Shown here in pieces: positions 1 to 64,000 of a stretch of 64,000 bases of DNA. Numbering within the stretch: the first letter of the stretch is position 1; each line of letters opens with the position of its first letter. The notes below the pieces were generated by a model, which saw nothing but the letters and a program-made list of their open reading frames with translations, did no database searches and had not been told where the DNA came from. A program made the translations under genes and the position numbers. The stretch lies in assembly GCA_030765645.1 (NCBI GenBank), contig JAVCCE010000076.1:62001-126000 (forward strand), written 5' to 3'. The stretch is from Candidatus Hinthialibacter antarcticus. Its GTDB lineage: Bacteria; Hinthialibacterota; Hinthialibacteria; Hinthialibacterales; Hinthialibacteraceae.

Positions 1-744
1 GCAGCGAAAAACACGCCTGTTCTCAAGAGTGAACCTGTCGCGAATGAGGCCGTTGCGCCTGTCGTTGAAACGGCGCCTGTGGAAGAAAACTGGCAGCCAG
101 TTGATTCAAACTATCGCGTACAGCGCGGCGATACCCTTTCGCAGATTGTTGTCGATACGCTGCGCGGTCAGCAGATTGATTTTTCTACCCGAGACATTTA
201 TCGCTTAGTGGGAGTGATGTCAAACGCCAATGAACTTTCAAACCCGAACCGGATTCTCGCGGGACAAAATCTCGACCTCAGCCCCATTCAAGAATTTGTG
301 ATTGCCCGTCGCGACTCCGATAAATCGGTCGCAATGAATACCGATGCGCAGATGCCAGCGAGCGGGCCGATTACTTCCGCCTTTGGAATGCGGCATCATC
401 CAATTGACGGCGAATGGCGCCAGCACAACGGCATCGACATCGGCGTGCAAAATGGTACGCCGATTCAACCGATCCAAGATGGGACGGTTGTGTATTCGGG
501 TGAACAAAGCGGTTACGGCAACGTCGTCGACGTTTCACACGGAGACGGTTTGGTCTCGCGCTATGCGCATCTTTCAGAGCGTTTTGTTGAAGCGGGCGAT
601 CAAATTCGCGCCGGGGAAACGGTCGGTCTCTCCGGTCAAACTGGAAATGCAACCGGGCCGCATCTTCATCTCGAAGTCATGCGAGGCGGCCAACCGGTAG
701 ACCCGATGGGCTTTTTACCGATGCAATCCATCGCACAACGATGA
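1..744 (+). CDS. LysM and M23 metallopeptidase (5'-truncated by window)
   Basis: Probable peptidoglycan-binding endopeptidase or divisome activator of the NlpD/EnvC type, acting in the periplasm. The reading frame is open to base 1, so the true start lies upstream; a GTG at 79 is in frame but is not a convincing start. Visible in order are an Ala/Pro/Glu-rich linker, a LysM-like segment beginning YRVQRGDTLSQIV, and a C-terminal M23 domain. The M23 zinc motifs are present: HNGIDIG, YAHLS and GPHLHLEV. Family membership is clear. Whether it is catalytic or only an amidase activator cannot be settled, although the retained His and Asp residues favour activity. Confidence 0.88.
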   Translation, partial: AAKNTPVLKSEPVANEAVAPVVETAPVEENWQPVDSNYRVQRGDTLSQIVVDTLRGQQIDFSTRDIYRLVGVMSNANELSNPNRILAGQNLDLSPIQEFVIARRDSDKSVAMNTDAQMPASGPITSAFGMRHHPIDGEWRQHNGIDIGVQNGTPIQPIQDGTVVYSGEQSGYGNVVDVSHGDGLVSRYAHLSERFVEAGDQIRAGETVGLSGQTGNATGPHLHLEVMRGGQPVDPMGFLPMQSIAQR

Positions 745-837
745 ATATTTTGGTACAAGTACGAAAAACGAAAAATCGTTTCACCGCTTTTTTCCCCAAT
801 ATGGGGGAGATCACAAAGGCAATGTCATTGATTTAAA

Positions 838-985
838 AAGGGGCGAGCCCAAGGCGTCGCGAAGCGACGGCAGCCCTATTGTTTGAATGTATTCGCTTTG
901 TTTATACTATTTTGAAATCCCCCCGGCGCTTTCAGCGCCACCCCCCTTAAAAAGTGGGGCGAAAAGCCCTGACTCCGTACATTAA
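838..985. repeat. Dispersed repeat, GGCGC hairpin family, copy 1
   Basis: Contains AAGGCGTCGCGAAGCGACG followed by CCCCCCGGCGC, GCGCCACCCCCC and CTTAAAAAG. The same order of blocks recurs at about 58226-58345 with small changes. Both halves can form short hairpins (GCGTCGC/GCGACG and GGCGC/GCGCC). The boundaries are approximate. Confidence 0.6.
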
Positions 986-1040
986 ACCGATGGCATTGGA
1001 TTTATCCTTCCAGACTATTTTTTATCCACAAAAAACTTGG

Positions 1041-1110
1041 CAGGCGTGGGGGCATCTCTGTGAGCGCCTGTGCAATCGGGCCTGATAGCCTGCACTTGTA
1101 CCCACGCCTG
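1041..1110 (+). repeat. Covarying hairpin repeat, copy 1
   Basis: The outer arms CAGGCGTGGG and CCCACGCCTG are perfect inverted repeats. The interior carries CTCTGTGAGCGCCTGTGC and GGGCCTGATAGCC, shared with copies at 33221, 47834 and 55759. This copy lacks the CGAAGCGAAGAGAG block of the others, so its inner right arm is shortened. Confidence 0.75.
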
Positions 1111-1242
1111 GGCAGATTGCTTCGCTGTACCCGCAATGACGCGGCGCTTCACCCTTGCCTTCATCTTTACCAGCGCACATGAACTGAGTATGGTTTTGGT
1201 TCGATCCTGTTAATACTTTGCATAGAAAGAACCAAAACTTCA

Positions 1243-1713
1243 ATGTCGCATTTTTTCCCGCAAAAAGACTTCGCGCCCACTCGCGTACCCTTATCCAATG
1301 ATGCAATCCTATGGCAAGGGGCGCCGTCGGGCCGGACGGTTCTGCCTTCCATTCTTGTATGCTTGCTTTTCGGTTGGTTGATTGTTCCTATTTGGTTTAC
1401 CTACCGAATCTGGTTGAAGCATTCGAGTACAGAATATCTGGTCACGCAGCGCTATGTACAAATCCGCAATGATTCTTTCGACAAAGTAAACCGGATTTTA
1501 GAAATTTATCGCGTCCGTTCGGTCGAAGCGCAATCCTCTAGTTCCCCCGGCAAACAAGACGTGATTTTCTATCCCACGGATGATTACACCCCGCCTGTGC
1601 GTTACGTTGGCGTCGAAATCAGCGATGAAGAATTGCGGCGCATCAAAGACGCGATTGACGCGACCCGCGAAAAGAAGCGCGTCGCCGCAATCAGTTTGCC
1701 TGTTTTAGGGTAG
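1243..1713 (+). CDS. PH-like membrane protein
   Basis: A 156-residue protein of unknown role. Residues about 30-56 are strongly hydrophobic with a central turn, giving one membrane segment or a tight hairpin. The flanking sequence, with WQGAPSGRT before the membrane segment and TEYLVTQRYVQIRND after it, resembles the bacterial PH domain (bPH2, YdbS/YdbT-like), in which a membrane hairpin precedes the typical 'y.lT..rv' strand. The ATG at 1243 follows a weak ribosome site. It is followed by a glycosidase gene 78 bases downstream on the same strand, with no obvious functional link. The PH assignment rests on pattern only. Confidence 0.6.
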   Translation: MSHFFPQKDFAPTRVPLSNDAILWQGAPSGRTVLPSILVCLLFGWLIVPIWFTYRIWLKHSSTEYLVTQRYVQIRNDSFDKVNRILEIYRVRSVEAQSSSSPGKQDVIFYPTDDYTPPVRYVGVEISDEELRRIKDAIDATREKKRVAAISLPVLG

Positions 1714-1791
1714 TTGCGCGGGCCCTCTCTTCCTATCATTTGTTCTATGGATTGTGATATTCTAAATCATCTTTTCGTGGGAGAAATGACA

Positions 1792-3222
1792 ATGTCAACA
1801 AACCGGTTTTTTACTCAATTCGCCTCTATCTTTTGTTTATTGCTTGCTAGCGTTTTTGTCGTGCAAGCCGATGCGCCAAGTCACGAACAGCGCGAAAAAG
1901 AAGCCATCAAACCCTGGAGCGAAAACGCCTGGTATTGGTCATACAAAGGCGAGCCGGCGCTGCTTCTTGGCGGGTCGGATGAAGACAATCTATTCAACAA
2001 TCTCGACATGATGAAAGACAATTTTGAGAAAATGAAAGCCTGCGGCGCGAATTACATTCGCAGCACGCTTTCTGTCCGCGATGAAGGCAACGTCTATCCA
2101 TTTGAAAAAACGAACGGCTTGTTTGATCTCGATAAATTCAATCCTGAATATTGGCGCCGCTTAGAAGCCAGCATCGACCAAGCCTATCAACAAGACGCGT
2201 TTGTACAAATTGAATTATGGGCGACCTTTGACCACTACCGCGAGTATTGGTTGAAGCACCCGTTTAATCCCGCCAATAATAAGAACATTTCGGCGGACGC
2301 AACTGCCATGAAGCCCGAATGGGATTTTCATCCGGCGCAAAAGCGCAACCCGTTTTTCTTTTCGTTTCCCGAAATGAACAATGAGACGCTGCTATTGAAA
2401 TACCAAAAAGCGTTCGTTAAAAAGGCGCTTGATGTTGCGCTGCCTTATCCCAATGTTTTGTATTGTATGGACAACGAAACCCGCGCACCGGCTGGCTGGT
2501 CGTTATTTTGGGGACGCTTTGTTCGTGAATATGCAAAACAAAAAGGCGTCACCGTTCAAGTGACCGAAATGTATGACAATTGGGATATCCGCGCCGATGA
2601 ACACAAACCGACGTACATGAATCCTGACGTGTTTTCGTTCATGGAAGTTTCGCAAAACAATTGGCAAGAAGGCCAGACGCATTACGACCGCTTGTTGTGG
2701 ATGCGAAACAACTTAGCCAATACGCCCGGCGGCGTTCGTCCGATGAGCAACGTCAAAGTCTATCATCGCCTGGGCGGCAATCGGCCTAACGATCCAGCGG
2801 TGGGCATTGAACGTTGGATGCGCAACGTGTTTGCGGGATGCGCGTCCACCCGGTTCCATCGGCCTGACAGCGGCCTTGGTTTGGCCCCGGAAGCGCAGAC
2901 TCTAATCCGTTCGATGCGGACGTTTTTGAATGATTTCGATATCTTTCATTCCGAACCGGCGCCCGGCGTCTTGAGCGAGTGCGATGATAATGAAGCCTAC
3001 TGCTTGGCGATTTCGGGCAAGGCGTATGCGCTGTATTTCCCCAAAGGCGGCGAGGTGAATTTGAAACTTCCTGAGCCAGTGAAGAGCGCGTTCGTGCGTT
3101 GGTTAGACCCAAACGCAGGCCAGTTTTTGTCGCCCAAGTCGGCGGACATCAAAGACAACGCGATCCGCTTGCAGTCGCCGGGGATGGAGGCGCCTTGGCT
3201 GGTGTTGGTCGAATGTCGATAA
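1792..3222 (+). CDS. Secreted TIM-barrel glycoside hydrolase-like protein
   Basis: A 476-residue exported protein with a signal peptide ending near VVQADA. The ATG at 1792 is chosen because a GGGAG site lies about 8 bases upstream; an ATG at 1786 is too close to it. The body resembles DUF4038/GH140-type glycosidases: a tryptophan-rich entry (WYWSYKGEPALLLGGSDED), repeated barrel strands, LYCMDNETRAP with a likely acidic catalytic residue, then VQVTEMYDN. The last 80 residues look like the small beta domain often described as collagen-binding-like in these proteins (AYALYFPKGGEVNLKLP). The substrate is unknown, probably a plant or algal polysaccharide side chain. Confidence 0.7.
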   Translation: MSTNRFFTQFASIFCLLLASVFVVQADAPSHEQREKEAIKPWSENAWYWSYKGEPALLLGGSDEDNLFNNLDMMKDNFEKMKACGANYIRSTLSVRDEGNVYPFEKTNGLFDLDKFNPEYWRRLEASIDQAYQQDAFVQIELWATFDHYREYWLKHPFNPANNKNISADATAMKPEWDFHPAQKRNPFFFSFPEMNNETLLLKYQKAFVKKALDVALPYPNVLYCMDNETRAPAGWSLFWGRFVREYAKQKGVTVQVTEMYDNWDIRADEHKPTYMNPDVFSFMEVSQNNWQEGQTHYDRLLWMRNNLANTPGGVRPMSNVKVYHRLGGNRPNDPAVGIERWMRNVFAGCASTRFHRPDSGLGLAPEAQTLIRSMRTFLNDFDIFHSEPAPGVLSECDDNEAYCLAISGKAYALYFPKGGEVNLKLPEPVKSAFVRWLDPNAGQFLSPKSADIKDNAIRLQSPGMEAPWLVLVECR

Positions 3223-3276
3223 AATGAAAAGAGGCTGTTCTTGATTTGGCCAAATGCGAGTACGATTTGACCTCGT

Positions 3277-4122
3277 ATGAATGAGACAGCCCAGATTCCA
3301 GACTCACTCGTAGATTCGAGCGTAACGCCGCCTTCGATCGAAGTGCGCCATGTGGCCAAGACGTTTGGCCCGCGCCATGTCTTGAAGGACATCAACTTTA
3401 CTGTTCCGACGGGAAAGACGACGGTCATCATCGGCGGCAGCGGCAGCGGCAAATCGACTCTACTGCGCATCATGGTCGGCGTGTTGAAGCCAACGCGTGG
3501 GCAGGTGCTCTATGACGGCGTTGACATCGCCCCGATGGATGACGACGCCCTTGATCCCGTTCGTAAGCAATTTGGCATCCTCTTTCAAAACGGCGCCTTG
3601 TTTAACTCGATGACCGTTGGCGACAACGTAGCGCTGCCGTTGATTGAACACACCGACTTGGATTCCAAAATCATCAAGATGATTGTGAAGATGAAATTGG
3701 AACTGGTCGGTTTGCGCGGCTTCGAAGATTTAAAGCCCTCGCAGATTTCCGGCGGGATGAAAAAGCGCGTCGGCCTGGCGCGGGCGATTGCGCTCGATCC
3801 CGGCATTGTTTATTACGACGAACCGTCGGCGGGATTGGACCCGATTACTGCGGCGGTCATTGATGATTTGATGTTAGACTTGTCGCGCAAGATGAGCATT
3901 ACCTCGGTGGTCGTCACTCACCACATGGACAGCGCGTTTAAAATCGCCGACCAGATGATTATGTTGCATGAAGGCAAAATTATCGCCGAAGGCCCGCCGC
4001 AAGAATTTGAAAACCCCACCGACCCGTTGATTAAGCAGTTTGTTGACGGGACGGCGGACGGCCCCATCAAATTTCACATGTCGGCGGACGATTATATTCA
4101 AGATTTGCTGAAAATGGATTGA
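3277..4122 (+). CDS. mlaF: Mla-type lipid transport ATPase
   Basis: ATP-binding subunit of the MCE/Mla phospholipid transporter, 281 residues, cytoplasmic face of the inner membrane. The Walker A motif is GGSGSGKST, the ABC signature is SGGMKKR and the Walker B region is IVYYDEPSAGLDP. The switch His lies in VVTHHMD. The stretch FQNGALFNSMTVGDNVALPL is typical of MlaF/Mkl ATPases. An N-terminal extension of about 20 residues precedes the ATPase fold. mlaD follows 86 bases downstream, but no MlaE permease gene lies between or beside them. Confidence 0.92.
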   Translation: MNETAQIPDSLVDSSVTPPSIEVRHVAKTFGPRHVLKDINFTVPTGKTTVIIGGSGSGKSTLLRIMVGVLKPTRGQVLYDGVDIAPMDDDALDPVRKQFGILFQNGALFNSMTVGDNVALPLIEHTDLDSKIIKMIVKMKLELVGLRGFEDLKPSQISGGMKKRVGLARAIALDPGIVYYDEPSAGLDPITAAVIDDLMLDLSRKMSITSVVVTHHMDSAFKIADQMIMLHEGKIIAEGPPQEFENPTDPLIKQFVDGTADGPIKFHMSADDYIQDLLKMD

Positions 4123-4208
4123 GCGTTCTCTTGTTGCGTTTTTGTGAGAAGGGCGTCACACTTTGTCGCGTGAGCATTGAACAGAACAATGGATGAGAGG
4201 TCTTATCT

Positions 4209-5300
4209 ATGGCGGCCGTTACGCTGTCTGAAGTCAAAGTCGGGTTATTGGTCATTCTTGCTGTCATGCTGGTTGTAGTGCTCACCATGTCATTGGGCAA
4301 CTTTCAATCAATTTTCGCCGATTCGGTGACGGTGAGCGTGCGCGTCCCTAGCGTGGTCGGCATCGAACTCCACGCCCCGGTGACCTACGCTGGCGTACGG
4401 TTCGGCTCCGTGACCAAAAAACGCTACGACTTTGAAAACGACACTCCCGTCATTGAACTCACGCTTGATTATGATTCTCCGGTTTCGATGGATTCAAAAG
4501 TGGAATTCACTTCGTCTGGCATGTTGTCGCCTTTGTTTATTGAAATTTCCGGCGGAACCAAAGAGCAGCGTTTGAGCACGTTAATCGAAAAAGGAAATCT
4601 TGACCCGGAAAATATATATATCGACGGAACGCCGTATGCGTCCATCGGTGAATTTTTTGCGCTCGCCAGCGACGTGAAAATTGTGTTGGCAAAAGTCAAC
4701 GACGTGTTGGACGGCATTCAAGAGCCGTTGGGCAAAGCCTCCGGCATTGTGGACGACCTGAGCGGCGAAGTAAAAGTGATCGCAAGTGAATTGCGTGAGA
4801 TGTTGCAGGAAGCGCGCCCGCGTTTTCGCAATGTCTTAGACAAGTCCGGCGATTTGATTGCGAGCGCTTCGGGCGAAGTCGTGCCGACGTTGCGCAATCT
4901 ACGCGAGGCGTCAGGCGACGTGTCGCCATTGGTGAAAAACGTCGGCGATAAGATGGACAAGGCGTTAGCGCAGGTGAATGATCTCATTGATGAGATTAGC
5001 CCGGATGCTTCCGCAACGGTGCGTGAGATGCGCCAATTGATGCAAAGCGTGAAGACCCGGATTGGCGAGATTCAAGACAAAGCGGCGACCTTGCTCGACG
5101 ACGTTGATAAGGCCATCGTCGAAAACCGTTCTGAAATTGACGGGATGCTCGCGAATTTAAAAGAAACCTCCATCCATCTCAATGAACTGAGCGCACAACT
5201 CAACAAAGACCCTTGGCGGGTGGTTTGGAAGTCAGAGGGAAAACAATCGCCCGCGCGGGTATCGCCCAAGTGGGACCCGTTGCCCGCGCCATCGAAGTAA
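4209..5300 (+). CDS. mlaD: MCE-domain lipid-binding protein
   Basis: A 363-residue MlaD-like substrate-binding subunit. One membrane helix (about residues 11-30, LLVILAVMLVVVLTMSLG) is followed by the MCE domain, roughly residues 38-118, with VPSVVGIELHAPVTYAGVRFG. The long remainder, to about residue 345, is heptad-rich and likely forms the helical tube or coiled coil seen in longer MCE proteins. It is about twice the length of E. coli MlaD. It sits directly after mlaF and before a glycerate kinase gene. The likely role is retrograde lipid transfer at the outer membrane. Confidence 0.88.
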   Translation: MAAVTLSEVKVGLLVILAVMLVVVLTMSLGNFQSIFADSVTVSVRVPSVVGIELHAPVTYAGVRFGSVTKKRYDFENDTPVIELTLDYDSPVSMDSKVEFTSSGMLSPLFIEISGGTKEQRLSTLIEKGNLDPENIYIDGTPYASIGEFFALASDVKIVLAKVNDVLDGIQEPLGKASGIVDDLSGEVKVIASELREMLQEARPRFRNVLDKSGDLIASASGEVVPTLRNLREASGDVSPLVKNVGDKMDKALAQVNDLIDEISPDASATVREMRQLMQSVKTRIGEIQDKAATLLDDVDKAIVENRSEIDGMLANLKETSIHLNELSAQLNKDPWRVVWKSEGKQSPARVSPKWDPLPAPSK

Positions 5301-5320
5301 ATTCGACCAGGACATTTTCC

Positions 5321-6457
5321 ATGACTCGCATTGTGATAGCTCCAAACGCATTTAAAGAGAGTATTTCTGCGCCCGCCGCCGCCGCCGCAATTGCGCAAGG
5401 CGTGTTGCGCGTCATTCCCGATGCGGAAGTTGTGTGCGTTCCTGTCGCTGACGGAGGAGACGGAACAGCGGAGTCGGTACTGGCGGCGCGTGAGGGTAAG
5501 TGGCGTGAAGTCAAAGTCCATGATCCATTGATGCGGCCTATCCAATCCCGCTATGGAACCATCGATGATGGGCGCGTCGCCGTCATCGAAATGGCGGAGG
5601 CGTCGGGGCTGCGGTTGCTGGCGCCTGATGAGCGCAATCCAATGAAGACCAGCACATTCGGCGCCGGAGAATTGCTTCGCGATGCGTTAGATCGCGGCTG
5701 TGAAACCATCATTATGGGCATCGGCGGCAGCGCGACGGTTGACGGCGGACTCGGCATGGCGTCGGCCTTAGGCTATGGCTTGCTGGATTCAGCGGGCAAT
5801 CCTATTGAAGCCAACGGCGGCGGATTGCAAATGCTCGCGCACATTGTTTCGCAGAATGTGCATCCCCAATTACGAAAAACAAAAATTCTTATCGCAAGCG
5901 ACGTGACCAATCCATTGGTCGGCCCAGAGGGCGCCGCTGCGGTGTTTGGCCCGCAAAAAGGCGCGACGCCGGATATGGTGGACGCACTCGACGCAGGGCT
6001 GGTGAACGCGGCGCGCTGTTGGCGCGATGCGTTTGGCGTTGACGTCGCCGAGTTGCCGGGCGCGGGCGCTGCGGGCGGATTAGGCGCTGGGCTGGTTGCA
6101 TTCTGCGGCGCGGAAATTCGTTCGGGATTTGACTTGGTGGCTGATACCGTCAAATTAGATGACGCCTTGCAAGGCGCACAGTTGGTCATCACCGGCGAAG
6201 GCAAAATAGACGAGCAAACCCAATACGGCAAAGCGCCTGCGGGCGTTGCTGCTCGAGCGAAGCGGTTTGGCGTTCCTGCCGTTGGGTTGGCGGGCAGTCT
6301 CTCCGGTGATTTATCCGCCTTGTATACTAACGGTATGACAGCGCTCTTCTCGATAGTCCCGGGGCCGATGTCGCTAGACGACGCGATGGCGAATGCGAAA
6401 ACTCTTCTGGCCGACGCCAGCGAACAGGTGGTTCGATTGTGGCAAAACTCCAACTAA
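5321..6457 (+). CDS. Glycerate kinase
   Basis: A 378-residue member of the GarK/GlxK glycerate kinase family, which phosphorylates D-glycerate with ATP. The start at 5321 gives the family N-terminus MTRIVIAPNAFKESISA, matching the usual length near 380. Recognisable blocks are VPVADGGDGTAES, GIGGSATVDGGLGMA, PGAGAAGGLGAGL and ITGEGKIDEQTQYGK. The family uses either the 2- or 3-hydroxyl, and the sequence alone does not say which product is made. It begins 20 bases after mlaD and its last 19 bases overlap trkA, so the four genes are probably co-transcribed. Confidence 0.9.
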   Translation: MTRIVIAPNAFKESISAPAAAAAIAQGVLRVIPDAEVVCVPVADGGDGTAESVLAAREGKWREVKVHDPLMRPIQSRYGTIDDGRVAVIEMAEASGLRLLAPDERNPMKTSTFGAGELLRDALDRGCETIIMGIGGSATVDGGLGMASALGYGLLDSAGNPIEANGGGLQMLAHIVSQNVHPQLRKTKILIASDVTNPLVGPEGAAAVFGPQKGATPDMVDALDAGLVNAARCWRDAFGVDVAELPGAGAAGGLGAGLVAFCGAEIRSGFDLVADTVKLDDALQGAQLVITGEGKIDEQTQYGKAPAGVAARAKRFGVPAVGLAGSLSGDLSALYTNGMTALFSIVPGPMSLDDAMANAKTLLADASEQVVRLWQNSN

Positions 6458-7872
6458 CCGTCATTATCATGGGGGCCGGACAGGTAGGGCAGGGCCTGGC
6501 GCGCCGTCTTACCAAAGAAGGCCATCAGGTAAAAATCATCGACGCCAATACCACGCTGTTGGCTGAGATTGAGAACCATGTTGATGCGATGTGCATTGCT
6601 GGCAATGGCGCCAGCGCCCAGGTGTTGATCGACGCGGGCATTCAAAACGCTGATCTGTTCATTGGCGTCAGCGACAATGACGAGTGCAACATGGTGTCGG
6701 CGTCGTTGGCAAAACAATTTAATGTCACAACCGCTATCGCGCGGGTCAGAAACGAAGAATATCTGGTACCCGACCGCGCATTGTACGCGGATGCGATGCA
6801 CATGGATTTGATTATCAACCCTGATGAAGTGGCTTCGCTGGAACTACACGATTTGTTGATGATTCCCATGGCGAACAGCGTGGCGGAATTCGCCGAAGGC
6901 CGCTTGAAATTGATCGGCTTTCAAGTGAAGCCAGAATCGCTTTTGTGCGGCAAGGCGCTGAAAGAGTTGCCCAAACTCGGCTATGACGAAACCCTGCTAT
7001 TTGCCTGCGTCGTGCGCAGCGGAGACGTGGTGGTGCCGCGCGGCGACACGATTGTGAATGCGGGCGACCAAGTGTACGTTATCACATCGCCCAGCGCTTA
7101 TGGATATCTAAGTGAACTGGGCGGAGTCAAAGACGCGACCTTGAAGAAAGTTGTTGTCGTCGGCGCCAGCCGGGCGGCGTTCTTTTTGGCGGAACGGCTC
7201 GAAGCCGCCGGTGTTCACCTCATTATCATCGAAGAAGATGAAGCGCGCTGCGAACTCTTCGCTGACCTCTTGCAAGAAGCAACCATCCTGCACGGCGACG
7301 GTACCGATATGAGCATGTTGAAAGAGGCGGGGGTGCGCGACGCGGACGGATTTATTGCGTCGTCTCAAGATGATGAGACCAACATCCTCGCGGCGCTTTT
7401 GGCTAAGCAGGAAGGCGCCAAGCGCGTCATCAGCATTACCCGCAAGCCGCAGTACATTCCCTTGTTGCGGTTTATTGAACCCATCGACGTTGCGATCAAT
7501 CCAAGGCTTTCGACTATCAACGCCATCATGCGGTTTGTTCGCAAAGGCAAAACGCTTTCGATGACAACTTTAGCCGATGACCGGGCGGAAGCGATTGAAC
7601 TTGAAGTCGTAGAAACTTCGCCGTTAGTCGGAAAAAAATTAAAAGAGAACCCGTTTCCACAAAATGTGTTGTTAGGCGCGATTGTGCGTGGGGATGAAAT
7701 CATTATTCCCAAAGGAGAGGACGCGCTGCTTGCCGGCGATCATGCCATTATGATTGCGCTCAGTGAATCTGTGGGGAAACTGGATGACTTATTTGCCGAT
7801 CAAGAAAAAAACGGGTGGCGTTCGATGATGAAAAAGGCCGCCCAAAATTTGACGACCAACGGAAAATCATAA
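6439..7872 (+). CDS. trkA: Trk potassium uptake regulator
   Basis: Cytoplasmic NAD-binding gating subunit of a Trk/Ktr potassium channel, 477 residues. Two tandem RCK units are visible. The first begins with IIMGAGQVGQGLA, with the acidic residue at the end of strand 2 in VKIID. The second begins VVVGASRAAFFLAERL and lacks the classic GxGxxG pattern. Each is followed by a TrkA-C domain. The GTG at 6439 is chosen because the next ATG would delete the first beta strand of the Rossmann fold. The gene starts inside the end of the glycerate kinase gene. No TrkH/TrkG channel gene is present in the window. Confidence 0.9.
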   Translation: MAKLQLTVIIMGAGQVGQGLARRLTKEGHQVKIIDANTTLLAEIENHVDAMCIAGNGASAQVLIDAGIQNADLFIGVSDNDECNMVSASLAKQFNVTTAIARVRNEEYLVPDRALYADAMHMDLIINPDEVASLELHDLLMIPMANSVAEFAEGRLKLIGFQVKPESLLCGKALKELPKLGYDETLLFACVVRSGDVVVPRGDTIVNAGDQVYVITSPSAYGYLSELGGVKDATLKKVVVVGASRAAFFLAERLEAAGVHLIIIEEDEARCELFADLLQEATILHGDGTDMSMLKEAGVRDADGFIASSQDDETNILAALLAKQEGAKRVISITRKPQYIPLLRFIEPIDVAINPRLSTINAIMRFVRKGKTLSMTTLADDRAEAIELEVVETSPLVGKKLKENPFPQNVLLGAIVRGDEIIIPKGEDALLAGDHAIMIALSESVGKLDDLFADQEKNGWRSMMKKAAQNLTTNGKS

Positions 7873-7892
7873 TAACGAGACTGGCTTAATTT

Positions 7893-8210
7893 CTAACTGT
7901 TTTCTTGTGAAACGATCGCTGCGAGTTGCGGCCCTGAATCGCCTGCGTCTTTGTCGTGATATTCGCGACGCTCAGTAAGGTTTCCCTCTTGGTCATAGAT
8001 AAACTGAACATGAAAACCGTCTGAATAGTGAATAGCAGTAAGGCGATTGGCGTCGTCATACTCATAATTAGAGGTAACCTCGGCTTTGACAGTCTCTTGA
8101 ATATCTTCAGTGGTTACATTTGAGTCGCTCTGCAGGCTGAAAAAACAACCAACCACCACCATCAAGCCAACTAGAAGCATCAACGCTTGGATCCGGTCTC
8201 GTATTTCCAT
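7893..8210 (-). CDS. Small lipoprotein with one YD repeat
   Basis: A 105-residue protein with a hydrophobic N-terminus ending in a lipobox-like LMVVVGC, so likely a lipoprotein. Residues about 49-85 contain YEYDDANRLTAIHYSDG followed by FIYDQEGNLTERREY, the pattern of the RHS/YD repeat normally found in many copies in large toxins and teneurins. Only one repeat is present here. The gene converges on trkA with 20 bases between them. Its function is unknown; it could be a solitary derivative of an RHS protein or a small extracellular adaptor. Confidence 0.65.
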   Translation of the reverse strand: MEIRDRIQALMLLVGLMVVVGCFFSLQSDSNVTTEDIQETVKAEVTSNYEYDDANRLTAIHYSDGFHVQFIYDQEGNLTERREYHDKDAGDSGPQLAAIVSQENS

Positions 8211-8350
8211 TGCCCTACATCCTATAAAAATTAGTTACATTTTGCAATCTTATGTTTCCACTATACCACCTGAAAAGAAAAAAGAAAGAGAAAAATAACA
8301 TTTTTTTTAAATATTATATTTGAATAGTCATTCTATACCCAATTACTCAA

Positions 8351-9637
8351 TTACTTCAATAATCCTATAAGGTTTTTGTAAAGGCGGAAAAGAGGGTTCT
8401 TGCGAATGGATTCGAGGTCATGTTTTAAACATTCGTTTTCATGCTGAAGTTGAAAGACGCTTTCCTGTAAATCCAACAGTCGTTGTTCACGATCTTGGTC
8501 TCGCGAAGATAAAAGAGGTGAGTTTGCAGGTCTTTTTGTGGGCGATTCAAGTAAGTCAAGCAGGGGTTTTATGCGACTTTCTTGTGAGATTTCTACTGAC
8601 GCCGCTGAGGCTCCACGCCGTTTCGCGACGAGGTCGCAACGCTCCAAGGCAAGTTGCGCGACGATGCTGCTCAGCTGTTTGTGATCGCCGTTGGAAACCA
8701 CCCACCCGGCGTTATGTTGCTCAATCATTCTTGCCCAGGCTGATTCCGGCGTCACGATGCAAGGCGTTCCCGCCCAGAGCGCCGTCCCGGTACGCAAGTC
8801 AGACGACAGGCGCCGCTCTTCGGTGGGAGCGCTCAGGTCAAGCGCAACCGCCGAGCGTTTGAGTTCGGTGACGTAATCGGTGAACGCGTATTGTCCAAGC
8901 CAAGAGACGCGATTGTGCTGTGCGTAGGATTGGTAGAATGGACCAAGGGATTCTTCATCGCCGTTGGCGCCGACGATTGCCAGCTGGCCGCGGTCAGCTT
9001 TTTGCAAGGCATCGACGACGCATTGGAAGGCGGCGCGGCGGTCATGCCACGGCCAGAACATGCCGCCCCAAAGAAAGAGCGGCTCGTCTTCCACATGGCC
9101 TTGGCGCGATTTAGGCATCTCGCGCATACAAAACGGCGCGACGCGTAAGCGGTTTTCCGAGGGGTCCCAGCCCGCCCACGACAACCATGCGGAATAGTAG
9201 CCGCGTTGCCGTTCATCGGCGCAGACGGCGTAGTCGGCTTGCGCGAGACAGAAGAGTTTGTCGGTCATGTGTTGAAGATAGTTATCCGGGTCGCGCCAGT
9301 GATATTCCATCATCAACGGCCCCGGCAAGTCAACAATCACGGGTATCTTGAGCGGTTCTTTTAAATAGGTGAGGGGCTGCCATTGTTCAAACAAAACAGC
9401 GTCATGGTTCGAACCGTTTAGCAATTGGTGAAGTTGCTCCGGGCGGTAAAATTCGACGGGAAAATCAAACCGTGGATCGAGTGAGCCGCGCCAGTCTTCC
9501 AGTAGCCAATAGGTGCAGTCTACGCCGGATTGTTTTAAAACATCGCCCAGGCCGCTAATTCGGACGCCGCCCCCGGCGCAAGGCCGGGGCGAGTAGGGTA
9601 GGTTTTCTGTCGTAACAAGAGCAAGTGAGCCAGGCAT
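8351..9637 (-). CDS. Glycosyltransferase with C-terminal coiled coil
   Basis: A 428-residue GT-B-type glycosyltransferase. The start at 9637 gives MPGSLALVTTENLPYSPRP, a typical first strand; the open frame further upstream enters the probable 6S RNA terminator and is not coding. GGGVRISGLGDVLKQSG resembles the glycine-rich acceptor loop, and the C-terminal half carries the usual family-4 layout (LDLSAPTEERRLSSDLRTGTALWAGTP). Residues about 380-415 form a heptad-rich coil, ending NPLFRLYKNLIGLL, a tail common in surface polysaccharide transferases. The sugar and acceptor are unknown. No other polysaccharide gene is adjacent. Confidence 0.78.
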   Translation of the reverse strand: MPGSLALVTTENLPYSPRPCAGGGVRISGLGDVLKQSGVDCTYWLLEDWRGSLDPRFDFPVEFYRPEQLHQLLNGSNHDAVLFEQWQPLTYLKEPLKIPVIVDLPGPLMMEYHWRDPDNYLQHMTDKLFCLAQADYAVCADERQRGYYSAWLSWAGWDPSENRLRVAPFCMREMPKSRQGHVEDEPLFLWGGMFWPWHDRRAAFQCVVDALQKADRGQLAIVGANGDEESLGPFYQSYAQHNRVSWLGQYAFTDYVTELKRSAVALDLSAPTEERRLSSDLRTGTALWAGTPCIVTPESAWARMIEQHNAGWVVSNGDHKQLSSIVAQLALERCDLVAKRRGASAASVEISQESRIKPLLDLLESPTKRPANSPLLSSRDQDREQRLLDLQESVFQLQHENECLKHDLESIRKNPLFRLYKNLIGLLK

Positions 9638-9704
9638 AATGATTGATATCTTTTCGATGGTATGGTCGCCGCTGGTCAGTATACACAAGTTTCTCCGCGC
9701 CCCA

Positions 9705-9736
9705 AACAAAAACGGCCCTCGATATGAGGGCCGTTG
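9705..9736 (-). terminator. Rho-independent terminator of the 6S-like RNA
   Basis: A perfect 10-bp stem, AACGGCCCTC/GAGGGCCGTT, at 9711-9735, followed on the minus strand by TTTTTGTTT. It ends transcription coming from the RNA gene at about 9740-9925. Confidence 0.85.
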
Positions 9737-9739
9737 GTA

Positions 9740-9925
9740 TGAAACAGACCGCCTGTGCCGTGTGGGTGGCGTTGAGAAGACCTTACTCAACAGGTGGGCC
9801 CTACAGCCTGCCACGCCGCCTTCCCCTATAGGGCATGAGGCGAAAGCAGACGACAAGAGCCCAATAGTGCTAACATTAGCCTCTCAAACTGTGTCCCGAT
9901 CACGCACACCGCAGAACCGTTTCAA
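9740..9925 (-). ncRNA. ssrS: Probable 6S RNA
   Basis: No protein is encoded on this stretch. On the minus strand the 5' arm CTGCGGTGTGCGTGAT (about 9899-9914) and the 3' arm CACCCACACGGCACAG (about 9753-9768) pair over most of their length. A second pair of arms lies inside (GTTTGAGAG near 9880-9889 with CTTCTCAAC near 9771-9779), separated by unpaired stretches. A long interrupted hairpin of about 185 nt with GGTGTNCGTGAT at the 5' end is the pattern of 6S RNA, which binds sigma70 RNA polymerase. A strong terminator follows at once. The ends are approximate and the family call is by pattern only. Confidence 0.6.
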
Positions 9926-10175
9926 TTTTTATTCAGCGTTGAAGTGCGGCGTCAGTTAATGGCTATATAATAGTGACAGCGGCGGGTTTCTTCAATTCTT
10001 TTTGACGGCTTTTTTTGCAGGATTCGCTTTGTCGGATTAAAGTATGATTATGGACGGGTTCCGCTAAAACAGACCCATTAGTCAAATTCACAATAAATGT
10101 CTACAATTTAGTGATATGCGGTTTGATTTTTGATGAAATATTGATCTGCCCCACAATAAGAAAGGAAACAAACTA
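9926..10175. other. Intergenic region between 6S-like RNA and plus-strand gene
   Basis: No gene is seen. On the minus strand an A+T-rich CTATTATATAG near 9962-9973 could serve the RNA gene. On the plus strand an AAAGGAAA ribosome site at about 10160 precedes the gene at 10176. Confidence 0.4.
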
Positions 10176-10700
10176 ATGATTTGGAAGAAACAAGGTTTTA
10201 TCGTGTTTGTACTGTCAAGCATTCTCATGGTCGGAGCCTGGGCGGTGGTGTCGCCTTCAGGAGCGCAAAATATTACTCCTCAAGACTTTGACGATTCTGA
10301 TACGCGTGATTACCCGGTTACATCAACAGTAGACGTCGAAATCAAAGGCCTGGCTTCGATTGGCGAAGTTTACATGTTGGAGGGGATCGACAACGAAACC
10401 ACCGTCACAGTTGAAAATGGAAAATCGGCCCCGGGTGGTACTCGATATGCGCGGTTGGTTTTTCATGGCGTCTTCGATAAAAAGATGCGCGACTGGCGCG
10501 ATGAAATTATTGCTGGCACCGTGAATAAACGAGACATCTGGGTGGATATTCGAAATAAAAGCGGCTCCCGCGTATTGCGCGTCATCTATAAAAATTGCTG
10601 GCCTGCGCGTTTGACGCTGCCTCCTCTGTCGATTGAAAGTTCAACCCGCTACATGGAACGATACGAGTTTGCTTACGATAGTTTTGAACTGACCGATTAA
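10176..10700 (+). CDS. Secreted protein resembling phage T4 gp19 tail tube
   Basis: A 174-residue protein with a signal peptide (hydrophobic residues about 8-26, cleavage near PSGAQ). The mature part reads like the gp19/tail-tube family: VEIKGLASIGEVYMLEGI, a glycine/proline loop (SAPGGTRYARLVFHG), MRDWRDEIIAGTVNKRDI, IRNKSGSRVLRVIYKNCWPA and a C-terminal ERYEFAYDSFEL. This matches the family order of 'GEVsGL', a Trp-containing helix before 'G.v.rrd', 'NawP' and 'E.lela.eg'. A signal peptide is not expected for a phage tube protein. No sheath, baseplate or other injection-system gene is nearby. The propeller-like gene 48 bases downstream is probably co-transcribed. The assignment is by pattern and needs a profile search. 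Confidence 0.6.
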   Translation: MIWKKQGFIVFVLSSILMVGAWAVVSPSGAQNITPQDFDDSDTRDYPVTSTVDVEIKGLASIGEVYMLEGIDNETTVTVENGKSAPGGTRYARLVFHGVFDKKMRDWRDEIIAGTVNKRDIWVDIRNKSGSRVLRVIYKNCWPARLTLPPLSIESSTRYMERYEFAYDSFELTD

Positions 10701-10748
10701 CGCTAGCCGCAGCAGAAAGTCTACTGGCAAGAAAGTGAGTTGACGCAA

Positions 10749-11966
10749 ATGATGAAAAAATTAACATTGATAATGGCTGCGGTGTTTCTGGTCGCTGGTT
10801 TTGTGGTTGGGCAGGATGCGGTAGATATTGAGACGTCGTTTGGTGAATCCGATCTCTACATTCTTTATGCGGACGGTTCCATCAAAACGATTGGAACTGC
10901 GGTGGATTACGGCAGCGCAGAAGATATCACTGCTGTTGATTTTACCCTGACTCCAACCCGCAACGGCTATTACATTTTGGATGACGAAGCCGGGCTGCAT
11001 ACCTTTGGCGACGCGGTGAGTTTTGGGGTTCCTGAACTGGAACGGAGAGAAAATGTGGTGGCGTTAGAACCGGACCCCTCGTTTTTGGGGATGTATTTTC
11101 TCACCGATGAAGGCAAAGTCTTGACCGTCGGGGAAGCGGTGTTTCGCGGCGAACTGGTGATGGACAACGCCGTTGACATTGAACTGACCAACAGCGGCAA
11201 AGGCTACATCGTATTGTATGAGACAGGCGAATTGGCTTTTTTCGGAGACGCCACCAACTATGGGTTCTCTGAATCAAGCAAATTAAAAGCGGTTGACCTC
11301 GAAGTCATCCAAGGTGGTTACTACGTTCTGTATGAAAACGGCGAGGTCAAATCATTTGGCTTGTCAGTCCAATTGCCGACAGCGGATACTCTGCCTACGG
11401 CTGCCGTCGCGCTTTCGCTTTCAGGACAAGGCTATCGAATTATTGATGAAGAAGGAAACATCCTGAGTTTCATCCGTCCTGAACTGCAGAGCCTGACGCA
11501 AAGCCTGAGTTCGCGCTACACCTCGATCTATGCAACCACGGGCGATTATCGTCCCGCACAAACCACGCCGACGCCAAAACCGAGCACGCCTTTCTTTGAA
11601 CTCGCGAATAACGACTTTGAAGAAGCGCGGATTGGTATTCTGCCCACAAGTAAAGAAGCGCCTCAATCAATGACGACTGGTCAATTGAGCTTGCCGTCTG
11701 GCGGGACGTTTGTCTTACTGGCTGAAGAAAACGCCTTACCGCGTGAAATTCATTGGTTTAATCCAGATGAGGTTGATGCCGAATATACGGGCGTGACCTT
11801 TGCTACATTGGTTAGCAGTCGCGGCGGCGCTTCGATTGCGGGGATTTCCTATAGTGCGGCGCAAGGGCTGGTCGCATTGGTTCGTGACTTTAACGGAGTG
11901 CACCTGGTTTTAATCAAAGGCGATTTTGAGCCGTCTGCGATTTCTGCATTTGGAACATTTGAATAA
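10749..11966 (+). CDS. Secreted propeller-like repeat protein
   Basis: A 405-residue exported protein with a signal peptide of about 25 residues. Residues about 30-240 hold some six repeats of roughly 35-45 residues built as 'Y.L...G.v..fG.av.yG', for example LYADGSIKTIGTAVDYGS and LYETGELAFFGDATNYGF, probably blades of a beta propeller. A low-complexity linker rich in Thr and Pro follows (TTPTPKPSTP), then an unrecognised C-terminal domain of about 120 residues. The ATG at 10749 is preferred over an upstream TTG because of a GTGAG site 9 bases before it. It is probably in an operon with the gp19-like gene, so the two products may act together outside the cytoplasm. Confidence 0.6.
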   Translation: MMKKLTLIMAAVFLVAGFVVGQDAVDIETSFGESDLYILYADGSIKTIGTAVDYGSAEDITAVDFTLTPTRNGYYILDDEAGLHTFGDAVSFGVPELERRENVVALEPDPSFLGMYFLTDEGKVLTVGEAVFRGELVMDNAVDIELTNSGKGYIVLYETGELAFFGDATNYGFSESSKLKAVDLEVIQGGYYVLYENGEVKSFGLSVQLPTADTLPTAAVALSLSGQGYRIIDEEGNILSFIRPELQSLTQSLSSRYTSIYATTGDYRPAQTTPTPKPSTPFFELANNDFEEARIGILPTSKEAPQSMTTGQLSLPSGGTFVLLAEENALPREIHWFNPDEVDAEYTGVTFATLVSSRGGASIAGISYSAAQGLVALVRDFNGVHLVLIKGDFEPSAISAFGTFE

Positions 11967-11986
11967 CTGAACTCCAAATCAAATCC

Positions 11987-12030
11987 AATCGCCGCCGGGA
12001 GAAATTTCTCATCGGCGGCGATTTTTTATT
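11987..12030 (+). terminator. Rho-independent terminator
   Basis: Stem AATCGCCGCCG/CGGCGGCGATT (11987-11997 and 12013-12023) followed by TTTTTATT. It ends the secreted-protein operon, and its left side may also act on the converging minus-strand gene. Confidence 0.85.
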
Positions 12031-12038
12031 AAAAAAAA

Positions 12039-12917
12039 TTACAAATTCCAAGCCTTCCACACCGCAATGGTATCAGCAAGTTTAGGAACCACGTCGCCGT
12101 CGATGCCGTAGCCTTGTATGCCAAGCGGACCGCTGTATCCCGCTTGCTTAAACGCTGTAACGAATGACAACACGTCGTAGTCGCCTTCGCCTAAGGGAAG
12201 TATGCCCGCGCGAACTTCAATCTCTTTAGCATTGTTAAACGAGCCGTTGATAGTGACGCAATCGAGATAAGGCAGCACGGTTTCAATGGCGGCCTCTAAA
12301 TTGTCGGGACCTTCGACCTTCAACCAATGATAAAGATTAAAGGTAATGCGCAAGCGAGGATCGTTAAATTGTTTGGCTAGACGCGCCATGTCGGACGCCC
12401 GTTCGCCCCAATAGTTGACGTGAGGGTAGAGTGAAATCGGCAAGTCCGCCGCGAAGGATTTTTCCGCCGCATGATGAAGCGCGGACAGCGCCTTCGAGTC
12501 GCCTGCAGGGTCAGACTGCTTGTATGTCTTGCTGGTGATGGGGACATGCAGTTTCGTCTTGCGGCCCTTGAGGCGGTCGATTACCTTTTGCATCAACGGA
12601 CTAACGCCTTCGTCGTCGATGTTGATTCCAACGTAGACTGTGACCAACTCCACGCCCATTGATTCGGTTAGATCGGCGACTTCGAGAAATTCGTCCCAGC
12701 GTTCATCACCCATCCCCAATGAAAAGCAGATGGCGTTCACGCCTTGCGATTTGAGAAAGGCGAGGCGGTCTTTCCACGCGGGTTTGGGTTCGGCGAACCA
12801 AAACCAGGTATCCATAATGAACAATGGATCGGCGAATGAATTTGCGTTCGCGGCGAAAGCTGAGGCCCCGCTCATCGCTAGCGATGTTGCGAGAAAATCA
12901 CGGCGGTTAAGTTGCAT
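12039..12917 (-). CDS. Tat-exported xylose-isomerase-like protein
   Basis: A 292-residue sugar phosphate isomerase/epimerase (AP endonuclease 2 barrel) family protein. The N-terminus MQLNRRDFLATSLAMSGA is a Tat signal, so it acts folded in the periplasm. Barrel features include the strand CFSLGMGDERW, the helix after VNYWGERASDMARLAK and the near-C-terminal GPLGIQGYGI. It starts 12 bases after the AlkD-like gene with an AGGAG site inside the end of that gene, so the two are co-transcribed. The substrate is unknown. Similar proteins in planctomycete-like bacteria accompany Tat-exported Gfo/Idh/MocA oxidoreductases. Confidence 0.78.
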   Translation of the reverse strand: MQLNRRDFLATSLAMSGASAFAANANSFADPLFIMDTWFWFAEPKPAWKDRLAFLKSQGVNAICFSLGMGDERWDEFLEVADLTESMGVELVTVYVGINIDDEGVSPLMQKVIDRLKGRKTKLHVPITSKTYKQSDPAGDSKALSALHHAAEKSFAADLPISLYPHVNYWGERASDMARLAKQFNDPRLRITFNLYHWLKVEGPDNLEAAIETVLPYLDCVTINGSFNNAKEIEVRAGILPLGEGDYDVLSFVTAFKQAGYSGPLGIQGYGIDGDVVPKLADTIAVWKAWNL

Positions 12918-12929
12918 GGTTTGCTCCTT

Positions 12930-13670
12930 TTACGATTTTGATTTTCGTGCTTTTCGGTAGAGTTCTTTTTGTTCCTTCGACATTTTTTCTGTCGCGTACT
13001 GATATATCTTTCGCGGAGCGGAATTTTTATATTTCAGCAATAGCGCTTCGACTGGCTTTGGGCTGACCTTCCAATATTCACGCAGAAACCAGCCCAGGCC
13101 TTGTTGAACAAAACGCTCGTCGTCCATCATCAAAGGTTCAATAAATTCGAGGTGCTTTTTGAGTGGCTTCGTTTTTACCAGCCCGATCATGGATACCGGG
13201 ACAGCCCGCCGTTTCCATTTTGAGGGCGACTGGCGCCAAGCGCTCATCTCTTCAAATGAGACGATTTGTTGGGTCAGAAAATGCTCCAACACTTCACCGC
13301 ACAACACGTCGGTGTGCCCCCAGTTGATAATGCCGCTGTCGAGCCAGGCGCCTAGGCGTTGAAAGTCGGGCGCTTTGAATTGATCTTTGAAGCCCATCGC
13401 GTAATGGACGGCGAACGACGCTTCTTCATACTTGCCGGATGAAAGTAGTTTGTCTGCTAGTGGATAGATGTCGTCACGCGAGCCGGTCGCTTTCAGGTCA
13501 GTGACAAGCCGTTCGGCTTTCTCAATAAAAATTTCTTTCTCGATACCGTAGGCGTCATAGCCTTCGGTGAAGTAACGCTCATACTTTTTGGCTTGATCTG
13601 GGTTGGCATTCGCTTTCAAAAATTTTTGAATGTCAGCAATGATGGATTTGAGCCGCTTATCGCTTGCCAT
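12930..13670 (-). CDS. DNA alkylation repair (AlkD/AlkC-like) HEAT protein
   Basis: A 246-residue alpha-helical protein of the DNA alkylation repair family (PF08713), which binds damaged DNA through HEAT-like repeats and excises alkylated bases. Characteristic blocks are WLDSGIINWGHTDVLCGEVL, SPSKWKRRAVPVSMIGLVK, ERFVQQGLGWFLREYWK and the C-terminal SKEQKELYRK. Two adjacent ATG codons are possible; the second (13670) lies 6-7 bases from a GGGGGA site and is preferred. It leads a two-gene unit with the Tat-exported isomerase-like gene, an odd pairing. Confidence 0.8.
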   Translation of the reverse strand: MASDKRLKSIIADIQKFLKANANPDQAKKYERYFTEGYDAYGIEKEIFIEKAERLVTDLKATGSRDDIYPLADKLLSSGKYEEASFAVHYAMGFKDQFKAPDFQRLGAWLDSGIINWGHTDVLCGEVLEHFLTQQIVSFEEMSAWRQSPSKWKRRAVPVSMIGLVKTKPLKKHLEFIEPLMMDDERFVQQGLGWFLREYWKVSPKPVEALLLKYKNSAPRKIYQYATEKMSKEQKELYRKARKSKS

Positions 13671-13673
13671 CAT

Positions 13674-14112
13674 ATTTCCCCCTGGAATACAATGTGTGAA
13701 CTGTCGGTACTATCTCAAAAAACTCAATTCATTGATAGATGTTTGGCTATTCCAATTGGTTTAGGATGACGAAAAACCATCCCAAAAAAAGTCTTATAGA
13801 TTCAATTGGTGGGGTAAGTATAAAGAACTCACCCTATTTTAGGTCGCGATAAACCGGGGGGAGGGCGAGGCTCCCGCCGAGCCGCAGAGTATCGAAGCAC
13901 TTTCTTTTATCTCGGCTCACCAGGAGGTTCGCCCTCCCCATAATTCGAGACCGCCGCGTCGTCTAATGGACTCCAATTGTTTTTGTTTTGCTTTTATAGT
14001 GGTTGCCAGAATTATGTGCGGATTGAGTTTTCATAACTGTATCTATCGCTGAGCCCCTGTTTTCGGCAGGCAGGCTACGGGCGCGCTTAACGCAAGTTTT
14101 TTGTCAAACGCT
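13674..14112. other. Intergenic region with a palindromic repeat
   Basis: No gene is seen. The centre holds the GGGAGGGCG hairpin repeat (13857-13939). It is preceded by AAGAACTCACCC, which also flanks the other copy near 27850. The remainder shows no recognisable signal. Confidence 0.6.
13857..13939 (+). repeat. GGGAGGGCG palindromic repeat, copy 1
   Basis: The left arm GGGGAGGGCGAGGCTCCCG, extending to CCGAGCCGC, and the right arm CGGCTCACCAGGAGG, extending to TTCGCCCTCCCC, form imperfect terminal inverted repeats around an A+T-rich spacer. An inverted copy lies at 27747-27827, and flanking sequence (AAGAACTCACCC) is also shared, so the unit is longer than the palindrome. Confidence 0.75.
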
Positions 14113-15027
14113 CTATATGTTGTCAACGCGCGTTCCGTGATTGTCGGCTTTAAGAAAGCGCGTCTCAAATTCGAGGCCGTGTTTGGCGACGGCGTCTTGC
14201 ATGGCGGCGGCGACTTGCTCTTTGTTGCGCAAGGTCATCGCCATCATGGTCGAGCCGGAGCCGCTTAAGTAAGCGCCCAGTGCGCCCGCTTCACGCGCGG
14301 CGTTGATGACGTCATACAGCGGCTTCAGCGCGGGGATATTGGCTTGGCGTTGAGGTTGATGCAAGCGGTCGTCCATCAAATCGCCGACGGCGTCCCACTC
14401 GCCTTGGGCGAATGCCATCGAGAGAAGGATGCCATGCGAAAGATTATGGACAGCGTCTTCGCGTAAAACTTCAGGCGAAAAGATAATACGCGCTTTGTCG
14501 GTTTCGACTTCGGCGTGAGGCGACACCGCCACGAAGTCGATGGTTTCTGGAACCTCGGCTTTGTAGCAGCGCAGGCGGCCATTCACTACGCCGGACGCGG
14601 TAAAACCGCCGTAATACGCAGCGGCGGCGTTGTCGGTGCAGCCTTCCAGTTCGGACGCCCATTGTACGATATGCGCCGCGCCGACGCCCAGTTTTAATAG
14701 GCGGTTCAAGCCTTCCATGATGGCGATGCGTAAGGTCGCGCTGCTGCCAAGGCCGCGCGCGATGGGGACGCGGTTTTCTATGCGAAACGAGACGCCGCGC
14801 GGCTCCGCATTGGAGCGTTGGAAGAAATGGTTGGCGCAGACTTCGCACATTTTGCCGCAGATCACACGCATGTCGTCTGCGATTGGCGAATCAGATTCCA
14901 GCGAGAATCCCGCGCCGTTTAATTCGAGTTCAAACGAGTTGAAGAGGTTGAGCGCGATGCCCAGCGTATCGTAGCCGGTTCCAATATTGGCGGAGGTTGC
15001 GGGGACGTGAATCGTGATGCTCGTCAT
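14113..15027 (-). CDS. thrB: Homoserine kinase
   Basis: GHMP-family kinase of 304 residues that phosphorylates L-homoserine for threonine synthesis. The start at 15027 gives MTSITIHVPATSANIGTGYD, the family's first motif, with an AGGAAG site upstream. The ATP-binding motif is PIARGLGSSATLR, where Thr replaces the usual Ala, and the C-terminal motif is AYLSGSGSTMMA. It is the last gene of a three-gene minus-strand group after an aminotransferase fusion; the 95-base gap carries a small hairpin near 15055-15083 that may partly end or process the transcript. Confidence 0.9.
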   Translation of the reverse strand: MTSITIHVPATSANIGTGYDTLGIALNLFNSFELELNGAGFSLESDSPIADDMRVICGKMCEVCANHFFQRSNAEPRGVSFRIENRVPIARGLGSSATLRIAIMEGLNRLLKLGVGAAHIVQWASELEGCTDNAAAAYYGGFTASGVVNGRLRCYKAEVPETIDFVAVSPHAEVETDKARIIFSPEVLREDAVHNLSHGILLSMAFAQGEWDAVGDLMDDRLHQPQRQANIPALKPLYDVINAAREAGALGAYLSGSGSTMMAMTLRNKEQVAAAMQDAVAKHGLEFETRFLKADNHGTRVDNI

Positions 15028-15122
15028 AATGGATGTGTTCTTCCTGAAAGATGAACGCCTCCCCAAATTGCGGGAAGGCGTATGTGATTCTCGTTTAAAT
15101 ACAAAAACAAAAGGTGCAAAAA

Positions 15123-16829
15123 TCAGCGTTCAATAAACTGCTTCATGCGGCGCAGCCCTTCGCGGATGTTCTCCATCGAAGTTGCAAAGGAGAGCCGTAA
15201 GTATTCTTGTTCCTCGCCGACGTTTTTGCGACCGAAGCAGGTGCGCGGCAAAACGGCGACGCCTGCTTCATTGAGTAAGGCGCGTTGCAGGTCGTTGGCG
15301 GTTTTCATGCCCAAGCGTTTACACGCAGCGGTCACATTGGGGAACACATAAAACGCGCCGCCGGAATGCAGGCAACTGACGCCGTCGATTTTGTTCAGAC
15401 CCTCCGCGATGACGCGCGCGCGTTCCTGGAATTGTTCGACCATGTATTGCGACTCATGGTGCGGGCCGTCGAGCGCATGAACGCCGGCAATCTGCGTGAA
15501 GGAGCAGGTGCAGCTGTCAATGTTGGTTTCAATTTTTCCGACTTGTTTGGCGAGGTCGGCGTTCATGACGCCGTAGCCCATGCGCCAGCCCGTCATGGCG
15601 TACGTTTTTGAAAATCCGTCAACGATGATGGTGCGCTCTTTCATCCCGGGGAACGCGGCGATGCTGTGGTGTTCGCCCGTCCACAAAATTTGCGAATAGA
15701 CTTCGTCAGAGATGACCCATAAGTTTCGTTGAACGCACAGTTCCGCCATGTCGCGCAACAGGTCCGTTTCTAGAATATTGCCGCATGGATTGCCCGGCGT
15801 ATTCAAGAAGATGCACTTGGTTTTGGGCGTAATTACCCGCTCCAGATCATCTATGGTGAAGTTCCAGTTGCGTTCTTCTAGCAAGGGAAGCGGTACGGAT
15901 ACGCCGCCCACCCAGTCGATGATGGATTCATAAATCGGATAGCCCGGGTTGGGATAAATCACTTCGTCGCCGGGGTTAATCAGCGCCATGACGGCGTCAA
16001 ACATCACCGGTTTTGCGCCGGGCGTGACCACAACTTCGTCGGGGTGGCATGGAATATTACGCGTTCGCTGTATATACGCGGCGATGGATTCACGCAGTTT
16101 CGGGATGCCCGCGCTGGGCGTGTAGTGCGTCTGGTTTTCGCTAATGGCTTTCAGCGCGGCGTCTTTGATATGGACGGGCGTATTGAAATCGGGTTCGCCT
16201 AATCCAAACGAAATGATGTCGCGGCCCTGGGCTTTCAGCGCATTCACTTGAGCGAGCACGTCAAAGGCGGTTTCTGTGCCGAGTTTTTTCATGCGCGTCG
16301 CCAATTCGGGCAACGATGAGGCTCCGCGCGTTTCAAACATGCGGACGCCGCCTAGTTGCGAAACGATCCACACGGGTTTTTCGCGAATGGCGCCGAACTG
16401 AGCAAGCACCGAAAGCAGCGCTTGCGGCGTTTCATCCGAAACGGTCGCGACTGCCCAACGATGAGCGTCGTGCGGCGCATCCGGCGAGATAACGGTGATC
16501 TGATTGTGCGGATCGCGAATGCGGGTAACGCGCTGGGCGTCGTCGCTGTCCGCGAGAATATATAGACGCTGTCCTGAAACTGCTTTGGCGTCGAGTTGCT
16601 GTAAGCCGGGTTGCGGCAAGCGGTCTGCCGGACAGCCCGCTTGTTTGAACGCGTCTTGAACGACCTCTGAATAACTTTGTGAAAATAGCAGCGCATCGCC
16701 GCCGCTCCAACTCGGGTCGGACGGATCGAGGCGCATCTGTTGAAAGACCAGCGCCGCCGCCGCCGAAACCAGCGCGGGCGGACGTTGCGGAGAACGGAGC
16801 GCGTTGAGTGCTTGATCGAGATTCGGCAT
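15123..16829 (-). CDS. Aminotransferase fused to a transketolase-like N-terminal remnant
   Basis: A 568-residue protein. Residues about 180-568 are a class I/II PLP aminotransferase of the aspartate aminotransferase type: FGLGEPDFNTP, TPSAGIPKLRESIAAY, NPGYPIYESIIDWVGG, NTPGNPCGN, VISDEVYS and the PLP lysine in DGFSKTYAMTGWRMGYG. The first 180 residues are not part of this family. QMRLDPSDPSWSGGDALLFS and DAHRWAVATVSDETPQALLS resemble 'hR.dP.nP.WpnRDrFvLS' and the 'GW.v..v.dG.d..al' strand of transketolase N-terminal halves, but the thiamine diphosphate motifs (GHG and GDG...N) are missing. The extension is therefore probably a degenerate, non-catalytic domain. It starts 7 bases after the upstream fusion gene. 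Confidence 0.8.
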   Translation of the reverse strand: MPNLDQALNALRSPQRPPALVSAAAALVFQQMRLDPSDPSWSGGDALLFSQSYSEVVQDAFKQAGCPADRLPQPGLQQLDAKAVSGQRLYILADSDDAQRVTRIRDPHNQITVISPDAPHDAHRWAVATVSDETPQALLSVLAQFGAIREKPVWIVSQLGGVRMFETRGASSLPELATRMKKLGTETAFDVLAQVNALKAQGRDIISFGLGEPDFNTPVHIKDAALKAISENQTHYTPSAGIPKLRESIAAYIQRTRNIPCHPDEVVVTPGAKPVMFDAVMALINPGDEVIYPNPGYPIYESIIDWVGGVSVPLPLLEERNWNFTIDDLERVITPKTKCIFLNTPGNPCGNILETDLLRDMAELCVQRNLWVISDEVYSQILWTGEHHSIAAFPGMKERTIIVDGFSKTYAMTGWRMGYGVMNADLAKQVGKIETNIDSCTCSFTQIAGVHALDGPHHESQYMVEQFQERARVIAEGLNKIDGVSCLHSGGAFYVFPNVTAACKRLGMKTANDLQRALLNEAGVAVLPRTCFGRKNVGEEQEYLRLSFATSMENIREGLRRMKQFIER

Positions 16830-16836
16830 TATTTGG

Positions 16837-18909
16837 TTACCCTGCCAGTAAATTCATATTTGAGCCGCGCACTGGTTGAATGCGTTTGACGGCGTCGTTG
16901 GCGCTAACGCCTTCATGTACGAGAGCGCAAACTGCTTCCGCCACAGCGGCGGGATCGTCCGCACCGGGATAAAGCACGTTGCGGCCTACCATGGCGCCGC
17001 GAATGTTTTCGCCCTCGCCCATTCCGCGGACAAACTGGTCGACGACATCGACCGGGTTGCCGGTTGCTTCGCCGCCCAACATCAAAATCGGGCCGCTGAA
17101 CGATTGAGCGACGCGGTTGTAGTCGGGTACATAGGGAATCTTCAACCACAAGTTAGCGGTGGAATGCGACAGACCCGACGCGACGCCAATGACGCGAATC
17201 AAATCGTCTGCTTTCATCACCACTTTGTATGCGCCGTCGATTTGCTTGACGGGCAGCGGTTCCAAAAAGACGGGCAAGTCGATGTCATTACAGGCTTCGA
17301 TGCTGCGCGAGCATTCTTCCATGGTCTGAATGACGTAACGGTCATACGGATCAGGTACAGCCAGACGGAAGAGAATTTTCGCGCCGTCGAGATTGAGTTC
17401 TTTGATTTTTTTCGCATCGCGATAGGCGGTCATGCGGTCAAGCAGTTCATGATTTGCGCCCGCCAGACCGCTGCGGTTCATGCACGCGATCAATAATTTA
17501 TTGTCGAGAAAACTCTTCTTGGTTTTTTGCTGATAGAGATAATCGAGCAGGAACAAGTCTTCAAAGATGTCCGCCGTCGCCATCAGGCCGTCGATGTTTG
17601 AGGCCATCATCACGCGGGCGCAACGACCGAGATAATCAAAGCGGTCGCCCATGCGCACCGGGTCGCCGCCGGAGTTGGTCACCATGCGGGCCGGGTGGTC
17701 AGCCGCGAGAATGACCATACGTCCCTGGGTCGTCAGCGATTTACGCTGTTTGCGTTTTTGCATGCGGTCTTTGATGATGGAACTTTTTTCGACGCGCAGT
17801 TCGCACAACTGGTCCCAAATATCTTCATTGAGAAAATGACGCGACTGATAGACGTAATTATTACGCAACGCGTAATTGACTTCGATGCGGTTGCGGGCGC
17901 CGCCGTAAAGCGACTTCGCCGCGCCAGTCAGGTCCTCGGGGATTTCCTGGCCATAAGGTTTGATCTCAAACGCGACTGAGCCTTGGAAGTCGCACTCGAC
18001 CAGCGCTTTGAGATAGCCCGCCAGCACGGCGGAGGTCAACTCGCTGTCGGCGAGATTGAACGCCGGGTGAACATCGCCGTAGCGCGGGTCGCCGTCGGGA
18101 TTGTTGCGGTTGAGAATGCAGTTCGAGACGTGCACGTGTTGAATATAGGAACCCAGGCGTTTGATGGCTTCGGGGCCTTCGCCATTGATAATCATGTGGC
18201 TGGTGTCGATCAACAGGCCGAGTTCTTCGTGACCGTATTGATGGCGTACGGATTCAAGCACCGCTTCGGCGCGGTCGGCGGGGCCGATCAGCATTTCTTT
18301 GAACGGCGTGATGCCCGGCGGGTTCACGCGGTTATCAAACGGAATCAACAACGGAATGCAATTGGATTTATTTTTTTTGTTGAGTTCTTTTAAATAGGTG
18401 CAAATTTCGTGCAGCGAGCGGCGCAATTGCGATAGCGCTTCTTCTCGTACGCGGTCGGCTTCGGCGCCGGAGAGGCCCGCCATGATCGCCGGGTCTTTGC
18501 CGCTGAAGAAGGTGAATTTGTCGCAGGGATACTCGAATGCTTCGTCGATGCACTCTTTCAGGCGTTCGACGGCTTTGCGACGCTCGTTTTCGTCGAGAGA
18601 ACTGATATCGGACGGTGGAACGATTTTGTCTTCGTTAATGAGCTGCACTAACTGCGCACACCAGACGATCTCTTCGATCTGGCCGTTTTTGCGCGCATCG
18701 GCGAGTTTCTTGATCGCCTCTTTTCGACTGACGCTGTTTTTGATGCGGGAGATTTCAATCGAGTTGAAATCCGCGTCGTCGATGACCCATTGCAGGGTTT
18801 TCGTCAGGTATTCGCGCCGGGCTTCGCCGCGAAAGTTGGAATTGGTATTGCCGGGGCCTGCAAATAGCACCGGATATACGATGCCAAGCCGATTCGATTC
18901 GAGTGACAC
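16837..18909 (-). CDS. Isomerase-like barrel fused to Cgl0159-type aldolase
   Basis: A 690-residue two-domain cytoplasmic protein. Residues about 10-330 look like a xylose-isomerase-like barrel (LLIDTSHMIINGEGPEA, VHVSNCILNRNN, GSVAFEIKPYGQE). Residues about 395-690 look like the Cgl0159-type beta/alpha-barrel aldolase linked to inositol catabolism: QGRMVILAADHPARMV, GGDPVRMGDRFDYLGR, DGLMATADIFEDLFLL, KILFRLAVPDPYDRY and GPILMLGGEA. The start is GTG at 18909 with AGGAG 7 bases upstream. It leads the group with the aminotransferase fusion and thrB. A pathway for a carbohydrate breakdown product is likely, but the substrate cannot be read from the sequence. Confidence 0.72.
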   Translation of the reverse strand: MSLESNRLGIVYPVLFAGPGNTNSNFRGEARREYLTKTLQWVIDDADFNSIEISRIKNSVSRKEAIKKLADARKNGQIEEIVWCAQLVQLINEDKIVPPSDISSLDENERRKAVERLKECIDEAFEYPCDKFTFFSGKDPAIMAGLSGAEADRVREEALSQLRRSLHEICTYLKELNKKNKSNCIPLLIPFDNRVNPPGITPFKEMLIGPADRAEAVLESVRHQYGHEELGLLIDTSHMIINGEGPEAIKRLGSYIQHVHVSNCILNRNNPDGDPRYGDVHPAFNLADSELTSAVLAGYLKALVECDFQGSVAFEIKPYGQEIPEDLTGAAKSLYGGARNRIEVNYALRNNYVYQSRHFLNEDIWDQLCELRVEKSSIIKDRMQKRKQRKSLTTQGRMVILAADHPARMVTNSGGDPVRMGDRFDYLGRCARVMMASNIDGLMATADIFEDLFLLDYLYQQKTKKSFLDNKLLIACMNRSGLAGANHELLDRMTAYRDAKKIKELNLDGAKILFRLAVPDPYDRYVIQTMEECSRSIEACNDIDLPVFLEPLPVKQIDGAYKVVMKADDLIRVIGVASGLSHSTANLWLKIPYVPDYNRVAQSFSGPILMLGGEATGNPVDVVDQFVRGMGEGENIRGAMVGRNVLYPGADDPAAVAEAVCALVHEGVSANDAVKRIQPVRGSNMNLLAG

Positions 18910-19107
18910 GTCGGTTCTCCTACTTATATGTACGATTTATTAAACTTATACACACTACTTTAATTATAGATGCGGCGTGGTGAAACGCTAAGGTGTGGAG
19001 AATTAGGGTTTTATTTAGAATTTGATTGTTAGAATCTCTATATAAATTATAACCTTGAGGGTGGATTGGGTTCGATGTTGGGTTTTTATTTTACGCTAGG
19101 TCGCTCC

Positions 19108-19142
19108 CTCATCCTAACCTTCTCCCAGAGGGAGAAGGGATT
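19108..19142. repeat. CCCTCATCC hairpin repeat
   Basis: CCCTCATCCTAACC is followed by the perfect inverted pair CTTCTCCC/GGGAGAAG. This short unit is familiar as a dispersed sequence in many bacterial genomes. Only one copy was seen in this window. Confidence 0.5.
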
Positions 19143-19189
19143 ACCTTGGCGTTTATACAGGGACGCGTCGTGTTGCATAACGGTATCAA

Positions 19190-19276
19190 GTAGGGTGGTG
19201 TTGAGCGCAAGCGAAACCCACCAATGTAAGCCTATTTAAAACAACGGTGGAATTCATTGCATTCATCTCACCCTAC
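19190..19276 (+). repeat. Paired-hairpin GTAGGGTGG repeat, copy 1
   Basis: Begins GTAGGGTGG and ends TCACCCTAC. Internally, GAGCGCAAGCGAAACCCACC closes the first hairpin and GGTGGAATTCATTGCATTCA opens the second. An inverted copy sits at 55912-55998, with shared flanking sequence (GTATCAAGTAGGGTGG). The same end sequences bracket the EVE-HNH gene at 47929-48970. Confidence 0.75.
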
Positions 19277-19460
19277 AGGGCTAAGCCGCATTGGTCGCAG
19301 AAGCGGGCGTCTTCGTTAGTTATTCATGCGCGGCCTCAACGTTGTGTTTCGCTGACTCTTTTTTGAGTTCCTTCGTTCTCTGTCGATATTCATTATCTAA
19401 CCATAACCTTTCATCCGTTACAAGATATAATTTCCCGACTATTAAATTAGGAGAATTACT

Positions 19461-21182
19461 ATGAAGCGTCTGGCTTTATTCTTATTCGCATTGATTGTGT
19501 TGCCTCTTAGCGTCCAAGCAAAAGTCGTCAGCGGGTTAGAGCATCTGTTTGATTCGCAAGTGGAACTGGTGAGTAATAAACGGGTCGCAGTTGTTGCCAA
19601 CCACACGGCGGTGGATTCGAAGGGCGTTCACCTGGTTGACCGCCTGCAGAAGGTCGCGACGGTGGTCGCAGTCTTCGCGCCGGAGCACGGCTTTCGCGGC
19701 GACGTGGAAGCAGGCGGCAAGGTCGAAACCAAACGCAACCGGGATTCATTTTCGATCTACAGCCTCTATGGAACCAACCGAACCCCGACGCCGGAGATGC
19801 TCAAAGGCGTGGATGTGATCGTCTATGACATCCAAGACGTGGGCGTGAAATTCTATACCTACATATCCTCGCTGTTTCTGGTGATGACCGCCGCCGCGCG
19901 CGACGGCATCCCGGTGGTGGTGTTAGACCGGCCCAATCCAATCGGCGGCGTACAAGTCGCCGGGCCTGCGACCAATCCGGCCTACACAAGTTTCGTCGGC
20001 GTGATTCCATTGCCGATTCGCTATGGTCTCACCGTCGGCGAGTTGGCGCATCTGTTTAACAATGAAACCTACGCAGGCTTCACCATTGGCTGCGATTTGA
20101 CCGTGGTGAAGATGCAAGGCTATCAGCGCGACATGGCCTACCAAGAAACCGGGCTGCCTTGGATCGCGCCGTCTCCGAACTTGCCCACCGTAGAATCGGC
20201 GTTGATGTATCCCGGGACGTGTTTATTTGAAGCGACCAATCTTTCCGAAGGGCGGGGAACAGAGTTGCCCTTCTTGACCGTGGGCGCGCCGTTCATCGAC
20301 GCCAAGAAGTGGCTGGCGGCGGTACCGAAGGACGCCTTCGATGGATTCAGCGCTGAGCCGATTGAATTCACGCCGAAGCAGATTCCCGGTAAGTCGGAGA
20401 ATCCCAAATTCAAAAATGAAAAATGCTACGGATTGCGTTTGGGAGTGAAAAGCGCTGATGCCGAGCCGATTCGGCTGGCGGTTACGTTGATCTGCGCGGC
20501 GAAACAACTCTATCCCAATGAGATTAAAACCCGATCATTTATGAATCTACTGTGGGGCAATGAAAACCTGCGTTCGATGTTAGAAGCCAGCGCCGATGTT
20601 GACGCGATTTTGAAAACGATTGGTGAAGATACAGAGCGCTTTCAATCAATGCGAACGAAGTACCTTTTATATGATGATAGCAAACAAAATGACTCAGGGC
20701 TTACGCCAAATAAAATACGCAACGGCGCGTTTCAGTATCCCTTTACAGACAATGAGCGTCCTGATATCAAATTTGTTGATGGCGACTCTGAGGGCAAAAT
20801 GCCAATGGGCAACGAACAGAGCGTCTACTTTGCCAAACTCGGTCAGGCTATGGACTTTGCTGACTTGAATCATGACGGCGCTGTCGATGCCGTATTTGAA
20901 ATGGCGGTCAACACAGGTGGAACGGGGACGTTTCATTACCTCGTCTGCGCCGTTAGTGATAATGGAGAACCAAAGCAAGTCGCGGAATTTTTTCTCGGCG
21001 ACAGAATTGCCGTGAATAAAATTACGATCTTGACTCCAGAGGTCATAGAGATTGAGCGCCTCAAAAGCGCGCCTGACGACGCCGCTTGTTGCCCCAGTTT
21101 AAAAGTGCGGGAGTATTATTCGTTTGATGGAGGTTCGTTGTCTTTAATTGGAGAAGTGAAGATTGACGACGTCAAGTATTAA
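19461..21182 (+). CDS. namZ: NamZ-type exo-muramidase (DUF1343) with extra C-terminal domain
   Basis: A 573-residue exported protein with a signal peptide of about 20 residues. Residues 22-400 match the DUF1343/NamZ family, which removes beta-N-acetylmuramic acid from peptidoglycan fragments: VANHTAVDSKGVHLVD, FAPEHGFRGDVEAGG, SLYGTNRTPTPEML, VYDIQDVGVKFYTYISS, VLDRPNPIGG and ERNLSEGRGTE-like TNLSEGRGTELPF. Residues about 405-573 add a separate domain with DLNHDGAVDAVFEM, GGTGTFHYLV and LGDRIAVNKI, a module otherwise found on secreted proteins. An AGGAG site supports the ATG. Possible role: peptidoglycan recycling or predation on other cell walls. Confidence 0.85.
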   Translation: MKRLALFLFALIVLPLSVQAKVVSGLEHLFDSQVELVSNKRVAVVANHTAVDSKGVHLVDRLQKVATVVAVFAPEHGFRGDVEAGGKVETKRNRDSFSIYSLYGTNRTPTPEMLKGVDVIVYDIQDVGVKFYTYISSLFLVMTAAARDGIPVVVLDRPNPIGGVQVAGPATNPAYTSFVGVIPLPIRYGLTVGELAHLFNNETYAGFTIGCDLTVVKMQGYQRDMAYQETGLPWIAPSPNLPTVESALMYPGTCLFEATNLSEGRGTELPFLTVGAPFIDAKKWLAAVPKDAFDGFSAEPIEFTPKQIPGKSENPKFKNEKCYGLRLGVKSADAEPIRLAVTLICAAKQLYPNEIKTRSFMNLLWGNENLRSMLEASADVDAILKTIGEDTERFQSMRTKYLLYDDSKQNDSGLTPNKIRNGAFQYPFTDNERPDIKFVDGDSEGKMPMGNEQSVYFAKLGQAMDFADLNHDGAVDAVFEMAVNTGGTGTFHYLVCAVSDNGEPKQVAEFFLGDRIAVNKITILTPEVIEIERLKSAPDDAACCPSLKVREYYSFDGGSLSLIGEVKIDDVKY

Positions 21183-21274
21183 CTGAATGGATTCAATCGT
21201 ATTCTCCTTGTGAGAATTCTGGTAAGATGTTTTATTATGTGAAGGACTTAACGTAATTATGGAGCCGATTTTTT

Positions 21275-23203
21275 ATGTCTAAAAAGCCAGCCGTTCGTTG
21301 GGATGTATCACTAATCACCGAAGAAGATTTATATCTCTTCAATGAGGGAAGCCATTTTCGTTTATACGAAAAAATGGGCGCTCACCTCATGACCACCGAC
21401 GACGGCGAGCGCGGCGTGTATTTTTCCGTATGGGCGCCCGACGCCGAATACATCAGCGTCATTGGCGACTTCAATTATTGGAACAACTCCATTCACGAAT
21501 TACGCCCCTGCGGCTCCTCCGGCATCTGGCATGGCTTTATTCCAAACACTGAACTGGGCATGAAATACAAGTTTCACGTACGCTCGCGCTACAACAACCA
21601 TTGCGCCGATAAAGCCGACCCCTATGCGTTGTATGCTGAAACTCCACCGCTGACTGCTTCGGTGGTTACGCAATTGGATTACCAATGGGACGACGGCGAA
21701 TGGATGAAAACCCGCGCCAAGGTGAATGCCCACGACGCGCCTATGTCGATTTATGAAATTCACTTAGGCTCATGGATGCGCGTGCCCGAAGACGGCAACC
21801 GCCCCATGACCTATCAGGAACTCGCGCCCAAACTCGCGGAGTACGTCTCGCGCATGGGCTTTACCCACGTTGAATTTATGCCAGTGATGGAACACCCGTT
21901 CTATCCATCATGGGGATACCAGATCACCGGTTTTTTTGCGCCGACTTCCCGTTATGGGACGCCGCAAGACTTTATGTACCTGATTGATTATCTCCACCAA
22001 CAAGGCGTTGGCGTGATTCTCGATTGGGTGCCGTCTCACTTTCCGACCGACGGCAACGGTCTCGGTTTTTTTGACGGGACCCACCTCTACGAACACGCCG
22101 ACCCCAAGCAAGGCTTTCATCCTGACTGGGGCAGCCTGATCTTTAATTACGACCGCAATGAAGTCAAAAGTTTTCTCTATAGCAACGCCTTCTTCTGGCT
22201 GGAAAAATACCATATCGACGGGCTGCGGGTGGATGCGGTGGCTTCGATGCTCTATCTCGATTATTCCCGCGAAGACGGCGACTGGGTCCCTAACAAATAC
22301 GGCGGCAAAGAAAACCTGGGCGCGATTGAGTTTTTGCGCCGCATCAACCATGAAATCTACGCCCACTATCCCGACGTACAGACCATCGCCGAAGAATCGA
22401 CCTCATGGCCGATGGTGTCGCGCCCGACGTATATCGGCGGACTGGGGTTTGGCTACAAATGGGACATGGGGTGGATGCACGATTGTTTGACGTTTTTCTC
22501 CACTGACTCCATTTACCGAAAATATCATCACAATGAATTGACTTTCCGTATGCTGTATGCGTTTACGGAAAACTTCGTCATGCCATTGTCGCACGACGAA
22601 GTGGTGCACGGCAAAGGTTCGATGCTCAATAAAATGCCGGGCGACGTTTGGCAAAAATTTGCCAATTTGCGCTTGCTATACGGCTATATGTACGGGCAAC
22701 CGGGCAAGAAATTATTATTCATGGGCGCCGAGATCGCGCAATGGAGCGAGTGGTCGCATGAGACCAGTTTAGAATGGAACTTGCTGTCGTATGACACCCA
22801 CCGTGGGGTTCAACAATGGGTGCAAGACCTCAATCATTTCTACCGCAATGAACAGTCGCTTCATACAAAAGATAGTGATCCCAAAGGGTTTGAGTGGGTG
22901 GATTGTACGGACACGGACAACAGCATCATTAGTTTTATTCGTAAGGGCGTGAACCCGAACGAATACTTATTGTTTGTTTTGAATTTCACGCCCGTGCCGC
23001 GTTATCAATACCGGATCGGCGTCCCGGTCGACGGGTATTGGAAAGAGGCGCTCAACAGCGATGCCGAACAATACGGCGGCAGCGGACAAGGCAACTTTGG
23101 CGGCGTACAAGCCGACTCCGTCCCCAACCATCATCACTATTACTCCGTTAATGTGACCATTCCACCGCTGGGCTGCGTTGTGTTCAAAAGCGGCGGCCTT
23201 TAA
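21275..23203 (+). CDS. glgB: 1,4-alpha-glucan branching enzyme
   Basis: GH13 glycogen branching enzyme, 642 residues, shorter than the E. coli protein because the first N-terminal carbohydrate module is absent. A CBM48-like domain comes first (GVYFSVWAPDAEYISVIGDFN), then the catalytic barrel. The nucleophile Asp is in GLRVDAVASMLYLDYSR, the acid Glu in TIAEESTSWP and the third acid in LSHDEVVHGKGSM. A beta domain closes the protein. A GGAG site lies 11 bases before the ATG. It is followed by a strong terminator, so it is probably expressed as a single gene. Confidence 0.95.
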   Translation: MSKKPAVRWDVSLITEEDLYLFNEGSHFRLYEKMGAHLMTTDDGERGVYFSVWAPDAEYISVIGDFNYWNNSIHELRPCGSSGIWHGFIPNTELGMKYKFHVRSRYNNHCADKADPYALYAETPPLTASVVTQLDYQWDDGEWMKTRAKVNAHDAPMSIYEIHLGSWMRVPEDGNRPMTYQELAPKLAEYVSRMGFTHVEFMPVMEHPFYPSWGYQITGFFAPTSRYGTPQDFMYLIDYLHQQGVGVILDWVPSHFPTDGNGLGFFDGTHLYEHADPKQGFHPDWGSLIFNYDRNEVKSFLYSNAFFWLEKYHIDGLRVDAVASMLYLDYSREDGDWVPNKYGGKENLGAIEFLRRINHEIYAHYPDVQTIAEESTSWPMVSRPTYIGGLGFGYKWDMGWMHDCLTFFSTDSIYRKYHHNELTFRMLYAFTENFVMPLSHDEVVHGKGSMLNKMPGDVWQKFANLRLLYGYMYGQPGKKLLFMGAEIAQWSEWSHETSLEWNLLSYDTHRGVQQWVQDLNHFYRNEQSLHTKDSDPKGFEWVDCTDTDNSIISFIRKGVNPNEYLLFVLNFTPVPRYQYRIGVPVDGYWKEALNSDAEQYGGSGQGNFGGVQADSVPNHHHYYSVNVTIPPLGCVVFKSGGL

Positions 23204-23227
23204 ATAACTATTAGTTCGTAATACCAA

Positions 23228-23269
23228 CCACCCTCTTCTGAAAAATTTGGAAGAGGGCGGTTTTTTTAT
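23228..23269 (+). terminator. Rho-independent terminator of glgB
   Basis: Stem CCCTCTTC/GAAGAGGG at 23231-23238 and 23250-23257, extended by CC/GG outside one mismatch, then a run of seven T. Confidence 0.85.
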
Positions 23270-23425
23270 CTAATCGCCCTGCGTGAAACTGACCGCCTCT
23301 CCTTTGCAATCTACGCTGACTTGTGGCAGGATATAAACGGCGTCGGATATTTTGTCCGGCGCAGCAGTAAGAATTTGGGCAAAATACAAAACAACGAAAC
23401 CATTTCGAAAAAAGTAGGGGAGACA

Positions 23426-24724
23426 ATGACCAAGAAATCTTCACTATCCCGTAGAACTTTTCTCACCAGTACAGCGGCGGTGGGCGGAGTCACTTCATTT
23501 ACGCTCGTTCCGAATACCGTTTTTGGAGCGCCGAGCCGGCCCGCCCCCAGCGACCAGTTGCGTTGCGGCAACATCGGCGTTGGAGGCCGTGGACGCGGGT
23601 TTTTACGCCCTGGCGTGACGGTAGCGATTTGCGACGCCGATGAAAACCGCTTGGCTGACGCCGCCAAACGCGTCGGCGGCAACCCGACGCTTTATAACGA
23701 TTACCGTCGGCTTCTCGATCAAAAAGACATTGACGCGGTCTTCGTGACCTCGCCAGACCATTGGCATGCGTTGATGGCAATTCATGCGTGCGAAGCAGGC
23801 AAAGACGTTTACGTCGAAAAGCCCGCATGTAAGACCATCGAAGAAGGCCGCGCCATGGTCGAAGCGGCGCGCCGTTATGCGCGCGTGGTGCAGGTCGGTT
23901 CACAAGGGCGCTCGCAAGAAGGCGCCTATCACGGCAACAAATATATTGCCAACGGGCAAATCGGTCACGTCAGTGAAGTTCGCTGCTGGCACTACGAAAA
24001 TCCACGCGGCGGATGGGACCCCAACACGCCGCCGCCGTCTGAACTCGATTATGAAAAGTGGGTCGGGCCCGCCCGCTGGGTTCCATACAATAGCCGACGT
24101 ACGCACGGCAGTTTCCGCTGGATGTTAGATTTCGGCGGTGGGCAAATTCGCGACCGCGGCGCACACGTCATGAGCGTTGCGATGTGGGTGATGAAAAGCG
24201 ACCATACCGGCCCGGTCAGCGTAAAAGCGACGGGCAACCCTCACTGCGACGGGATGTATGATTCGCCCGAAACCATGAAAGTCACCTATCAATTCAAAGA
24301 CCCCGACTGGACGCTGATTTGGGACATGCCGGGCGAAGCGCATGAAGAAGGCTTTAAATGGACCCGCAAATCTTACGGCGGCAATTACATCGGCGACAAA
24401 GGCAACCTGATTATTTCTTACGGTGACACTGCTGAAACCGACACCGAACAAAAAGCGAAAGACTACAAAGTCCCGGCGGGCGGCGTCGAAGTCTATCATA
24501 GCCCCGGTCACCGCGAAGATTTTGAAAAGTGCATTCGCACCCGCGAACGGCCTATCATGGATATCGAAGCAGGGCACCGTGTTGCGGTGTTATGTATTCT
24601 CGGCAACCTGTCATACATGTTAGGTCGGGAACTCAAGTGGGACGCCGTCAATGAACGAGTGATCGGCGATGACGAAGCCAACCGTTTGTTGAGCCGCCCC
24701 GGTCGCGGCCAGTGGCACATTTAA
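23426..24724 (+). CDS. Tat-exported Gfo/Idh/MocA oxidoreductase
   Basis: A 432-residue NAD(P)-dependent oxidoreductase with the Tat signal LSRRTFLTSTAAVGG. The ATG at 23426 has GGGGAG 4-9 bases upstream. The Rossmann motif is GNIGVGGRGRGF and the family's conserved lysine is in VYVEKPACKTIEEG. A C-terminal alpha/beta domain follows (GGQIRDRGAHVM). It is probably a periplasmic sugar or sugar-acid dehydrogenase with tightly bound cofactor. It is followed after 13 bases by a HEAT-repeat protein gene, so the two are likely partners. Confidence 0.88.
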   Translation: MTKKSSLSRRTFLTSTAAVGGVTSFTLVPNTVFGAPSRPAPSDQLRCGNIGVGGRGRGFLRPGVTVAICDADENRLADAAKRVGGNPTLYNDYRRLLDQKDIDAVFVTSPDHWHALMAIHACEAGKDVYVEKPACKTIEEGRAMVEAARRYARVVQVGSQGRSQEGAYHGNKYIANGQIGHVSEVRCWHYENPRGGWDPNTPPPSELDYEKWVGPARWVPYNSRRTHGSFRWMLDFGGGQIRDRGAHVMSVAMWVMKSDHTGPVSVKATGNPHCDGMYDSPETMKVTYQFKDPDWTLIWDMPGEAHEEGFKWTRKSYGGNYIGDKGNLIISYGDTAETDTEQKAKDYKVPAGGVEVYHSPGHREDFEKCIRTRERPIMDIEAGHRVAVLCILGNLSYMLGRELKWDAVNERVIGDDEANRLLSRPGRGQWHI

Positions 24725-24737
24725 GGGAGACCATAAA

Positions 24738-25697
24738 ATGGAAACATTAAAAAATACTCTTGCAACGGGCGCCGCTGTCGTCGCCGCTTCAATGCTAAGC
24801 AAAACGGCGAATGCGGCAGAAGGCTTTATCGGCCGGATTCAATCCAACGATGAGAATGTACGCTGCGAGGCTTGGAAAGAAGCCTACATGCAGCCCGCTA
24901 GCGTCATTTCGCCGTTGAGCGATTTGTTGCTGGCTGAGAACCCCGGCATCGCTCGCGCGGCGGATGAAGCGCTTAAAGTTTTGATTCATTCCGTTGGCGA
25001 ACAGGCGGATTCGCCCAAACGCGCAGAAGTCGTGAAGTCATTACTCGACCTGTTGAATCGTCGGGATTACGTAACGCGCATCAATGGGCTGCGGCTTTTA
25101 TCGTTAGTCGCGAATGGCGATTCTGTTGCGGCGGTTACGCCGTTTTTAAAAGTCCCGCAACTACAAGAAGAAGCAATCTATTGCATCCAACGCATTCCAG
25201 GCGCCGAGTCGACGGACGCGCTGGTTGAAGCGTTAGCGCAGGCCCCGCGTGAATTTAAGTTGCGCATTCTGGCCGCGATTGAACAACGCAAAGACCCGGC
25301 TGGCGCAGAAAATTTGAATCCGTACCTCGCTTCGGATGACACCGAATTAGCGATTGCCGCCATCAAGGCGATGGCGACTTGCGGCGTGTATCCTGATGAA
25401 TCGCTGGTGCCGGATTATGAGACGCTCTCCGATCAGCATAAGCGCGAGTTGGTTGATAGCGGGTTGCGCATTTGCGACCATTTGATTGCCGATGGGAGTT
25501 ATGAACAAGCGGGGCGGATACTTAAGCGGGTTTTAGAAATTCCTGAAGAAGAAATCGGCGAACACTTTCATTGCGCCGCCATTCTTTGCTTAGCAAAAGT
25601 TGACCATCCCGAAGCCAAAAGTTCAGTGCAGAAATTTACCGAACAAGGCTCCTATATTGTTCGCGATACCGCCAAGAAGGCGCTGGCGGCGATGTAA
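24738..25697 (+). CDS. Exported HEAT-repeat protein
   Basis: A 319-residue helical-repeat protein. The N-terminus (TLATGAAVVAASMLSKTANA) looks like an export signal without a twin arginine. The rest is built from helix pairs of 30-40 residues typical of HEAT/PBS repeats, for example NPGIARAADEALKVLIHSVG, RRDYVTRINGLRLLSLVA, SDDTELAIAAIKAMATCG and GSYIVRDTAKKALAAM. An AGGGAG site precedes the ATG. The protein has no visible catalytic residues. Its position directly behind the Tat oxidoreductase suggests a scaffold or binding role with that enzyme in the periplasm. Confidence 0.75.
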   Translation: METLKNTLATGAAVVAASMLSKTANAAEGFIGRIQSNDENVRCEAWKEAYMQPASVISPLSDLLLAENPGIARAADEALKVLIHSVGEQADSPKRAEVVKSLLDLLNRRDYVTRINGLRLLSLVANGDSVAAVTPFLKVPQLQEEAIYCIQRIPGAESTDALVEALAQAPREFKLRILAAIEQRKDPAGAENLNPYLASDDTELAIAAIKAMATCGVYPDESLVPDYETLSDQHKRELVDSGLRICDHLIADGSYEQAGRILKRVLEIPEEEIGEHFHCAAILCLAKVDHPEAKSSVQKFTEQGSYIVRDTAKKALAAM

Positions 25698-25729
25698 TCG
25701 AATTCGCGTTTAGACAATTGATTATTGAG

Positions 25730-25766
25730 AAGCCGCTTCTTAAAATTGAAGCGGCTTTTTCTTTAT
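25730..25766 (+). terminator. Rho-independent terminator
   Basis: Perfect stem AAGCCGCTTC/GAAGCGGCTT at 25730-25739 and 25748-25757, followed by TTTCTTT. It ends the oxidoreductase/HEAT unit. Confidence 0.85.
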
Positions 25767-25781
25767 ACGGAGATCGTGAAA

Positions 25782-25868
25782 ATGGAAACTCGCCATGTCA
25801 TTCGTTTGATGGTGATTTTATTGAGTATCCTGATTGCATTGATTCTCAACTGGTGGCTGAACGGCTGA
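25782..25868 (+). CDS. Possible 28-residue single-span membrane peptide
   Basis: ATG at 25782 with GGAG about 8 bases upstream opens a frame of 28 codons: a charged start (METRHVIR), a hydrophobic helix (LMVILLSILIALILNWW) and a short polar end. The composition fits a small inner-membrane protein. It lies right after a strong terminator and ends one base before the converging gene's stop. There is no homology evidence, so it could be chance. Confidence 0.35.
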   Translation: METRHVIRLMVILLSILIALILNWWLNG

Positions 25869-25869
25869 T

Positions 25870-26862
25870 TCAGCGTTTTCTTGATTGACCAAAACGCGCC
25901 ATCCGTCTTGTTAGAGGTTTCGCGTTGATTGATTCTTGGATTGCCGCCTTTTCATCTGCATCAAGGCGGTTGAGTTCTTCTAATCCTTTTACTGTCTCTG
26001 TCAACGCAGTGATTGATGTCCAGATGATTTGAAACGCTTTGCGTTTGTCTGTTACTTTTTTAGACAATTTATCAACGGCGGATGTGAGAGTTTTTTTCGT
26101 TTCAATTAATACCTGACGGTTTAAGTCGCTCACATCACCAAATTGAATCGCGGGTGCTTGATTCCCTGATAGCGTTTGGAATATTTTGTTTAGAATGCTG
26201 AAGGGTTCGGGTTCGTTTTTTAGAGACGCCAAATTCACTTCAATAAATTGACTTGCGCTTGTTTCAAACAGCTCACTATATCCAATCTCTTTTTTTAAAA
26301 GTTGGTGTAAGACTCTTAATTGTTGAATAACCCACTGAAGGTAAGAAATAATTGTTGTTCGTCCACGCGAACTATGGATAGAAACTTTCTCATTTCGGAA
26401 TTTAAGGATTTCCAGTTTTTGTTCTTCAATCTTAACTGTTGCTTTGGCGCTGGCTGACTCTTTTCGCCTGAGATACTCATGTTCTTCGGCCCATTGATTT
26501 TGATCAAATAAATTGAATGGAGATGAATTTAAGCAATCGACCATCAACTTTGATTGTGTCGCGGAGTCGTAGCATTCTTGCCAACGTTGGTTCTCTTGAA
26601 CCGCCAGGCTAGCGGTCATCTTTTCGGTATGTATTACTGATGCATCGAAATCCTTGCGGGTTTTCATTTCCGCTAATACAGAAGACAAATCAGAAAAAAT
26701 GAGTTTACCATCCTGGTTCATCATGATGACGTCTTGTTCGCGGACGCCAGGATTCCTCAGAATATATTCCTGAATGAGGGCTTTATTAATTTCCTCTTTG
26801 GCTTGGTTATAATGTTCAGATTGGAGGCCCATGTTGTGTTTTTTCGTAATATATAACTTCAT
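25870..26862 (-). CDS. Uncharacterised coiled-coil protein
   Basis: A 330-residue protein with no recognised domain. It is mostly alpha-helical and polar, with a Lys/Glu-rich helix near residues 125-165, and is A+T-richer than its neighbours. It has no signal peptide or membrane segment. The ATG at 26862 has only a weak ribosome site; a second Met at residue 11 is an alternative. Its general look (helical, cytoplasmic, Gln/Lys-rich) resembles the proteins at 35512-36395 and 49087-50475, but no direct sequence relation was established. Its function is unknown. Confidence 0.6.
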   Translation of the reverse strand: MKLYITKKHNMGLQSEHYNQAKEEINKALIQEYILRNPGVREQDVIMMNQDGKLIFSDLSSVLAEMKTRKDFDASVIHTEKMTASLAVQENQRWQECYDSATQSKLMVDCLNSSPFNLFDQNQWAEEHEYLRRKESASAKATVKIEEQKLEILKFRNEKVSIHSSRGRTTIISYLQWVIQQLRVLHQLLKKEIGYSELFETSASQFIEVNLASLKNEPEPFSILNKIFQTLSGNQAPAIQFGDVSDLNRQVLIETKKTLTSAVDKLSKKVTDKRKAFQIIWTSITALTETVKGLEELNRLDADEKAAIQESINAKPLTRRMARFGQSRKR

Positions 26863-27103
26863 CGATTAACGAGTTGAAATTTAGACATCTTAATCTTAAC
26901 ACAAATTACACGTATTTTGTTAGAAAGTTAATATTGAAATCTTAACCTATTGTATTCATTACGCTTAAAAGTTGTTGGCTGCGAGGTGCATCTCGTATAA
27001 ACATTCGTTATTCGTAAGGTGTTTTTATCAACATTTTGGGTTTCTTGACTTTTATATTTATACTTAAAACATCAGGAAAATCTAATAGAGGTGACAGACT
27101 CGT

Positions 27104-27643
27104 ATGAAACGTTTGAATGTGATACTCAGCCTATCAATTGCTGCAATGTTTGTTTTTTCCGCAGTTGCATCAGAGCAAGAAGCGCCGAAAGATTTCACCC
27201 TAAAGCCCATCTTTGGCGAGAAACCATTCCAATTATCGAAGGCAAAGGGCAAGTATGTCGCCATCCATTTTTTGCTGAAAACCGAATGTCCGATTTGTTT
27301 GCGGCATGTTCGAGCATATTTTGAGCATGAAAAAGACCATTCTGATGTCATTCAACTCTATGTAAAACCTGATACGCCGGGCGAGATCAAGGCGTGGGCG
27401 TCAAAGATACCCCAAGGAGATATGGAGAAGGCGCCGGAAATTTATCATGATCCAGACGCGAAACTCGCGAAGCAATTCGGTGTTCCCGGTGGATATAAAT
27501 TTCATGGGCAGGTCGTTCACTTCCCGGCGTTTGTCTTGCTCGACCCGAATGGAAAAGAAGTGTTTCGATATGTAGGGAAGAATAATTCTGAACGATACAG
27601 TTACGAGAAATTTGTCAAAAAAATGGAAGAACTGAAATCGTAA
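27104..27643 (+). CDS. Secreted thioredoxin-fold (redoxin) protein
   Basis: A 179-residue protein with a signal peptide of about 23 residues and an AhpC/TSA-like thioredoxin fold. The N-terminal strand is KDFTLKPIFGEKPFQLSKAKG. The active-site-like TECPICLRH has a CxxC pair, and FPAFVLLDPNGKEVFRYVG is the classic cis-Pro and following strand. It probably has a periplasmic disulfide or peroxide-related role. GAGGTG before the ATG supports the start, and a terminator follows. No cytochrome-maturation genes are nearby. Confidence 0.78.
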   Translation: MKRLNVILSLSIAAMFVFSAVASEQEAPKDFTLKPIFGEKPFQLSKAKGKYVAIHFLLKTECPICLRHVRAYFEHEKDHSDVIQLYVKPDTPGEIKAWASKIPQGDMEKAPEIYHDPDAKLAKQFGVPGGYKFHGQVVHFPAFVLLDPNGKEVFRYVGKNNSERYSYEKFVKKMEELKS

Positions 27644-27666
27644 CAGCTCTTCTGAGAGAGAACCCA

Positions 27667-27707
27667 AATGCCCGCCTTCTCAACTGAGAAAGCGGGCATT
27701 GTTTTTG
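27667..27707 (+). terminator. Rho-independent terminator
   Basis: Stem AATGCCCGC/GCGGGCATT at 27667-27675 and 27692-27700 with an inner TTCTC/GAGAA, then GTTTTTG. Confidence 0.8.
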
Positions 27708-27746
27708 TAGGGTAGGTTAAAAATGCGCGACCCACCTATGGAGTTT

Positions 27747-27827
27747 GGGAGGGCGAACCTCCTGGTGAGCCGTATTAAAACAGAGCGTTTCAATTTTTCG
27801 CGGCTCGGCGGGAGCCTCGCCCTCCCC
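27747..27827 (-). repeat. GGGAGGGCG palindromic repeat, copy 2
   Basis: Inverted relative to the copy at 13857-13939. The arms GGGAGGGCGAACCTCCTGG and CGGGAGCCTCGCCCTCCCC enclose an A+T-rich spacer. The downstream GGTGAGTTCTTA matches the reverse complement of the flank of copy 1. Confidence 0.75.
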
Positions 27828-27894
27828 AGAGTTTTGCATATTAGTTGTGGGGTGAGTTCTTAATCCACAACAATTTTGCAAACTTCAATCTCGT

Positions 27895-28998
27895 CTATTC
27901 TGACTGAACTTCAGCCAGCGAAGTTGACTTCGCCCCGCATGACTCGCAGTGAGGCAATAGCGTATGGCGCAGCGACCCGCATGATTCGCACTTGTCGAAC
28001 AATTTATTCCCGCAGGATGGGCAGGTGTAGGGCTTATCTGAATCACTCGGAACCTCTGCCATATTGGGCAGTGCGGCGAGTCCCTTTTTAGACCAGCGCG
28101 CGAATTTCAACGGCCCTTGCTGAATCGGAAACGAGCAAACCGGACACAACCGCCGCATGTAGGCTTCGCGGTATTGGTTCATTAACCAGGCGGGAAGTGG
28201 TTTCAGCGCGAGCCGGACGCGGTAAACAATAAAGCTCAATACGATAATGATGATGCTTAGAATCGCGATGTATTTGAAAAAATCTCGCGGGAAGTGCTCG
28301 AACATGACGACATAGGTGCGTACGAACAGGGCGAACAACGCAGCGTTGATAATCAAAATGTAGGGGCTGCTGCGCATTTTGAAGGTAAGCCACGCGAACA
28401 AAACCAAGAGAGGAATCAAAAACGCGAGACGGAGACAAGCAATGGTGAAGCGGTGTTGCTTGAATTCTGTAGAGTAAGCATCGCTGTAGGCTTTTTCACT
28501 TTCGCCGAGCGTTTCTTGGAGAGCATCAATCTGCGGGTCTAATTCACGGCGCGTTTGGTTGAGTTGCGCAATGCGTTGGTTGGCGGCTTCGAATTCACGT
28601 TGGTTTTTTAAAAAGAGCGCCTGGCTTTCTTCCATCGCTACTTGTTCGGTTTCTCCTGGCGTGAGGTTGCGCTCTAATTTGAGACGATAGATCTCGGCTA
28701 GTTGGTTCATGGTTTCGCGTGAACTTTGGGTGCTGTTTCGGAGAAGTTCCTGATGTTCTTGTTCGTTTTTAATTTCACGCAGGATTTGGTTTCGTTCATC
28801 CGTTAACAGGGCGTGTTGATCTTGAACTTCTTGATCGATGTGAGTTGCGCGTAATTTCTCTACGTCGGGCTTGTTAATTGTTCCGATGTCTTTAAGAACA
28901 AAGCCCAGCAGCCAAATGAAAAGCAATGAAAGAAGAGAGCTGAAAAAAAACAATAGTAGGCGGTGTGACCAGGGGCCTTTTCGTATTTGCTCTTGCAT
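27895..28998 (-). CDS. Membrane protein with coiled coil and zinc ribbons
   Basis: A 367-residue protein of unknown function. Layout: one N-terminal membrane helix (about residues 13-37), a long charged coiled coil (about 45-180) predicted outside the membrane, three further membrane helices (about 185-265), then a cytoplasmic tail with cysteine pairs. The tail carries CPVCSF, CPSCGNKLFDKCESCG and HCESCG, which can make two zinc ribbons. A strong GGAGG site precedes the ATG. The arrangement could sense or anchor an envelope structure, but no relative was recognised. Confidence 0.7.
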   Translation of the reverse strand: MQEQIRKGPWSHRLLLFFFSSLLSLLFIWLLGFVLKDIGTINKPDVEKLRATHIDQEVQDQHALLTDERNQILREIKNEQEHQELLRNSTQSSRETMNQLAEIYRLKLERNLTPGETEQVAMEESQALFLKNQREFEAANQRIAQLNQTRRELDPQIDALQETLGESEKAYSDAYSTEFKQHRFTIACLRLAFLIPLLVLFAWLTFKMRSSPYILIINAALFALFVRTYVVMFEHFPRDFFKYIAILSIIIIVLSFIVYRVRLALKPLPAWLMNQYREAYMRRLCPVCSFPIQQGPLKFARWSKKGLAALPNMAEVPSDSDKPYTCPSCGNKLFDKCESCGSLRHTLLPHCESCGAKSTSLAEVQSE

Positions 28999-29080
28999 GA
29001 TTATCCTCCAAGTCTATACAGTTGATATGTAAACATTATAGATGGTCACTGAATGGAGTCAATAGTACCTATCAAAATAA

Positions 29081-29680
29081 TCATTGTCCGATTTGATGAA
29101 ACTCGTTGTCGTCTTGTTTTGAGATTCCGGCCTCGATGGATAAGTCTTTGTCGAGAAAACCCTGCTTGTTGCTGGATATAATATCGCCCTGCGAGTTGAG
29201 GCCGTTGCTGGCGCTATAGGGGCGTACGGGATACGACTGGCGGGTACGGTCGGGGCCCCATCCCCACACCCAATAGCGGCCATGAATGGGGTTTGGCGCT
29301 AGGTCGCTTCTGCGGGCGACGTATAAATACCAACCCACATCGAGACCGTCGCCCCGGTTGTCGCTCATCTTGACGGAGTTCGGGGCGTCGATAAACGGGT
29401 CGTAGGGCAGGGAGGCGATATAAGACACCGGCGAAGTAATGGGCGCCATGTTGTACATGTGGGAACCGTCAGTCCCGCCTGGTGGGACGAAGGGTACGCT
29501 GTTGTTGTCGATCTGGTACATTTCGATGGCGTTGGACAGTGCGCGGATTTCAGACACCGAGCGGGCGATCTTGGCGCGGATTTGCGCATTCAGAAAATTC
29601 GGAACCGCAATCGCCGCGAGGATGCCGATAATCGCAACGACAATCAACAATTCAATTAAAGTGAATCCACGCATTTTCAT
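29081..29680 (-). CDS. Pseudopilin-like protein (first of three)
   Basis: A 199-residue type II secretion/type IV pilin-like protein. The start at 29680 has GGGGAG 8 bases upstream and leaves a short leader MKMRG before FTLIELLIVVAIIGILAA; prepilin peptidase would cut after Gly, and Glu5 is present. The globular part contains GPDRTR and ends with YSASNGLNSQGDI, a motif shared with the proteins at 56080 and 57177. It stands alone, with no secretion ATPase or secretin nearby. Lone pseudopilins of this kind are common in some uncultured phyla and may be surface or minor pilins. Confidence 0.82.
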   Translation of the reverse strand: MKMRGFTLIELLIVVAIIGILAAIAVPNFLNAQIRAKIARSVSEIRALSNAIEMYQIDNNSVPFVPPGGTDGSHMYNMAPITSPVSYIASLPYDPFIDAPNSVKMSDNRGDGLDVGWYLYVARRSDLAPNPIHGRYWVWGWGPDRTRQSYPVRPYSASNGLNSQGDIISSNKQGFLDKDLSIEAGISKQDDNEFHQIGQ

Positions 29681-29771
29681 CCAATAACTCCCCGATTGTA
29701 AATTCAACCTACTATCCAATGTTTACGGTCGAAAGTCAATTAGGGATTTTGTCTATATTTGTTTTATAAGA

Positions 29772-29806
29772 GGGCAAAACCTCTCTCATTTTTTTTGAGA
29801 GAGGTT
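29772..29806. terminator. Inverted repeat after neuC, possible terminator
   Basis: AAACCTCTCTCA and TGAGAGAGGTTT are perfect arms around eight T. On the minus strand the stem is followed by only TTTT, so termination is plausible but not certain. Confidence 0.5.
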
Positions 29807-29821
29807 TCAGTAAAGACTTTC

Positions 29822-30970
29822 TTACCAGGGCAGGCCTTTGGCGTTGCGGGCTTGTTTGAGATCGACGGTTTCAAGAATCTGGGCAATGCGCCCCGCCGCT
29901 TTGCCGTCGCCGTAAGGGTTTACCGCATTTTTGGCGCGGACAATAAAATTAGTGTCGGTCAATGCGCGGTTGAGCACGGCCTCAATCTCATTGCGGCTTG
30001 GTTTGCAGTCGATGACGTTGTCGCCGCGCTCGCGGCCTTCCTGACGTTCACCGACGTTAATCACGGGGACGCCGTAACTGGGCGCGTCGATCATGCCCGA
30101 GCTGGAGTTGCCCACCAGGCAGGCGCAACGCCGCAGCAAGTTGCAGAACAGCTCGCGCGGCATGGACAGGAAGGTGTCAATCCACGGCTCGTTTTCGATT
30201 TTATGGATCGCCTGAATCATCTCGCGGCTGCCTGCATCAGAGTTTGGATAGATTAAAAACGTATGTACGCCGGAATATTTCAATGCGCTCAGGGTTTCGT
30301 TGAGTTCTTCCGCCGCTGTTTCCGGGTGGGTTGATATGGGGTGTTGCACCACCAGCGCAAAACGGCCTGGAATCGAAACGCCCAGTTTTTCCGACAGCGT
30401 CTGATCGTCAAATTCCGGGTATTTCAGCAAGGCGTCGAGGCCTGGCGTCCCGACCTGGTAGACGAAGTCGGGGTGTTCGCCGAGGCGGATGATGCGCTCT
30501 TTGCTTTTTTCTGTGGCGGGGAAATGGATATGGCTGAGTTTTGTAATGGCGTGGCGCATATATTCATCCAGCCCGCCTTTGGTAACTTCGCCGCCGTGCA
30601 GATGTCCGACTACCGCCCCGGCAAACAGGCCGGAGGTTGCGCCGGCGAAAGCTTCGACGCGGTCGCCCAAAATGATGACCACGTGCGGGCGGATGCGTTC
30701 GATTTCCTGAGTGATGCCCAAGATGCCGACGCCCAGTCCTTTGGCCATCGCGGCGCGTGAGTCGCTGCTGAATAGCGTGTCGATGCGGGCGCCCATCGGG
30801 AAGCCGTCTTCTTCGATGTGTTGAATGGTCAGCCCATATTCGGGCGAGAGGTGCATCCCGGCGGGAATGATGTAAGGCTTCAGGCTTTCCGATTCCGCCA
30901 TTTGATAGAGCAACGGTTTAAAGATGCCATACTCTGCCCGCGTTCCGGTAATCACAGCGATCCGTCTCAT
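29822..30970 (-). CDS. neuC: UDP-GlcNAc 2-epimerase (hydrolysing), NeuC type
   Basis: A 382-residue GT-B-fold epimerase that makes N-acetylmannosamine or a related sugar for nonulosonic acid synthesis. Motifs include MRRIAVITGTRAEYGIFKPL, VVIILGDRVEAFAGA, HLHGGEVTKGGLDEYMRHAITKLS and LVGNSSSGMIDAPSYGVPVINVG. Its ATG overlaps the neuA stop by 4 bases (ATGA), so translation is coupled. No NeuB synthase gene lies in the window, so the final sugar (sialic, legionaminic or similar) is not defined. Confidence 0.9.
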   Translation of the reverse strand: MRRIAVITGTRAEYGIFKPLLYQMAESESLKPYIIPAGMHLSPEYGLTIQHIEEDGFPMGARIDTLFSSDSRAAMAKGLGVGILGITQEIERIRPHVVIILGDRVEAFAGATSGLFAGAVVGHLHGGEVTKGGLDEYMRHAITKLSHIHFPATEKSKERIIRLGEHPDFVYQVGTPGLDALLKYPEFDDQTLSEKLGVSIPGRFALVVQHPISTHPETAAEELNETLSALKYSGVHTFLIYPNSDAGSREMIQAIHKIENEPWIDTFLSMPRELFCNLLRRCACLVGNSSSGMIDAPSYGVPVINVGERQEGRERGDNVIDCKPSRNEIEAVLNRALTDTNFIVRAKNAVNPYGDGKAAGRIAQILETVDLKQARNAKGLPW

Positions 30971-31689
30971 TTTGGTTGCTCCGTAAACATCAGTTCCGCG
31001 CGTTGAAAGTCAATGTAATCGTTAATATCAATTGAACTCGATGCGTCCATGACATAACCGCCGCATGAGTTCCAATCAAAAATCGCCGCGTCAGGCGGTA
31101 GATTTTCATAGTAGGACCGACGTGAAATATAGATCGCGCCGTTAATTCGATAATATGAAGGCAAGTCTTGTCGGCGTAAGGGACGCTCTTTTAGATCAAA
31201 TAGCGTGTTGAGTTCTCCGTCGTCTTTCCGGTCAAACATAAAGTAAGGGTGGAACTCTTCGACGCTGGTCACGGAGATGACTGAATTCTTGCCGCATTGC
31301 TGAAATAAATCGAGGGCTTCATTAATATGCTGCGCCTGTCGAAAGGGCGAGGTCGGTTGCATGAACACGACCGTCTCAATTTGATGACCGTCTGCTTCGG
31401 CAAACTGAAGCGCATGTTGTAACACCGACAATGATGACGCTTGATCGTTAGATAGATCCGCCGGACGCATAAAGGGAACCTCCGCCCCGGCGTCGCGCGC
31501 GATGGCGGCGATTTCATCATCGTCGGTCGAAACCAGCGCACTGCCGATCCGGCTTTGTTTGGCGGCGCGGATGGTGTGGGTGATGAGAGGCGCTCCGCCC
31601 AAGAGGCGTACGTTTTTACGCGGCAAGCCCTTCGAGCCGCCGCGCGCCGGGACAATACACAAAGTTTTTGAAAGAGAAGAAACGCCCAT
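30967..31689 (-). CDS. neuA: CMP-nonulosonate cytidylyltransferase, NeuA type
   Basis: A 240-residue CTP-dependent enzyme that activates a nine-carbon acid sugar to its CMP form. The nucleotide-binding start is IVPARGGSKGLPRKNVRLLGG, with FMQPTSPFRQAQHI and a metal-site aspartate near the C-terminus (YVMDASSSIDINDYIDF). It directly precedes neuC with overlapping ends. The product would feed a surface glycan, yet the nearest glycosyltransferase is over 20 kb away. Confidence 0.88.
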   Translation of the reverse strand: MGVSSLSKTLCIVPARGGSKGLPRKNVRLLGGAPLITHTIRAAKQSRIGSALVSTDDDEIAAIARDAGAEVPFMRPADLSNDQASSLSVLQHALQFAEADGHQIETVVFMQPTSPFRQAQHINEALDLFQQCGKNSVISVTSVEEFHPYFMFDRKDDGELNTLFDLKERPLRRQDLPSYYRINGAIYISRRSYYENLPPDAAIFDWNSCGGYVMDASSSIDINDYIDFQRAELMFTEQPK

Positions 31690-31820
31690 ATCGTATATTC
31701 CAGTAAATAAGTTGCTTCATCGTAGGTTGCCGCCGAAAGCGGTCAAGAGGCCAAACGATAGCCGGGCGGGGTTGTTTTGTGCTAAACTAGTGAAGGTTGA
31801 AAAAGGAGAATGGAAATCTG

Positions 31821-32519
31821 ATGGATGATATTATACAACTCATTGCAATCATCGTTATCATCGGCGTCAGTGCGGCTTCCAGCTTGGTCAAAAATTTCAA
31901 CAAAGACGAAGATAATGACATTGATACGATGCCGGTTGAACCGCCAAAGCCTGTCCCGTCCCGTCCTGAACCACAGCGTACGCCGCCTCGTCCGCAACCC
32001 CAGCGCTCGAAGCCAATGGCGAGTACGGACGGTCGTTCGTTAGAAGGACGTTCGCTCGAAGGGCGTTCATTAGAAACGCAACCCCAGCGCCGACGCAAGC
32101 CCATCCAACCCCGTCGCCCACAACCTGCGCCGCGACAGCGACAGGCGCCTCAACTGGAAGAGGTCTATGTTGAGCCATTGCCGCAAAAGGAAGAAAAGAA
32201 AGACTTGATGACGGAAATTTTTAAGGCGTTTATGGAAGTGGAAGAGCCTGAAATCGTCATGGAGCCAGCGCCGCCCAAACCCAAACGTGCGCCCAAACCT
32301 CAAAAGCGCAAAGCGGAAACGAAACCCGCCAAAAAACCACCGATGACGCCAGCCCGCTTGGCTGAAATCACGACGCCGACGCACGCGCATCACCCCATGT
32401 TCTCGCAGCTAGCGAAACAAGCCGAAGCGAACCCGTTGCGGGTGGCTGTTGTGTTGTCGGAAATATTAAAACGCCCGCGAAGTCTACCGCCGTTGATGCG
32501 CTGGTCAGACCGCAATTAG
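31821..32519 (+). CDS. Membrane-anchored proline-rich protein
   Basis: A 232-residue protein of unknown function. One membrane helix at residues about 4-22 (IIQLIAIIVIIGVSAASS) is followed by a long Pro/Arg/Gln/Lys-rich linker. Within it GRSLE is repeated three times in a row (32031-32075). The C-terminus HHPMFSQLAKQAEANPLR and ILKRPRSLPPLMRW looks like a small conserved helical domain. The ATG at 31821 follows GGAG by 12 bases. rdgB begins 7 bases after its stop, suggesting co-transcription. The layout recalls a membrane-tethered adaptor with a disordered arm. Confidence 0.65.
   Translation: MDDIIQLIAIIVIIGVSAASSLVKNFNKDEDNDIDTMPVEPPKPVPSRPEPQRTPPRPQPQRSKPMASTDGRSLEGRSLEGRSLETQPQRRRKPIQPRRPQPAPRQRQAPQLEEVYVEPLPQKEEKKDLMTEIFKAFMEVEEPEIVMEPAPPKPKRAPKPQKRKAETKPAKKPPMTPARLAEITTPTHAHHPMFSQLAKQAEANPLRVAVVLSEILKRPRSLPPLMRWSDRN
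32031..32075 (+). repeat. In-frame 15-bp tandem repeat (GRSLE x3)
   Basis: Three 15-base units each encode GRSLE. They differ at synonymous positions (GGT/GGA/GGG, TCG/TCA, TTA/CTC), so the duplication is old or the peptide is selected. Confidence 0.8.
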
Positions 32520-32526
32520 GAACTCA

Positions 32527-33129
32527 ATGTCAAACACTCTACTCATTGCTACGCGCAATCATAAAAAACAAAAAGAACTGCAATCGTTGCTCTCTGGTTT
32601 GGGCTGGGACGTCGTCACGTTGCGCGACTATCCCGACTCGCCGGACGTCGAAGAAACCGGCGATACCTTTCTCGCCAACGCCGAACTCAAGGCCGTGGCT
32701 GCATCGCAACATACCGGACTGTTGACCTTGGCGGACGACTCCGGCCTTGCGGTTGACGCCTTGGATGGACGCCCCGGCATCTACTCGGCCCGCTACGCCA
32801 ACGGTGAAGATTCGACAGATGAAGAGAACCTGCAAAAAGTGCTTGATGATATAAAAGGCGTCCCGGCTGAGAAACGCACTGCGCGTTTTGTCTGCGCCGC
32901 CGTACTTGCCCAAGGCGATCAGGTTGTCTTTTCGACAGAACAATGCGTGGAAGGTTTTTTGACCGACGCCCCCAGCGGCGAGGGCGGTTTTGGCTATGAC
33001 CCGATCTTTTATTATCCGCCGTTTGGAAAAACCTTCGCGGAAGTTCCCATCGAAGAAAAACACGCCGTCAGTCATCGCGGACAAGCCTTGGCGGAATTGA
33101 TCGTGTTTTTTGAAACCTATTCCGTTTAG
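32527..33129 (+). CDS. rdgB: XTP/dITP pyrophosphatase
   Basis: A 200-residue HAM1/RdgB-family enzyme that hydrolyses ITP, dITP and XTP to keep non-canonical purines out of nucleic acids. Diagnostic blocks: LLIATRNHKKQKEL, ETGDTFLANAELKA, TLADDSGLAVDALDGRPGIYSARYA, GGFGYDPIFYYPPFGKTFAE and KHAVSHRGQAL. Cytoplasmic. Follows the proline-rich membrane protein gene by 7 bases. Confidence 0.94.
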   Translation: MSNTLLIATRNHKKQKELQSLLSGLGWDVVTLRDYPDSPDVEETGDTFLANAELKAVAASQHTGLLTLADDSGLAVDALDGRPGIYSARYANGEDSTDEENLQKVLDDIKGVPAEKRTARFVCAAVLAQGDQVVFSTEQCVEGFLTDAPSGEGGFGYDPIFYYPPFGKTFAEVPIEEKHAVSHRGQALAELIVFFETYSV

Positions 33130-33220
33130 AGCGCTTGCCATTTTGGGGAGCGTATTCAATTCGCGCCGTTTTTTGGCGATGAATAGAAGCCTCTCAAAAA
33201 TACATTGAGCGTATTGTTCA

Positions 33221-33302
33221 CGGCGTGGAGGCGTCTCTGTGAGCGCCTGTGCAAAAGGGCCTGATAGCCCGCACCGAAGCGAAGAGAGCGGCGCCCACGC
33301 CG
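33221..33302 (+). repeat. Covarying hairpin repeat, copy 2
   Basis: The outer arms CGGCGTGG and CCACGCCG pair perfectly. Inside, CTCT/AGAG, GTGC/GCAC and GGGC/GCCC (in GGGCCTGATAGCCC) stack as nested stems. It lies between rdgB and rsmD, in the same orientation as copy 1. Confidence 0.8.
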
Positions 33303-33368
33303 GATAAACCTTCCCGCTTAGACAGATCGTGATCGTTATTTATTATGAATCGAATTTTGAGAGGGTTC

Positions 33369-33935
33369 CTAATCTTCGACTTCCGGCGGCATGAAAAACT
33401 CGAAGATGTTACGTCCATATTTTTTGGTACGGACGTGTTCGAGCGTTTTCCATTCGAGTGAAATTTCTTCTTCGATGTCCCGCTGCACAAACACAATCGC
33501 GTCCGGCGTAAGCAGCGATGGGTGGGCGTCAATGATTTCCATCGTCTTGGTGACCAATTTCTGCCCGAACGGCGGCATGACGCCAATCAGATCGTACGGT
33601 TGGTTTTGCTGTGCGAGGCGGGGCAGCATTTCAAGCACATCGCCGCGCGTTGTGTAATACTCTGCATCCGGGCATATCTTTTTGTGGTTGGCTTTAGCGG
33701 TTGCGATGGCTTTGGGGTCTATATCTATACTCATGACATACGACGCGCCCCGGCTGAATGATTCCATGGCAATCATGCCGCTGCCTGAAAAGCAATCCAA
33801 AATGCGCGCGCCAGCCAAATGGGGTTCCAGAATTCCGAATAGTGATTTTCTGATGCGGCTTAACAGCGGCCTGGTGGTGAGACCTTCGGGCGTTTCAATG
33901 GCGCGGTTTTTATACTTTCCAGCAATAATTCTCAT
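33369..33935 (-). CDS. rsmD: RsmD-like 16S rRNA methyltransferase
   Basis: A 188-residue protein of the RsmD family (m2G966 of 16S rRNA). The N-terminus MRIIAGKYKNRAIETPEG and TRPLLSRIRKSLFGIL match the family, and the SAM site is ILDCFSGSGMIAMESFSRGA. The catalytic motif IV, normally [DN]PP[YF], reads MPPF here, so the side chain expected to position the target amine is missing. The C-terminus KKYGRNIFEFF is typical. It may be active by another route, inactive, or a paralogue of the true RsmD. No strong ribosome site is visible. Confidence 0.85.
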   Translation of the reverse strand: MRIIAGKYKNRAIETPEGLTTRPLLSRIRKSLFGILEPHLAGARILDCFSGSGMIAMESFSRGASYVMSIDIDPKAIATAKANHKKICPDAEYYTTRGDVLEMLPRLAQQNQPYDLIGVMPPFGQKLVTKTMEIIDAHPSLLTPDAIVFVQRDIEEEISLEWKTLEHVRTKKYGRNIFEFFMPPEVED

Positions 33936-34045
33936 TCGTTACGCTTTCTTGTTTAAACAATCTTCTCACATTGTGCGTGAATCGGCGGATTTGTTAAGCC
34001 GCATCAATCACAATACACTGAGATTTTTTGCAAGCGGCGGTTTTT

Positions 34046-34654
34046 TTATTCCCGTTTGATGGCGCAGCCAAACGCGGGAAAGTGGGGAACCGCCGGGGCT
34101 TTATTTTGCAGCAGAGATTCGAGCGCGTTGATGACGTAGTGCTGGTCGGCTTTGTCTGGATTGTGGTTATTGTCGATTGCGCCAAAGTAGTGAAGGCGTT
34201 TATCTTGACCGATGACGAAGGCTTCCGGTGTTTTGCTTGCGTTGAACTGGTCGGCAAGCATATTGCCGTAGTCTTTCAGTACCGGGTAGGCGAGCGCATG
34301 TTGTTTGTGATACGCCAGGATGTCCGTTTCTGAATTTGCGGCGTTTGAATCGACGACCCAGAATATAACATTTCTCGGCTGATAGGCTTGATACAGGTTT
34401 TGCAGGCGTTCTTCGTACACCCGGGAGACGGGGCAGTGAAAGTTCCAAAAGTATACGACAATGATGTTTTCACCCAGCATTTCGCCCAGGTCGTGTAGTT
34501 TGCCCGCAACGTCTTTTAAGGCGAACGGTTGGACCTCATCGCCTAACTGGTAGGGCGGCGAGGCGGCTGCGACTTCTCCGGCGGGTTGGGCGGTGCCAGT
34601 CAATGCGATGAACAGTGCAAAAAAAACAGAGAAAAATAGGCGGAGAAAAAACAT
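34046..34654 (-). CDS. Secreted redoxin-domain protein
   Basis: A 202-residue exported protein with an N-terminal signal peptide ending near TGTAQPAG. The thioredoxin-like fold shows PFALKDVAGKLHDLGEML, VVYFWNFHCPVSRVYEERL and the cis-Pro strand KTPEAFVIGQDKRLHYFGAIDN. It has a single active-site Cys in HCPVS, and a second Cys near the end (AFGCAIK), as in a redoxin subgroup that pairs these two. The ATG at 34654 lies 5 bases from AGGAGG; an upstream TTG is too close to that site. Probably a periplasmic redox protein. Confidence 0.75.
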   Translation of the reverse strand: MFFLRLFFSVFFALFIALTGTAQPAGEVAAASPPYQLGDEVQPFALKDVAGKLHDLGEMLGENIIVVYFWNFHCPVSRVYEERLQNLYQAYQPRNVIFWVVDSNAANSETDILAYHKQHALAYPVLKDYGNMLADQFNASKTPEAFVIGQDKRLHYFGAIDNNHNPDKADQHYVINALESLLQNKAPAVPHFPAFGCAIKRE

Positions 34655-34793
34655 CAATGCCTCCTGAAAATAACTGCCTTATTGAGTATAAAGATATTGT
34701 AAGTATAAGGCAAAAAGATTTGCGCTGAATTTGAACATACAATACGTGATACGCGTTCAACAATATATATTGAATATGTATGAGGAGTTGGTC

Positions 34794-35510
34794 ATGGAAC
34801 TCAAAGGTAAAGTTGCAATCATTACTGGCGCCAGCAGCGGCATCGGTTGGGCCATCGCGGAAAACTTGCACGAAGCGGGCGTTCAATTGGTGCTGACCGG
34901 GCGCCGCGCGGAGCGTCTCGAAGAACTGGCGGCAAACCTGAACGGCGCTATGACCATCGCGGGCGACATCGCCGATGCGGGCATGCCGGGGCGTCTGTTG
35001 GACGCGGCCTTGGAGCGTTTCGGGCAATGCGACATCGTGGTGAATAACGCAGGCGTAATGACGGTCGGCCCCATCGAAGACATTGATATTGATGCGGTAT
35101 GCAAGATGGCGCGGATCAACGTCGAAGCCGTCTACCGGATGGCTTATGTCGCGCTCAAGCACTTTAAATCAACCGGCAGCGGATTTTTGTTGAACCTGTC
35201 GAGCATTCTCGGAACCAAGGTGCGTCCCACCACCGGCGCCTACGCGGGTACGAAATACGCCATTGAAGCTTTAACTGAAGCGCTGCGTATGGAACTCGCC
35301 AAAACCGATATCGGCATTGCTTGCATCGAGCCGGGTTTAGTGAAGACCGAACTTCATCGCGAATGGGATGTTCACCCGACGGAGGCGCTTGATATCCCCC
35401 GGGCGTTAAAGCCGGAAGACATTGCGCGTATGGCGCGTTTTATTTTAGAGCAGCCGTCGCATGTCCGAATTCATCGGTTGTTGACGTTGCCGACAGACCA
35501 ATCAATATAG
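34794..35510 (+). CDS. Short-chain dehydrogenase/reductase
   Basis: A 238-residue classical SDR, cytoplasmic. The NAD(P) motif is ITGASSGIGWAIA, the structural NNAG is present, the catalytic Ser is in LNLSSILGT and Tyr/Lys in YAGTKYAIEAL. An Arg in TGRRAERLEEL at the end of strand 2 favours NADP. The ATG at 34794 follows GAGGAG by 6 bases; the upstream frame lacks a ribosome site. The substrate cannot be inferred. It converges on the coiled-coil locus at 35512. Confidence 0.88.
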   Translation: MELKGKVAIITGASSGIGWAIAENLHEAGVQLVLTGRRAERLEELAANLNGAMTIAGDIADAGMPGRLLDAALERFGQCDIVVNNAGVMTVGPIEDIDIDAVCKMARINVEAVYRMAYVALKHFKSTGSGFLLNLSSILGTKVRPTTGAYAGTKYAIEALTEALRMELAKTDIGIACIEPGLVKTELHREWDVHPTEALDIPRALKPEDIARMARFILEQPSHVRIHRLLTLPTDQSI

Positions 35511-35511
35511 G

Positions 35512-36063
35512 CTAGCGCTTGTCTTTCTCTTGAAAGGCCATCCGGTTTTGTGATGGGTCGGGCGGCGGTCTTTCATTTTCCGGCTGCTCTGTTGTTTGCG
35601 TCGCCGTGGGGATGGCCTCAATGGGCTTGGGTTTTAGATCGTCGGGTAGTTCTTCTTCAAGGCGCTTTGCGATATTGGTGAGCGAATTGAGCGCAACGCG
35701 CTTTGCTGCAATGATTTTTTCTAATTTCACCACTTCATCGAGTTGATGTGTGACGGTCTTGCGCAACACGTTTATATTCGCCGTCTGAAGCGCGGATATG
35801 TTTACGTTATAGCCTATGATGTCTCTTGCGCTGTCTTGTAACAAGTTGATCTGCTGAAGCACTTCTTCTAAAAACTCTGCGTCACCGCTTGATTCGGCGG
35901 CGGTTTTGGCGAATTGAAGAATGTACGACTTACATTCTTCCAACACATGAATCTCGATTGACAAAAGCGATTTCCAGCGGTTGACCAAATTGATGCGGGT
36001 CAAAAGAACCTGATGCTGATTGGAAACCAGATCGGAAAGGTCGCGAGCAGACGCGCTTTTCAG
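35512..36063 (-). CDS. Coiled-coil protein, 3' part of a possibly frameshifted gene
   Basis: The frame runs from about 36063 to the stop at 35512. It has no ATG: only CTG at 36063 (overlapping the upstream stop as CTGA) or TTG at 36001-36003 could start it. It encodes SARDLSDLVSNQHQVLLTRI, long amphipathic helices, then a Pro/Glu-rich tail (QTTEQPENERPPPDP). The upstream frame at 36060-36395 has the same character. Removing one copy of a 5-base tandem duplication (36062-36071) joins the two frames into a protein of about 292 residues. Function unknown. Confidence 0.55.
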   Translation of the reverse strand: MKSASARDLSDLVSNQHQVLLTRINLVNRWKSLLSIEIHVLEECKSYILQFAKTAAESSGDAEFLEEVLQQINLLQDSARDIIGYNVNISALQTANINVLRKTVTHQLDEVVKLEKIIAAKRVALNSLTNIAKRLEEELPDDLKPKPIEAIPTATQTTEQPENERPPPDPSQNRMAFQEKDKR

Positions 36064-36395
36064 TTGAGTTGGCGGTTAAATTTTCCATATTCTACTGGAG
36101 AGCGCGAGGCATTCATTTTGTCCTGCAAACCAAGGATTTCGCGTATTGATTTTTTGCTTTCCAGTTCCCGAACTCTTCGTTGAAATTTATCAAGATTTGA
36201 TGCGTATTTATCTGCCGATTGGATGACCTGGTTTGATTGTATCCATTGGATGCGGGTTTCTGCTTTGAGTTGGTTGGCAGAGATTGAAAAATCTTTCATG
36301 AAAGTTGATACGATATCAATTTCATGTTTCATCCCGTCGATGATGCGTTGTCCATCTCCATTGGCTAAAGTCTCAAGATGTTTTCGAATATCCAC
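36060..36395 (-). CDS. Coiled-coil protein, 5' part of a possibly frameshifted gene
   Basis: A 111-residue helical protein starting at GTG 36395 with an AGGA site. It has no known domain. Sequence such as MKHEIDIVSTFMKDFSISAN and NLDKFQRRVRELESKKS forms charged helices. It stops at TGA 36060-36062, directly after the duplicated 5-mer CAACT CAACT (read on this strand). With one 5-mer the reading would run on as FNRQLKSASARDL into the next frame. It may be a broken gene, an expansion-contraction switch, or an assembly error. Confidence 0.55.
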   Translation of the reverse strand: MDIRKHLETLANGDGQRIIDGMKHEIDIVSTFMKDFSISANQLKAETRIQWIQSNQVIQSADKYASNLDKFQRRVRELESKKSIREILGLQDKMNASRSPVEYGKFNRQLN

Positions 36396-36862
36396 AGGTG
36401 TTATTCCTCAAAAAACTTTGACCCATCAATACATGATCATCTTACCTTACTTTTAAGGTGATTGAATAGTCTTTTGTCGGTTTTGCAGTCTATTTGTCTG
36501 TAATCGGTTAGTGATAAATGTATCCATAACCTGTAATGCAAAAGGTTACTTATACATTTTGGGTTACAAGGAGAATGGATAAATCCAAATGGACTTATGC
36601 GCAATACGGAAGTCATAATTGTAACTTAGATTTATATGAAAGAGTTGATAATTTATTGTCATTGTTCAAGATAGAATTCTTTAAATGTTATAAACATATA
36701 CTAGATTCAAACTAAGATTAAATGGGTGGATGTAACTCTTTTTTTTCAACATGTTATTTTGGAGCACATTTTGCTCTTCGCTCTTCTCAGTAATAATAAT
36801 CAGGTGCTTGGAGCCGATTTTATGACGACGCCACAGCATTCAAACCACTCAGGAGAAAAGAC
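36396..36862. other. A+T-rich intergenic region upstream of chemoreceptor
   Basis: No confident gene is seen. An intact frame of 46 codons (36575-36715) starts only one base after an AAGGAG, too close for normal initiation. The stretch contains several TATAAT-like sequences, so the chemoreceptor promoter could lie here, but none is decisive. An AGGAGA site at 36850 serves the gene at 36863. Confidence 0.4.
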
Positions 36863-38887
36863 ATGTTAAGCTGGAAGAACATTAGACTCAGTGGAAAGTT
36901 CATCATCGGTTTTGGAGTAGTAATTGTGCTTTTAATCATTGTTGCTGGACGATCCTATTTCGGCGTTAGTGGCATTGTAGACAATGCGAAAGAAGTGATT
37001 TCGGGCAATAAACTTAGAGGCGATATTTCTCAGCGGATTGTCGATCACTTAAACTGGGCGTCTGAAGTTAGCGCATTTCTTAACGATGAAAATGTGCATG
37101 AACTCAATGTCCAAATTGACCATACTCAATGTGCATTTGGGAAATGGTACGATAGTGAAGAGCGAACTCACGCTGAAGAACTTGTGCCTGAACTCAAACA
37201 AACGCTAGCCAACATCAGCGAACCCCATCAGCGCTTGCATGAGTCTGCCGGTAAAATCAAAGCTGTCTATCACGACGCCGATATAGAACTTGGAAACTTT
37301 CTACGTGAGATGAAAACGGCCCACTTAACTTGGGCGCATAGAGTCAAAGATGTATTTGTTGACAATACTTTGACTACGATCCAAGCCGAGATGGACCCCC
37401 ATCAATGCGCATTTGGAAAGTGGCTCTATTCAGCAGAAGTCGAGACGCTCAAGCAACAAGACCCGGCCTTTGCGGCAGCCGTTACGCAAGTATATGAGCC
37501 TCATACCAAGTTACATGAAAGCGCAGCCGTTATTCAAGAAATGCTCACGAATGGAAAGAGAAGTGAAGCGGCGGCCTATTACATGGCCAATACTGAAACT
37601 GGGGCTAGTCAAACCTTAAGCGCAATTGACAATATTTTAGCGTGGCACGCTCAGAGCGTCGATGGCTTAAACCAAGCGCGCCAAATCTATGCGCAGGAGA
37701 CCACAACTTCGTTGAATGAAGTTCACGAGTTATTAAATAAAGTGCGCTCGACTGTCGCCGATAACGTGATGACCGATGCGGCGATGTTATCTTTGGCCGG
37801 GAGTACGCGCTTGCAAGTCATTGGATTTAGCATCGTAGCCGTCGTTGTCGCAATCATTTTGGCGCTGGTAATCTCGCGTGGAATCGTAAAACCGCTGTTG
37901 GTTAACATCAACTTTGCCGAACAAATCGCCAGCGGCGACCTGACTCATGTTCTTGAAGTGGACCGCAAAGATGAATTGGGAACTTTATCATGCAGTTTAA
38001 ATGATATGTCGACCCGGTTGCGCGACCTGATGGTGAATATTCGCATGGCTTCTGAACAAGTGTCAGCTAGCGCGGAACAGCTATCCGGCTCTTCACAGGA
38101 ATTAGCGAACTCCACGACCGAACAGGCGGCCAGCCTTGAGGAAACATCATCCGCCGTGGAAGAACTGACCTCATCCATTCAATCCAATGCCGAAAATGCA
38201 CAAAAGACCAATCGCAATGCGTCAAACTCAGCGCTCGAAGCAGAAAAGGGCGGCGTTGCCGTGTCAGAGACAGTGCAAGCAATGAAAACCATTGCCGAGA
38301 AAATCACGGTTATCAATGATATTTCCGACCAAACCAACCTGCTTGCTTTGAACGCCGCCATCGAAGCGGCCCGCGCAGGCGAAATGGGCAAAGGGTTCGC
38401 AGTCGTAGCAGTTGAAGTGAGAAAACTGGCTGAACGCAGCCAACTCGCCGCCAAAGAAATTGGCGAACTCGCGACAACCAGTGTTGGCAAAGCGGAGAAT
38501 GCTGGCAAAGTCATTCAGACTGTCGTCCCCGCCATTCAAGACGCCGCGCGTCTGGTGCAGGAAATTGACGCCGCTTGCGGCGAACAATCCAATGGCGCTA
38601 TGCAAATTCGTCAGGCGATTGAACAATTGAATGCAGTCACTCAACAAAATTCCGCAGCGAGTGAAGAAGCGGCTTCCGCAAGTGAAGAACTGAATGCGCA
38701 AGCGCTTCAGCTGCAGGATATGATTGCTTACTTCCGCGTGAATGAGAGCGAACTGGCGAGTGGGGCCACTCCGAGCGCACCTTCTCCGGTTGTAAAACAA
38801 TCTCCACTCAATGGCAAGCCGACGGCCTCAGTAAATCGCTTGCAAGAAGTGTTTGAAAAAACCGAGGAATTTCAGCCGATTCAATAA
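36863..38887 (+). CDS. Methyl-accepting chemotaxis protein with two CZB domains
   Basis: A 674-residue chemoreceptor. A membrane helix (residues about 12-30) starts the ligand region. Two tandem chemoreceptor zinc-binding (CZB) domains follow: H62, C90, H122 and H126, and H154, C182, H214 and H218, each with QCAFGKW around the Cys. A second membrane helix (about 320-343) leads to HAMP and the long signalling coil, with the conserved tip [23 protein letters not shown] domains are usually single; two outside the membrane suggest sensing of zinc or its redox state. No che or flagellar genes are in the window. A terminator follows. Confidence 0.92.
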
Positions 38888-38914
38888 CAACACAACTGAA
38901 AATTATCGTCTGTA

Positions 38915-38955
38915 AAATGCGCCTACTTTTACACAAAGTGGGCGCTTTTTTTTAT
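38915..38955 (+). terminator. Rho-independent terminator of chemoreceptor
   Basis: Perfect stem GCGCCTACTTT/AAAGTGGGCGC apart from one G-T pair (38919-38929 and 38935-38945), followed by eight T. Confidence 0.88.
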
Positions 38956-39051
38956 TAACGCTGACATCCTTCTATAAATCGCTTATATTAGTTATGTTAG
39001 GTGATTATGAGCGAGATGAGTGACAGATTGAATTAAAGGGGATTTTAACCA

Positions 39052-42000
39052 GTGTATTTTTCTTCTCTAAAGCGTGTATTTATATCTACTTTTTTATTGA
39101 TTGCGGCGGTCAGCGTTTATGGCGACGTCATCATCAACGAAATAATGTACAATCCTCGCAGCAACGGCAATGACGCGGAATATGTCGAATTATATAACCG
39201 TTCAGATTCTGCGGTCGATCTGTCTGGCTGGCAGTTCAGCGACGGCATCAGTTTCACTTTCCCTTTGGGAACGCAAATCGCCGCGAAGAGATATATCGTC
39301 GTTTGCCGCAATGAATTGTTCGTCCGTGATTTTTACCGACTTGATCCGGCAATGGCGACGCTGGGGAATTATGCGCCGTCGGGTCTCTCAAATAGCGGTG
39401 AGACGCTTACGCTGCGCGATATCAACGGCTTGCTGATTGACCGCGTAGAATATAATGATGCAGCGCCCTGGCCGACTCCGGCTGATGGCAACGGTTCGTC
39501 GCTGGAGTTAATGCACCCGCAGACGGACAACTCAAACGCGACCTATTGGGCGCCCAGCATCCGTCCCACTCCAGGCCAGGCGAACAGCCAACTGCTTAGC
39601 AGCATCCCGCCGCGCTTCGTTTCGATCCAGCGTACGCCGCAAATTCCCGGCTCCGATTCGCCGATTTCTGTTGTTGTTCAATTTGAAGAAGGCGATGTGT
39701 TGCAAGAGGCGACCCTTTCATACATCGTCAACAACGGCAGCCAACAAAATGTTCCCATGCAAGCGAACGGCAACGTGTTTAACGGCGAGATTCCCGCGCA
39801 GGCCGACGGCGCGTTTGTTGAATATTGGGTCACGGTGATTAGCGAACAAGGCTTTGGGTTAACGCTGCCAGTGGGGACGGTTGAAAACCGTTACGTCTAT
39901 CGCGTCATGCAGGCATTGCCCGAACCCGGTTCGGTTGTCATTAACGAAGTGATGTATAACAATCCGGTCGCATTTGAAGACGACCGCGAGTTTATCGAGT
40001 TATTCAACCCCGGCGCTGCAACGATTGATTTATCATTTTGGAAATTGCGCGACAGTAACGACGATAATTTTTATACGCTTCCTGTTGGAACCAGCATTGC
40101 CGCCAATGGATTTCTTGTCATTTCCAAGCGCAAAGAGGCTGGATGGCCTGACCCTGTTCTAGAGAATTTATCATTCTCATTCGGCGACAACGGCGATGAA
40201 GTGCGCCTGTTTGATCCCAATGACCGTTTAATTGCCAAGGTTGAATATAACGATAGCGCAGAGTGGCCGGTGGGTGCTGACGGCGAGGGCGGCAGTCTGG
40301 AATTGCTCCAGGCTTCGCGCCCGAATAATGACCCAAACAACTGGGCGGTTTCTGCCAATGGCGGTTCGCCGGGTCGCGCCAACGTCCGCGCTGTGAATGA
40401 CTCGGCTTATGCGGATTACGACATCGTCATCAACGAAATTTTTTATCACCCGCCCAACGAAGAATACGACAATAACATTCGCCTGGAATATATCGAATTG
40501 TATAACCGGGGCGACAAGCCCGTTGACGTCAGGGGATGGCGGTTTACAAGAGGCGTCGAATTTTCGATTGCTGAGACCACAGTCATCCAACCCAAAGGGT
40601 ATCTTCTGATTGATAAAAACCCGGGCGATTATGCGAATATCACCAACCGTCGCGGTGGTTTTGCTCTGACGCTCGACAACGGCGGAGAGGCGATTGCGCT
40701 TACCAGTGACGACGGCGTTGTGATTGATTACGTTGAGTACGCTGATTCGTTCCCGTGGCCGACGCTGCCTGACGGCGAGGGGCGTTCGCTGGAATTAATC
40801 GCGCCCTTTGGCGACAACCGCGATGCGCAATATTGGGCCAATGGGCGCCCTAACAGCCCTGGTAAAGCCAACCATGCGATTCTGACAAATGCGCCGCCGC
40901 GCATCACCGATGTTCAACATACGCCGGAGCGGCCTGTCGCATCCACCGTCGATTCGGATGTGGTGTTCACCACTGTTGTTGAAACCGGCGATCTGTGGAG
41001 AATCTTCAAAGGTACCGAGCAGCCCCCAAATAATTGGAACGCGCGGAGTTTTAACGCATCCAGTTGGGAGGAAGGCCCCTCTGGCATCGGTTACGGCGAC
41101 GGCGACGACGCAACCGAATTATCGGATATGCGGGACAATTATCAGAGCGTGTATATTCGTACGGAGTTCACGATTCAAAATCTGAACCGCGTTGATAGCA
41201 TACTTTTCAGTATTGATTACGACGATTCGTATGTCGCGTATTTAAATGGGCAGGAAATATCCCGATCCAATGTCAGCGGCAATCCGCCCAGTTATACGAC
41301 TTTCGCAAACGCAAACCACGGCGCCAGCGTTGACGACGGCGCAGGCGCTATCGACCAAGTCGACATTACGAGTTTTCTGCCTTTGTTAGTGGAAGGGACA
41401 AACGTCCTCGCCATTCAGGGACACAACGTGAATTTAGGCAGTTCTGATTTTTCGTTGATCCCTCAATTGGCGGTGGGGCGCGCGTTTACGCAAGGCGAAG
41501 AGATTTCTGATTCGATTGTAATTGAAGCCCAGGTTCGCGATTCGGACGGCGTCGATAGCGTTACGCTTCAATATCAGCGTTTGGCGTCGCCCGCCGGAGT
41601 CGGATTGTTTGTCGAAGATTGGAAATCAACGCCCATGTTTGACGACGGCGCCCACGGCGACCGTTTCGCCAACGATGGGCGCTATGCAGTCATCTTCACC
41701 GATATTGAAACGATCCAACCGAATGAAGCCTGGCGATATCGAATCGCCGCTAAGGATGCGAGCGGCGTTGAAGCGTTGCGTCCGCTGCAAGATGACTCCA
41801 TGCGCAACTATATCTTATTCGTCAACGATGCGCTGGAAGAAGTCGCCTACCCGACCATCAAACTCTACGCCGAGCAATCCACGTTAGCGTTTTTAACGCG
41901 CAATCCCGACACCAATCAGGAACAGCCTTGTATTGCCGTCATTGACGGTAAGCCATTTGATTTATTCTACGGCGGCGGCGTCCGTTTTCGCGGCGACGGC

Positions 42001-44337
42001 TTGCGTAATAATCCCAAGAAAAACTGGAAGATCGTCTTTCCAAAGGGAGAGCGCTATAAGGGCCAGCGCGCGTTGAACCTAAACGCCAATAATCACACCA
42101 CGGCTTTGCTCGACGGCGAGTCGGGCGTGTTGGAGCATTTGGCCTATCAGGTGTTTGAAGACCTCGGCGTGACCGCGCCGGATACCAAGCATGTGCGCAT
42201 CATGCTCAACAATGAATACATCGGCCTCTATTTGCAGGTCGAGCAAGTGAACGAAGATTTTCTATCAGAACACAATCTGGCGGATGAAACCGATATATAC
42301 AAAGCGGGCGTCGGTTCCCGCCGCGCGAACATGGCGCGCGAGCCGGACTTTGATACGTATGTTTTGAAATATGAAAGCATGTTGCGCCGCGACAGTGATA
42401 TCCAAACGCTGGTCGATTTTATTGAAGGCTTGAATGACGCCGAAAACCTTCCTGCGTTCTTTGCGCAAAATCTCGATGTTGAGTCGTATGTCAACTATTT
42501 ATGTGCGATTGCGTTGACCACCCATTTTGACAGCGTCGAGAAAAATTATTTGCCGACGCGCGGCGCCGACGGACGTTGGAAAATTGTTCCAATCGACGCC
42601 GTGAATACTTGGGGATTGACCCTGACCAATATGGCGTTCCCGCTGGCGTCAGATTTCGATGTGTTGGACGGCGCGGACTCCGGTCGCTTTTTTGGAACGA
42701 ATGTTTTGCGCAAAAAATTCTTGAGCGTTCCTGAGTATCGCGCAATGTATTTTGAGCGCTTGCGTTCGCTGGTTGAAACCTATTTCACGAATGACAATCT
42801 TAATACTCTGATTGATGCCTATTGGACATTCATCCAGTCGGGTATGCAAGAAAACAAAGACCGCTGGGGTTCCGCAGTCAGTTTGAGCAGCATCCCATCG
42901 CAGCTGAAGACATACATCGCAGAGCGACGCGCGTTCATCATGGCGGACACGGACGTGTTCCCGACGGGCCGTTCCGTCAAGCCTGTGAATAACGCGCCCG
43001 CAAACAATGCTTCGCTAAATAACCGCACGGTGACGCTTCGCGTTAATCAACCGTCTGGGCAAACCATTGTCGAAACCGAATGGCAAATTGATTTCGCGTC
43101 AGGGCTTTTCGTAAAACCCGTTTGGTCAATCAAAGTTCTGCCAACCAGTAATGCAAATTCATATTTACTGCCCGCAGGCGTGTTGGCGTCTGGCGGACAA
43201 TATAAGTGGCGTATGCGCTGGAAGGTGAAAACGGGCGCCGACGGTGAAGTGCAGGCGTGGTCAGACTGGTCGGATGCAACGCAGTTTACTATGCAGAGCA
43301 GCCTTGCGCCGCCGGACGTTCAAAATGTAGTCGTAACCAACTTTGATAGTTCAGCGCGTTTCGAGTGGGATCCAATGCCTGCCAGTGATTTGCTTCGTGT
43401 GGATATTTTTGATCTGGACGGCGAGATTATCGAATCAACCTCCGCTGACGACAATCGCGTTCGCATCACCGGCTTACTGAATGGACAAACTCATCGCTTC
43501 CTGGTTCGCGTGGTATCAACCGACCTGCAAGTTTCGCCCGGCGTTTTGGTTGAAGCAAAACCGTCCGGCCCGCCTGCGGACGGACAAGTGATTGCGTATT
43601 TCCGCTTTGAAGGCAATGCGCAAGACCAGAGTGGCAACTTTACAAATGGAATGCTCATGGGCGATGCGCAATTTGCTTCACCTGGATCGCGCAACCCGGT
43701 GCCGCAGACCAACGAGCAAAATCAACAGGCGTTAAATCTCGGAGGACGGACAGGCGCGGGTTTCCAATTTGGTTCCACCGAAGCCTTGTTGGACGTTGCC
43801 AAGACGTTAACCGTTGAATGTTACGCGAAGTTTGATGAACCGACGGGCCAGATGGTTTTGGTTGATCGTTACGACGACGCCAACGCTTCGCAAGACGGCG
43901 TGTGGCGCTTTGCTGCGGGCATGAACGGCGACAGGTCGCTCGACTTTATTCTGAACGATGAAGACCGCAGCAGCGGCTATTTTGGACGCTTGCATATTTC
44001 CGCCCCGGCGACCATTTGGAGCGACGGCGAGTTCCATCATTATGCGGCTGTCGTCAATCTGGATTCATCGAGTTTTCAAGACCGCGTTCGCTTATACCGC
44101 AACGGACGGCAAGTACCGTCGCAGATTATTCATGACGATGGTGAAAGCCAGTACAACCGCTTCCGCAATCAGAGCGACTTGCCGATCTTGATTGGCGCGC
44201 GCCGCGTCGCGGGCGTCGGCACGGTGGATGTTTTAAAAGGCAGCATCGACGAAGTACGGCTGACGGCGGCGGCGTTAGAACCGCAGGCGTTTTTGAATCC
44301 GCCCGACCCATCGGTTGATGAATGGGCGCTGTATTAG
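39052..44337 (+). CDS. Giant secreted lamin-tail/CotH/LamG protein
   Basis: A 1761-residue exported protein with a GTG start, AAGGGG about 9 bases upstream and a signal peptide ending near VSVYG. Three lamin-tail domains begin near residues 24, 295 and 458 (for example DVIINEIMYNPRSNGNDAEY and SVVINEVMYNNP). A discoidin-like or jelly-roll segment near 655-800 follows, then a CotH-kinase-type domain at about 930-1290 (VRFRGDGLRNNPKKNWKI, LNNEYIGLYLQVEQVNEDF, KIVPIDAVNTWG). FnIII-like segments lie near 1300-1500, and a LamG-type domain runs from about 1510 to the end. The CotH motif usually reads 'WDlD...G'; here the second acid is Asn. Likely a surface or matrix protein. A terminator follows. 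Confidence 0.85.
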   Translation: MYFSSLKRVFISTFLLIAAVSVYGDVIINEIMYNPRSNGNDAEYVELYNRSDSAVDLSGWQFSDGISFTFPLGTQIAAKRYIVVCRNELFVRDFYRLDPAMATLGNYAPSGLSNSGETLTLRDINGLLIDRVEYNDAAPWPTPADGNGSSLELMHPQTDNSNATYWAPSIRPTPGQANSQLLSSIPPRFVSIQRTPQIPGSDSPISVVVQFEEGDVLQEATLSYIVNNGSQQNVPMQANGNVFNGEIPAQADGAFVEYWVTVISEQGFGLTLPVGTVENRYVYRVMQALPEPGSVVINEVMYNNPVAFEDDREFIELFNPGAATIDLSFWKLRDSNDDNFYTLPVGTSIAANGFLVISKRKEAGWPDPVLENLSFSFGDNGDEVRLFDPNDRLIAKVEYNDSAEWPVGADGEGGSLELLQASRPNNDPNNWAVSANGGSPGRANVRAVNDSAYADYDIVINEIFYHPPNEEYDNNIRLEYIELYNRGDKPVDVRGWRFTRGVEFSIAETTVIQPKGYLLIDKNPGDYANITNRRGGFALTLDNGGEAIALTSDDGVVIDYVEYADSFPWPTLPDGEGRSLELIAPFGDNRDAQYWANGRPNSPGKANHAILTNAPPRITDVQHTPERPVASTVDSDVVFTTVVETGDLWRIFKGTEQPPNNWNARSFNASSWEEGPSGIGYGDGDDATELSDMRDNYQSVYIRTEFTIQNLNRVDSILFSIDYDDSYVAYLNGQEISRSNVSGNPPSYTTFANANHGASVDDGAGAIDQVDITSFLPLLVEGTNVLAIQGHNVNLGSSDFSLIPQLAVGRAFTQGEEISDSIVIEAQVRDSDGVDSVTLQYQRLASPAGVGLFVEDWKSTPMFDDGAHGDRFANDGRYAVIFTDIETIQPNEAWRYRIAAKDASGVEALRPLQDDSMRNYILFVNDALEEVAYPTIKLYAEQSTLAFLTRNPDTNQEQPCIAVIDGKPFDLFYGGGVRFRGDGLRNNPKKNWKIVFPKGERYKGQRALNLNANNHTTALLDGESGVLEHLAYQVFEDLGVTAPDTKHVRIMLNNEYIGLYLQVEQVNEDFLSEHNLADETDIYKAGVGSRRANMAREPDFDTYVLKYESMLRRDSDIQTLVDFIEGLNDAENLPAFFAQNLDVESYVNYLCAIALTTHFDSVEKNYLPTRGADGRWKIVPIDAVNTWGLTLTNMAFPLASDFDVLDGADSGRFFGTNVLRKKFLSVPEYRAMYFERLRSLVETYFTNDNLNTLIDAYWTFIQSGMQENKDRWGSAVSLSSIPSQLKTYIAERRAFIMADTDVFPTGRSVKPVNNAPANNASLNNRTVTLRVNQPSGQTIVETEWQIDFASGLFVKPVWSIKVLPTSNANSYLLPAGVLASGGQYKWRMRWKVKTGADGEVQAWSDWSDATQFTMQSSLAPPDVQNVVVTNFDSSARFEWDPMPASDLLRVDIFDLDGEIIESTSADDNRVRITGLLNGQTHRFLVRVVSTDLQVSPGVLVEAKPSGPPADGQVIAYFRFEGNAQDQSGNFTNGMLMGDAQFASPGSRNPVPQTNEQNQQALNLGGRTGAGFQFGSTEALLDVAKTLTVECYAKFDEPTGQMVLVDRYDDANASQDGVWRFAAGMNGDRSLDFILNDEDRSSGYFGRLHISAPATIWSDGEFHHYAAVVNLDSSSFQDRVRLYRNGRQVPSQIIHDDGESQYNRFRNQSDLPILIGARRVAGVGTVDVLKGSIDEVRLTAAALEPQAFLNPPDPSVDEWALY

Positions 44338-44372
44338 ATGCTCCCATGCCGGAAACTGAAAGTTGTTTTACG

Positions 44373-44407
44373 AAAACGGCCTGCAGAAATGCAGGCCGTT
44401 TTTTTGT
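44373..44407 (+). terminator. Rho-independent terminator of the CotH gene
   Basis: Perfect 11-bp stem AACGGCCTGCA/TGCAGGCCGTT (44375-44385 and 44390-44400) followed by a T run. Confidence 0.9.
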
Positions 44408-44427
44408 GCGATGAAAAGTTGAGTGGC

Positions 44428-45720
44428 TTACACGATATCAGGCACAACATATTTGCCCCGGTATTTTCGCGTCAGAAATTCATTGGCGTAATCATTATTG
44501 ATGAAGCGTTCGCGCATGGGATCGAATTCTAACTTGTCTTGCACACGGAAGGCAATGTTGCCTAAGTGGGCGATGGTTGACGACATGTGGATGGTTTCGA
44601 CCGGGCCGTTCTGGTCGGACATTTTGCGGCTGCGCACCGCTTTATGGAAGTTGGCGAAGTGGTTGCCGCCTGCGTTGCCTTTCGGGCCGGGTTCGCGCTT
44701 GTCGCCCAGGTAGGTTTCAAAACTGCTATAGCCTTTGATGACCATGTAGCCTTCTTTGCCATAGAAGATGTTACCAACGGTGGCGCCGTCTTCGGTATTG
44801 GTGCGCCAGGGGCGGGTTTCAAACTGAATCATCTTATTGGCGCCGGTGTATTTGTAGAGAGTCGAAAGCAGTTCCGGCGTTTCTTTGTCGTCGTCCCACA
44901 AAAACTTGCCGCCCATTGCAGTGATCTGGTCAGGATGCGTATCGACGCCTAATCCCCACAGACACATATCGGTTTCATGAACGCCCTGATTGCCTACGTC
45001 GCCGTTGCCGAAATCCCAATGCCAGTGCCAGTTGTAGTGGACGAGGTTTTCTGTGTAGGGGCGCCATTCCGCCGGTCCCAGCCACAAGTCATAGTTGATG
45101 TGTTCCGGTGCGAACTTCGCGGGTTTTTTCCCAATTGAGCCGCGGGTGCGGAAGCAAAGGCCGCGAGCGAGATAAACGTCGCCGATCACGCCTTCACGCA
45201 ATAACTTCACGCCTTCTTGCAGCGCTTCTGAACTGCGCAACTGGACGCCGTGTTGAACGATGCGGCGGTATTTATAAGCCGCTTCGATCATCTTGCGGCC
45301 TTCGAATACGTTATGCGAGCCGGGCTTTTCGACGTAAACGTCTTTGCCCGCCTGACACGCCCAGATGGTTGCCAGCGCATGCCAGTGGTTGGGGGTCGCG
45401 ATGCTGACCGCGTCGATGTCTTTGTCTGCATAGGCTTGACGCATATCGACGACGGTTTTGACTTGCTTGTTGTAATCTCGTTCAAATTCGTCAGCGCGTT
45501 CTGCGAGGACTTCTTCGTCAATATCGCACAGAGTGGTGACTTCGACGTTTTCAGCGGCTTGATGGCCGCCGATGTGCGACTTGCCGCGCCCATTGAGGCC
45601 GATGACGGCCATGTTGATGCGGTCGTTGGCGCCCGCCCACGATTTTGATGTCCCGATTAACGAGCCTGCGGCCAAGGCCGCGCCGCTTTTCATAAAGTTT
45701 CTGCGTACGACGTCATTCAT
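44428..45720 (-). CDS. Tat-exported Gfo/Idh/MocA oxidoreductase (second)
   Basis: A 430-residue NAD(P)-dependent oxidoreductase. The start at 45720 has GGGGAG 6 bases upstream and gives [20 protein letters not shown], a Tat signal. The Rossmann motif is [13 protein letters not shown], the conserved lysine motif [14 protein letters not shown], and the C-terminal barrel shows [15 protein letters not shown]. It differs clearly from the paralogue at 23426, being more distant than two copies of one gene. The tRNA-Arg gene lies just upstream on the same strand. Substrate unknown. Confidence 0.88.
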
Positions 45721-45756
45721 GGTAGTCTCCCCGGGTTCAGTGTTAAAAAAAAACAA

Positions 45757-45830
45757 TGCGCCTGGCGCGATTCGAACGCGCGACCTACGGATTAGGAATC
45801 CGGCGCTCTATCCTACTGAGCTACAGGCGC
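45757..45830 (-). tRNA. tRNA-Arg (anticodon CCT)
   Basis: The cloverleaf is complete: acceptor GCGCCTG/CAGGCGC, D arm GCTC/GAGC, anticodon loop TTCCTAA and T arm GCGCG-TTCGAAT-CGCGC, discriminator A, no encoded CCA. The first anticodon-stem pair (27-43) is C-T and does not pair. It lies 36 bases upstream of the Gfo/Idh/MocA start. Confidence 0.95.
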
Positions 45831-45935
45831 TTGGCTATAATCCTACTGAATGCCGCCGGACGATTCAAGCGAAGGCGTTGGCATTCAGTGAGTCGAGTTG
45901 AATTAACCACTGTACATTTCTTTGGGAGAAACTCT

Positions 45936-46703
45936 GTGAAGGAATTAATCGTTTTTAATCCCTATCTAGAACAGGTCTTTATTTTAGGCGTGTATCTGGC
46001 GCTGGTGAAATTGTTATTTCTAATCATACGCTTTGTTTTTCAATCCGTCTTAAAAATTTCCCGTCATTCAATCCCTGCAAACTTGTTCTTATTCTTCGCG
46101 CGGCTCATTGGCTGCTCGTTTTTCTTTGCTGTTACATTTCATCTATTGAAACGGTATGAATTATTCGGCAATGCGGCATTGTTATGGTTCATCTCATTGT
46201 TATTCATCCTTCTTTATTCGATTAGCGACGTGATGCCCATGCGCGAAGCCTGGTCATATACGCGCAACGGCCCATTGATGAGCCGGGCGTATATTGATGT
46301 ATTTCATCCATTGGTTTCGATGCTGTTATTGCCTGCGGGAGTCTGGCTTATTTCGATGATGCCTTCAATCTCATTAGAAATGATTGCAGTGCAGCCAAGC
46401 CGCATCATGAATTTGATTGCTGGTTTAATTACGTCTTTGACGAAGATGAAAGGAGACCAACTGGTTCAAATTGAACAGAATATCACGATTGCTTTTTACT
46501 CCATTTTTTCATTCTTTCTTATTTTTCATCTTATGCGCAGCGTGAATTCTATTCGTGATTATTGCGCCAACTTTTTCGAAGTGATCCGTGGACAAGAGCC
46601 TGACCCCGAACTCGCATCAGCCCTCGCGAATCCTGAAGTTTCAGATGCGACTCAGCAAGAGAATGAAGAAACCGTTTCGAATGATGACAAACCAAAAGAG
46701 TGA
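45936..46703 (+). CDS. Integral membrane protein
   Basis: A 255-residue protein of unknown function. The GTG at 45936 follows GGGAG by 7 bases; the open frame further upstream crosses the tRNA gene and is not coding. Five or so hydrophobic helices are visible: about residues 8-32, 47-65, 78-97, 120-145 and 185-205. A short acidic tail ends the protein (ENEEVVSND-like, EEETVSNDDKPKE). No family was recognised. It converges on tag with one base between the stops. Confidence 0.65.
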   Translation: MKELIVFNPYLEQVFILGVYLALVKLLFLIIRFVFQSVLKISRHSIPANLFLFFARLIGCSFFFAVTFHLLKRYELFGNAALLWFISLLFILLYSISDVMPMREAWSYTRNGPLMSRAYIDVFHPLVSMLLLPAGVWLISMMPSISLEMIAVQPSRIMNLIAGLITSLTKMKGDQLVQIEQNITIAFYSIFSFFLIFHLMRSVNSIRDYCANFFEVIRGQEPDPELASALANPEVSDATQQENEETVSNDDKPKE

Positions 46704-46704
46704 A

Positions 46705-47286
46705 TTAAGTTTTTGATCGCCGTTTTATTTCTTGATAACGAAAACAAGTGGTTGTGTGATCGTTGACCATGCCGACCGCTTGCATGAATGCATAGCAAAT
46801 GGTGGTTCCGACAAAATTGAAGCCGCGTTTTTTGAGGTCTTTGCACATTGCGTCTGAAACAGGCGTGTTGGCGGGAACGTCTTTCAACGCTTTCCATTTA
46901 TTTTGTATTGGCTTGCCGTCGACGAATCCCCAGATGTATTGATCGAACGAACCATATTCATCTTGGATTTTGAGAAACGCCTTGGCGTTTTGTACGGCGG
47001 AATTGATCTTCAGCTTGTTTCTGACAATGCCCGGGTCGGCGAGCAACGTGTCGATTTTCTTTTGGGTATAGCGCGCGACTTTGTTGGGGTCGAACTGGTC
47101 GAAGACCTTTCGGTAATGGGCGCGTTTATTCAAAATCGTGCTCCAACTCAGCCCGGCTTGTGCGCCCTCGAGAACCAGAAATTCAAACAACTTCTGGTTG
47201 TCATGCAGCGGAACGCCCCATTCTTCATCATGGTATTGAATGTCTAACTCAGATTTCGCCCATTCACAACGGGATGTCTTGCTCAT
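46705..47286 (-). CDS. tag: DNA-3-methyladenine glycosylase I
   Basis: A 193-residue base-excision enzyme of the Tag family. Landmarks are CEWAKSELDIQYHDEEWGVPLHD, FEFLVLEGAQAGLSW, NKRAHYRKVFDQFDP, KRGFNFVGTTICYAFMQAVGMVNDH and the terminal zinc-binding Cys/His set (C8, H near position 18, H/C near the end). AAGGA precedes the ATG. Together with the AlkD-like gene at 12930 the window holds two alkylation-repair genes. Confidence 0.93.
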   Translation of the reverse strand: MSKTSRCEWAKSELDIQYHDEEWGVPLHDNQKLFEFLVLEGAQAGLSWSTILNKRAHYRKVFDQFDPNKVARYTQKKIDTLLADPGIVRNKLKINSAVQNAKAFLKIQDEYGSFDQYIWGFVDGKPIQNKWKALKDVPANTPVSDAMCKDLKKRGFNFVGTTICYAFMQAVGMVNDHTTTCFRYQEIKRRSKT

Positions 47287-47409
47287 TGAAAGTCCTTTTC
47301 TTAAACCAAGAATTTCTCCATTGGTTTTGTTTCGCCATGATTCTTGATATAAAATCGAAATTACATGTTACTATAAAAAATCGAACTTGAATGATGAAAT
47401 GGAACGCAG

Positions 47410-47769
47410 ATGAGAGCCGAAGACGATGCGGTATTGGTCTATTCTACTGAATCTGGCCCATCGCGCCAGAATAAAAATAAACGGGACAAAAATTCGACGT
47501 CAGGGAAGCAGAAGCCCGCGCATCCCAATGACGGGGTGGTGCGCGTCGCCCGCGAAACCAAAGGCCGCAAAGGGAAGGGCGTTACGTTGGTGACGGGGCT
47601 GCGACACTGCCCGGATGAATTGAAGAAGATCGCTAAGCAACTCAAACAGATGTGCGGCAGCGGCGGCGCCGTGAAAGACGGCGTGATTGAAATCCAGGGC
47701 GACCACCGCGATAAGATTGCTGAAGAACTTACTAGACAGGGTCATACGGTTAAAAAGGTCGGCGGGTGA
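47410..47769 (+). CDS. yciH: SUI1/eIF1-like translation factor
   Basis: A 119-residue protein of the bacterial SUI1 family (E. coli YciH), which can discriminate initiation codons or act under stress. The C-terminal domain shows KGRKGKGVTLVTGL, LKKIAKQLKQMCGSGGAVKDG, IEIQGDHRDKIAEEL and the closing G-rich VKKVGG. The N-terminal 40 residues are polar and disordered-looking. The ribosome site is weak. Confidence 0.9.
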   Translation: MRAEDDAVLVYSTESGPSRQNKNKRDKNSTSGKQKPAHPNDGVVRVARETKGRKGKGVTLVTGLRHCPDELKKIAKQLKQMCGSGGAVKDGVIEIQGDHRDKIAEELTRQGHTVKKVGG

Positions 47770-47833
47770 GCATAGTTTTGGCGGGTGGCGAGCCAAGGCC
47801 GAAGACCAGCCCTTGATGTAAGAGAATTGATAC

Positions 47834-47914
47834 GGCTTGGGTGCATCTCTCTTCGCTTCGGTGCGGGCTTTTAGGCCCTTTTGCACAGGTGCTCACAGAG
47901 ATGTCCCCCAAGCC
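47834..47914 (-). repeat. Covarying hairpin repeat, copy 3
   Basis: The outer arms GGCTTGGG and CCCAAGCC pair perfectly, as do CATCTCT and AGAGATG. The centre GTGCGGGCTTTTAGGCCC is the reverse complement of the family core. Inverted relative to copies 1 and 2. It ends 14 bases before the left hairpin of the EVE-HNH unit. Confidence 0.8.
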
Positions 47915-47927
47915 TTGATTCACCCAG

Positions 47928-47966
47928 GGTAGGGTGGGCTCGTTCGACGAAGGCGAACAGCCCACC
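47928..47966 (+). repeat. Left hairpin of the EVE-HNH unit
   Basis: GGTAGGGTGGGCT, a loop of about 18 bases, then AGCCCACC. The first 15 bases match the reverse complement of the right hairpin at 48944-48971, giving terminal inverted repeats around a 1-kb unit. Confidence 0.8.
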
Positions 47967-48025
47967 AAGCAATGTTTCAAATTATGAAAATGATTATTTG
48001 AAAATTTTATTTAAGGAGAAAGCAG

Positions 48026-48940
48026 ATGAAAGTTTGGTGGTGTAACCAATCAGAATGGTGGGAAAAAGAACATAACGAATCCCTTGTATGCAGCGTACCA
48101 GATGAAGGTAATTCTACTTTTAGAAAGACAGTCGAAAGTGTGAAAAAAGGAGATGTAATTGTCCATTGTGCAAAAAAAAAGGTAATAGCATTTAGTCAAG
48201 CTATGGAAGATGGTAAATGGAGGGAAAATAAAATTGATGGAGAAGGTTGGTGTTTTAAAACTGAATATTTTGATTTAAAAAAAAATCCAATACAAAAAGA
48301 TAAATTCGTCCACATTCTTGAACCCGGCAAATTTACTGGTTACCCAATTAACAAGAACTATGATATTAATCAAGGATATTTTTATCCTTTCGATGAAGAA
48401 GGTTTAAGTGTAATCCTTCAATATGTTGATGAGCCAAAACCGTTACCTAAATGGCTTGAGAACCTCAAATCGTTCAAAGTTAAATTAGATGAAGTTTCAC
48501 AAGAACTTGAAGAAGAATTTGACCCAAAATCCTCTAAAGAAGCTAAAGAGAAGGTAGAAAGAAGTATTCGATTACGTCGTGGTCAACCAAAATTCCGAGG
48601 TCTGTTATTACGATATTATAATGGTCGTTGTGCAGTTACAGGCTGTAATTTTGAAGGTGCTTTGGAGGCTGCTCATATTACACCTTATAATGGCGATAGA
48701 ACAAATAATCCACAAAATGGCATCCTTCTTAGAGCGGACATTCATACGCTTTGGGATTTAAATCTAATCGCTGTAGACCCGAAAACCTATAAAGTGATAA
48801 TTCATAAAGCTCTAAAAAAGACTGAGTATGAAAAGTTGAATGGAGCATCATTGACCTTGCCTAAAACAAAGAAATATTGGCCTTCAAAAGAGGCGTTATT
48901 GTATCAATTGAAATGTTTGAAAGAAAATATCAACTATTAA
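48026..48940 (+). CDS. EVE/PUA-like and HNH endonuclease, modification-dependent restriction type
   Basis: A 304-residue predicted nuclease. The N-terminal part (residues 1-135) begins MKVWWCNQSEWW and has KKGDVIVHCAKKKVIAFSQA, as in EVE/PUA-like domains that flip modified bases. A charged linker (about 150-185) leads to an HNH domain: GRCAVTGCNFEGALEAAHITPY, NPQNGILLRADIHTLWD and LIAVDP. This pairing is known from modification-dependent (type IV-like) restriction enzymes, so a role against phages with modified DNA is likely. AAGGAGAA lies 5-12 bases upstream. The gene is visibly A+T-rich compared with its neighbours and is bounded by inverted hairpins, suggesting horizontal entry. Confidence 0.82.
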   Translation: MKVWWCNQSEWWEKEHNESLVCSVPDEGNSTFRKTVESVKKGDVIVHCAKKKVIAFSQAMEDGKWRENKIDGEGWCFKTEYFDLKKNPIQKDKFVHILEPGKFTGYPINKNYDINQGYFYPFDEEGLSVILQYVDEPKPLPKWLENLKSFKVKLDEVSQELEEEFDPKSSKEAKEKVERSIRLRRGQPKFRGLLLRYYNGRCAVTGCNFEGALEAAHITPYNGDRTNNPQNGILLRADIHTLWDLNLIAVDPKTYKVIIHKALKKTEYEKLNGASLTLPKTKKYWPSKEALLYQLKCLKENINY

Positions 48941-48943
48941 ATT

Positions 48944-48971
48944 GTGGGCTGCTTCGCGAGCCCACCCTACC
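48944..48971 (-). repeat. Right hairpin of the EVE-HNH unit
   Basis: GTGGGCT-GCTTCGCG-AGCCCACCCTACC. On the minus strand it reads GGTAGGGTGGGCTCG, the same as the left hairpin. It starts 3 bases after the stop codon of the nuclease gene. Confidence 0.8.
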
Positions 48972-49086
48972 TCTATGCTAGAAAGGTGTTAAACAAACGA
49001 TCAAGGCTGCGGCCTCTTGCTGATGACGTCCAGCCCGCGAAACCAAGCGGTCACAGCGCTTCGCCGTTTGGGTATTGCGTATTCTG

Positions 49087-50475
49087 TTACTCACTGCGGG
49101 AGCGTTTCATGACCATACGCATAGGGGCGCTTTTTTTAGCCGCAACCGGTTCTTTTTTCATAGCGGTCTTGGATTGCGTCTTCCTGACCTGTTCTTCAAT
49201 CTTCCGGTTCATCTCCTCGTTGCTGTCAAAGCGCTCCATGGCCTTGGTCATCATTTGATGTTGAACGTCAATTAATCGCTCCTGGCTTTTGACGACATCC
49301 AGTTTTTTCTTGCGCTCCTCTACGTTGTTCAGGGCAAGCGCTTTCTTTTTCATCAATGCGTTATAGTCAGGCGAGTTCGGGTCGAGCGTTTCTGAAGTGG
49401 CTTCAATTTCATCGAGAATCCCTTGCAACTCAGCCATGCAACTTTGAAATTCTTCCTCGAACAATTCTCCCATATATTTCACAATATCTTTATGCAGTTT
49501 CAGCATGATGCGCTGGCGCCGCAGGATATTGTGCTGTTGTGAGAAAAAGCGTTTGAAATCTAACTGGGTGGAGCCGCGCGCCCGTGCATATTTCCCGATG
49601 CTTCCCCGGGTGTTTTGCAGCAGCGCCTTCAAGTGTTTCGGGTCCGTCACTCCAAGTTTGATATAGATCAACAAGCGTAAGTAGCGTGGCAGTTCAACCA
49701 GGACGGGGTATTTCTCAAAGTGGCTTTTAATGATGCGTTCGTCATCGCGAAAGTCGTCTAATACTTTTTCAAAGGATTGCTGGCTTCTGTCGTGACGCTC
49801 TTTGAAGTCTGTGGTCTGGCTTGTGCCGTTATATCCTTCTTTTGCCAGTTTCGATAAAAAATAATTGGTGATTTCAATCAACAGCCGCCCTGACATTTCG
49901 TTGTATTGCACAACGTCATAGGCCTGATCGACAATGCTGGTGAAAAATGGAAATAGGGGATGAGAGTCATCAATCTTACTTAATTTACGGCGGACGGAAT
50001 GGACCTCTTCCGGTGTGAAGATCAGGGTAATTTCCTGGAAGCGGAACTTACGGATATTTTCATCGTCGGTTTCAATGTTGAAGAAATTTCGTAATAAAGT
50101 CCTGACTGTAATGACGCCTTCGGTCTTTTCGACGCACAGCTGGCTTTGAATGTCCATCATGGAGGTGAAAATCGCCGCGACTTCTTTGGGGCTTTTGTCT
50201 TGCACCTCTTTGCCGAGATTGTCTAGAATGTCGTGAATTTCTTTGCGCTTTTCTTGTACCGCCTGGTCTCTTTCTTTTTCTTCCTGCTCGTTTACTTTCC
50301 CAAAATCTCGGTCTTTGGTGGTATCGAATACAATTTCTCGAATCGCCTCGTGTAGATTTCCGTTCTTTTTGGCGATTTCAAGCAACTCGCGCGAGCTGGC
50401 ATTCAGATCAGGCTCTTCAGGCGAATTTTGATCTAGTTCTGTATTTTCGGTGTTGCGTTCTTCGTCCTGGTTCAA
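49087..50475 (-). CDS. Uncharacterised coiled-coil protein
   Basis: A 462-residue cytoplasmic, helical protein of unknown function. The start is set at TTG 50475, preceded by GGGGG about 8 bases upstream and a perfect TATAAT at 50504-50509; the frame also opens upstream to a GTG at 50544, but that would place the promoter inside the gene. An acidic N-terminus is followed by helices, a compact central part (ITLIFTPEEVHSVRRKLSKI, LPRYLRLLIYIKLGVTDPKH), long coils at about 330-430 and a basic tail (KKSAPMRMVMKRSRSE). No family was recognised. Confidence 0.65.
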   Translation of the reverse strand: MNQDEERNTENTELDQNSPEEPDLNASSRELLEIAKKNGNLHEAIREIVFDTTKDRDFGKVNEQEEKERDQAVQEKRKEIHDILDNLGKEVQDKSPKEVAAIFTSMMDIQSQLCVEKTEGVITVRTLLRNFFNIETDDENIRKFRFQEITLIFTPEEVHSVRRKLSKIDDSHPLFPFFTSIVDQAYDVVQYNEMSGRLLIEITNYFLSKLAKEGYNGTSQTTDFKERHDRSQQSFEKVLDDFRDDERIIKSHFEKYPVLVELPRYLRLLIYIKLGVTDPKHLKALLQNTRGSIGKYARARGSTQLDFKRFFSQQHNILRRQRIMLKLHKDIVKYMGELFEEEFQSCMAELQGILDEIEATSETLDPNSPDYNALMKKKALALNNVEERKKKLDVVKSQERLIDVQHQMMTKAMERFDSNEEMNRKIEEQVRKTQSKTAMKKEPVAAKKSAPMRMVMKRSRSE

Positions 50476-50503
50476 TGTCCCGGCCCCCGTTTCACTAAAC
50501 CTT

Positions 50504-50509
50504 ATTATA
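50504..50509 (-). promoter_or_regulatory. -10 element for the coiled-coil gene
   Basis: A perfect TATAAT on the minus strand with a poor -35 (GTATTT) 17 bases further upstream. It sits about 30 bases before the chosen TTG start. Confidence 0.5.
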
Positions 50510-50703
50510 CTCTCACTGCGATAATAAAATACAGATAAAAGCACTCATTTTTTTCTTTTCGTATTGACAGGAAGAAGGCGGCGTTGGCATTGCGTGGAGA
50601 CAATCAACTCTGACGCATCGTTGGTTGGAGCGGGATTCGCATCGAACGAAAAAAAAGGCCCCGGAATTTTCCGAAGCCTTTTGGTCTGTGCGAAACGAAA
50701 GTG

Positions 50704-50776
50704 CGTCCCCAAGGGGATTCGAACCCCTGCTGCCGGCGTGAAAGGCCGGTGTCCTAGGCCTCTAGACGATGGGGAC
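50704..50776 (-). tRNA. tRNA-Glu (anticodon TTC)
   Basis: Full cloverleaf: acceptor GTCCCCA/TGGGGAC, anticodon arm CCGGC-CTTTCAC-GCCGG, T arm GGGG-TTCGAAT-CCCC and discriminator G. No encoded CCA. Confidence 0.96.
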
Positions 50777-50909
50777 GTGGACGTTGATTTCGTTTAAGTG
50801 AGGCGTTTTCTGCAACCTGAATATTAATGGCGCAAGCGCCCAATTTGTCAACCAGAATAAGCGAACTTTTTGCGATATTTTCACCCGATGTAACTCATGG
50901 ATTGAGCGA

Positions 50910-51377
50910 TTATCGGCGTAAATACTTCTGATAGGCCTCTACCGCCAGCACGTCGCAGCGTTCGTTCTCAGGATGCCCGGAATGCCCCTTAACGTGCTCC
51001 CACGTGACCTGGTGCGCCTGGCACAGTTCGTCGAGCCGCTTCCACAGTTCATCGTTCTTGACGGGTTCAAAGCCGCCGCGGGTTTTGCGGCGCCAGCCGT
51101 TGCGCTTCCAGTTTTTCATCCACTCAGTCACGCCTTTCATGACGTAGGTGCTGTCGGTCACCACGCGGACGCTGGTGGGCCGGGTGAGCGTCGCCAGCCC
51201 TTCGATGACGGCGGAGAGTTCCATGCGGTTATTGGTGGTGTCTTCAGCGCCGCCGGAGGCTTCTTTCTCTTTGCCTGTCTTGATGTGGCGCATGACGTAC
51301 GCCCAGCCGCCGGGGCCGGGGTTGCCGCTGCAAGCGCCGTCGGTATACAGGAAGACTTCTTCGTTTGCTGGATTCAT
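50910..51377 (-). CDS. rnhA: Ribonuclease HI
   Basis: A 155-residue enzyme that cuts RNA in RNA-DNA hybrids. The four catalytic acids are visible: D13 in [15 protein letters not shown]53 in TTNNRMEL, D75 in VVTDSTYV and the late Asp in NERCDVLA. The active-site His is in [13 protein letters not shown]. Length and motifs are standard. AAAGGAG lies 5 bases before the ATG, immediately after the terminator of the upstream metalloprotease. Confidence 0.96.
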
Positions 51378-51389
51378 GGTGCTCCTTTA

Positions 51390-51422
51390 AATAAGAAAAT
51401 CGCCCCTTGCGGGGCGATTTTC
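51390..51422 (-). terminator. Rho-independent terminator of the metalloprotease gene
   Basis: Perfect 12-bp stem GAAAATCGCCCC/GGGGCGATTTTC (51395-51406 and 51411-51422); on the minus strand it continues TTATTT. Confidence 0.8.
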
Positions 51423-51447
51423 GCTTGTGGTTATCTAAGGCGTCTCT

Positions 51448-54411
51448 CTAATAAAAATCAACGCCGACGGTTTGGTCTGCATCCAACGCCCGTTTGACTT
51501 TCTCAAGCGACTCAACGAAGTGAGCGTGAGAGTATTTATCAATCGAAGCCGCCGTCACCGCTTTACGGAGTGCGCCTTCAATGTTGTTCAATGAGCGCCA
51601 AGCCAGCGTACGCGCGTCTTCAGGCATACTGAATGACGGCTGCAGCGCCAAGCCAATCATGCGTTTCAAGTGATGGCGTTGCAACATGCGCTGATAGGGC
51701 GAAAGAACCGGGTTTTGATCGCTATAACCGGATGTATTTGATGTGTCGATTTCAATGACTGTTTTCCATACGCCTTTTTCGACGGAATCGAACAGTTCAG
51801 GCAACGTGAACTTGACGGATTCTTCGTTCGCTTGTTGTTCGTTGTCGAGAATATTCGAGACGGTGAATGGCGAGAACAAGCCGAACAGGATCGAGTCATA
51901 GATATTGCCAACCACGTTTACAATACGATAGTCGCCCACGGTGTCATTGAATGAACCCCAATGATACCAATTGACGTTGTTCACCATTTGCAGCATCTCC
52001 GGCGTGATGCCGTCGACGAAATGGTCGGTGAAGATTTCGTTGACAATAAAGTCAAGCGCTTCGCGTTGCTTGGCGGTGGATACCGGTTCGAGCGGCATCT
52101 TGCCCTCGACTTCGCCGCCTTTTTTGACTTTGTTGATGTGGGTGCCGCCGATGTAATACATGGCATCCAGGCCGGAATAGAAGTACTTGCCCGCCATGCG
52201 TCCAATGGCTTGGCGCATTTCGGTGTAATCGTCGCCGTCTTTGATGAGCGACGACATCTTGGGAAGCAATTCTTTAGCGATTTCTGATTCCTGCTTGAAC
52301 CAACCCAACGGATCGTTGCTTAGGTCGAACCGTAAAATGCGCGGATCAATAGAATCGGCGTCTTCGTCGGTTCCGAAGGCGGTCTCGTCGATTTCCGCTT
52401 TTTCTGCGATTGCCGCCAACATCTTTTCTTCGGATGCGTCAGTCGCGGATGAGACTAATTTGTAGCCGTATTCAATCGCGAGGTAATCATACGGGCCAAT
52501 GGTCGGTTCTGTGTAGTCGCCTTGTTCGACGCCGGGAGGCGCAAAGTTGACCGGGATGTAATCCATCACGCTGGAAGAAAGGCCTTTGCTTGCCGTGATC
52601 GCGGTGTTTTGCAGTTCATCCAGGCCGAGCATGGTGCTGCCTTTGAAGTTGTGGCGCAGGCCAAGCGCGTGGCCCATTTCGTGAGCCGCCAGCGAAAAGA
52701 GGTATTGATAGACGTATTTCTCTTTTTCTTCAGGGCTGACTTCGCCGCCGTTGCGCGCTTCCATCACAAGCAAGCCTTCTTGGTATTCATCAGCGAGTTC
52801 ATGCGCGTAGGTGCAGCCCGCGTGTAACGGATGCGCTTCTTGGGGGCGCGGCTGATTCAACCAACGCGGATCTTTCATACGCTCTTGTACTTTTTTCGCA
52901 ATATCAGGCTCGTAATAGGGGCGGCTGCGTAAAATGGAACGGATCGATTCGCCTTCGATTAAGAACCCGCCGCTGAGGATTTCTCCGCTGCGTGGGTCAA
53001 AGGCCCATTGCGCCATGCCTGAATAGCCCATGCCCAACGACTCGTTCCAATGGACGACGTTAAAGCGCGAGTCGGAGGCGTCCCAGTCGGCGTCGTCGGG
53101 TTGCTGTTTGACGACGACGGCGTCTTTAAAGCCTGCTTTTTCGAATGCTTTGTTCCATTCCAAAATGCCGTCGCGGATCGGAGCGCGGTATTGGGTTGGG
53201 ATGGTATTTTGCAGCCACATAACAATCGGTTTGACTGGAGGCGCCACTTCGAGTTCGGGGCTGGCTTTCTTCAGGTCCCAGCGGTTGATGCCGCGAACGA
53301 AGTAGTCGGTCTCGGAGTCGTTGGCGAGGTCGATCTGGGCTTGCAAGAAGTAGCCGATGCGATAGTCAGGCTTACGGGCTGCGTAAGTCGGTTTCGGCGC
53401 TAGCGGTTGGATATTGTAAACCACTTCAATTGGAACACTGCGCGGATCAGGCATAGACAAAGCGTCGCCGCCTCCGCCGGAACGGTATTGATATTTGGTG
53501 GTGATGACCATGTTTTCCGGTAAGGCTTTGGTTTCTTTGACGTAACTATTTTGGCGGTCGAGACCATAGCCGCCGGGCATTCCCCGGTTTACCTGGAAAT
53601 AGTCTGCCAGCAGAATCTTGCTCATATCAATGAGATACGCGCTGTTTTCTGAGTTGGTCGCAGAGTAGGGCAGAGCAGCGACCAATGAATCAGGATACTG
53701 TTTATCTAAGATTTTGGCTTCGGTCGAGCCGTCTTTGGCGGCGTAGCGCAGGTTGCGTTCGTAGATTTCAATGACCTTATCGCGTTGAGTGAAATAGAGA
53801 ATGTTGCCGCCATAAATATATGGATTGCCTAGAAATGTGCCTGGTTTCACCATGAAGCCTTCGCCCAGGCCTTTGCCGACTTTGGCTGTCATCAGAAAAT
53901 CTCTGCCCAATTGGTCGGGGCGAATTTCCCAATGCGTGGTGAGGTCTTCTTTTGTATAAACGGTAAATAGGCCGACGACCTTGGTGGCGTCTTTAATTTC
54001 TTCTTTGAATTTATCGGGCTTATCAGGTTTTGGGGACGTTTGACCGCCAGGAAGCCCGTTTGCTTTCGGTTTTTGAGATTTTTGGGTATCAACCTTGGCG
54101 CCTTCGGTATGGTTCAGGGTTGCGTTGATTGTGCCGCCCGAAATCGTGACATTCGAATTGATAAAGTTAAATTGGATGCCGCCGTTATCAATTTCGATCT
54201 GGTCGACTTCATTTTCGATTGCATCGCCAGAAGAGGACGAGTCGCCTTCTTCTAACTCGACTTTCACTTCAACTTCGACGCTGCCGTCTTCCGCTTCAAC
54301 GCTGGTGGCGGATTCAACCGGATCGGCTTCATCGCCTGCGAACACAACGGCTGGCGCTGCTCCCATCAACAGAATTCCAATACAAACAACAATCCAATAC
54401 GGTTTTAGCAT
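51448..54411 (-). CDS. Secreted zinc metalloprotease, DUF5117 type
   Basis: A 987-residue exported protein, signal peptide ending near AVVFAG, then an acidic low-complexity stretch and a Lys/Pro-rich linker to about residue 130. The body matches the DUF5117/DUF5118 zinc-dependent metalloproteases: DLTTHWEIRPDQLGRDFLM, RAPIRDGILEWNKAFEKAGF, RFNVVHWNESLGMGYSGMAQW, and the zinc motif HEMGHALGLRHNFKGS, with a glycine-free ATG-Met turn supplied by the downstream SVMDYIP. A long C-terminal helical region ends the protein. AAAGGAG lies before the ATG. Probably periplasmic or extracellular proteolysis. Confidence 0.88.
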   Translation of the reverse strand: MLKPYWIVVCIGILLMGAAPAVVFAGDEADPVESATSVEAEDGSVEVEVKVELEEGDSSSSGDAIENEVDQIEIDNGGIQFNFINSNVTISGGTINATLNHTEGAKVDTQKSQKPKANGLPGGQTSPKPDKPDKFKEEIKDATKVVGLFTVYTKEDLTTHWEIRPDQLGRDFLMTAKVGKGLGEGFMVKPGTFLGNPYIYGGNILYFTQRDKVIEIYERNLRYAAKDGSTEAKILDKQYPDSLVAALPYSATNSENSAYLIDMSKILLADYFQVNRGMPGGYGLDRQNSYVKETKALPENMVITTKYQYRSGGGGDALSMPDPRSVPIEVVYNIQPLAPKPTYAARKPDYRIGYFLQAQIDLANDSETDYFVRGINRWDLKKASPELEVAPPVKPIVMWLQNTIPTQYRAPIRDGILEWNKAFEKAGFKDAVVVKQQPDDADWDASDSRFNVVHWNESLGMGYSGMAQWAFDPRSGEILSGGFLIEGESIRSILRSRPYYEPDIAKKVQERMKDPRWLNQPRPQEAHPLHAGCTYAHELADEYQEGLLVMEARNGGEVSPEEKEKYVYQYLFSLAAHEMGHALGLRHNFKGSTMLGLDELQNTAITASKGLSSSVMDYIPVNFAPPGVEQGDYTEPTIGPYDYLAIEYGYKLVSSATDASEEKMLAAIAEKAEIDETAFGTDEDADSIDPRILRFDLSNDPLGWFKQESEIAKELLPKMSSLIKDGDDYTEMRQAIGRMAGKYFYSGLDAMYYIGGTHINKVKKGGEVEGKMPLEPVSTAKQREALDFIVNEIFTDHFVDGITPEMLQMVNNVNWYHWGSFNDTVGDYRIVNVVGNIYDSILFGLFSPFTVSNILDNEQQANEESVKFTLPELFDSVEKGVWKTVIEIDTSNTSGYSDQNPVLSPYQRMLQRHHLKRMIGLALQPSFSMPEDARTLAWRSLNNIEGALRKAVTAASIDKYSHAHFVESLEKVKRALDADQTVGVDFY

Positions 54412-54652
54412 GGAAAAATCTCCTTTAATGACCCTGTGTTCGCGCTCACATCAATAACAATCACAATGATAATTTTAGAACCCCGATTATAGCTGGAAAG
54501 ACAAAGTTTTGGCTAGTGGAACATTTGTTGTCGCCCCTATTTATAAATTCTGCTCTAAAAATGAATTGAATTGAATCGCCAGGCGTTTTTGCGGACTGAT
54601 ACGATAGGATTTGTCAGTGAGCGTCCATGCGTGACTGCTGTGCGCTGAGAAT

Positions 54653-55681
54653 TCAGGGAAACATCATATCAGAGGTTGATTTCATTGAGTTGGAAGAGTC
54701 GTCTTTGTTGGCTGCTTCCCAGTTGGTATGGGGGGCGTGATTTTGAATCAACCAACCATATAGCACGGCTCCGTAGGATTGATATTTCATTCCGCGCTTT
54801 TGGTAGAACGGCCCCAGCGCTTTTTGCAGCCGGGGCAAGTGATAAAACGGGACGCCGGGGAAGTAGTGATGTTCCAAATGGTAATTTGAATTGAGATAGA
54901 CGAAATCCCAAAACCAACTGCCCTTCATCAGGGTTGTCCACTGGGCGGGGTCGTCGGGATTGATGGAGTAATGCTGTCCGACGCGGTTGATGGTGAACGC
55001 TATTGGAAAGATGAAGAAATAGGGAACGGCGTAGACTTTGAAGAACGTCCAAAAGCCCGTGAAAAAAATCAACAGCGCCATGATGCTGAGGTGAGTCGCA
55101 ATCGTCGTCTTCCGCTCGAAGGCGACTGTTTGTTGCAACTCCGGTTTGTAGCCGCTGCATTCCTTCGCGGCGGCGCGAAAGTAGATCGGAAACAGCGCGG
55201 GCGTCATGTATAAGAACTTCACCCAGCGTTTGACGTTGCGCGGGGTGAGGTGGGCGCGTTTGGGGTCGTCAGTCCAGGAGCCAAGTTCGTCGTGATGGTC
55301 GAGGTGCCAGGTGGTGAATTGCGTGCGCGAGATGCCGCTGGGCAGGGCGTACATCCAACCCAATACGCCGTTCCAGAAGGGGCGGCGCTTGGCAAAGATA
55401 GCGTTGTGAATCACTTCATGAAGCAAGGTCGTAAAATCAAAAATGATAAACCCAATGAGAACCGAGCCTGGCAGCCAAGCCCATACCGCGTCGAAACTCG
55501 CCGCCAGCCAGATTCCGAACGCGAGTAGTAGGAGCTGACGCGCCACGGTGAGAAAGTGGCGCCATGCTTTGGGGCGGTGCAGTTCAACGAGCAGTTCATG
55601 CGTCAAAGCCTCGCGCAGGTCCTTGCGCAAATCGCCGATATGTTTGTAGTAATAGCGGTTTTTCTTTCTTACGGTTGACAT
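54653..55681 (-). CDS. Membrane fatty acid desaturase-type protein
   Basis: A 342-residue di-iron membrane oxidase. The histidine boxes are HEVIHNAIF, HLDHHDELG and NYHLEHHYFPG, set between hydrophobic segments at about residues 45-95 and 180-235. The start at 55681 (MSTVRKKNRYYYKHIGDLR) is chosen over the open upstream frame, which runs into a repeat. The family covers acyl-lipid desaturases as well as carotenoid ketolases and hydroxylases; the third box with HLEHH favours the fatty acid or carotenoid groups. No lipid or carotenoid gene is adjacent. Confidence 0.82.
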   Translation of the reverse strand: MSTVRKKNRYYYKHIGDLRKDLREALTHELLVELHRPKAWRHFLTVARQLLLLAFGIWLAASFDAVWAWLPGSVLIGFIIFDFTTLLHEVIHNAIFAKRRPFWNGVLGWMYALPSGISRTQFTTWHLDHHDELGSWTDDPKRAHLTPRNVKRWVKFLYMTPALFPIYFRAAAKECSGYKPELQQTVAFERKTTIATHLSIMALLIFFTGFWTFFKVYAVPYFFIFPIAFTINRVGQHYSINPDDPAQWTTLMKGSWFWDFVYLNSNYHLEHHYFPGVPFYHLPRLQKALGPFYQKRGMKYQSYGAVLYGWLIQNHAPHTNWEAANKDDSSNSMKSTSDMMFP

Positions 55682-55758
55682 AGATGAATTGTACAACCCG
55701 GGAGAGTGATTCGCAGGGGAAAATGATAGTAAATTGATTTGTTTGCTGATCGACCGAA

Positions 55759-55837
55759 GGATTTGGTACGACTCTCTTCGCTTCAGTGCGGGTTTAGTGC
55801 CCTGTTTCACAGGCGCTCTCTGAGTCGTCCCAGATTC
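55759..55837 (-). repeat. Covarying hairpin repeat, copy 4
   Basis: The outer arms GGATTTGG and CCAGATTC pair with G-T wobbles, and ACGACTC/GAGTCGT pair perfectly. The core CTCTTCGCTTCAGTGCGGG matches copy 3. Same orientation as copy 3. Confidence 0.75.
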
Positions 55838-55911
55838 TTCTATCCTTCATCGTAATTTATCAAAGGCTGGCCATTGGGTTTACCCTTGAGAACAATTCCC
55901 CTGTAATCCCA

Positions 55912-55998
55912 GTAGGGTGGGATGAATAAAATGAATCCCACCAATGAATCAACAAAACGTTTCATTGGTGGGTTTCGCTTCGCTCAACTCCACCCTAC
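55912..55998 (-). repeat. Paired-hairpin GTAGGGTGG repeat, copy 2
   Basis: Ends GTAGGGTGG and CCACCCTAC. Inside are GGGATGAATAAAATGAATCCC and GGTGGG..CCACC arms. Inverted relative to the copy at 19190-19276, with further identity outside the ends (CTTGATAC). Confidence 0.75.
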
Positions 55999-56079
55999 TT
56001 GATACGTTGTTTATGAATCAAAATTCTGTTGGATGATATTCATTTTCAATCAACAAACTTCTTGTATTGGCACAACGTA

Positions 56080-56658
56080 TTAAAACCCAAGCCGCACGAC
56101 ATCGCCGAAACTGGTCAGCCCGTTGGTGGCTTCATAAAGAGGATGCCCGAACTTGCCATTCTGAAACAGGCTGAACGCCCCGTCCGGCCCGGCGGCGATA
56201 ATGACATACGCGTCTTTGTGATTTGACAGCGGGCCTTCCCAGCCTTCGATGCTTTTGAAGTATTGAGAGACGAGTTGTGGATGGTTTTTGACCGGGTCCT
56301 GGTGAAGTTCGCCGTGCGCCCAAGCCCACGTTTGACCGTCGCCATACTCGGATTGAAACGGGTCTGCCAATGCCGATGTGGAACTAATATACGAGATCGG
56401 CGTGGTCAGATATTTATTCTGCCAGGCAGGATGTCCGCTGACATGCGGGATAAATTCGTTTTGGTCGAGCCGGTAGAGCATGTTCATATCAGCGAACGTC
56501 CGCTGGGTGGCTTGCGTTTTTGCGATCTTGGCGCGGATTTGCGCGTTCAAAAAATTGGGAACGGCAATCGCCGCCAGAATGCCGATAATGGCGACCACAA
56601 TTAACAGTTCGATGAGCGTGAATGCGTTGATGGTTATGGTTTTCTTTTTCATAAACAT
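56080..56658 (-). CDS. Pseudopilin-like protein (second)
   Basis: A 192-residue pseudopilin. The ATG at 56658 has GGAG 7-8 bases upstream. A leader of about 12 residues precedes FTLIELLIVVAIIGILAA, but the residue before the cleavage site is Ala (TINA) rather than the near-invariant Gly, so processing may be slower or altered. Glu5 is present. The globular part contains AGPDGAF and ends YEATNGLTSFGDVVRLGF, sharing the terminal motif with the two other pseudopilins. It stands alone without secretion-system genes. Confidence 0.82.
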   Translation of the reverse strand: MFMKKKTITINAFTLIELLIVVAIIGILAAIAVPNFLNAQIRAKIAKTQATQRTFADMNMLYRLDQNEFIPHVSGHPAWQNKYLTTPISYISSTSALADPFQSEYGDGQTWAWAHGELHQDPVKNHPQLVSQYFKSIEGWEGPLSNHKDAYVIIAAGPDGAFSLFQNGKFGHPLYEATNGLTSFGDVVRLGF

Positions 56659-56700
56659 AATCTTTTCTCCGAACTGTTAGGTGAGTATTTGTCTCTAAAA

Positions 56701-57090
56701 TTAATCTTCAATCAAGCAATCGGCTTCCATCTCGACCAGCCATTCGGGGCTGAGCAATTCTTTGACGACCACCATGGTTGAGGCCGGGCGAATTTCGCTG
56801 AAAAACTCGCCGTGGGCTTTGCCGGCTTCTTCCCACCGGGCGGCGTCGGTCAGGTACATGCGGGTGCGTACCACGTTTTCGAGTTTGCCGCCTGCGTCGG
56901 TGATGGCTTTTTCGATGATCTCGAGGCAGCGTTTTGCTTGGCCGTGCATATCGCCGGGCGCGGCGGTTGTTCCGTCGGCGGCGATGGGCGCTGTGCCGGA
57001 CACGGCGATGGTGTTGCCAATGCGGACGGCGCGGGAAAAGCCGATGCTGCCTTCATAGGGTGAGCCGGATGAAACCAATTTGCGTGACAT
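56701..57090 (-). CDS. RidA-family enamine/imine deaminase
   Basis: A 129-residue YjgF/RidA protein that hydrolyses reactive enamines or acts as a chaperone-like trimer. The start at 57090 gives MSRKLVSSGSPYEGSIGFSR; the longer upstream frame crosses a terminator. Signature stretches are IGNTIAVSGTAPIAADG, DMHGQAKRCLEIIEKAITDAGG, VVRTRMYLTDAARWEE and STMVVVKELLSPEWLVEMEA. The Arg in VVRTRMY, needed to bind the carboxylate in active members, is retained. It lies between two pseudopilin genes but has its own context. Confidence 0.88.
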   Translation of the reverse strand: MSRKLVSSGSPYEGSIGFSRAVRIGNTIAVSGTAPIAADGTTAAPGDMHGQAKRCLEIIEKAITDAGGKLENVVRTRMYLTDAARWEEAGKAHGEFFSEIRPASTMVVVKELLSPEWLVEMEADCLIED

Positions 57091-57112
57091 GCTGAATGGT
57101 CCTTTGCTTTCA

Positions 57113-57150
57113 AAAATAAAAAAACGCCCCTTTGTCCACGAGGCGTTTTC
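57113..57150 (-). terminator. Rho-independent terminator of the third pseudopilin gene
   Basis: Arms AAAACGCC (57121-57128) and GGCGTTTT (57142-57149) pair perfectly; on the minus strand TTTTATTTTTG follows. Confidence 0.8.
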
Positions 57151-57176
57151 AAGATGAGTGATGAAAGTGTAACTGT

Positions 57177-57821
57177 TTATTGGATTCCACGCGAGGAGAG
57201 AATTACGTCTCCCCGGCTGGTGAGGCCGTTGCTGGTGTGATAATGCAGCCCGCGAAATTCGCGCACGTCGCGCCCGGACGGATCGGAATACCAGGCTTTG
57301 TCGGGGCCGATGCCGCCCAGCGCCCATTCGCCTTCACGCAGCCATTCGTTACCGTAGAGGCGAGCGGTATCTCTCTTGAAGACGGGAAAATCATGGTCTT
57401 CGCGTGAATTTTCGGGATCGTTATCGAGATAATAATAATAAGGGCTGCCAAATTCCGGCCCGGTTTGAAATGGGTCTGCTGGTATCGACGAAAGATAAGC
57501 GATCGGGCTGGTGAGCGGCGCCAAGACGGCGTCTTTGCCGCGCGCTTCAAAATCAGGGCCTGCGCCGACCATATTGAACACTTCTTCCAGACGGCGGTGT
57601 CCAAATTCGTCGTCATCATCCCACCAGTCGACGGGAAGCACTCCCTTATCGAGGCGAAGTTGTTCGATGCCCGTCGCGACCGACCGCATGTCTGCGTAGC
57701 CGCGCGCGATTTTGGCGCGAATTTGCGCATTCAAAAAATTGGGAACGGCAATGGCGGCAAGAATGCCGATGATCGCGACGACAATTAGCAATTCAATTAA
57801 CGTAAACCCTTTACTCGACAT
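57177..57821 (-). CDS. Pseudopilin-like protein (third)
   Basis: A 214-residue pseudopilin with a short leader MSSKG before FTLIELLIVVAIIGILAA, strict Gly at the cleavage site and Glu5. It is almost identical through FLNAQIRAKIARG to the protein at 29081. The globular region is acidic (VDWWDDDDEFGHRRLEE), has GIGPDKAWYSDP and ends YHTSNGLTSRGDVILSSRG. GGGAGG precedes the ATG. Its own terminator follows, so it is a single transcription unit. Confidence 0.84.
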   Translation of the reverse strand: MSSKGFTLIELLIVVAIIGILAAIAVPNFLNAQIRAKIARGYADMRSVATGIEQLRLDKGVLPVDWWDDDDEFGHRRLEEVFNMVGAGPDFEARGKDAVLAPLTSPIAYLSSIPADPFQTGPEFGSPYYYYLDNDPENSREDHDFPVFKRDTARLYGNEWLREGEWALGGIGPDKAWYSDPSGRDVREFRGLHYHTSNGLTSRGDVILSSRGIQ

Positions 57822-58012
57822 GCGCTGCCTCCCTCGTAAGAGTTACACCGTATAGTATTGCAAATATAACGAATAGAATCAATTTATAGTTTAGCGGGTA
57901 TGTGAAAAGATGTCATGACGGCTTCAACTCATCTCATGTTTTTGTAATTCGTTTATCTATAAGATTAGGCTAAAATGTATTTCATTTTAGAAAAAAACAA
58001 GGAAACCTTAAC

Positions 58013-58195
58013 ATGTCGGATATAAAAGAAAAAATGACTGAAGTGATCCGATCGCAACCAGACGATGCGACCTATGATGAAATCATGCGTGAGTTGGCTT
58101 TTGAGCGCATGGTGCAAAGGGGCTTGGAAGATTCACGAAATGACCGTGTCATTTCAAATGAAGAGATGGGAAGCCTATTGGGGTTAAATAACTAA
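58013..58195 (+). CDS. Orphan antitoxin-like small protein
   Basis: A 60-residue acidic helical protein. MSDIKEKMTEVIRSQPDDAT, YDEIMRELAFERMVQRGLED and a final RVISNEEM resemble small antitoxins of RelB/ParD-like modules, in which the phrase 'G...d...GRv...eE' recurs. AAGGAA precedes the ATG. No RelE/ParE toxin frame follows: the next bases lead into a dispersed repeat. It may be an orphan remnant or a regulator of a distant toxin. Confidence 0.6.
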   Translation: MSDIKEKMTEVIRSQPDDATYDEIMRELAFERMVQRGLEDSRNDRVISNEEMGSLLGLNN

Positions 58196-58225
58196 TATCT
58201 ATTATCTATACATAACGAGAAAAGA

Positions 58226-58345
58226 GTGCCAAGGGCAAGGTGGAGTGAAACGACGCCAGCCCTTGAGAGAAAACCTTGATCCCCCCCGGCGCTTCGCGCC
58301 ACCCCCCCTTAAAAAGAGAGGCAAAAATCCTGGGCTCAGAGCCTT
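58226..58345. repeat. Dispersed repeat, GGCGC hairpin family, copy 2
   Basis: AAGGGCAAGGTGGAGTGAAAC, then CCCCCCCGGCGCTTCGCGCC and ACCCCCCCTTAAAAAG. Same block order as 838-985 with point changes. It sits just past the antitoxin-like gene. Confidence 0.6.
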
Positions 58346-58368
58346 AAGTCAATGATGAATGTGTTAAA

Positions 58369-59259
58369 CTACGCTTCACGCCATTGCTGGCGCAAAAATT
58401 CGACCGACTTCGGGATTTCAACCAGCGGCTCTTTTTGGGGGAAACATTCAAGGCTGCAAAAATGGCGGTAGCCGATGTCCTTCAATCCACGAAATCCATC
58501 GCGGAAATCACGGTCGTCTTGCCCCGGTAGCAACCGATATTGCCCGCCGCCAAGGTGGACGTTGTATAAATATTTTCTCGCAGCGACAAAGGCCGCATAG
58601 TCGCACGGCTCTTCAAGCCCCATGTGATAAAAATCGCCCATCATGGCGACGCCAGGATGATTGATCTCTTTGCAAATGCGGGCGAAGTCGGCGAGCTGGC
58701 GAAAATAAAGCGCCTCGTTACGATTGAGGGGTTCCAGCAGAACGCGGGTCCCGCATTGGTGCGCATGTTCGCCAATGACAGGCAAGACGGCCATCAGTGC
58801 TTCACGCGCCGGGCCGTAATAGAGTTGCGTCTGTCCGTTGAACGCCGGAACGACGATTAAGCCTTTGGGCGAAAATTCCGCAGCGGCGTCAAAAATGGTT
58901 TTGATCGAATCCATCGTTTTGCGGCGGATCTCAGGGTCTTCATGCACCAACACGCCTTCATAGCCCGAGCAGACCGCGCCGACTTCCAAATTACGAAAGC
59001 GAAGCGCGGTTTTGATTTCCTGGACGCGGTTGGGGAGATTGGCGCCGTCGAGTTCAATGGCGGCGAATCCCCATTCTTCCAAGCGGTCGAGTTTTTCCGC
59101 AAAGGTTTCGCCCGGGATGACGAACTCGCGTGACGCGAGGCGCAGTTCCGCTGGTTGCGTCCGATTGATGACCGGGTGCGTTTCTGACGCGGAAGCGTTT
59201 TGCGTCAACGCGGCGCCTGCGGCGGCGCTGCTATGGGTGATAAAGCGGCGACGGTCCAT
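58369..59259 (-). CDS. Tat-exported xylose-isomerase-like protein (second)
   Basis: A 296-residue sugar phosphate isomerase/epimerase-type barrel. The N-terminus MDRRRFITHSSAAAGAA is a Tat signal. Barrel features: WGFAAIELDGANLPNRVQE, LEVGAVCSGYEG, a long helix RRKTMDSIKTIFDAAAEF, LLEPLNRNEA and MGDFYHMGLEEP, with acidic and His residues likely to bind a metal. It is the last gene of the five-gene operon, 9 bases after hemB. AGGA at about 59266 is the ribosome site. Confidence 0.8.
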   Translation of the reverse strand: MDRRRFITHSSAAAGAALTQNASASETHPVINRTQPAELRLASREFVIPGETFAEKLDRLEEWGFAAIELDGANLPNRVQEIKTALRFRNLEVGAVCSGYEGVLVHEDPEIRRKTMDSIKTIFDAAAEFSPKGLIVVPAFNGQTQLYYGPAREALMAVLPVIGEHAHQCGTRVLLEPLNRNEALYFRQLADFARICKEINHPGVAMMGDFYHMGLEEPCDYAAFVAARKYLYNVHLGGGQYRLLPGQDDRDFRDGFRGLKDIGYRHFCSLECFPQKEPLVEIPKSVEFLRQQWREA

Positions 59260-59268
59260 AAAGCGTCC

Positions 59269-60249
59269 TTAGTCTTCTTGCAGCCAGCGGGCAACATCCA
59301 GCGCGTGATAGGTGAGAACCATATCCACGCCCGCGCGTTTGAAACTGTTCATGATTTCGAGCACGGCGCGCTTCTCGTCCAGCCAGCCTTTTTCAGCAGC
59401 GGCCTTAATCATTGAATACTCGCCGCTGACATTATACGCCGCCAACGGCAAATCGAGTGTATTTTTTAAGTCGCGGATGATATCCAGATAGGGAAGCCCC
59501 GGCTTCACCATTAGGATGTCCGCCCCCGCTTCAACGTCGATACGCGCCTGCCGCAACGCTTCGAGGCGGTTGGGCGGGTCCATCTGGTGCGAACGGCGGT
59601 CGCCGAACGAGGGCGCTGATTCAACCGCGTCGCGAAACGGCCCGTAAAACCCCGATGCGTATTTGACCGCATACGACATGATGGGCGTGTAGATATGCCC
59701 CGCAGCGTCGAGCGCTGCGCGTAACGCTGCGATGCGTCCGTCCATCATGTCTGAAGGCGCGATGACGTCGCTGCCGGCGTTGGCGTGCATGACCGCTTCT
59801 TTGCAGAGAACCTCGACGGTTTCATCGTTAAGGATGCTTTCGCCTTCCAGGACGCCGCAATGTCCGTGCGAAGTGTATTCACACATACACACGTCGGTCA
59901 TCACCACCAGCGATGTGCAACTTTTTTTTATTGCTTCGATTGCCTTGGCGATGACGCCATGCGGATCATAAGAGGATGAGCCTTTGGCGTCCTTATGGTC
60001 GGGAAGCCCAAACAAAATGACCGCCGGGACGCCAGCCTCTTCCACCCGCTTGCAGGCGTCGCCGATCTTGCCGAGGCCGTATTGAAAACACCCCGGCATG
60101 GATTGAATCGGCGTTTCAGCATTTTCTTCGCATGTGACGAACATCGGGTAAATCAAATCGTCTACGGAGACATGGGTCTCGCGCACCATGTCGCGGATAC
60201 GCGGGTTCATGCGCAAGCGCCGGGGACGATGGAGCATCGGTTTTTGCAT
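59269..60249 (-). CDS. hemB: Delta-aminolevulinic acid dehydratase
   Basis: A 326-residue porphobilinogen synthase that joins two 5-aminolevulinates in haem synthesis. The zinc-site cysteines are in TDVCMCEYTSHGHCG, the Schiff-base lysines in SYAVKYASGFYGPFRDA and ILMVKPGLPYLDI, and APSDMMDGR is conserved. Cytoplasmic. Its start is one base beyond the upstream phosphoesterase stop, so translation is coupled. A haem gene among exported, carbohydrate-type enzymes is unusual. Confidence 0.95.
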   Translation of the reverse strand: MQKPMLHRPRRLRMNPRIRDMVRETHVSVDDLIYPMFVTCEENAETPIQSMPGCFQYGLGKIGDACKRVEEAGVPAVILFGLPDHKDAKGSSSYDPHGVIAKAIEAIKKSCTSLVVMTDVCMCEYTSHGHCGVLEGESILNDETVEVLCKEAVMHANAGSDVIAPSDMMDGRIAALRAALDAAGHIYTPIMSYAVKYASGFYGPFRDAVESAPSFGDRRSHQMDPPNRLEALRQARIDVEAGADILMVKPGLPYLDIIRDLKNTLDLPLAAYNVSGEYSMIKAAAEKGWLDEKRAVLEIMNSFKRAGVDMVLTYHALDVARWLQED

Positions 60250-60250
60250 C

Positions 60251-61129
60251 TTACGACCGCCATTTCAATGAAGTGGTTTTTCCATGGCTGGAGGTATCGC
60301 CGCCAATGGCGTTCAAGGTTAAATCAACGCCGTCCTGACGAAGTTCAGCCAACACCCAGCCAATGGGGTCCGTGTCTCTAAAATTGTAACCCAGCGCTGG
60401 AAGATTGATGAGATGAAGCCCGTCAACTTCTTCAAAGCGATAGACGTGTGAATGTCCATAGACGATTGCTTTGACTTTCGGTACAGATGCGACATGTTTC
60501 AGCAGCCAGTCAGAATCGAGCAGGCTGCCGTCGCTATCGTCAAGCGTGTGATGGACAAACAACACGACGGGCTTGTCATCAATGGATTCTAAGTATGTTT
60601 CGAGCCATGCCCGTTGGCCTTTGCCGAGCAACCCCGCGACTTTGTTAACGTAGAGCAGCGAGTCGAGCGTGACCAGCCGCGCCGTGGGCGTTTCGACCGA
60701 CACGATGTGTTTGTTCGCGACCTCTTGCGCGTTTTGAATATGAGGTTGAAACGCTTTGGTGAAATTCGCGCGGTTGTCGTGGTTGCCTAGCGCCATGCAG
60801 ACGGGCAGTTCATCGAGCATTGGTTTGGCGATTTGCTTGAGCATGGCGTAGTCGCCCTCAAAACCTTCCAACCGCGCCAGGTCGCCGGTTATCACGACGC
60901 CTTCCGGCTTGGCTTCGAGAACTTGCGGTACAGCGGCGGTCAGATTGTCTTGTGGATCAAAGCCGCGATAGCCGTCTGGTTTGTTTTGGGGAATATGCGT
61001 GTCAGACAACCACGCCCATTTCGATATTTCGCCGGCCGCTTTGGACGGCATGACGGAATAGGCTGCGGCGCCGCTGATGATGGTTTGCATAAATTGTCTG
61101 CGCGTTGGGGGATTACTTAACCAAGCCAT
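60251..61129 (-). CDS. Exported calcineurin-like metallophosphoesterase
   Basis: A 292-residue metallophosphoesterase with the Tat-like signal TRRQFMQTIISGAAAY. The two-metal motifs are complete: WLSDTHI, GDLAR, GNHDNR, a His pair in VLFVHHTLDDS and GHSHVYRF. The start has AGGAG upstream. It is the third gene of the operon, 10 bases after the FAH-like gene and one base before hemB. Substrates are likely phosphodiesters or phosphomonoesters in the periplasm. Confidence 0.88.
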   Translation of the reverse strand: MAWLSNPPTRRQFMQTIISGAAAYSVMPSKAAGEISKWAWLSDTHIPQNKPDGYRGFDPQDNLTAAVPQVLEAKPEGVVITGDLARLEGFEGDYAMLKQIAKPMLDELPVCMALGNHDNRANFTKAFQPHIQNAQEVANKHIVSVETPTARLVTLDSLLYVNKVAGLLGKGQRAWLETYLESIDDKPVVLFVHHTLDDSDGSLLDSDWLLKHVASVPKVKAIVYGHSHVYRFEEVDGLHLINLPALGYNFRDTDPIGWVLAELRQDGVDLTLNAIGGDTSSHGKTTSLKWRS

Positions 61130-61139
61130 TTCATTTCTC

Positions 61140-61997
61140 CTAATCAGTGATTACGTTTTCCAATTCGCCGATGCCTTCAATCGAAACGACCACTCTGTCG
61201 CCTGCAAATGCTGATAACGCCTTAGTGGTTCCCGAAAAAATAACGTCGCCCGGTTCTAACACGCAAACGCGGGACAAGTCGCTCACAATTTTCGCTGGCG
61301 GGAACAAAAGGTTCGATGTGTTATGTTCGTACGTCTGCGTTTTTCCGTCGGGTGAAAATACATTGAGCGTGCGCAGGCGGTTGTTCCAATCGACGCCCTG
61401 ATGAATGTAGGGGCCGTAGGTTGCAAACTTATCGCCGATCTTTAAACCTGGCGGCAATAGGGTTTCTTCTTGATCTAACGGTTCGCCGTTGATTTTATGG
61501 AAAGACGTGACAGAGCCGACCATGTCGTTTCCGACGGAGTAACCGAAGATGGCTTTCTCGGCTTCCTCAAGGGAGGCGTCTTTAACGCGCTTGCCGATGA
61601 TGATAACCAGTTCGGTCTCGACCAACACTTCATCCAACGACGCGGGCAACTTCACTTCGTCGCCGGGCGAGCCAGCGGACGACGGCGGCTTCAAAAACCA
61701 GCGGATGGTTTTGAAAGGTGTTTTGTCTACCCAGGCTTCGCGATAGCTGCCTGCGATGCCGAAGATTTTTTTTGGTTCGCTCGGGTGTAAGAATTTTGCG
61801 TCTTTTACATTCACCACGCGACCAGTCGGCGTTCCATTGGCCCAAGGCGCCGCAGTCAGTTGGTGGACCCAACCGCCTTCGACTTTGCCGTAGTGGACGC
61901 CATTAAATTCATAGCGGCAAAAGACGCCGTCGGCGAACGCAGCGTTACAAACGATGCATGTTAAAATTGCGGCAACTGTGAATACCAATCGTTTCAT
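61140..61997 (-). CDS. Exported fumarylacetoacetate hydrolase-family protein
   Basis: A 285-residue FAH-superfamily protein that splits C-C bonds in 2-oxo acid or diketo compounds. Metal-site parts are present: LDEVLVETELVIIIGKRV, FGYSVGNDMVGS and VLEPGDVIFSGTTKA, although the usual metal-ligand Glu/Asp positions were not checked by alignment. Its first 22 residues (MKRLVFTVAAILTCIVCNAAF) are a signal peptide, rare for this otherwise cytoplasmic family. GGGG precedes the ATG. It lies between a six-hairpin protein and a phosphoesterase in the operon. Confidence 0.82.
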   Translation of the reverse strand: MKRLVFTVAAILTCIVCNAAFADGVFCRYEFNGVHYGKVEGGWVHQLTAAPWANGTPTGRVVNVKDAKFLHPSEPKKIFGIAGSYREAWVDKTPFKTIRWFLKPPSSAGSPGDEVKLPASLDEVLVETELVIIIGKRVKDASLEEAEKAIFGYSVGNDMVGSVTSFHKINGEPLDQEETLLPPGLKIGDKFATYGPYIHQGVDWNNRLRTLNVFSPDGKTQTYEHNTSNLLFPPAKIVSDLSRVCVLEPGDVIFSGTTKALSAFAGDRVVVSIEGIGELENVITD

Positions 61998-62010
61998 CCT
62001 ATTGTCCCCA

Positions 62011-63381
62011 TTATAAAATCAGATTGTCCGGCAGAACCGCCAGCCGGTTGTCTTCGCAATCAAAAAATTCGTTTCCCCGATCGGTGTGATTTCGGCGCGC
62101 CAGGTTTTCAATATAATACAACGTCGGCGCGGTGATGTGCATGTTGTTCAAAAACGGCTGCGTATATTTCACTGCGCCGTATTGTACTCCATCCACATGA
62201 ATGGGAAACAGTTTGCCGTCGACTTTTCGCCATTGCCCATTGTGGTTGTTCCAGTCGACGCCTTCGGTGAGAAAGCCGTGCGTTCCGTAATGATGCAACG
62301 CTGCCGTACGCAGAATGGTAAGGCCTTTGAGTTCATAAGAACGTAGGCGGGTCGAATGCGCCGCTTCGAGGTAGGCCAATGCCGCTTCGGCGTTCTCCCA
62401 CAGGTAGGCGGTGTCCCACGAGTCTTCCATGTAGAGCAGCCCTTTAGTGATAACGCCGTTGCGGTCGTCTTTCATCTCGAATCGTTCAAGGCCATGCAGG
62501 CAATTTGAAAGCGCCCAATCGAATATGGAAGAATCGCGCAGTAAGGATGCAACGCGAACCAAGCAGCGAAACGCAACGCTGTAGGCGACGTTTTCGTGGT
62601 CGTCATAGGTGTCATGGTTGATGCTGCCGAATGCGCCGCTGTTGTCGCGGAACGCGTTGGCCGCCCGTTCGATTTCCTGTCGGCAATCGCGGTAGCCCCG
62701 ACGGGTCAGTTCGGTCCAGAGCCAGACCAGGTAAATCCCGTCGCCGCTGTTGTGATATTGACGGTCGGGGTCGCCCCATACATTCAACGGATGCGGCGTC
62801 CCGTCGGGTTTGCAGCGCCGTGGATACCAACCGTTGTCGAGAATGGTTTTGGTTTTCCAAAGCCAATCCGCTGTTTTGACGGCGGTCTCGCGCAGCCGCG
62901 TCTGCAAGGGCGCTTGTACTTCATCCGACGCCCATAATAATTGCAGGCAGATATGCGCCAGCGAGCCGGGGCAATACCAGGAATCATAATCCGGCGAGTG
63001 CATGTAATTGAGGTAGTGGGTATCGCTGGCGACGTCGCGGTAAGGCAACACCCGTCCGTCGTCTTGAAAGAAACCGCCTTCGAGCGCATGGTGCAAAACC
63101 GATTCGCCGATGGTGCGCAGGCGTTTTTCGTTCATCACGCGGGAGAACCATAGCAACTGGTGTGCGCCGCCGACTGCGTTCGCCGCCCAGCCCACGCCTT
63201 CTAACTCGCCGAATTCATGCCAGCGGGCGGGGTCGCCATTTGGATCAACGAAGGTTGATTTTGCGCACAGGTTGCCGCGATAGGCGATCAGACAGCGGCG
63301 GGTGGTGAAACGTAATGAATCGTTCACACTATCAACGATGCTATAGTCGGATGCCGGGCGATAAAATACGTCACCGTTCAT
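62011..63381 (-). CDS. Six-hairpin glycosidase-like protein
   Basis: A 456-residue alpha-helical barrel protein. The start at 63381 has GGGG about 8 bases upstream and begins MNGDVFYRPASDYS; an upstream frame has no ribosome site. Repeated helix pairs with aromatic loops (FGELEGVGWAANAVGGAHQL, TKTILDNGWYPRRCK, HNSGDGIYLVWLWTEL, MEDSWDTAYLWENAEAALAYL) are typical of six-hairpin glycosidases and related lyases. There is no visible signal peptide. It leads the five-gene operon. The exact GH or PL family was not recognised. Confidence 0.6.
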   Translation of the reverse strand: MNGDVFYRPASDYSIVDSVNDSLRFTTRRCLIAYRGNLCAKSTFVDPNGDPARWHEFGELEGVGWAANAVGGAHQLLWFSRVMNEKRLRTIGESVLHHALEGGFFQDDGRVLPYRDVASDTHYLNYMHSPDYDSWYCPGSLAHICLQLLWASDEVQAPLQTRLRETAVKTADWLWKTKTILDNGWYPRRCKPDGTPHPLNVWGDPDRQYHNSGDGIYLVWLWTELTRRGYRDCRQEIERAANAFRDNSGAFGSINHDTYDDHENVAYSVAFRCLVRVASLLRDSSIFDWALSNCLHGLERFEMKDDRNGVITKGLLYMEDSWDTAYLWENAEAALAYLEAAHSTRLRSYELKGLTILRTAALHHYGTHGFLTEGVDWNNHNGQWRKVDGKLFPIHVDGVQYGAVKYTQPFLNNMHITAPTLYYIENLARRNHTDRGNEFFDCEDNRLAVLPDNLIL

Positions 63382-63574
63382 TCTGCGTCCCCAAAATAAA
63401 TCAAATGCTCTAAAATTGTGTTGAACAAATCTCAAACTGTATTATGGTTTGCATCTTACTACTGATCGAACGTCAGCGAAATAGTCAGATCATTGCTTTT
63501 CACTTTGGACGATATGTGTTAAAATTTGAGATATGCCGGATTGGATTATTGGGGAGAAATGAGACGTAATACGT

Positions 63575-64000
63575 ATGAATGAATCGGCAATGACCAACCA
63601 TAAAGACAGCGAAGCCGTTTTTCCGGCTACCGTCGAAGCGTTGCCGAATATTTGCCGCCAGGTTTGCGACGCCGCCAAAGCATTCGGCATGGTTGACGGC
63701 AACTTATGGAAGCTCGAAACCGCCGTTGACGAAGCCTGCACCAACATCGCTTGTTATGGATACAAAGGAAAAAGCGATGGACAAATTTGGATCCGCTGGC
63801 GAAAAGAAGGCGACGCTTTCGTCGTCGTCATCAAAGATGATGGACAACCCTTCGATCAATCCAAACCCACCAACCCGAATTTGTCAAACGATATATGCAA
63901 GCGCACTGTTGGCGGATTGGGGCGTTTTATCATGCACAAGTTTTTAGATGAAATGAACTACAAACGCGAAGCGGATTTTAATTATCTTACCATGGTCAAA
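63575..64000 (+). CDS. RsbW-like serine kinase/anti-sigma factor (3'-truncated)
   Basis: An ATP-binding GHKL-family protein, cut by the window end at residue 142. The N box is LETAVDEACTNIACYGYKG, the G1 box VVIKDDGQPFD and the G2 region GGLGRFIMHKFLDEMNY. Such proteins bind a sigma factor and phosphorylate an STAS antagonist. The start is ATG 63575 or 63590; a GGGGAG site 19-24 bases upstream of the former is far for it, but it suits a 7-codon frame (63559-63582) that overlaps the start. Confidence 0.82.
   Translation, partial: MNESAMTNHKDSEAVFPATVEALPNICRQVCDAAKAFGMVDGNLWKLETAVDEACTNIACYGYKGKSDGQIWIRWRKEGDAFVVVIKDDGQPFDQSKPTNPNLSNDICKRTVGGLGRFIMHKFLDEMNYKREADFNYLTMVK

What the first reader, a model, noticed from the sequence alone, without database searches (positions are those of the whole stretch)
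47834..48971. EVE-HNH nuclease gene packed between inverted copies of a genomic hairpin
The A+T-rich nuclease gene is bounded by GGTAGGGTGGGCTCG hairpins in opposite orientation (47928-47966 and 48944-48971), the right one only 3 bases after the stop. The same GTAGGGTGG ends occur at 19190-19276 and 55912-55998, where just a short spacer separates two such hairpins. The locus therefore looks like a paired-hairpin repeat whose spacer was replaced by a 1-kb nuclease cargo. That suggests a mobile defence unit without its own transposase, perhaps moved by a host enzyme or by the nuclease itself. The mobility model is inference.
Basis: partly seen in the sequence, partly recalled or inferred. Interest (0 to 1): 0.78.

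Follow-up and report, generated by a model that had tools for sequence, protein, structure and literature searches.

The report
Foreign restriction gene between REP hairpins
A single foreign-looking gene for an enzyme predicted to cut modified phage DNA sits exactly between two mirror-image copies of a repeat hairpin common in this genome; the arrangement is real and resembles that of the repeats' own transposase gene, but nothing yet shows that it moves as a unit.

Summary
ORF 48026-48940 lies between inverted GTAGGGTGGGCT hairpins at 47929-47965 (+) and 48944-48970 (-), 3 bp after the stop. The hairpins are GTAG-tagged REPs: at least 156 in the genome, in several subfamilies. The protein is a full-length relative of the EVE-HNH restriction enzyme VcaM4I. 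A GC change-point test puts the A+T-rich block at 47971-48943, the inter-REP interval. The left REP keeps the inner flank typical of REP dimers (BIMEs), but its usual nearby partner is missing until 978 bp away. So the gene appears to sit inside a split REP dimer. The genome has three RAYT genes, each bracketed by its own repeat family; one uses GTAG-REPs in the same outward layout. In 2.26 Mb, only two RAYTs and this nuclease have such a bracket within 65 bp. One such non-RAYT gene has about a 7% chance by accident at that post-hoc cut-off. Mobility is not supported: one copy, no close relative for an empty-site test, no target duplication, and relatives elsewhere lack the hairpins. Most likely foreign DNA was captured at a REP dimer. 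A RAYT-mobilised cassette remains possible (about 0.15-0.2).

The parts
47929..47965 (+). left GTAG-REP, A type with a long loop (GTAGGGTGGGCTCGTTCGACGAAGGCGAACAGCCCAC)
   Evidence: an identical 37-mer occurs once more in the genome (C72:57403), beside a second HNH nuclease gene; folds z -5.4
47966..47980 (+). inner flank CAAGCAATGTTTCAA, typical of the left half of REP dimers (BIMEs); its usual nearby partner is absent here
   Evidence: seven A-type REPs in 2.26 Mb have this flank; four of the other six have an identifiable partner REP within about 75 bp and two a degenerate CCCACC
47971..48943 (.). A+T-rich island (GC 0.33 against 0.50 outside) found by unsupervised change-point segmentation
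   Evidence: support intervals about +/-20 bp; its ends fall 5 bp and 0 bp from the two REPs
48013..48018 (+). Shine-Dalgarno-like AAGGAG
   Evidence: sequence inspection
48026..48940 (+). EVE-HNH endonuclease gene, 304 aa; EVE-like region about residues 1-134 (48026-48427), HNH_2 domain residues 202-251 (48629-48778)
   Evidence: Pfam HNH_2 E=7e-16; phmmer to VcaM4I 6yex E=1.2e-10, collinear 1-258; alignment with two plasmid EVE-HNH proteins keeps the NQGY and AxHI/NGILL motifs
48944..48970 (-). right GTAG-REP, canonical A type (GTAGGGTGGGCTCGCGAAGCAGCCCAC); lacks the final C and the inner flank seen at almost all others
   Evidence: folds z -3.7
47783..47798 (+). core of a second REP-like family (F2, GGGTGGC..AAGG), part of the repeat cluster left of the gene
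47838..47908 (-). member of the large F4 hairpin family (GAGCGCCTGTGCAnAAGGGC core at about 47875-47894)
55912..55998 (.). empty REP heterodimer (BIME) of other subfamilies (C+ 55912-55941, D- 55968-55998)
19190..19276 (.). REP heterodimer: D+ 19190-19221 and a degenerate C- 19246-19276

Best explanation
A horizontally acquired, one-gene, modification-dependent (type IV) restriction enzyme of the EVE-HNH kind was inserted into, or captured at, a GTAG-REP dimer in a repeat-rich intergenic spot. The dimer was split so that the gene now lies between the two REPs. By homology to VcaM4I, the EVE domain should flip out 5mC/5hmC or similar modified bases and license the HNH domain to cut, restricting modified phage DNA. 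The REPs belong to the host: they are spread by the resident RAYT and also provide a hairpin just after the stop codon. Shown: gene family, REP identity, composition boundary, the missing dimer partner, and the presence of a RAYT. Inferred: insertion into a pre-existing dimer, the enzyme's substrate, and the REPs acting as a site of capture rather than as mobile ends.
For: Full-length collinear match to VcaM4I only; conserved EVE and HNH motifs. Nuclease found in 1 of 14 phylum genomes, the others having at most a partial HNH match. 34% GC gene; change-point block coincides with the inter-REP interval. Left REP carries the dimer-type inner flank, and its usual partner is displaced by 978 bp. 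Right REP is trimmed exactly at the junction. At another locus (C72), a different PUA-like/HNH nuclease gene lies 62 bp from an identical 37-bp REP, and that dimer's second REP is truncated at the A+T-rich junction. A third island (C24, a PDC-S11-like gene) is bounded by repeats within 8 bp at both ends. REPs are documented targets for insertion sequences (PMC1525189), and DNA insertion between REP dimer partners has been noted (PMC3733652).
Against: There is no empty site in a close relative, so the order of events is inferred. Across all A+T-rich islands, ends near repeats (13 of 324 within 20 bp) are no commoner than random intergenic positions, so REPs are not a general entry point. GC-rich REPs can pull a composition change-point to their edge. 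Two independent REP insertions beside the gene would look similar.
Confidence: 0.5

Rival explanations
1. REPtron-like mobile cassette: the REP-nuclease-REP stretch moves as single-stranded DNA by the host RAYT acting in trans on the two outward-facing REPs, as RAYTs are thought to move REP dimers.
For: RAYT1 (C42:9035-9586; NF047646 E=3e-56, full length) is bracketed 12 and 32 bp away by inverted GTAG-REPs in the same layout. In 2.26 Mb only RAYT1, RAYT2 and this nuclease have an outward same-family bracket within 65 bp. Inverted same-family brackets in either orientation: 6 of 55 A+T-rich ORFs against 1 of 1066 others (p=7e-8); 3 of 52 without RAYTs (p=4e-4).
Against: One copy. A non-RAYT bracket within 65 bp is expected 0.075 times by chance, and 0.37 times within 100 bp. 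In the first sample the contigs were REP-rich by choice; the held-out 757 kb gave 0 of 11 (uninformative). The other two bracketed non-RAYT genes face the opposite way. The right inner flank is missing. No target duplication. Nothing recovered in the paper searches reports RAYT moving a non-RAYT gene.
Confidence: 0.18
2. The REPs arrived after the gene. RAYT-driven REPs inserted separately at both intergenic edges of an already acquired nuclease gene; the right one sits where REPs commonly sit, just after a stop codon.
For: REPs are usually intergenic, often less than 20 bp from the 3' end of genes (PMC3733652). A+T-rich ORFs more often have a REP within 300 bp (10 of 40 against 68 of 1018, p=4e-4).
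Against: The left REP carries a dimer-type inner flank without its normal partner, and the right REP is trimmed at the junction, which fits a split dimer better.
Confidence: 0.22
3. Chance: two unrelated REPs happen to flank a foreign gene in a repeat-dense intergenic region.
For: The left flank also holds F2 and F4 repeats. Chance expectation for one such bracket is 0.07-0.37 depending on the distance allowed, and the locus was picked by eye.
Against: Coincidence of composition edges with both REPs, the identical REP at a second nuclease locus, and the missing dimer partner.
Confidence: 0.08
4. Assembly artefact: reads of another organism joined at the repeat.
For: Draft genome in 78 contigs; the gene differs strongly in GC.
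Against: REPs are 27-37 bp, shorter than ordinary reads; the gene is deep inside a 130-kb contig; the genome has other genes of similar GC.
Confidence: 0.02

Closest known systems
[quoted passage not shown] PMC7897488; PMC7641849)
   Same: EVE-like N-terminus and C-terminal HNH; single gene; similar length (304 against 309 aa); conserved base-pocket tyrosine motif (NQGY) and HNH residues
   Different: About 27% identical to plasmid EVE-HNH relatives; the HNH half (HNH_2) is closer to HNH proteins of Massilia and Vibrio with other N-termini; the EVE half alone is weak by sequence (E=0.07)
GTAG-REP dimers / BIMEs / REPINs (PMC3733652, PMC2817692, PMC3116915)
   Same: GTAG tag, 20-40 bp palindrome, more than 100 intergenic copies, outward-tag dimers, cognate RAYT in the genome
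   Different: Here the dimer spacer is 978 bp and holds a gene; usual spacers are 20-100 bp
REPtron (RAYT gene flanked by REPs; PMC3733652, PMC8266576)
   Same: Gene flanked at 60 and 3 bp by inverted same-family REPs with outward GTAG; RAYT1 in this genome has the same layout
   Different: Cargo is a nuclease, not a RAYT; no proof that it is a unit of transposition
Insertion sequences that target REPs (PMC1525189)
   Same: Foreign DNA located in a REP dimer
   Different: No transposase gene or IS ends in the insert

Membership tests
EVE-HNH type IV restriction endonuclease | N-terminal EVE (PUA-superfamily) domain | tested here: inconclusive
   EVE half alone matches VcaM4I at E=0.07; the full protein is collinear from residue 1; NQGY and VKxGD motifs aligned with bridging homologues, one of which matches VcaM4I at 2.5e-40. 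Single-sequence structure model too poor to use (pLDDT 35)
EVE-HNH type IV restriction endonuclease | C-terminal HNH (beta-beta-alpha-Me) nuclease domain with catalytic residues | tested here: met
   PF13391 E=7e-16; H217 and N231 invariant in the alignment, DIH motif present
EVE-HNH type IV restriction endonuclease | Cleaves DNA containing modified cytosine | not testable with these tools
   needs biochemistry
GTAG-REP / BIME | High-copy intergenic palindrome tagged with GTAG at one end | tested here: met
   156 strict-pattern copies against 4 for the reversed control pattern; hairpins fold
GTAG-REP / BIME | Cognate RAYT flanked by the same REPs | tested here: met
   C42 RAYT1, NF047646 E=2.7e-56, inverted B-type REPs 12 and 32 bp away
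REPtron | Bracketed gene encodes a Y1 (HUH) tyrosine transposase | tested here: not met
   The bracketed gene is an HNH nuclease
Non-autonomous mobile cassette | More than one genomic location, or precise empty site | tested here: inconclusive
   One copy in the genome; no same-genus genome; flanks not syntenic in family members. In G002 homologues of the two outer genes are 174 bp apart, but orthology is uncertain and the gap spans four genes

The most novel reading that the evidence does not exclude
REP dimers can carry non-transposase cargo: a REP-bracketed single-gene defence cassette mobilised in trans by a RAYT, that is, a REPtron in which a type IV restriction gene replaces the transposase.
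Probability: 0.15. Interest if true: 0.75.

Novelty: new member of a known kind. Interest (0 to 1): 0.36.

Why it matters
If REPs merely mark where foreign DNA was captured, this is a tidy example of a restriction gene landing in a repeat hot spot of a small, poorly sampled phylum. If RAYTs can move REP-bracketed cargo, it would give the widespread and functionally puzzling RAYT/REP systems a role in spreading defence genes, testable in vitro with RAYT1 and these REPs.

Tried and rejected
Structure prediction of the nuclease without an alignment gave pLDDT 35 and was discarded. The general claim 'foreign islands end at REPs' is not supported: 13 of 324 island ends lie within 20 bp of a repeat, against 370 of 6000 random intergenic positions. 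Held-out replication of the bracket enrichment: 11 A+T-rich ORFs in 757 kb, none bracketed; too few to decide. Synteny or empty-site test in five same-family genomes: flanks not conserved except a 485/442-aa gene pair in G002. Target-site duplication outside the REPs: none of 8 bp or more. Inverted repeats around homologues in Vibrio, Massilia and others: no GTAG hairpin, only isolated 11-bp chance matches. PADLOC on other A+T-rich genes gave one further type IV-like HNH and one weak Csx1 match, so defence genes are not confined to REP-flanked loci.

Full report
Check of the observation. The hairpins, their orientation, the gene and the 3-bp gap to the stop codon are as described. The hairpins are GTAG-tagged REPs. 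A strict pattern finds 156 in the 5.15-Mb genome against 4 for the reversed control, in several subfamilies. The nuclease is bounded by two A-type copies (42 matches to the A-type pattern, which also takes in a few related E-type copies).

The gene. Pfam gives HNH_2. The only convincing solved relative is VcaM4I, the EVE-HNH restriction enzyme, aligned from residue 1. The EVE half alone is weak, but an alignment with two plasmid EVE-HNH proteins, one of which matches VcaM4I at 2.5e-40, keeps the pocket and HNH motifs. In the 14 held genomes of the phylum no other full relative exists. At 34% GC it looks acquired.

Fit between gene and REPs. Segmentation by base composition alone puts the A+T-rich block at window 47971-48943: 5 bp inside the left REP and flush with the right one. 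The left REP is followed by CAAGCAATGTTTCAA, an inner flank shared with six other A-type REPs in 2.26 Mb. Four of those have an identifiable inverted partner within about 75 bp and two a degenerate one. Here the next inverted REP is the one after the nuclease, 978 bp away. The right REP lacks the final C and inner flank present at almost all others. The simplest reading is a REP dimer split by the insert.

The REP machinery. The genome has three Y1 transposase genes. RAYT1 (C42) is a full-length REP-associated tyrosine transposase bracketed by inverted B-type GTAG-REPs. RAYT2 (C74) is bracketed by a different repeat family (F2). RAYT3 (C1) is bracketed by a third (F3) and is truncated. Repeat-specific REPtrons in genomes with several REP families are known (PMC3733652).

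How special is the bracket? In the first 1.5 Mb, inverted same-family repeats within 100 bp on both sides flank 6 of 55 A+T-rich ORFs against 1 of 1066 others (p=7e-8). Three of the six are the RAYTs. Without them it is 3 of 52 (p=4e-4); without the discovery gene too, 2 of 51 (p=0.006). With outward tags and a 65-bp limit over 2.26 Mb, only RAYT1, RAYT2 and the nuclease qualify. A non-RAYT case is expected 0.075 times by chance at 65 bp and 0.37 at 100 bp. Cut-offs were chosen after seeing the data, the first sample was REP-rich by design, and the held-out part was uninformative. So the bracket is suggestive, not conclusive.

Other REP-neighbouring foreign genes. At C72:57502-58290 a second putative type IV enzyme (PUA-like N-terminus, McrA-like HNH) lies 62 bp from a REP identical to the left nuclease REP, and the second REP of that dimer is truncated at the junction. 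At C24 an island with a PDC-S11-like gene is bounded by repeats of two families. A third HNH enzyme at C52:70583 has only an F4 repeat on one side. Yet island ends in general are not enriched for repeats. These cases fit occasional capture of foreign DNA at REP dimers better than a dedicated cassette system.

Mobility. It is not shown. There is one copy, no same-genus genome, no target duplication, and no hairpins around distant homologues. In one family member (G002) homologues of the 485-aa and 442-aa genes that bound the wider low-GC block are adjacent, which hints that the whole 3.3-kb block is variable, but orthology is uncertain.

Verdict. A new member of the EVE-HNH restriction family located inside what looks like a split GTAG-REP dimer. 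The mobile-defence-unit idea is not excluded but is the less likely reading.

Noticed in passing
G000:C72:57502-58290 (locus L110 9503-10291): Second A+T-rich HNH nuclease with a PUA-like N-terminus (P0001), next to the only other copy of the 37-bp left REP; that dimer's B-type REP is cut off at the junction.
   Followed up: partly
G000:C52:70583-71344 (locus L247 1102-1863): Third A+T-rich HNH gene (mREase_IV-like, E=9e-5), with an F4 repeat 97 bp downstream.
   Followed up: partly
G000:C42:9035-9586, C74:59940-60497, C1:146750-147157: Three RAYT genes each bracketed by a different repeat family (GTAG-REP, GGGTGGCAAGGGCAAG, GGGGAGGGCGAACC); the third is truncated and probably frameshifted.
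   Followed up: partly
G000:C24:26921-27940 (L111): A+T-rich island with a DUF2846 lipoprotein and a DUF4268/PDC-S11-like gene, bounded within 8 bp by an F2 repeat and a GTAG-REP.
   Followed up: partly
genome-wide; window 47838-47908 is one copy: F4: an 80-bp hairpin family (core copied about 71 times in 1.5 Mb) without an identified transposase; F5: a CCCCCCTTAAAAAGGGGGG family.
   Followed up: no
G000:C12:22462, 22886, 23213: B-type REPs recur at equivalent positions in tandem, similar sequences, possibly inside a repeated gene.
   Followed up: no
window 49087-50544: 485-aa protein without a Pfam family, conserved across the family, with two paralogues in this genome.
   Followed up: no
G005: 114 copies of a related GTAG-REP (GTAGGGTGGGCTCAAAGCGAAGCGTAGCCCAC); one inverted pair 264 bp apart (C113) and no inverted pair with 0.3-3 kb spacing among the listed places.
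   Followed up: partly
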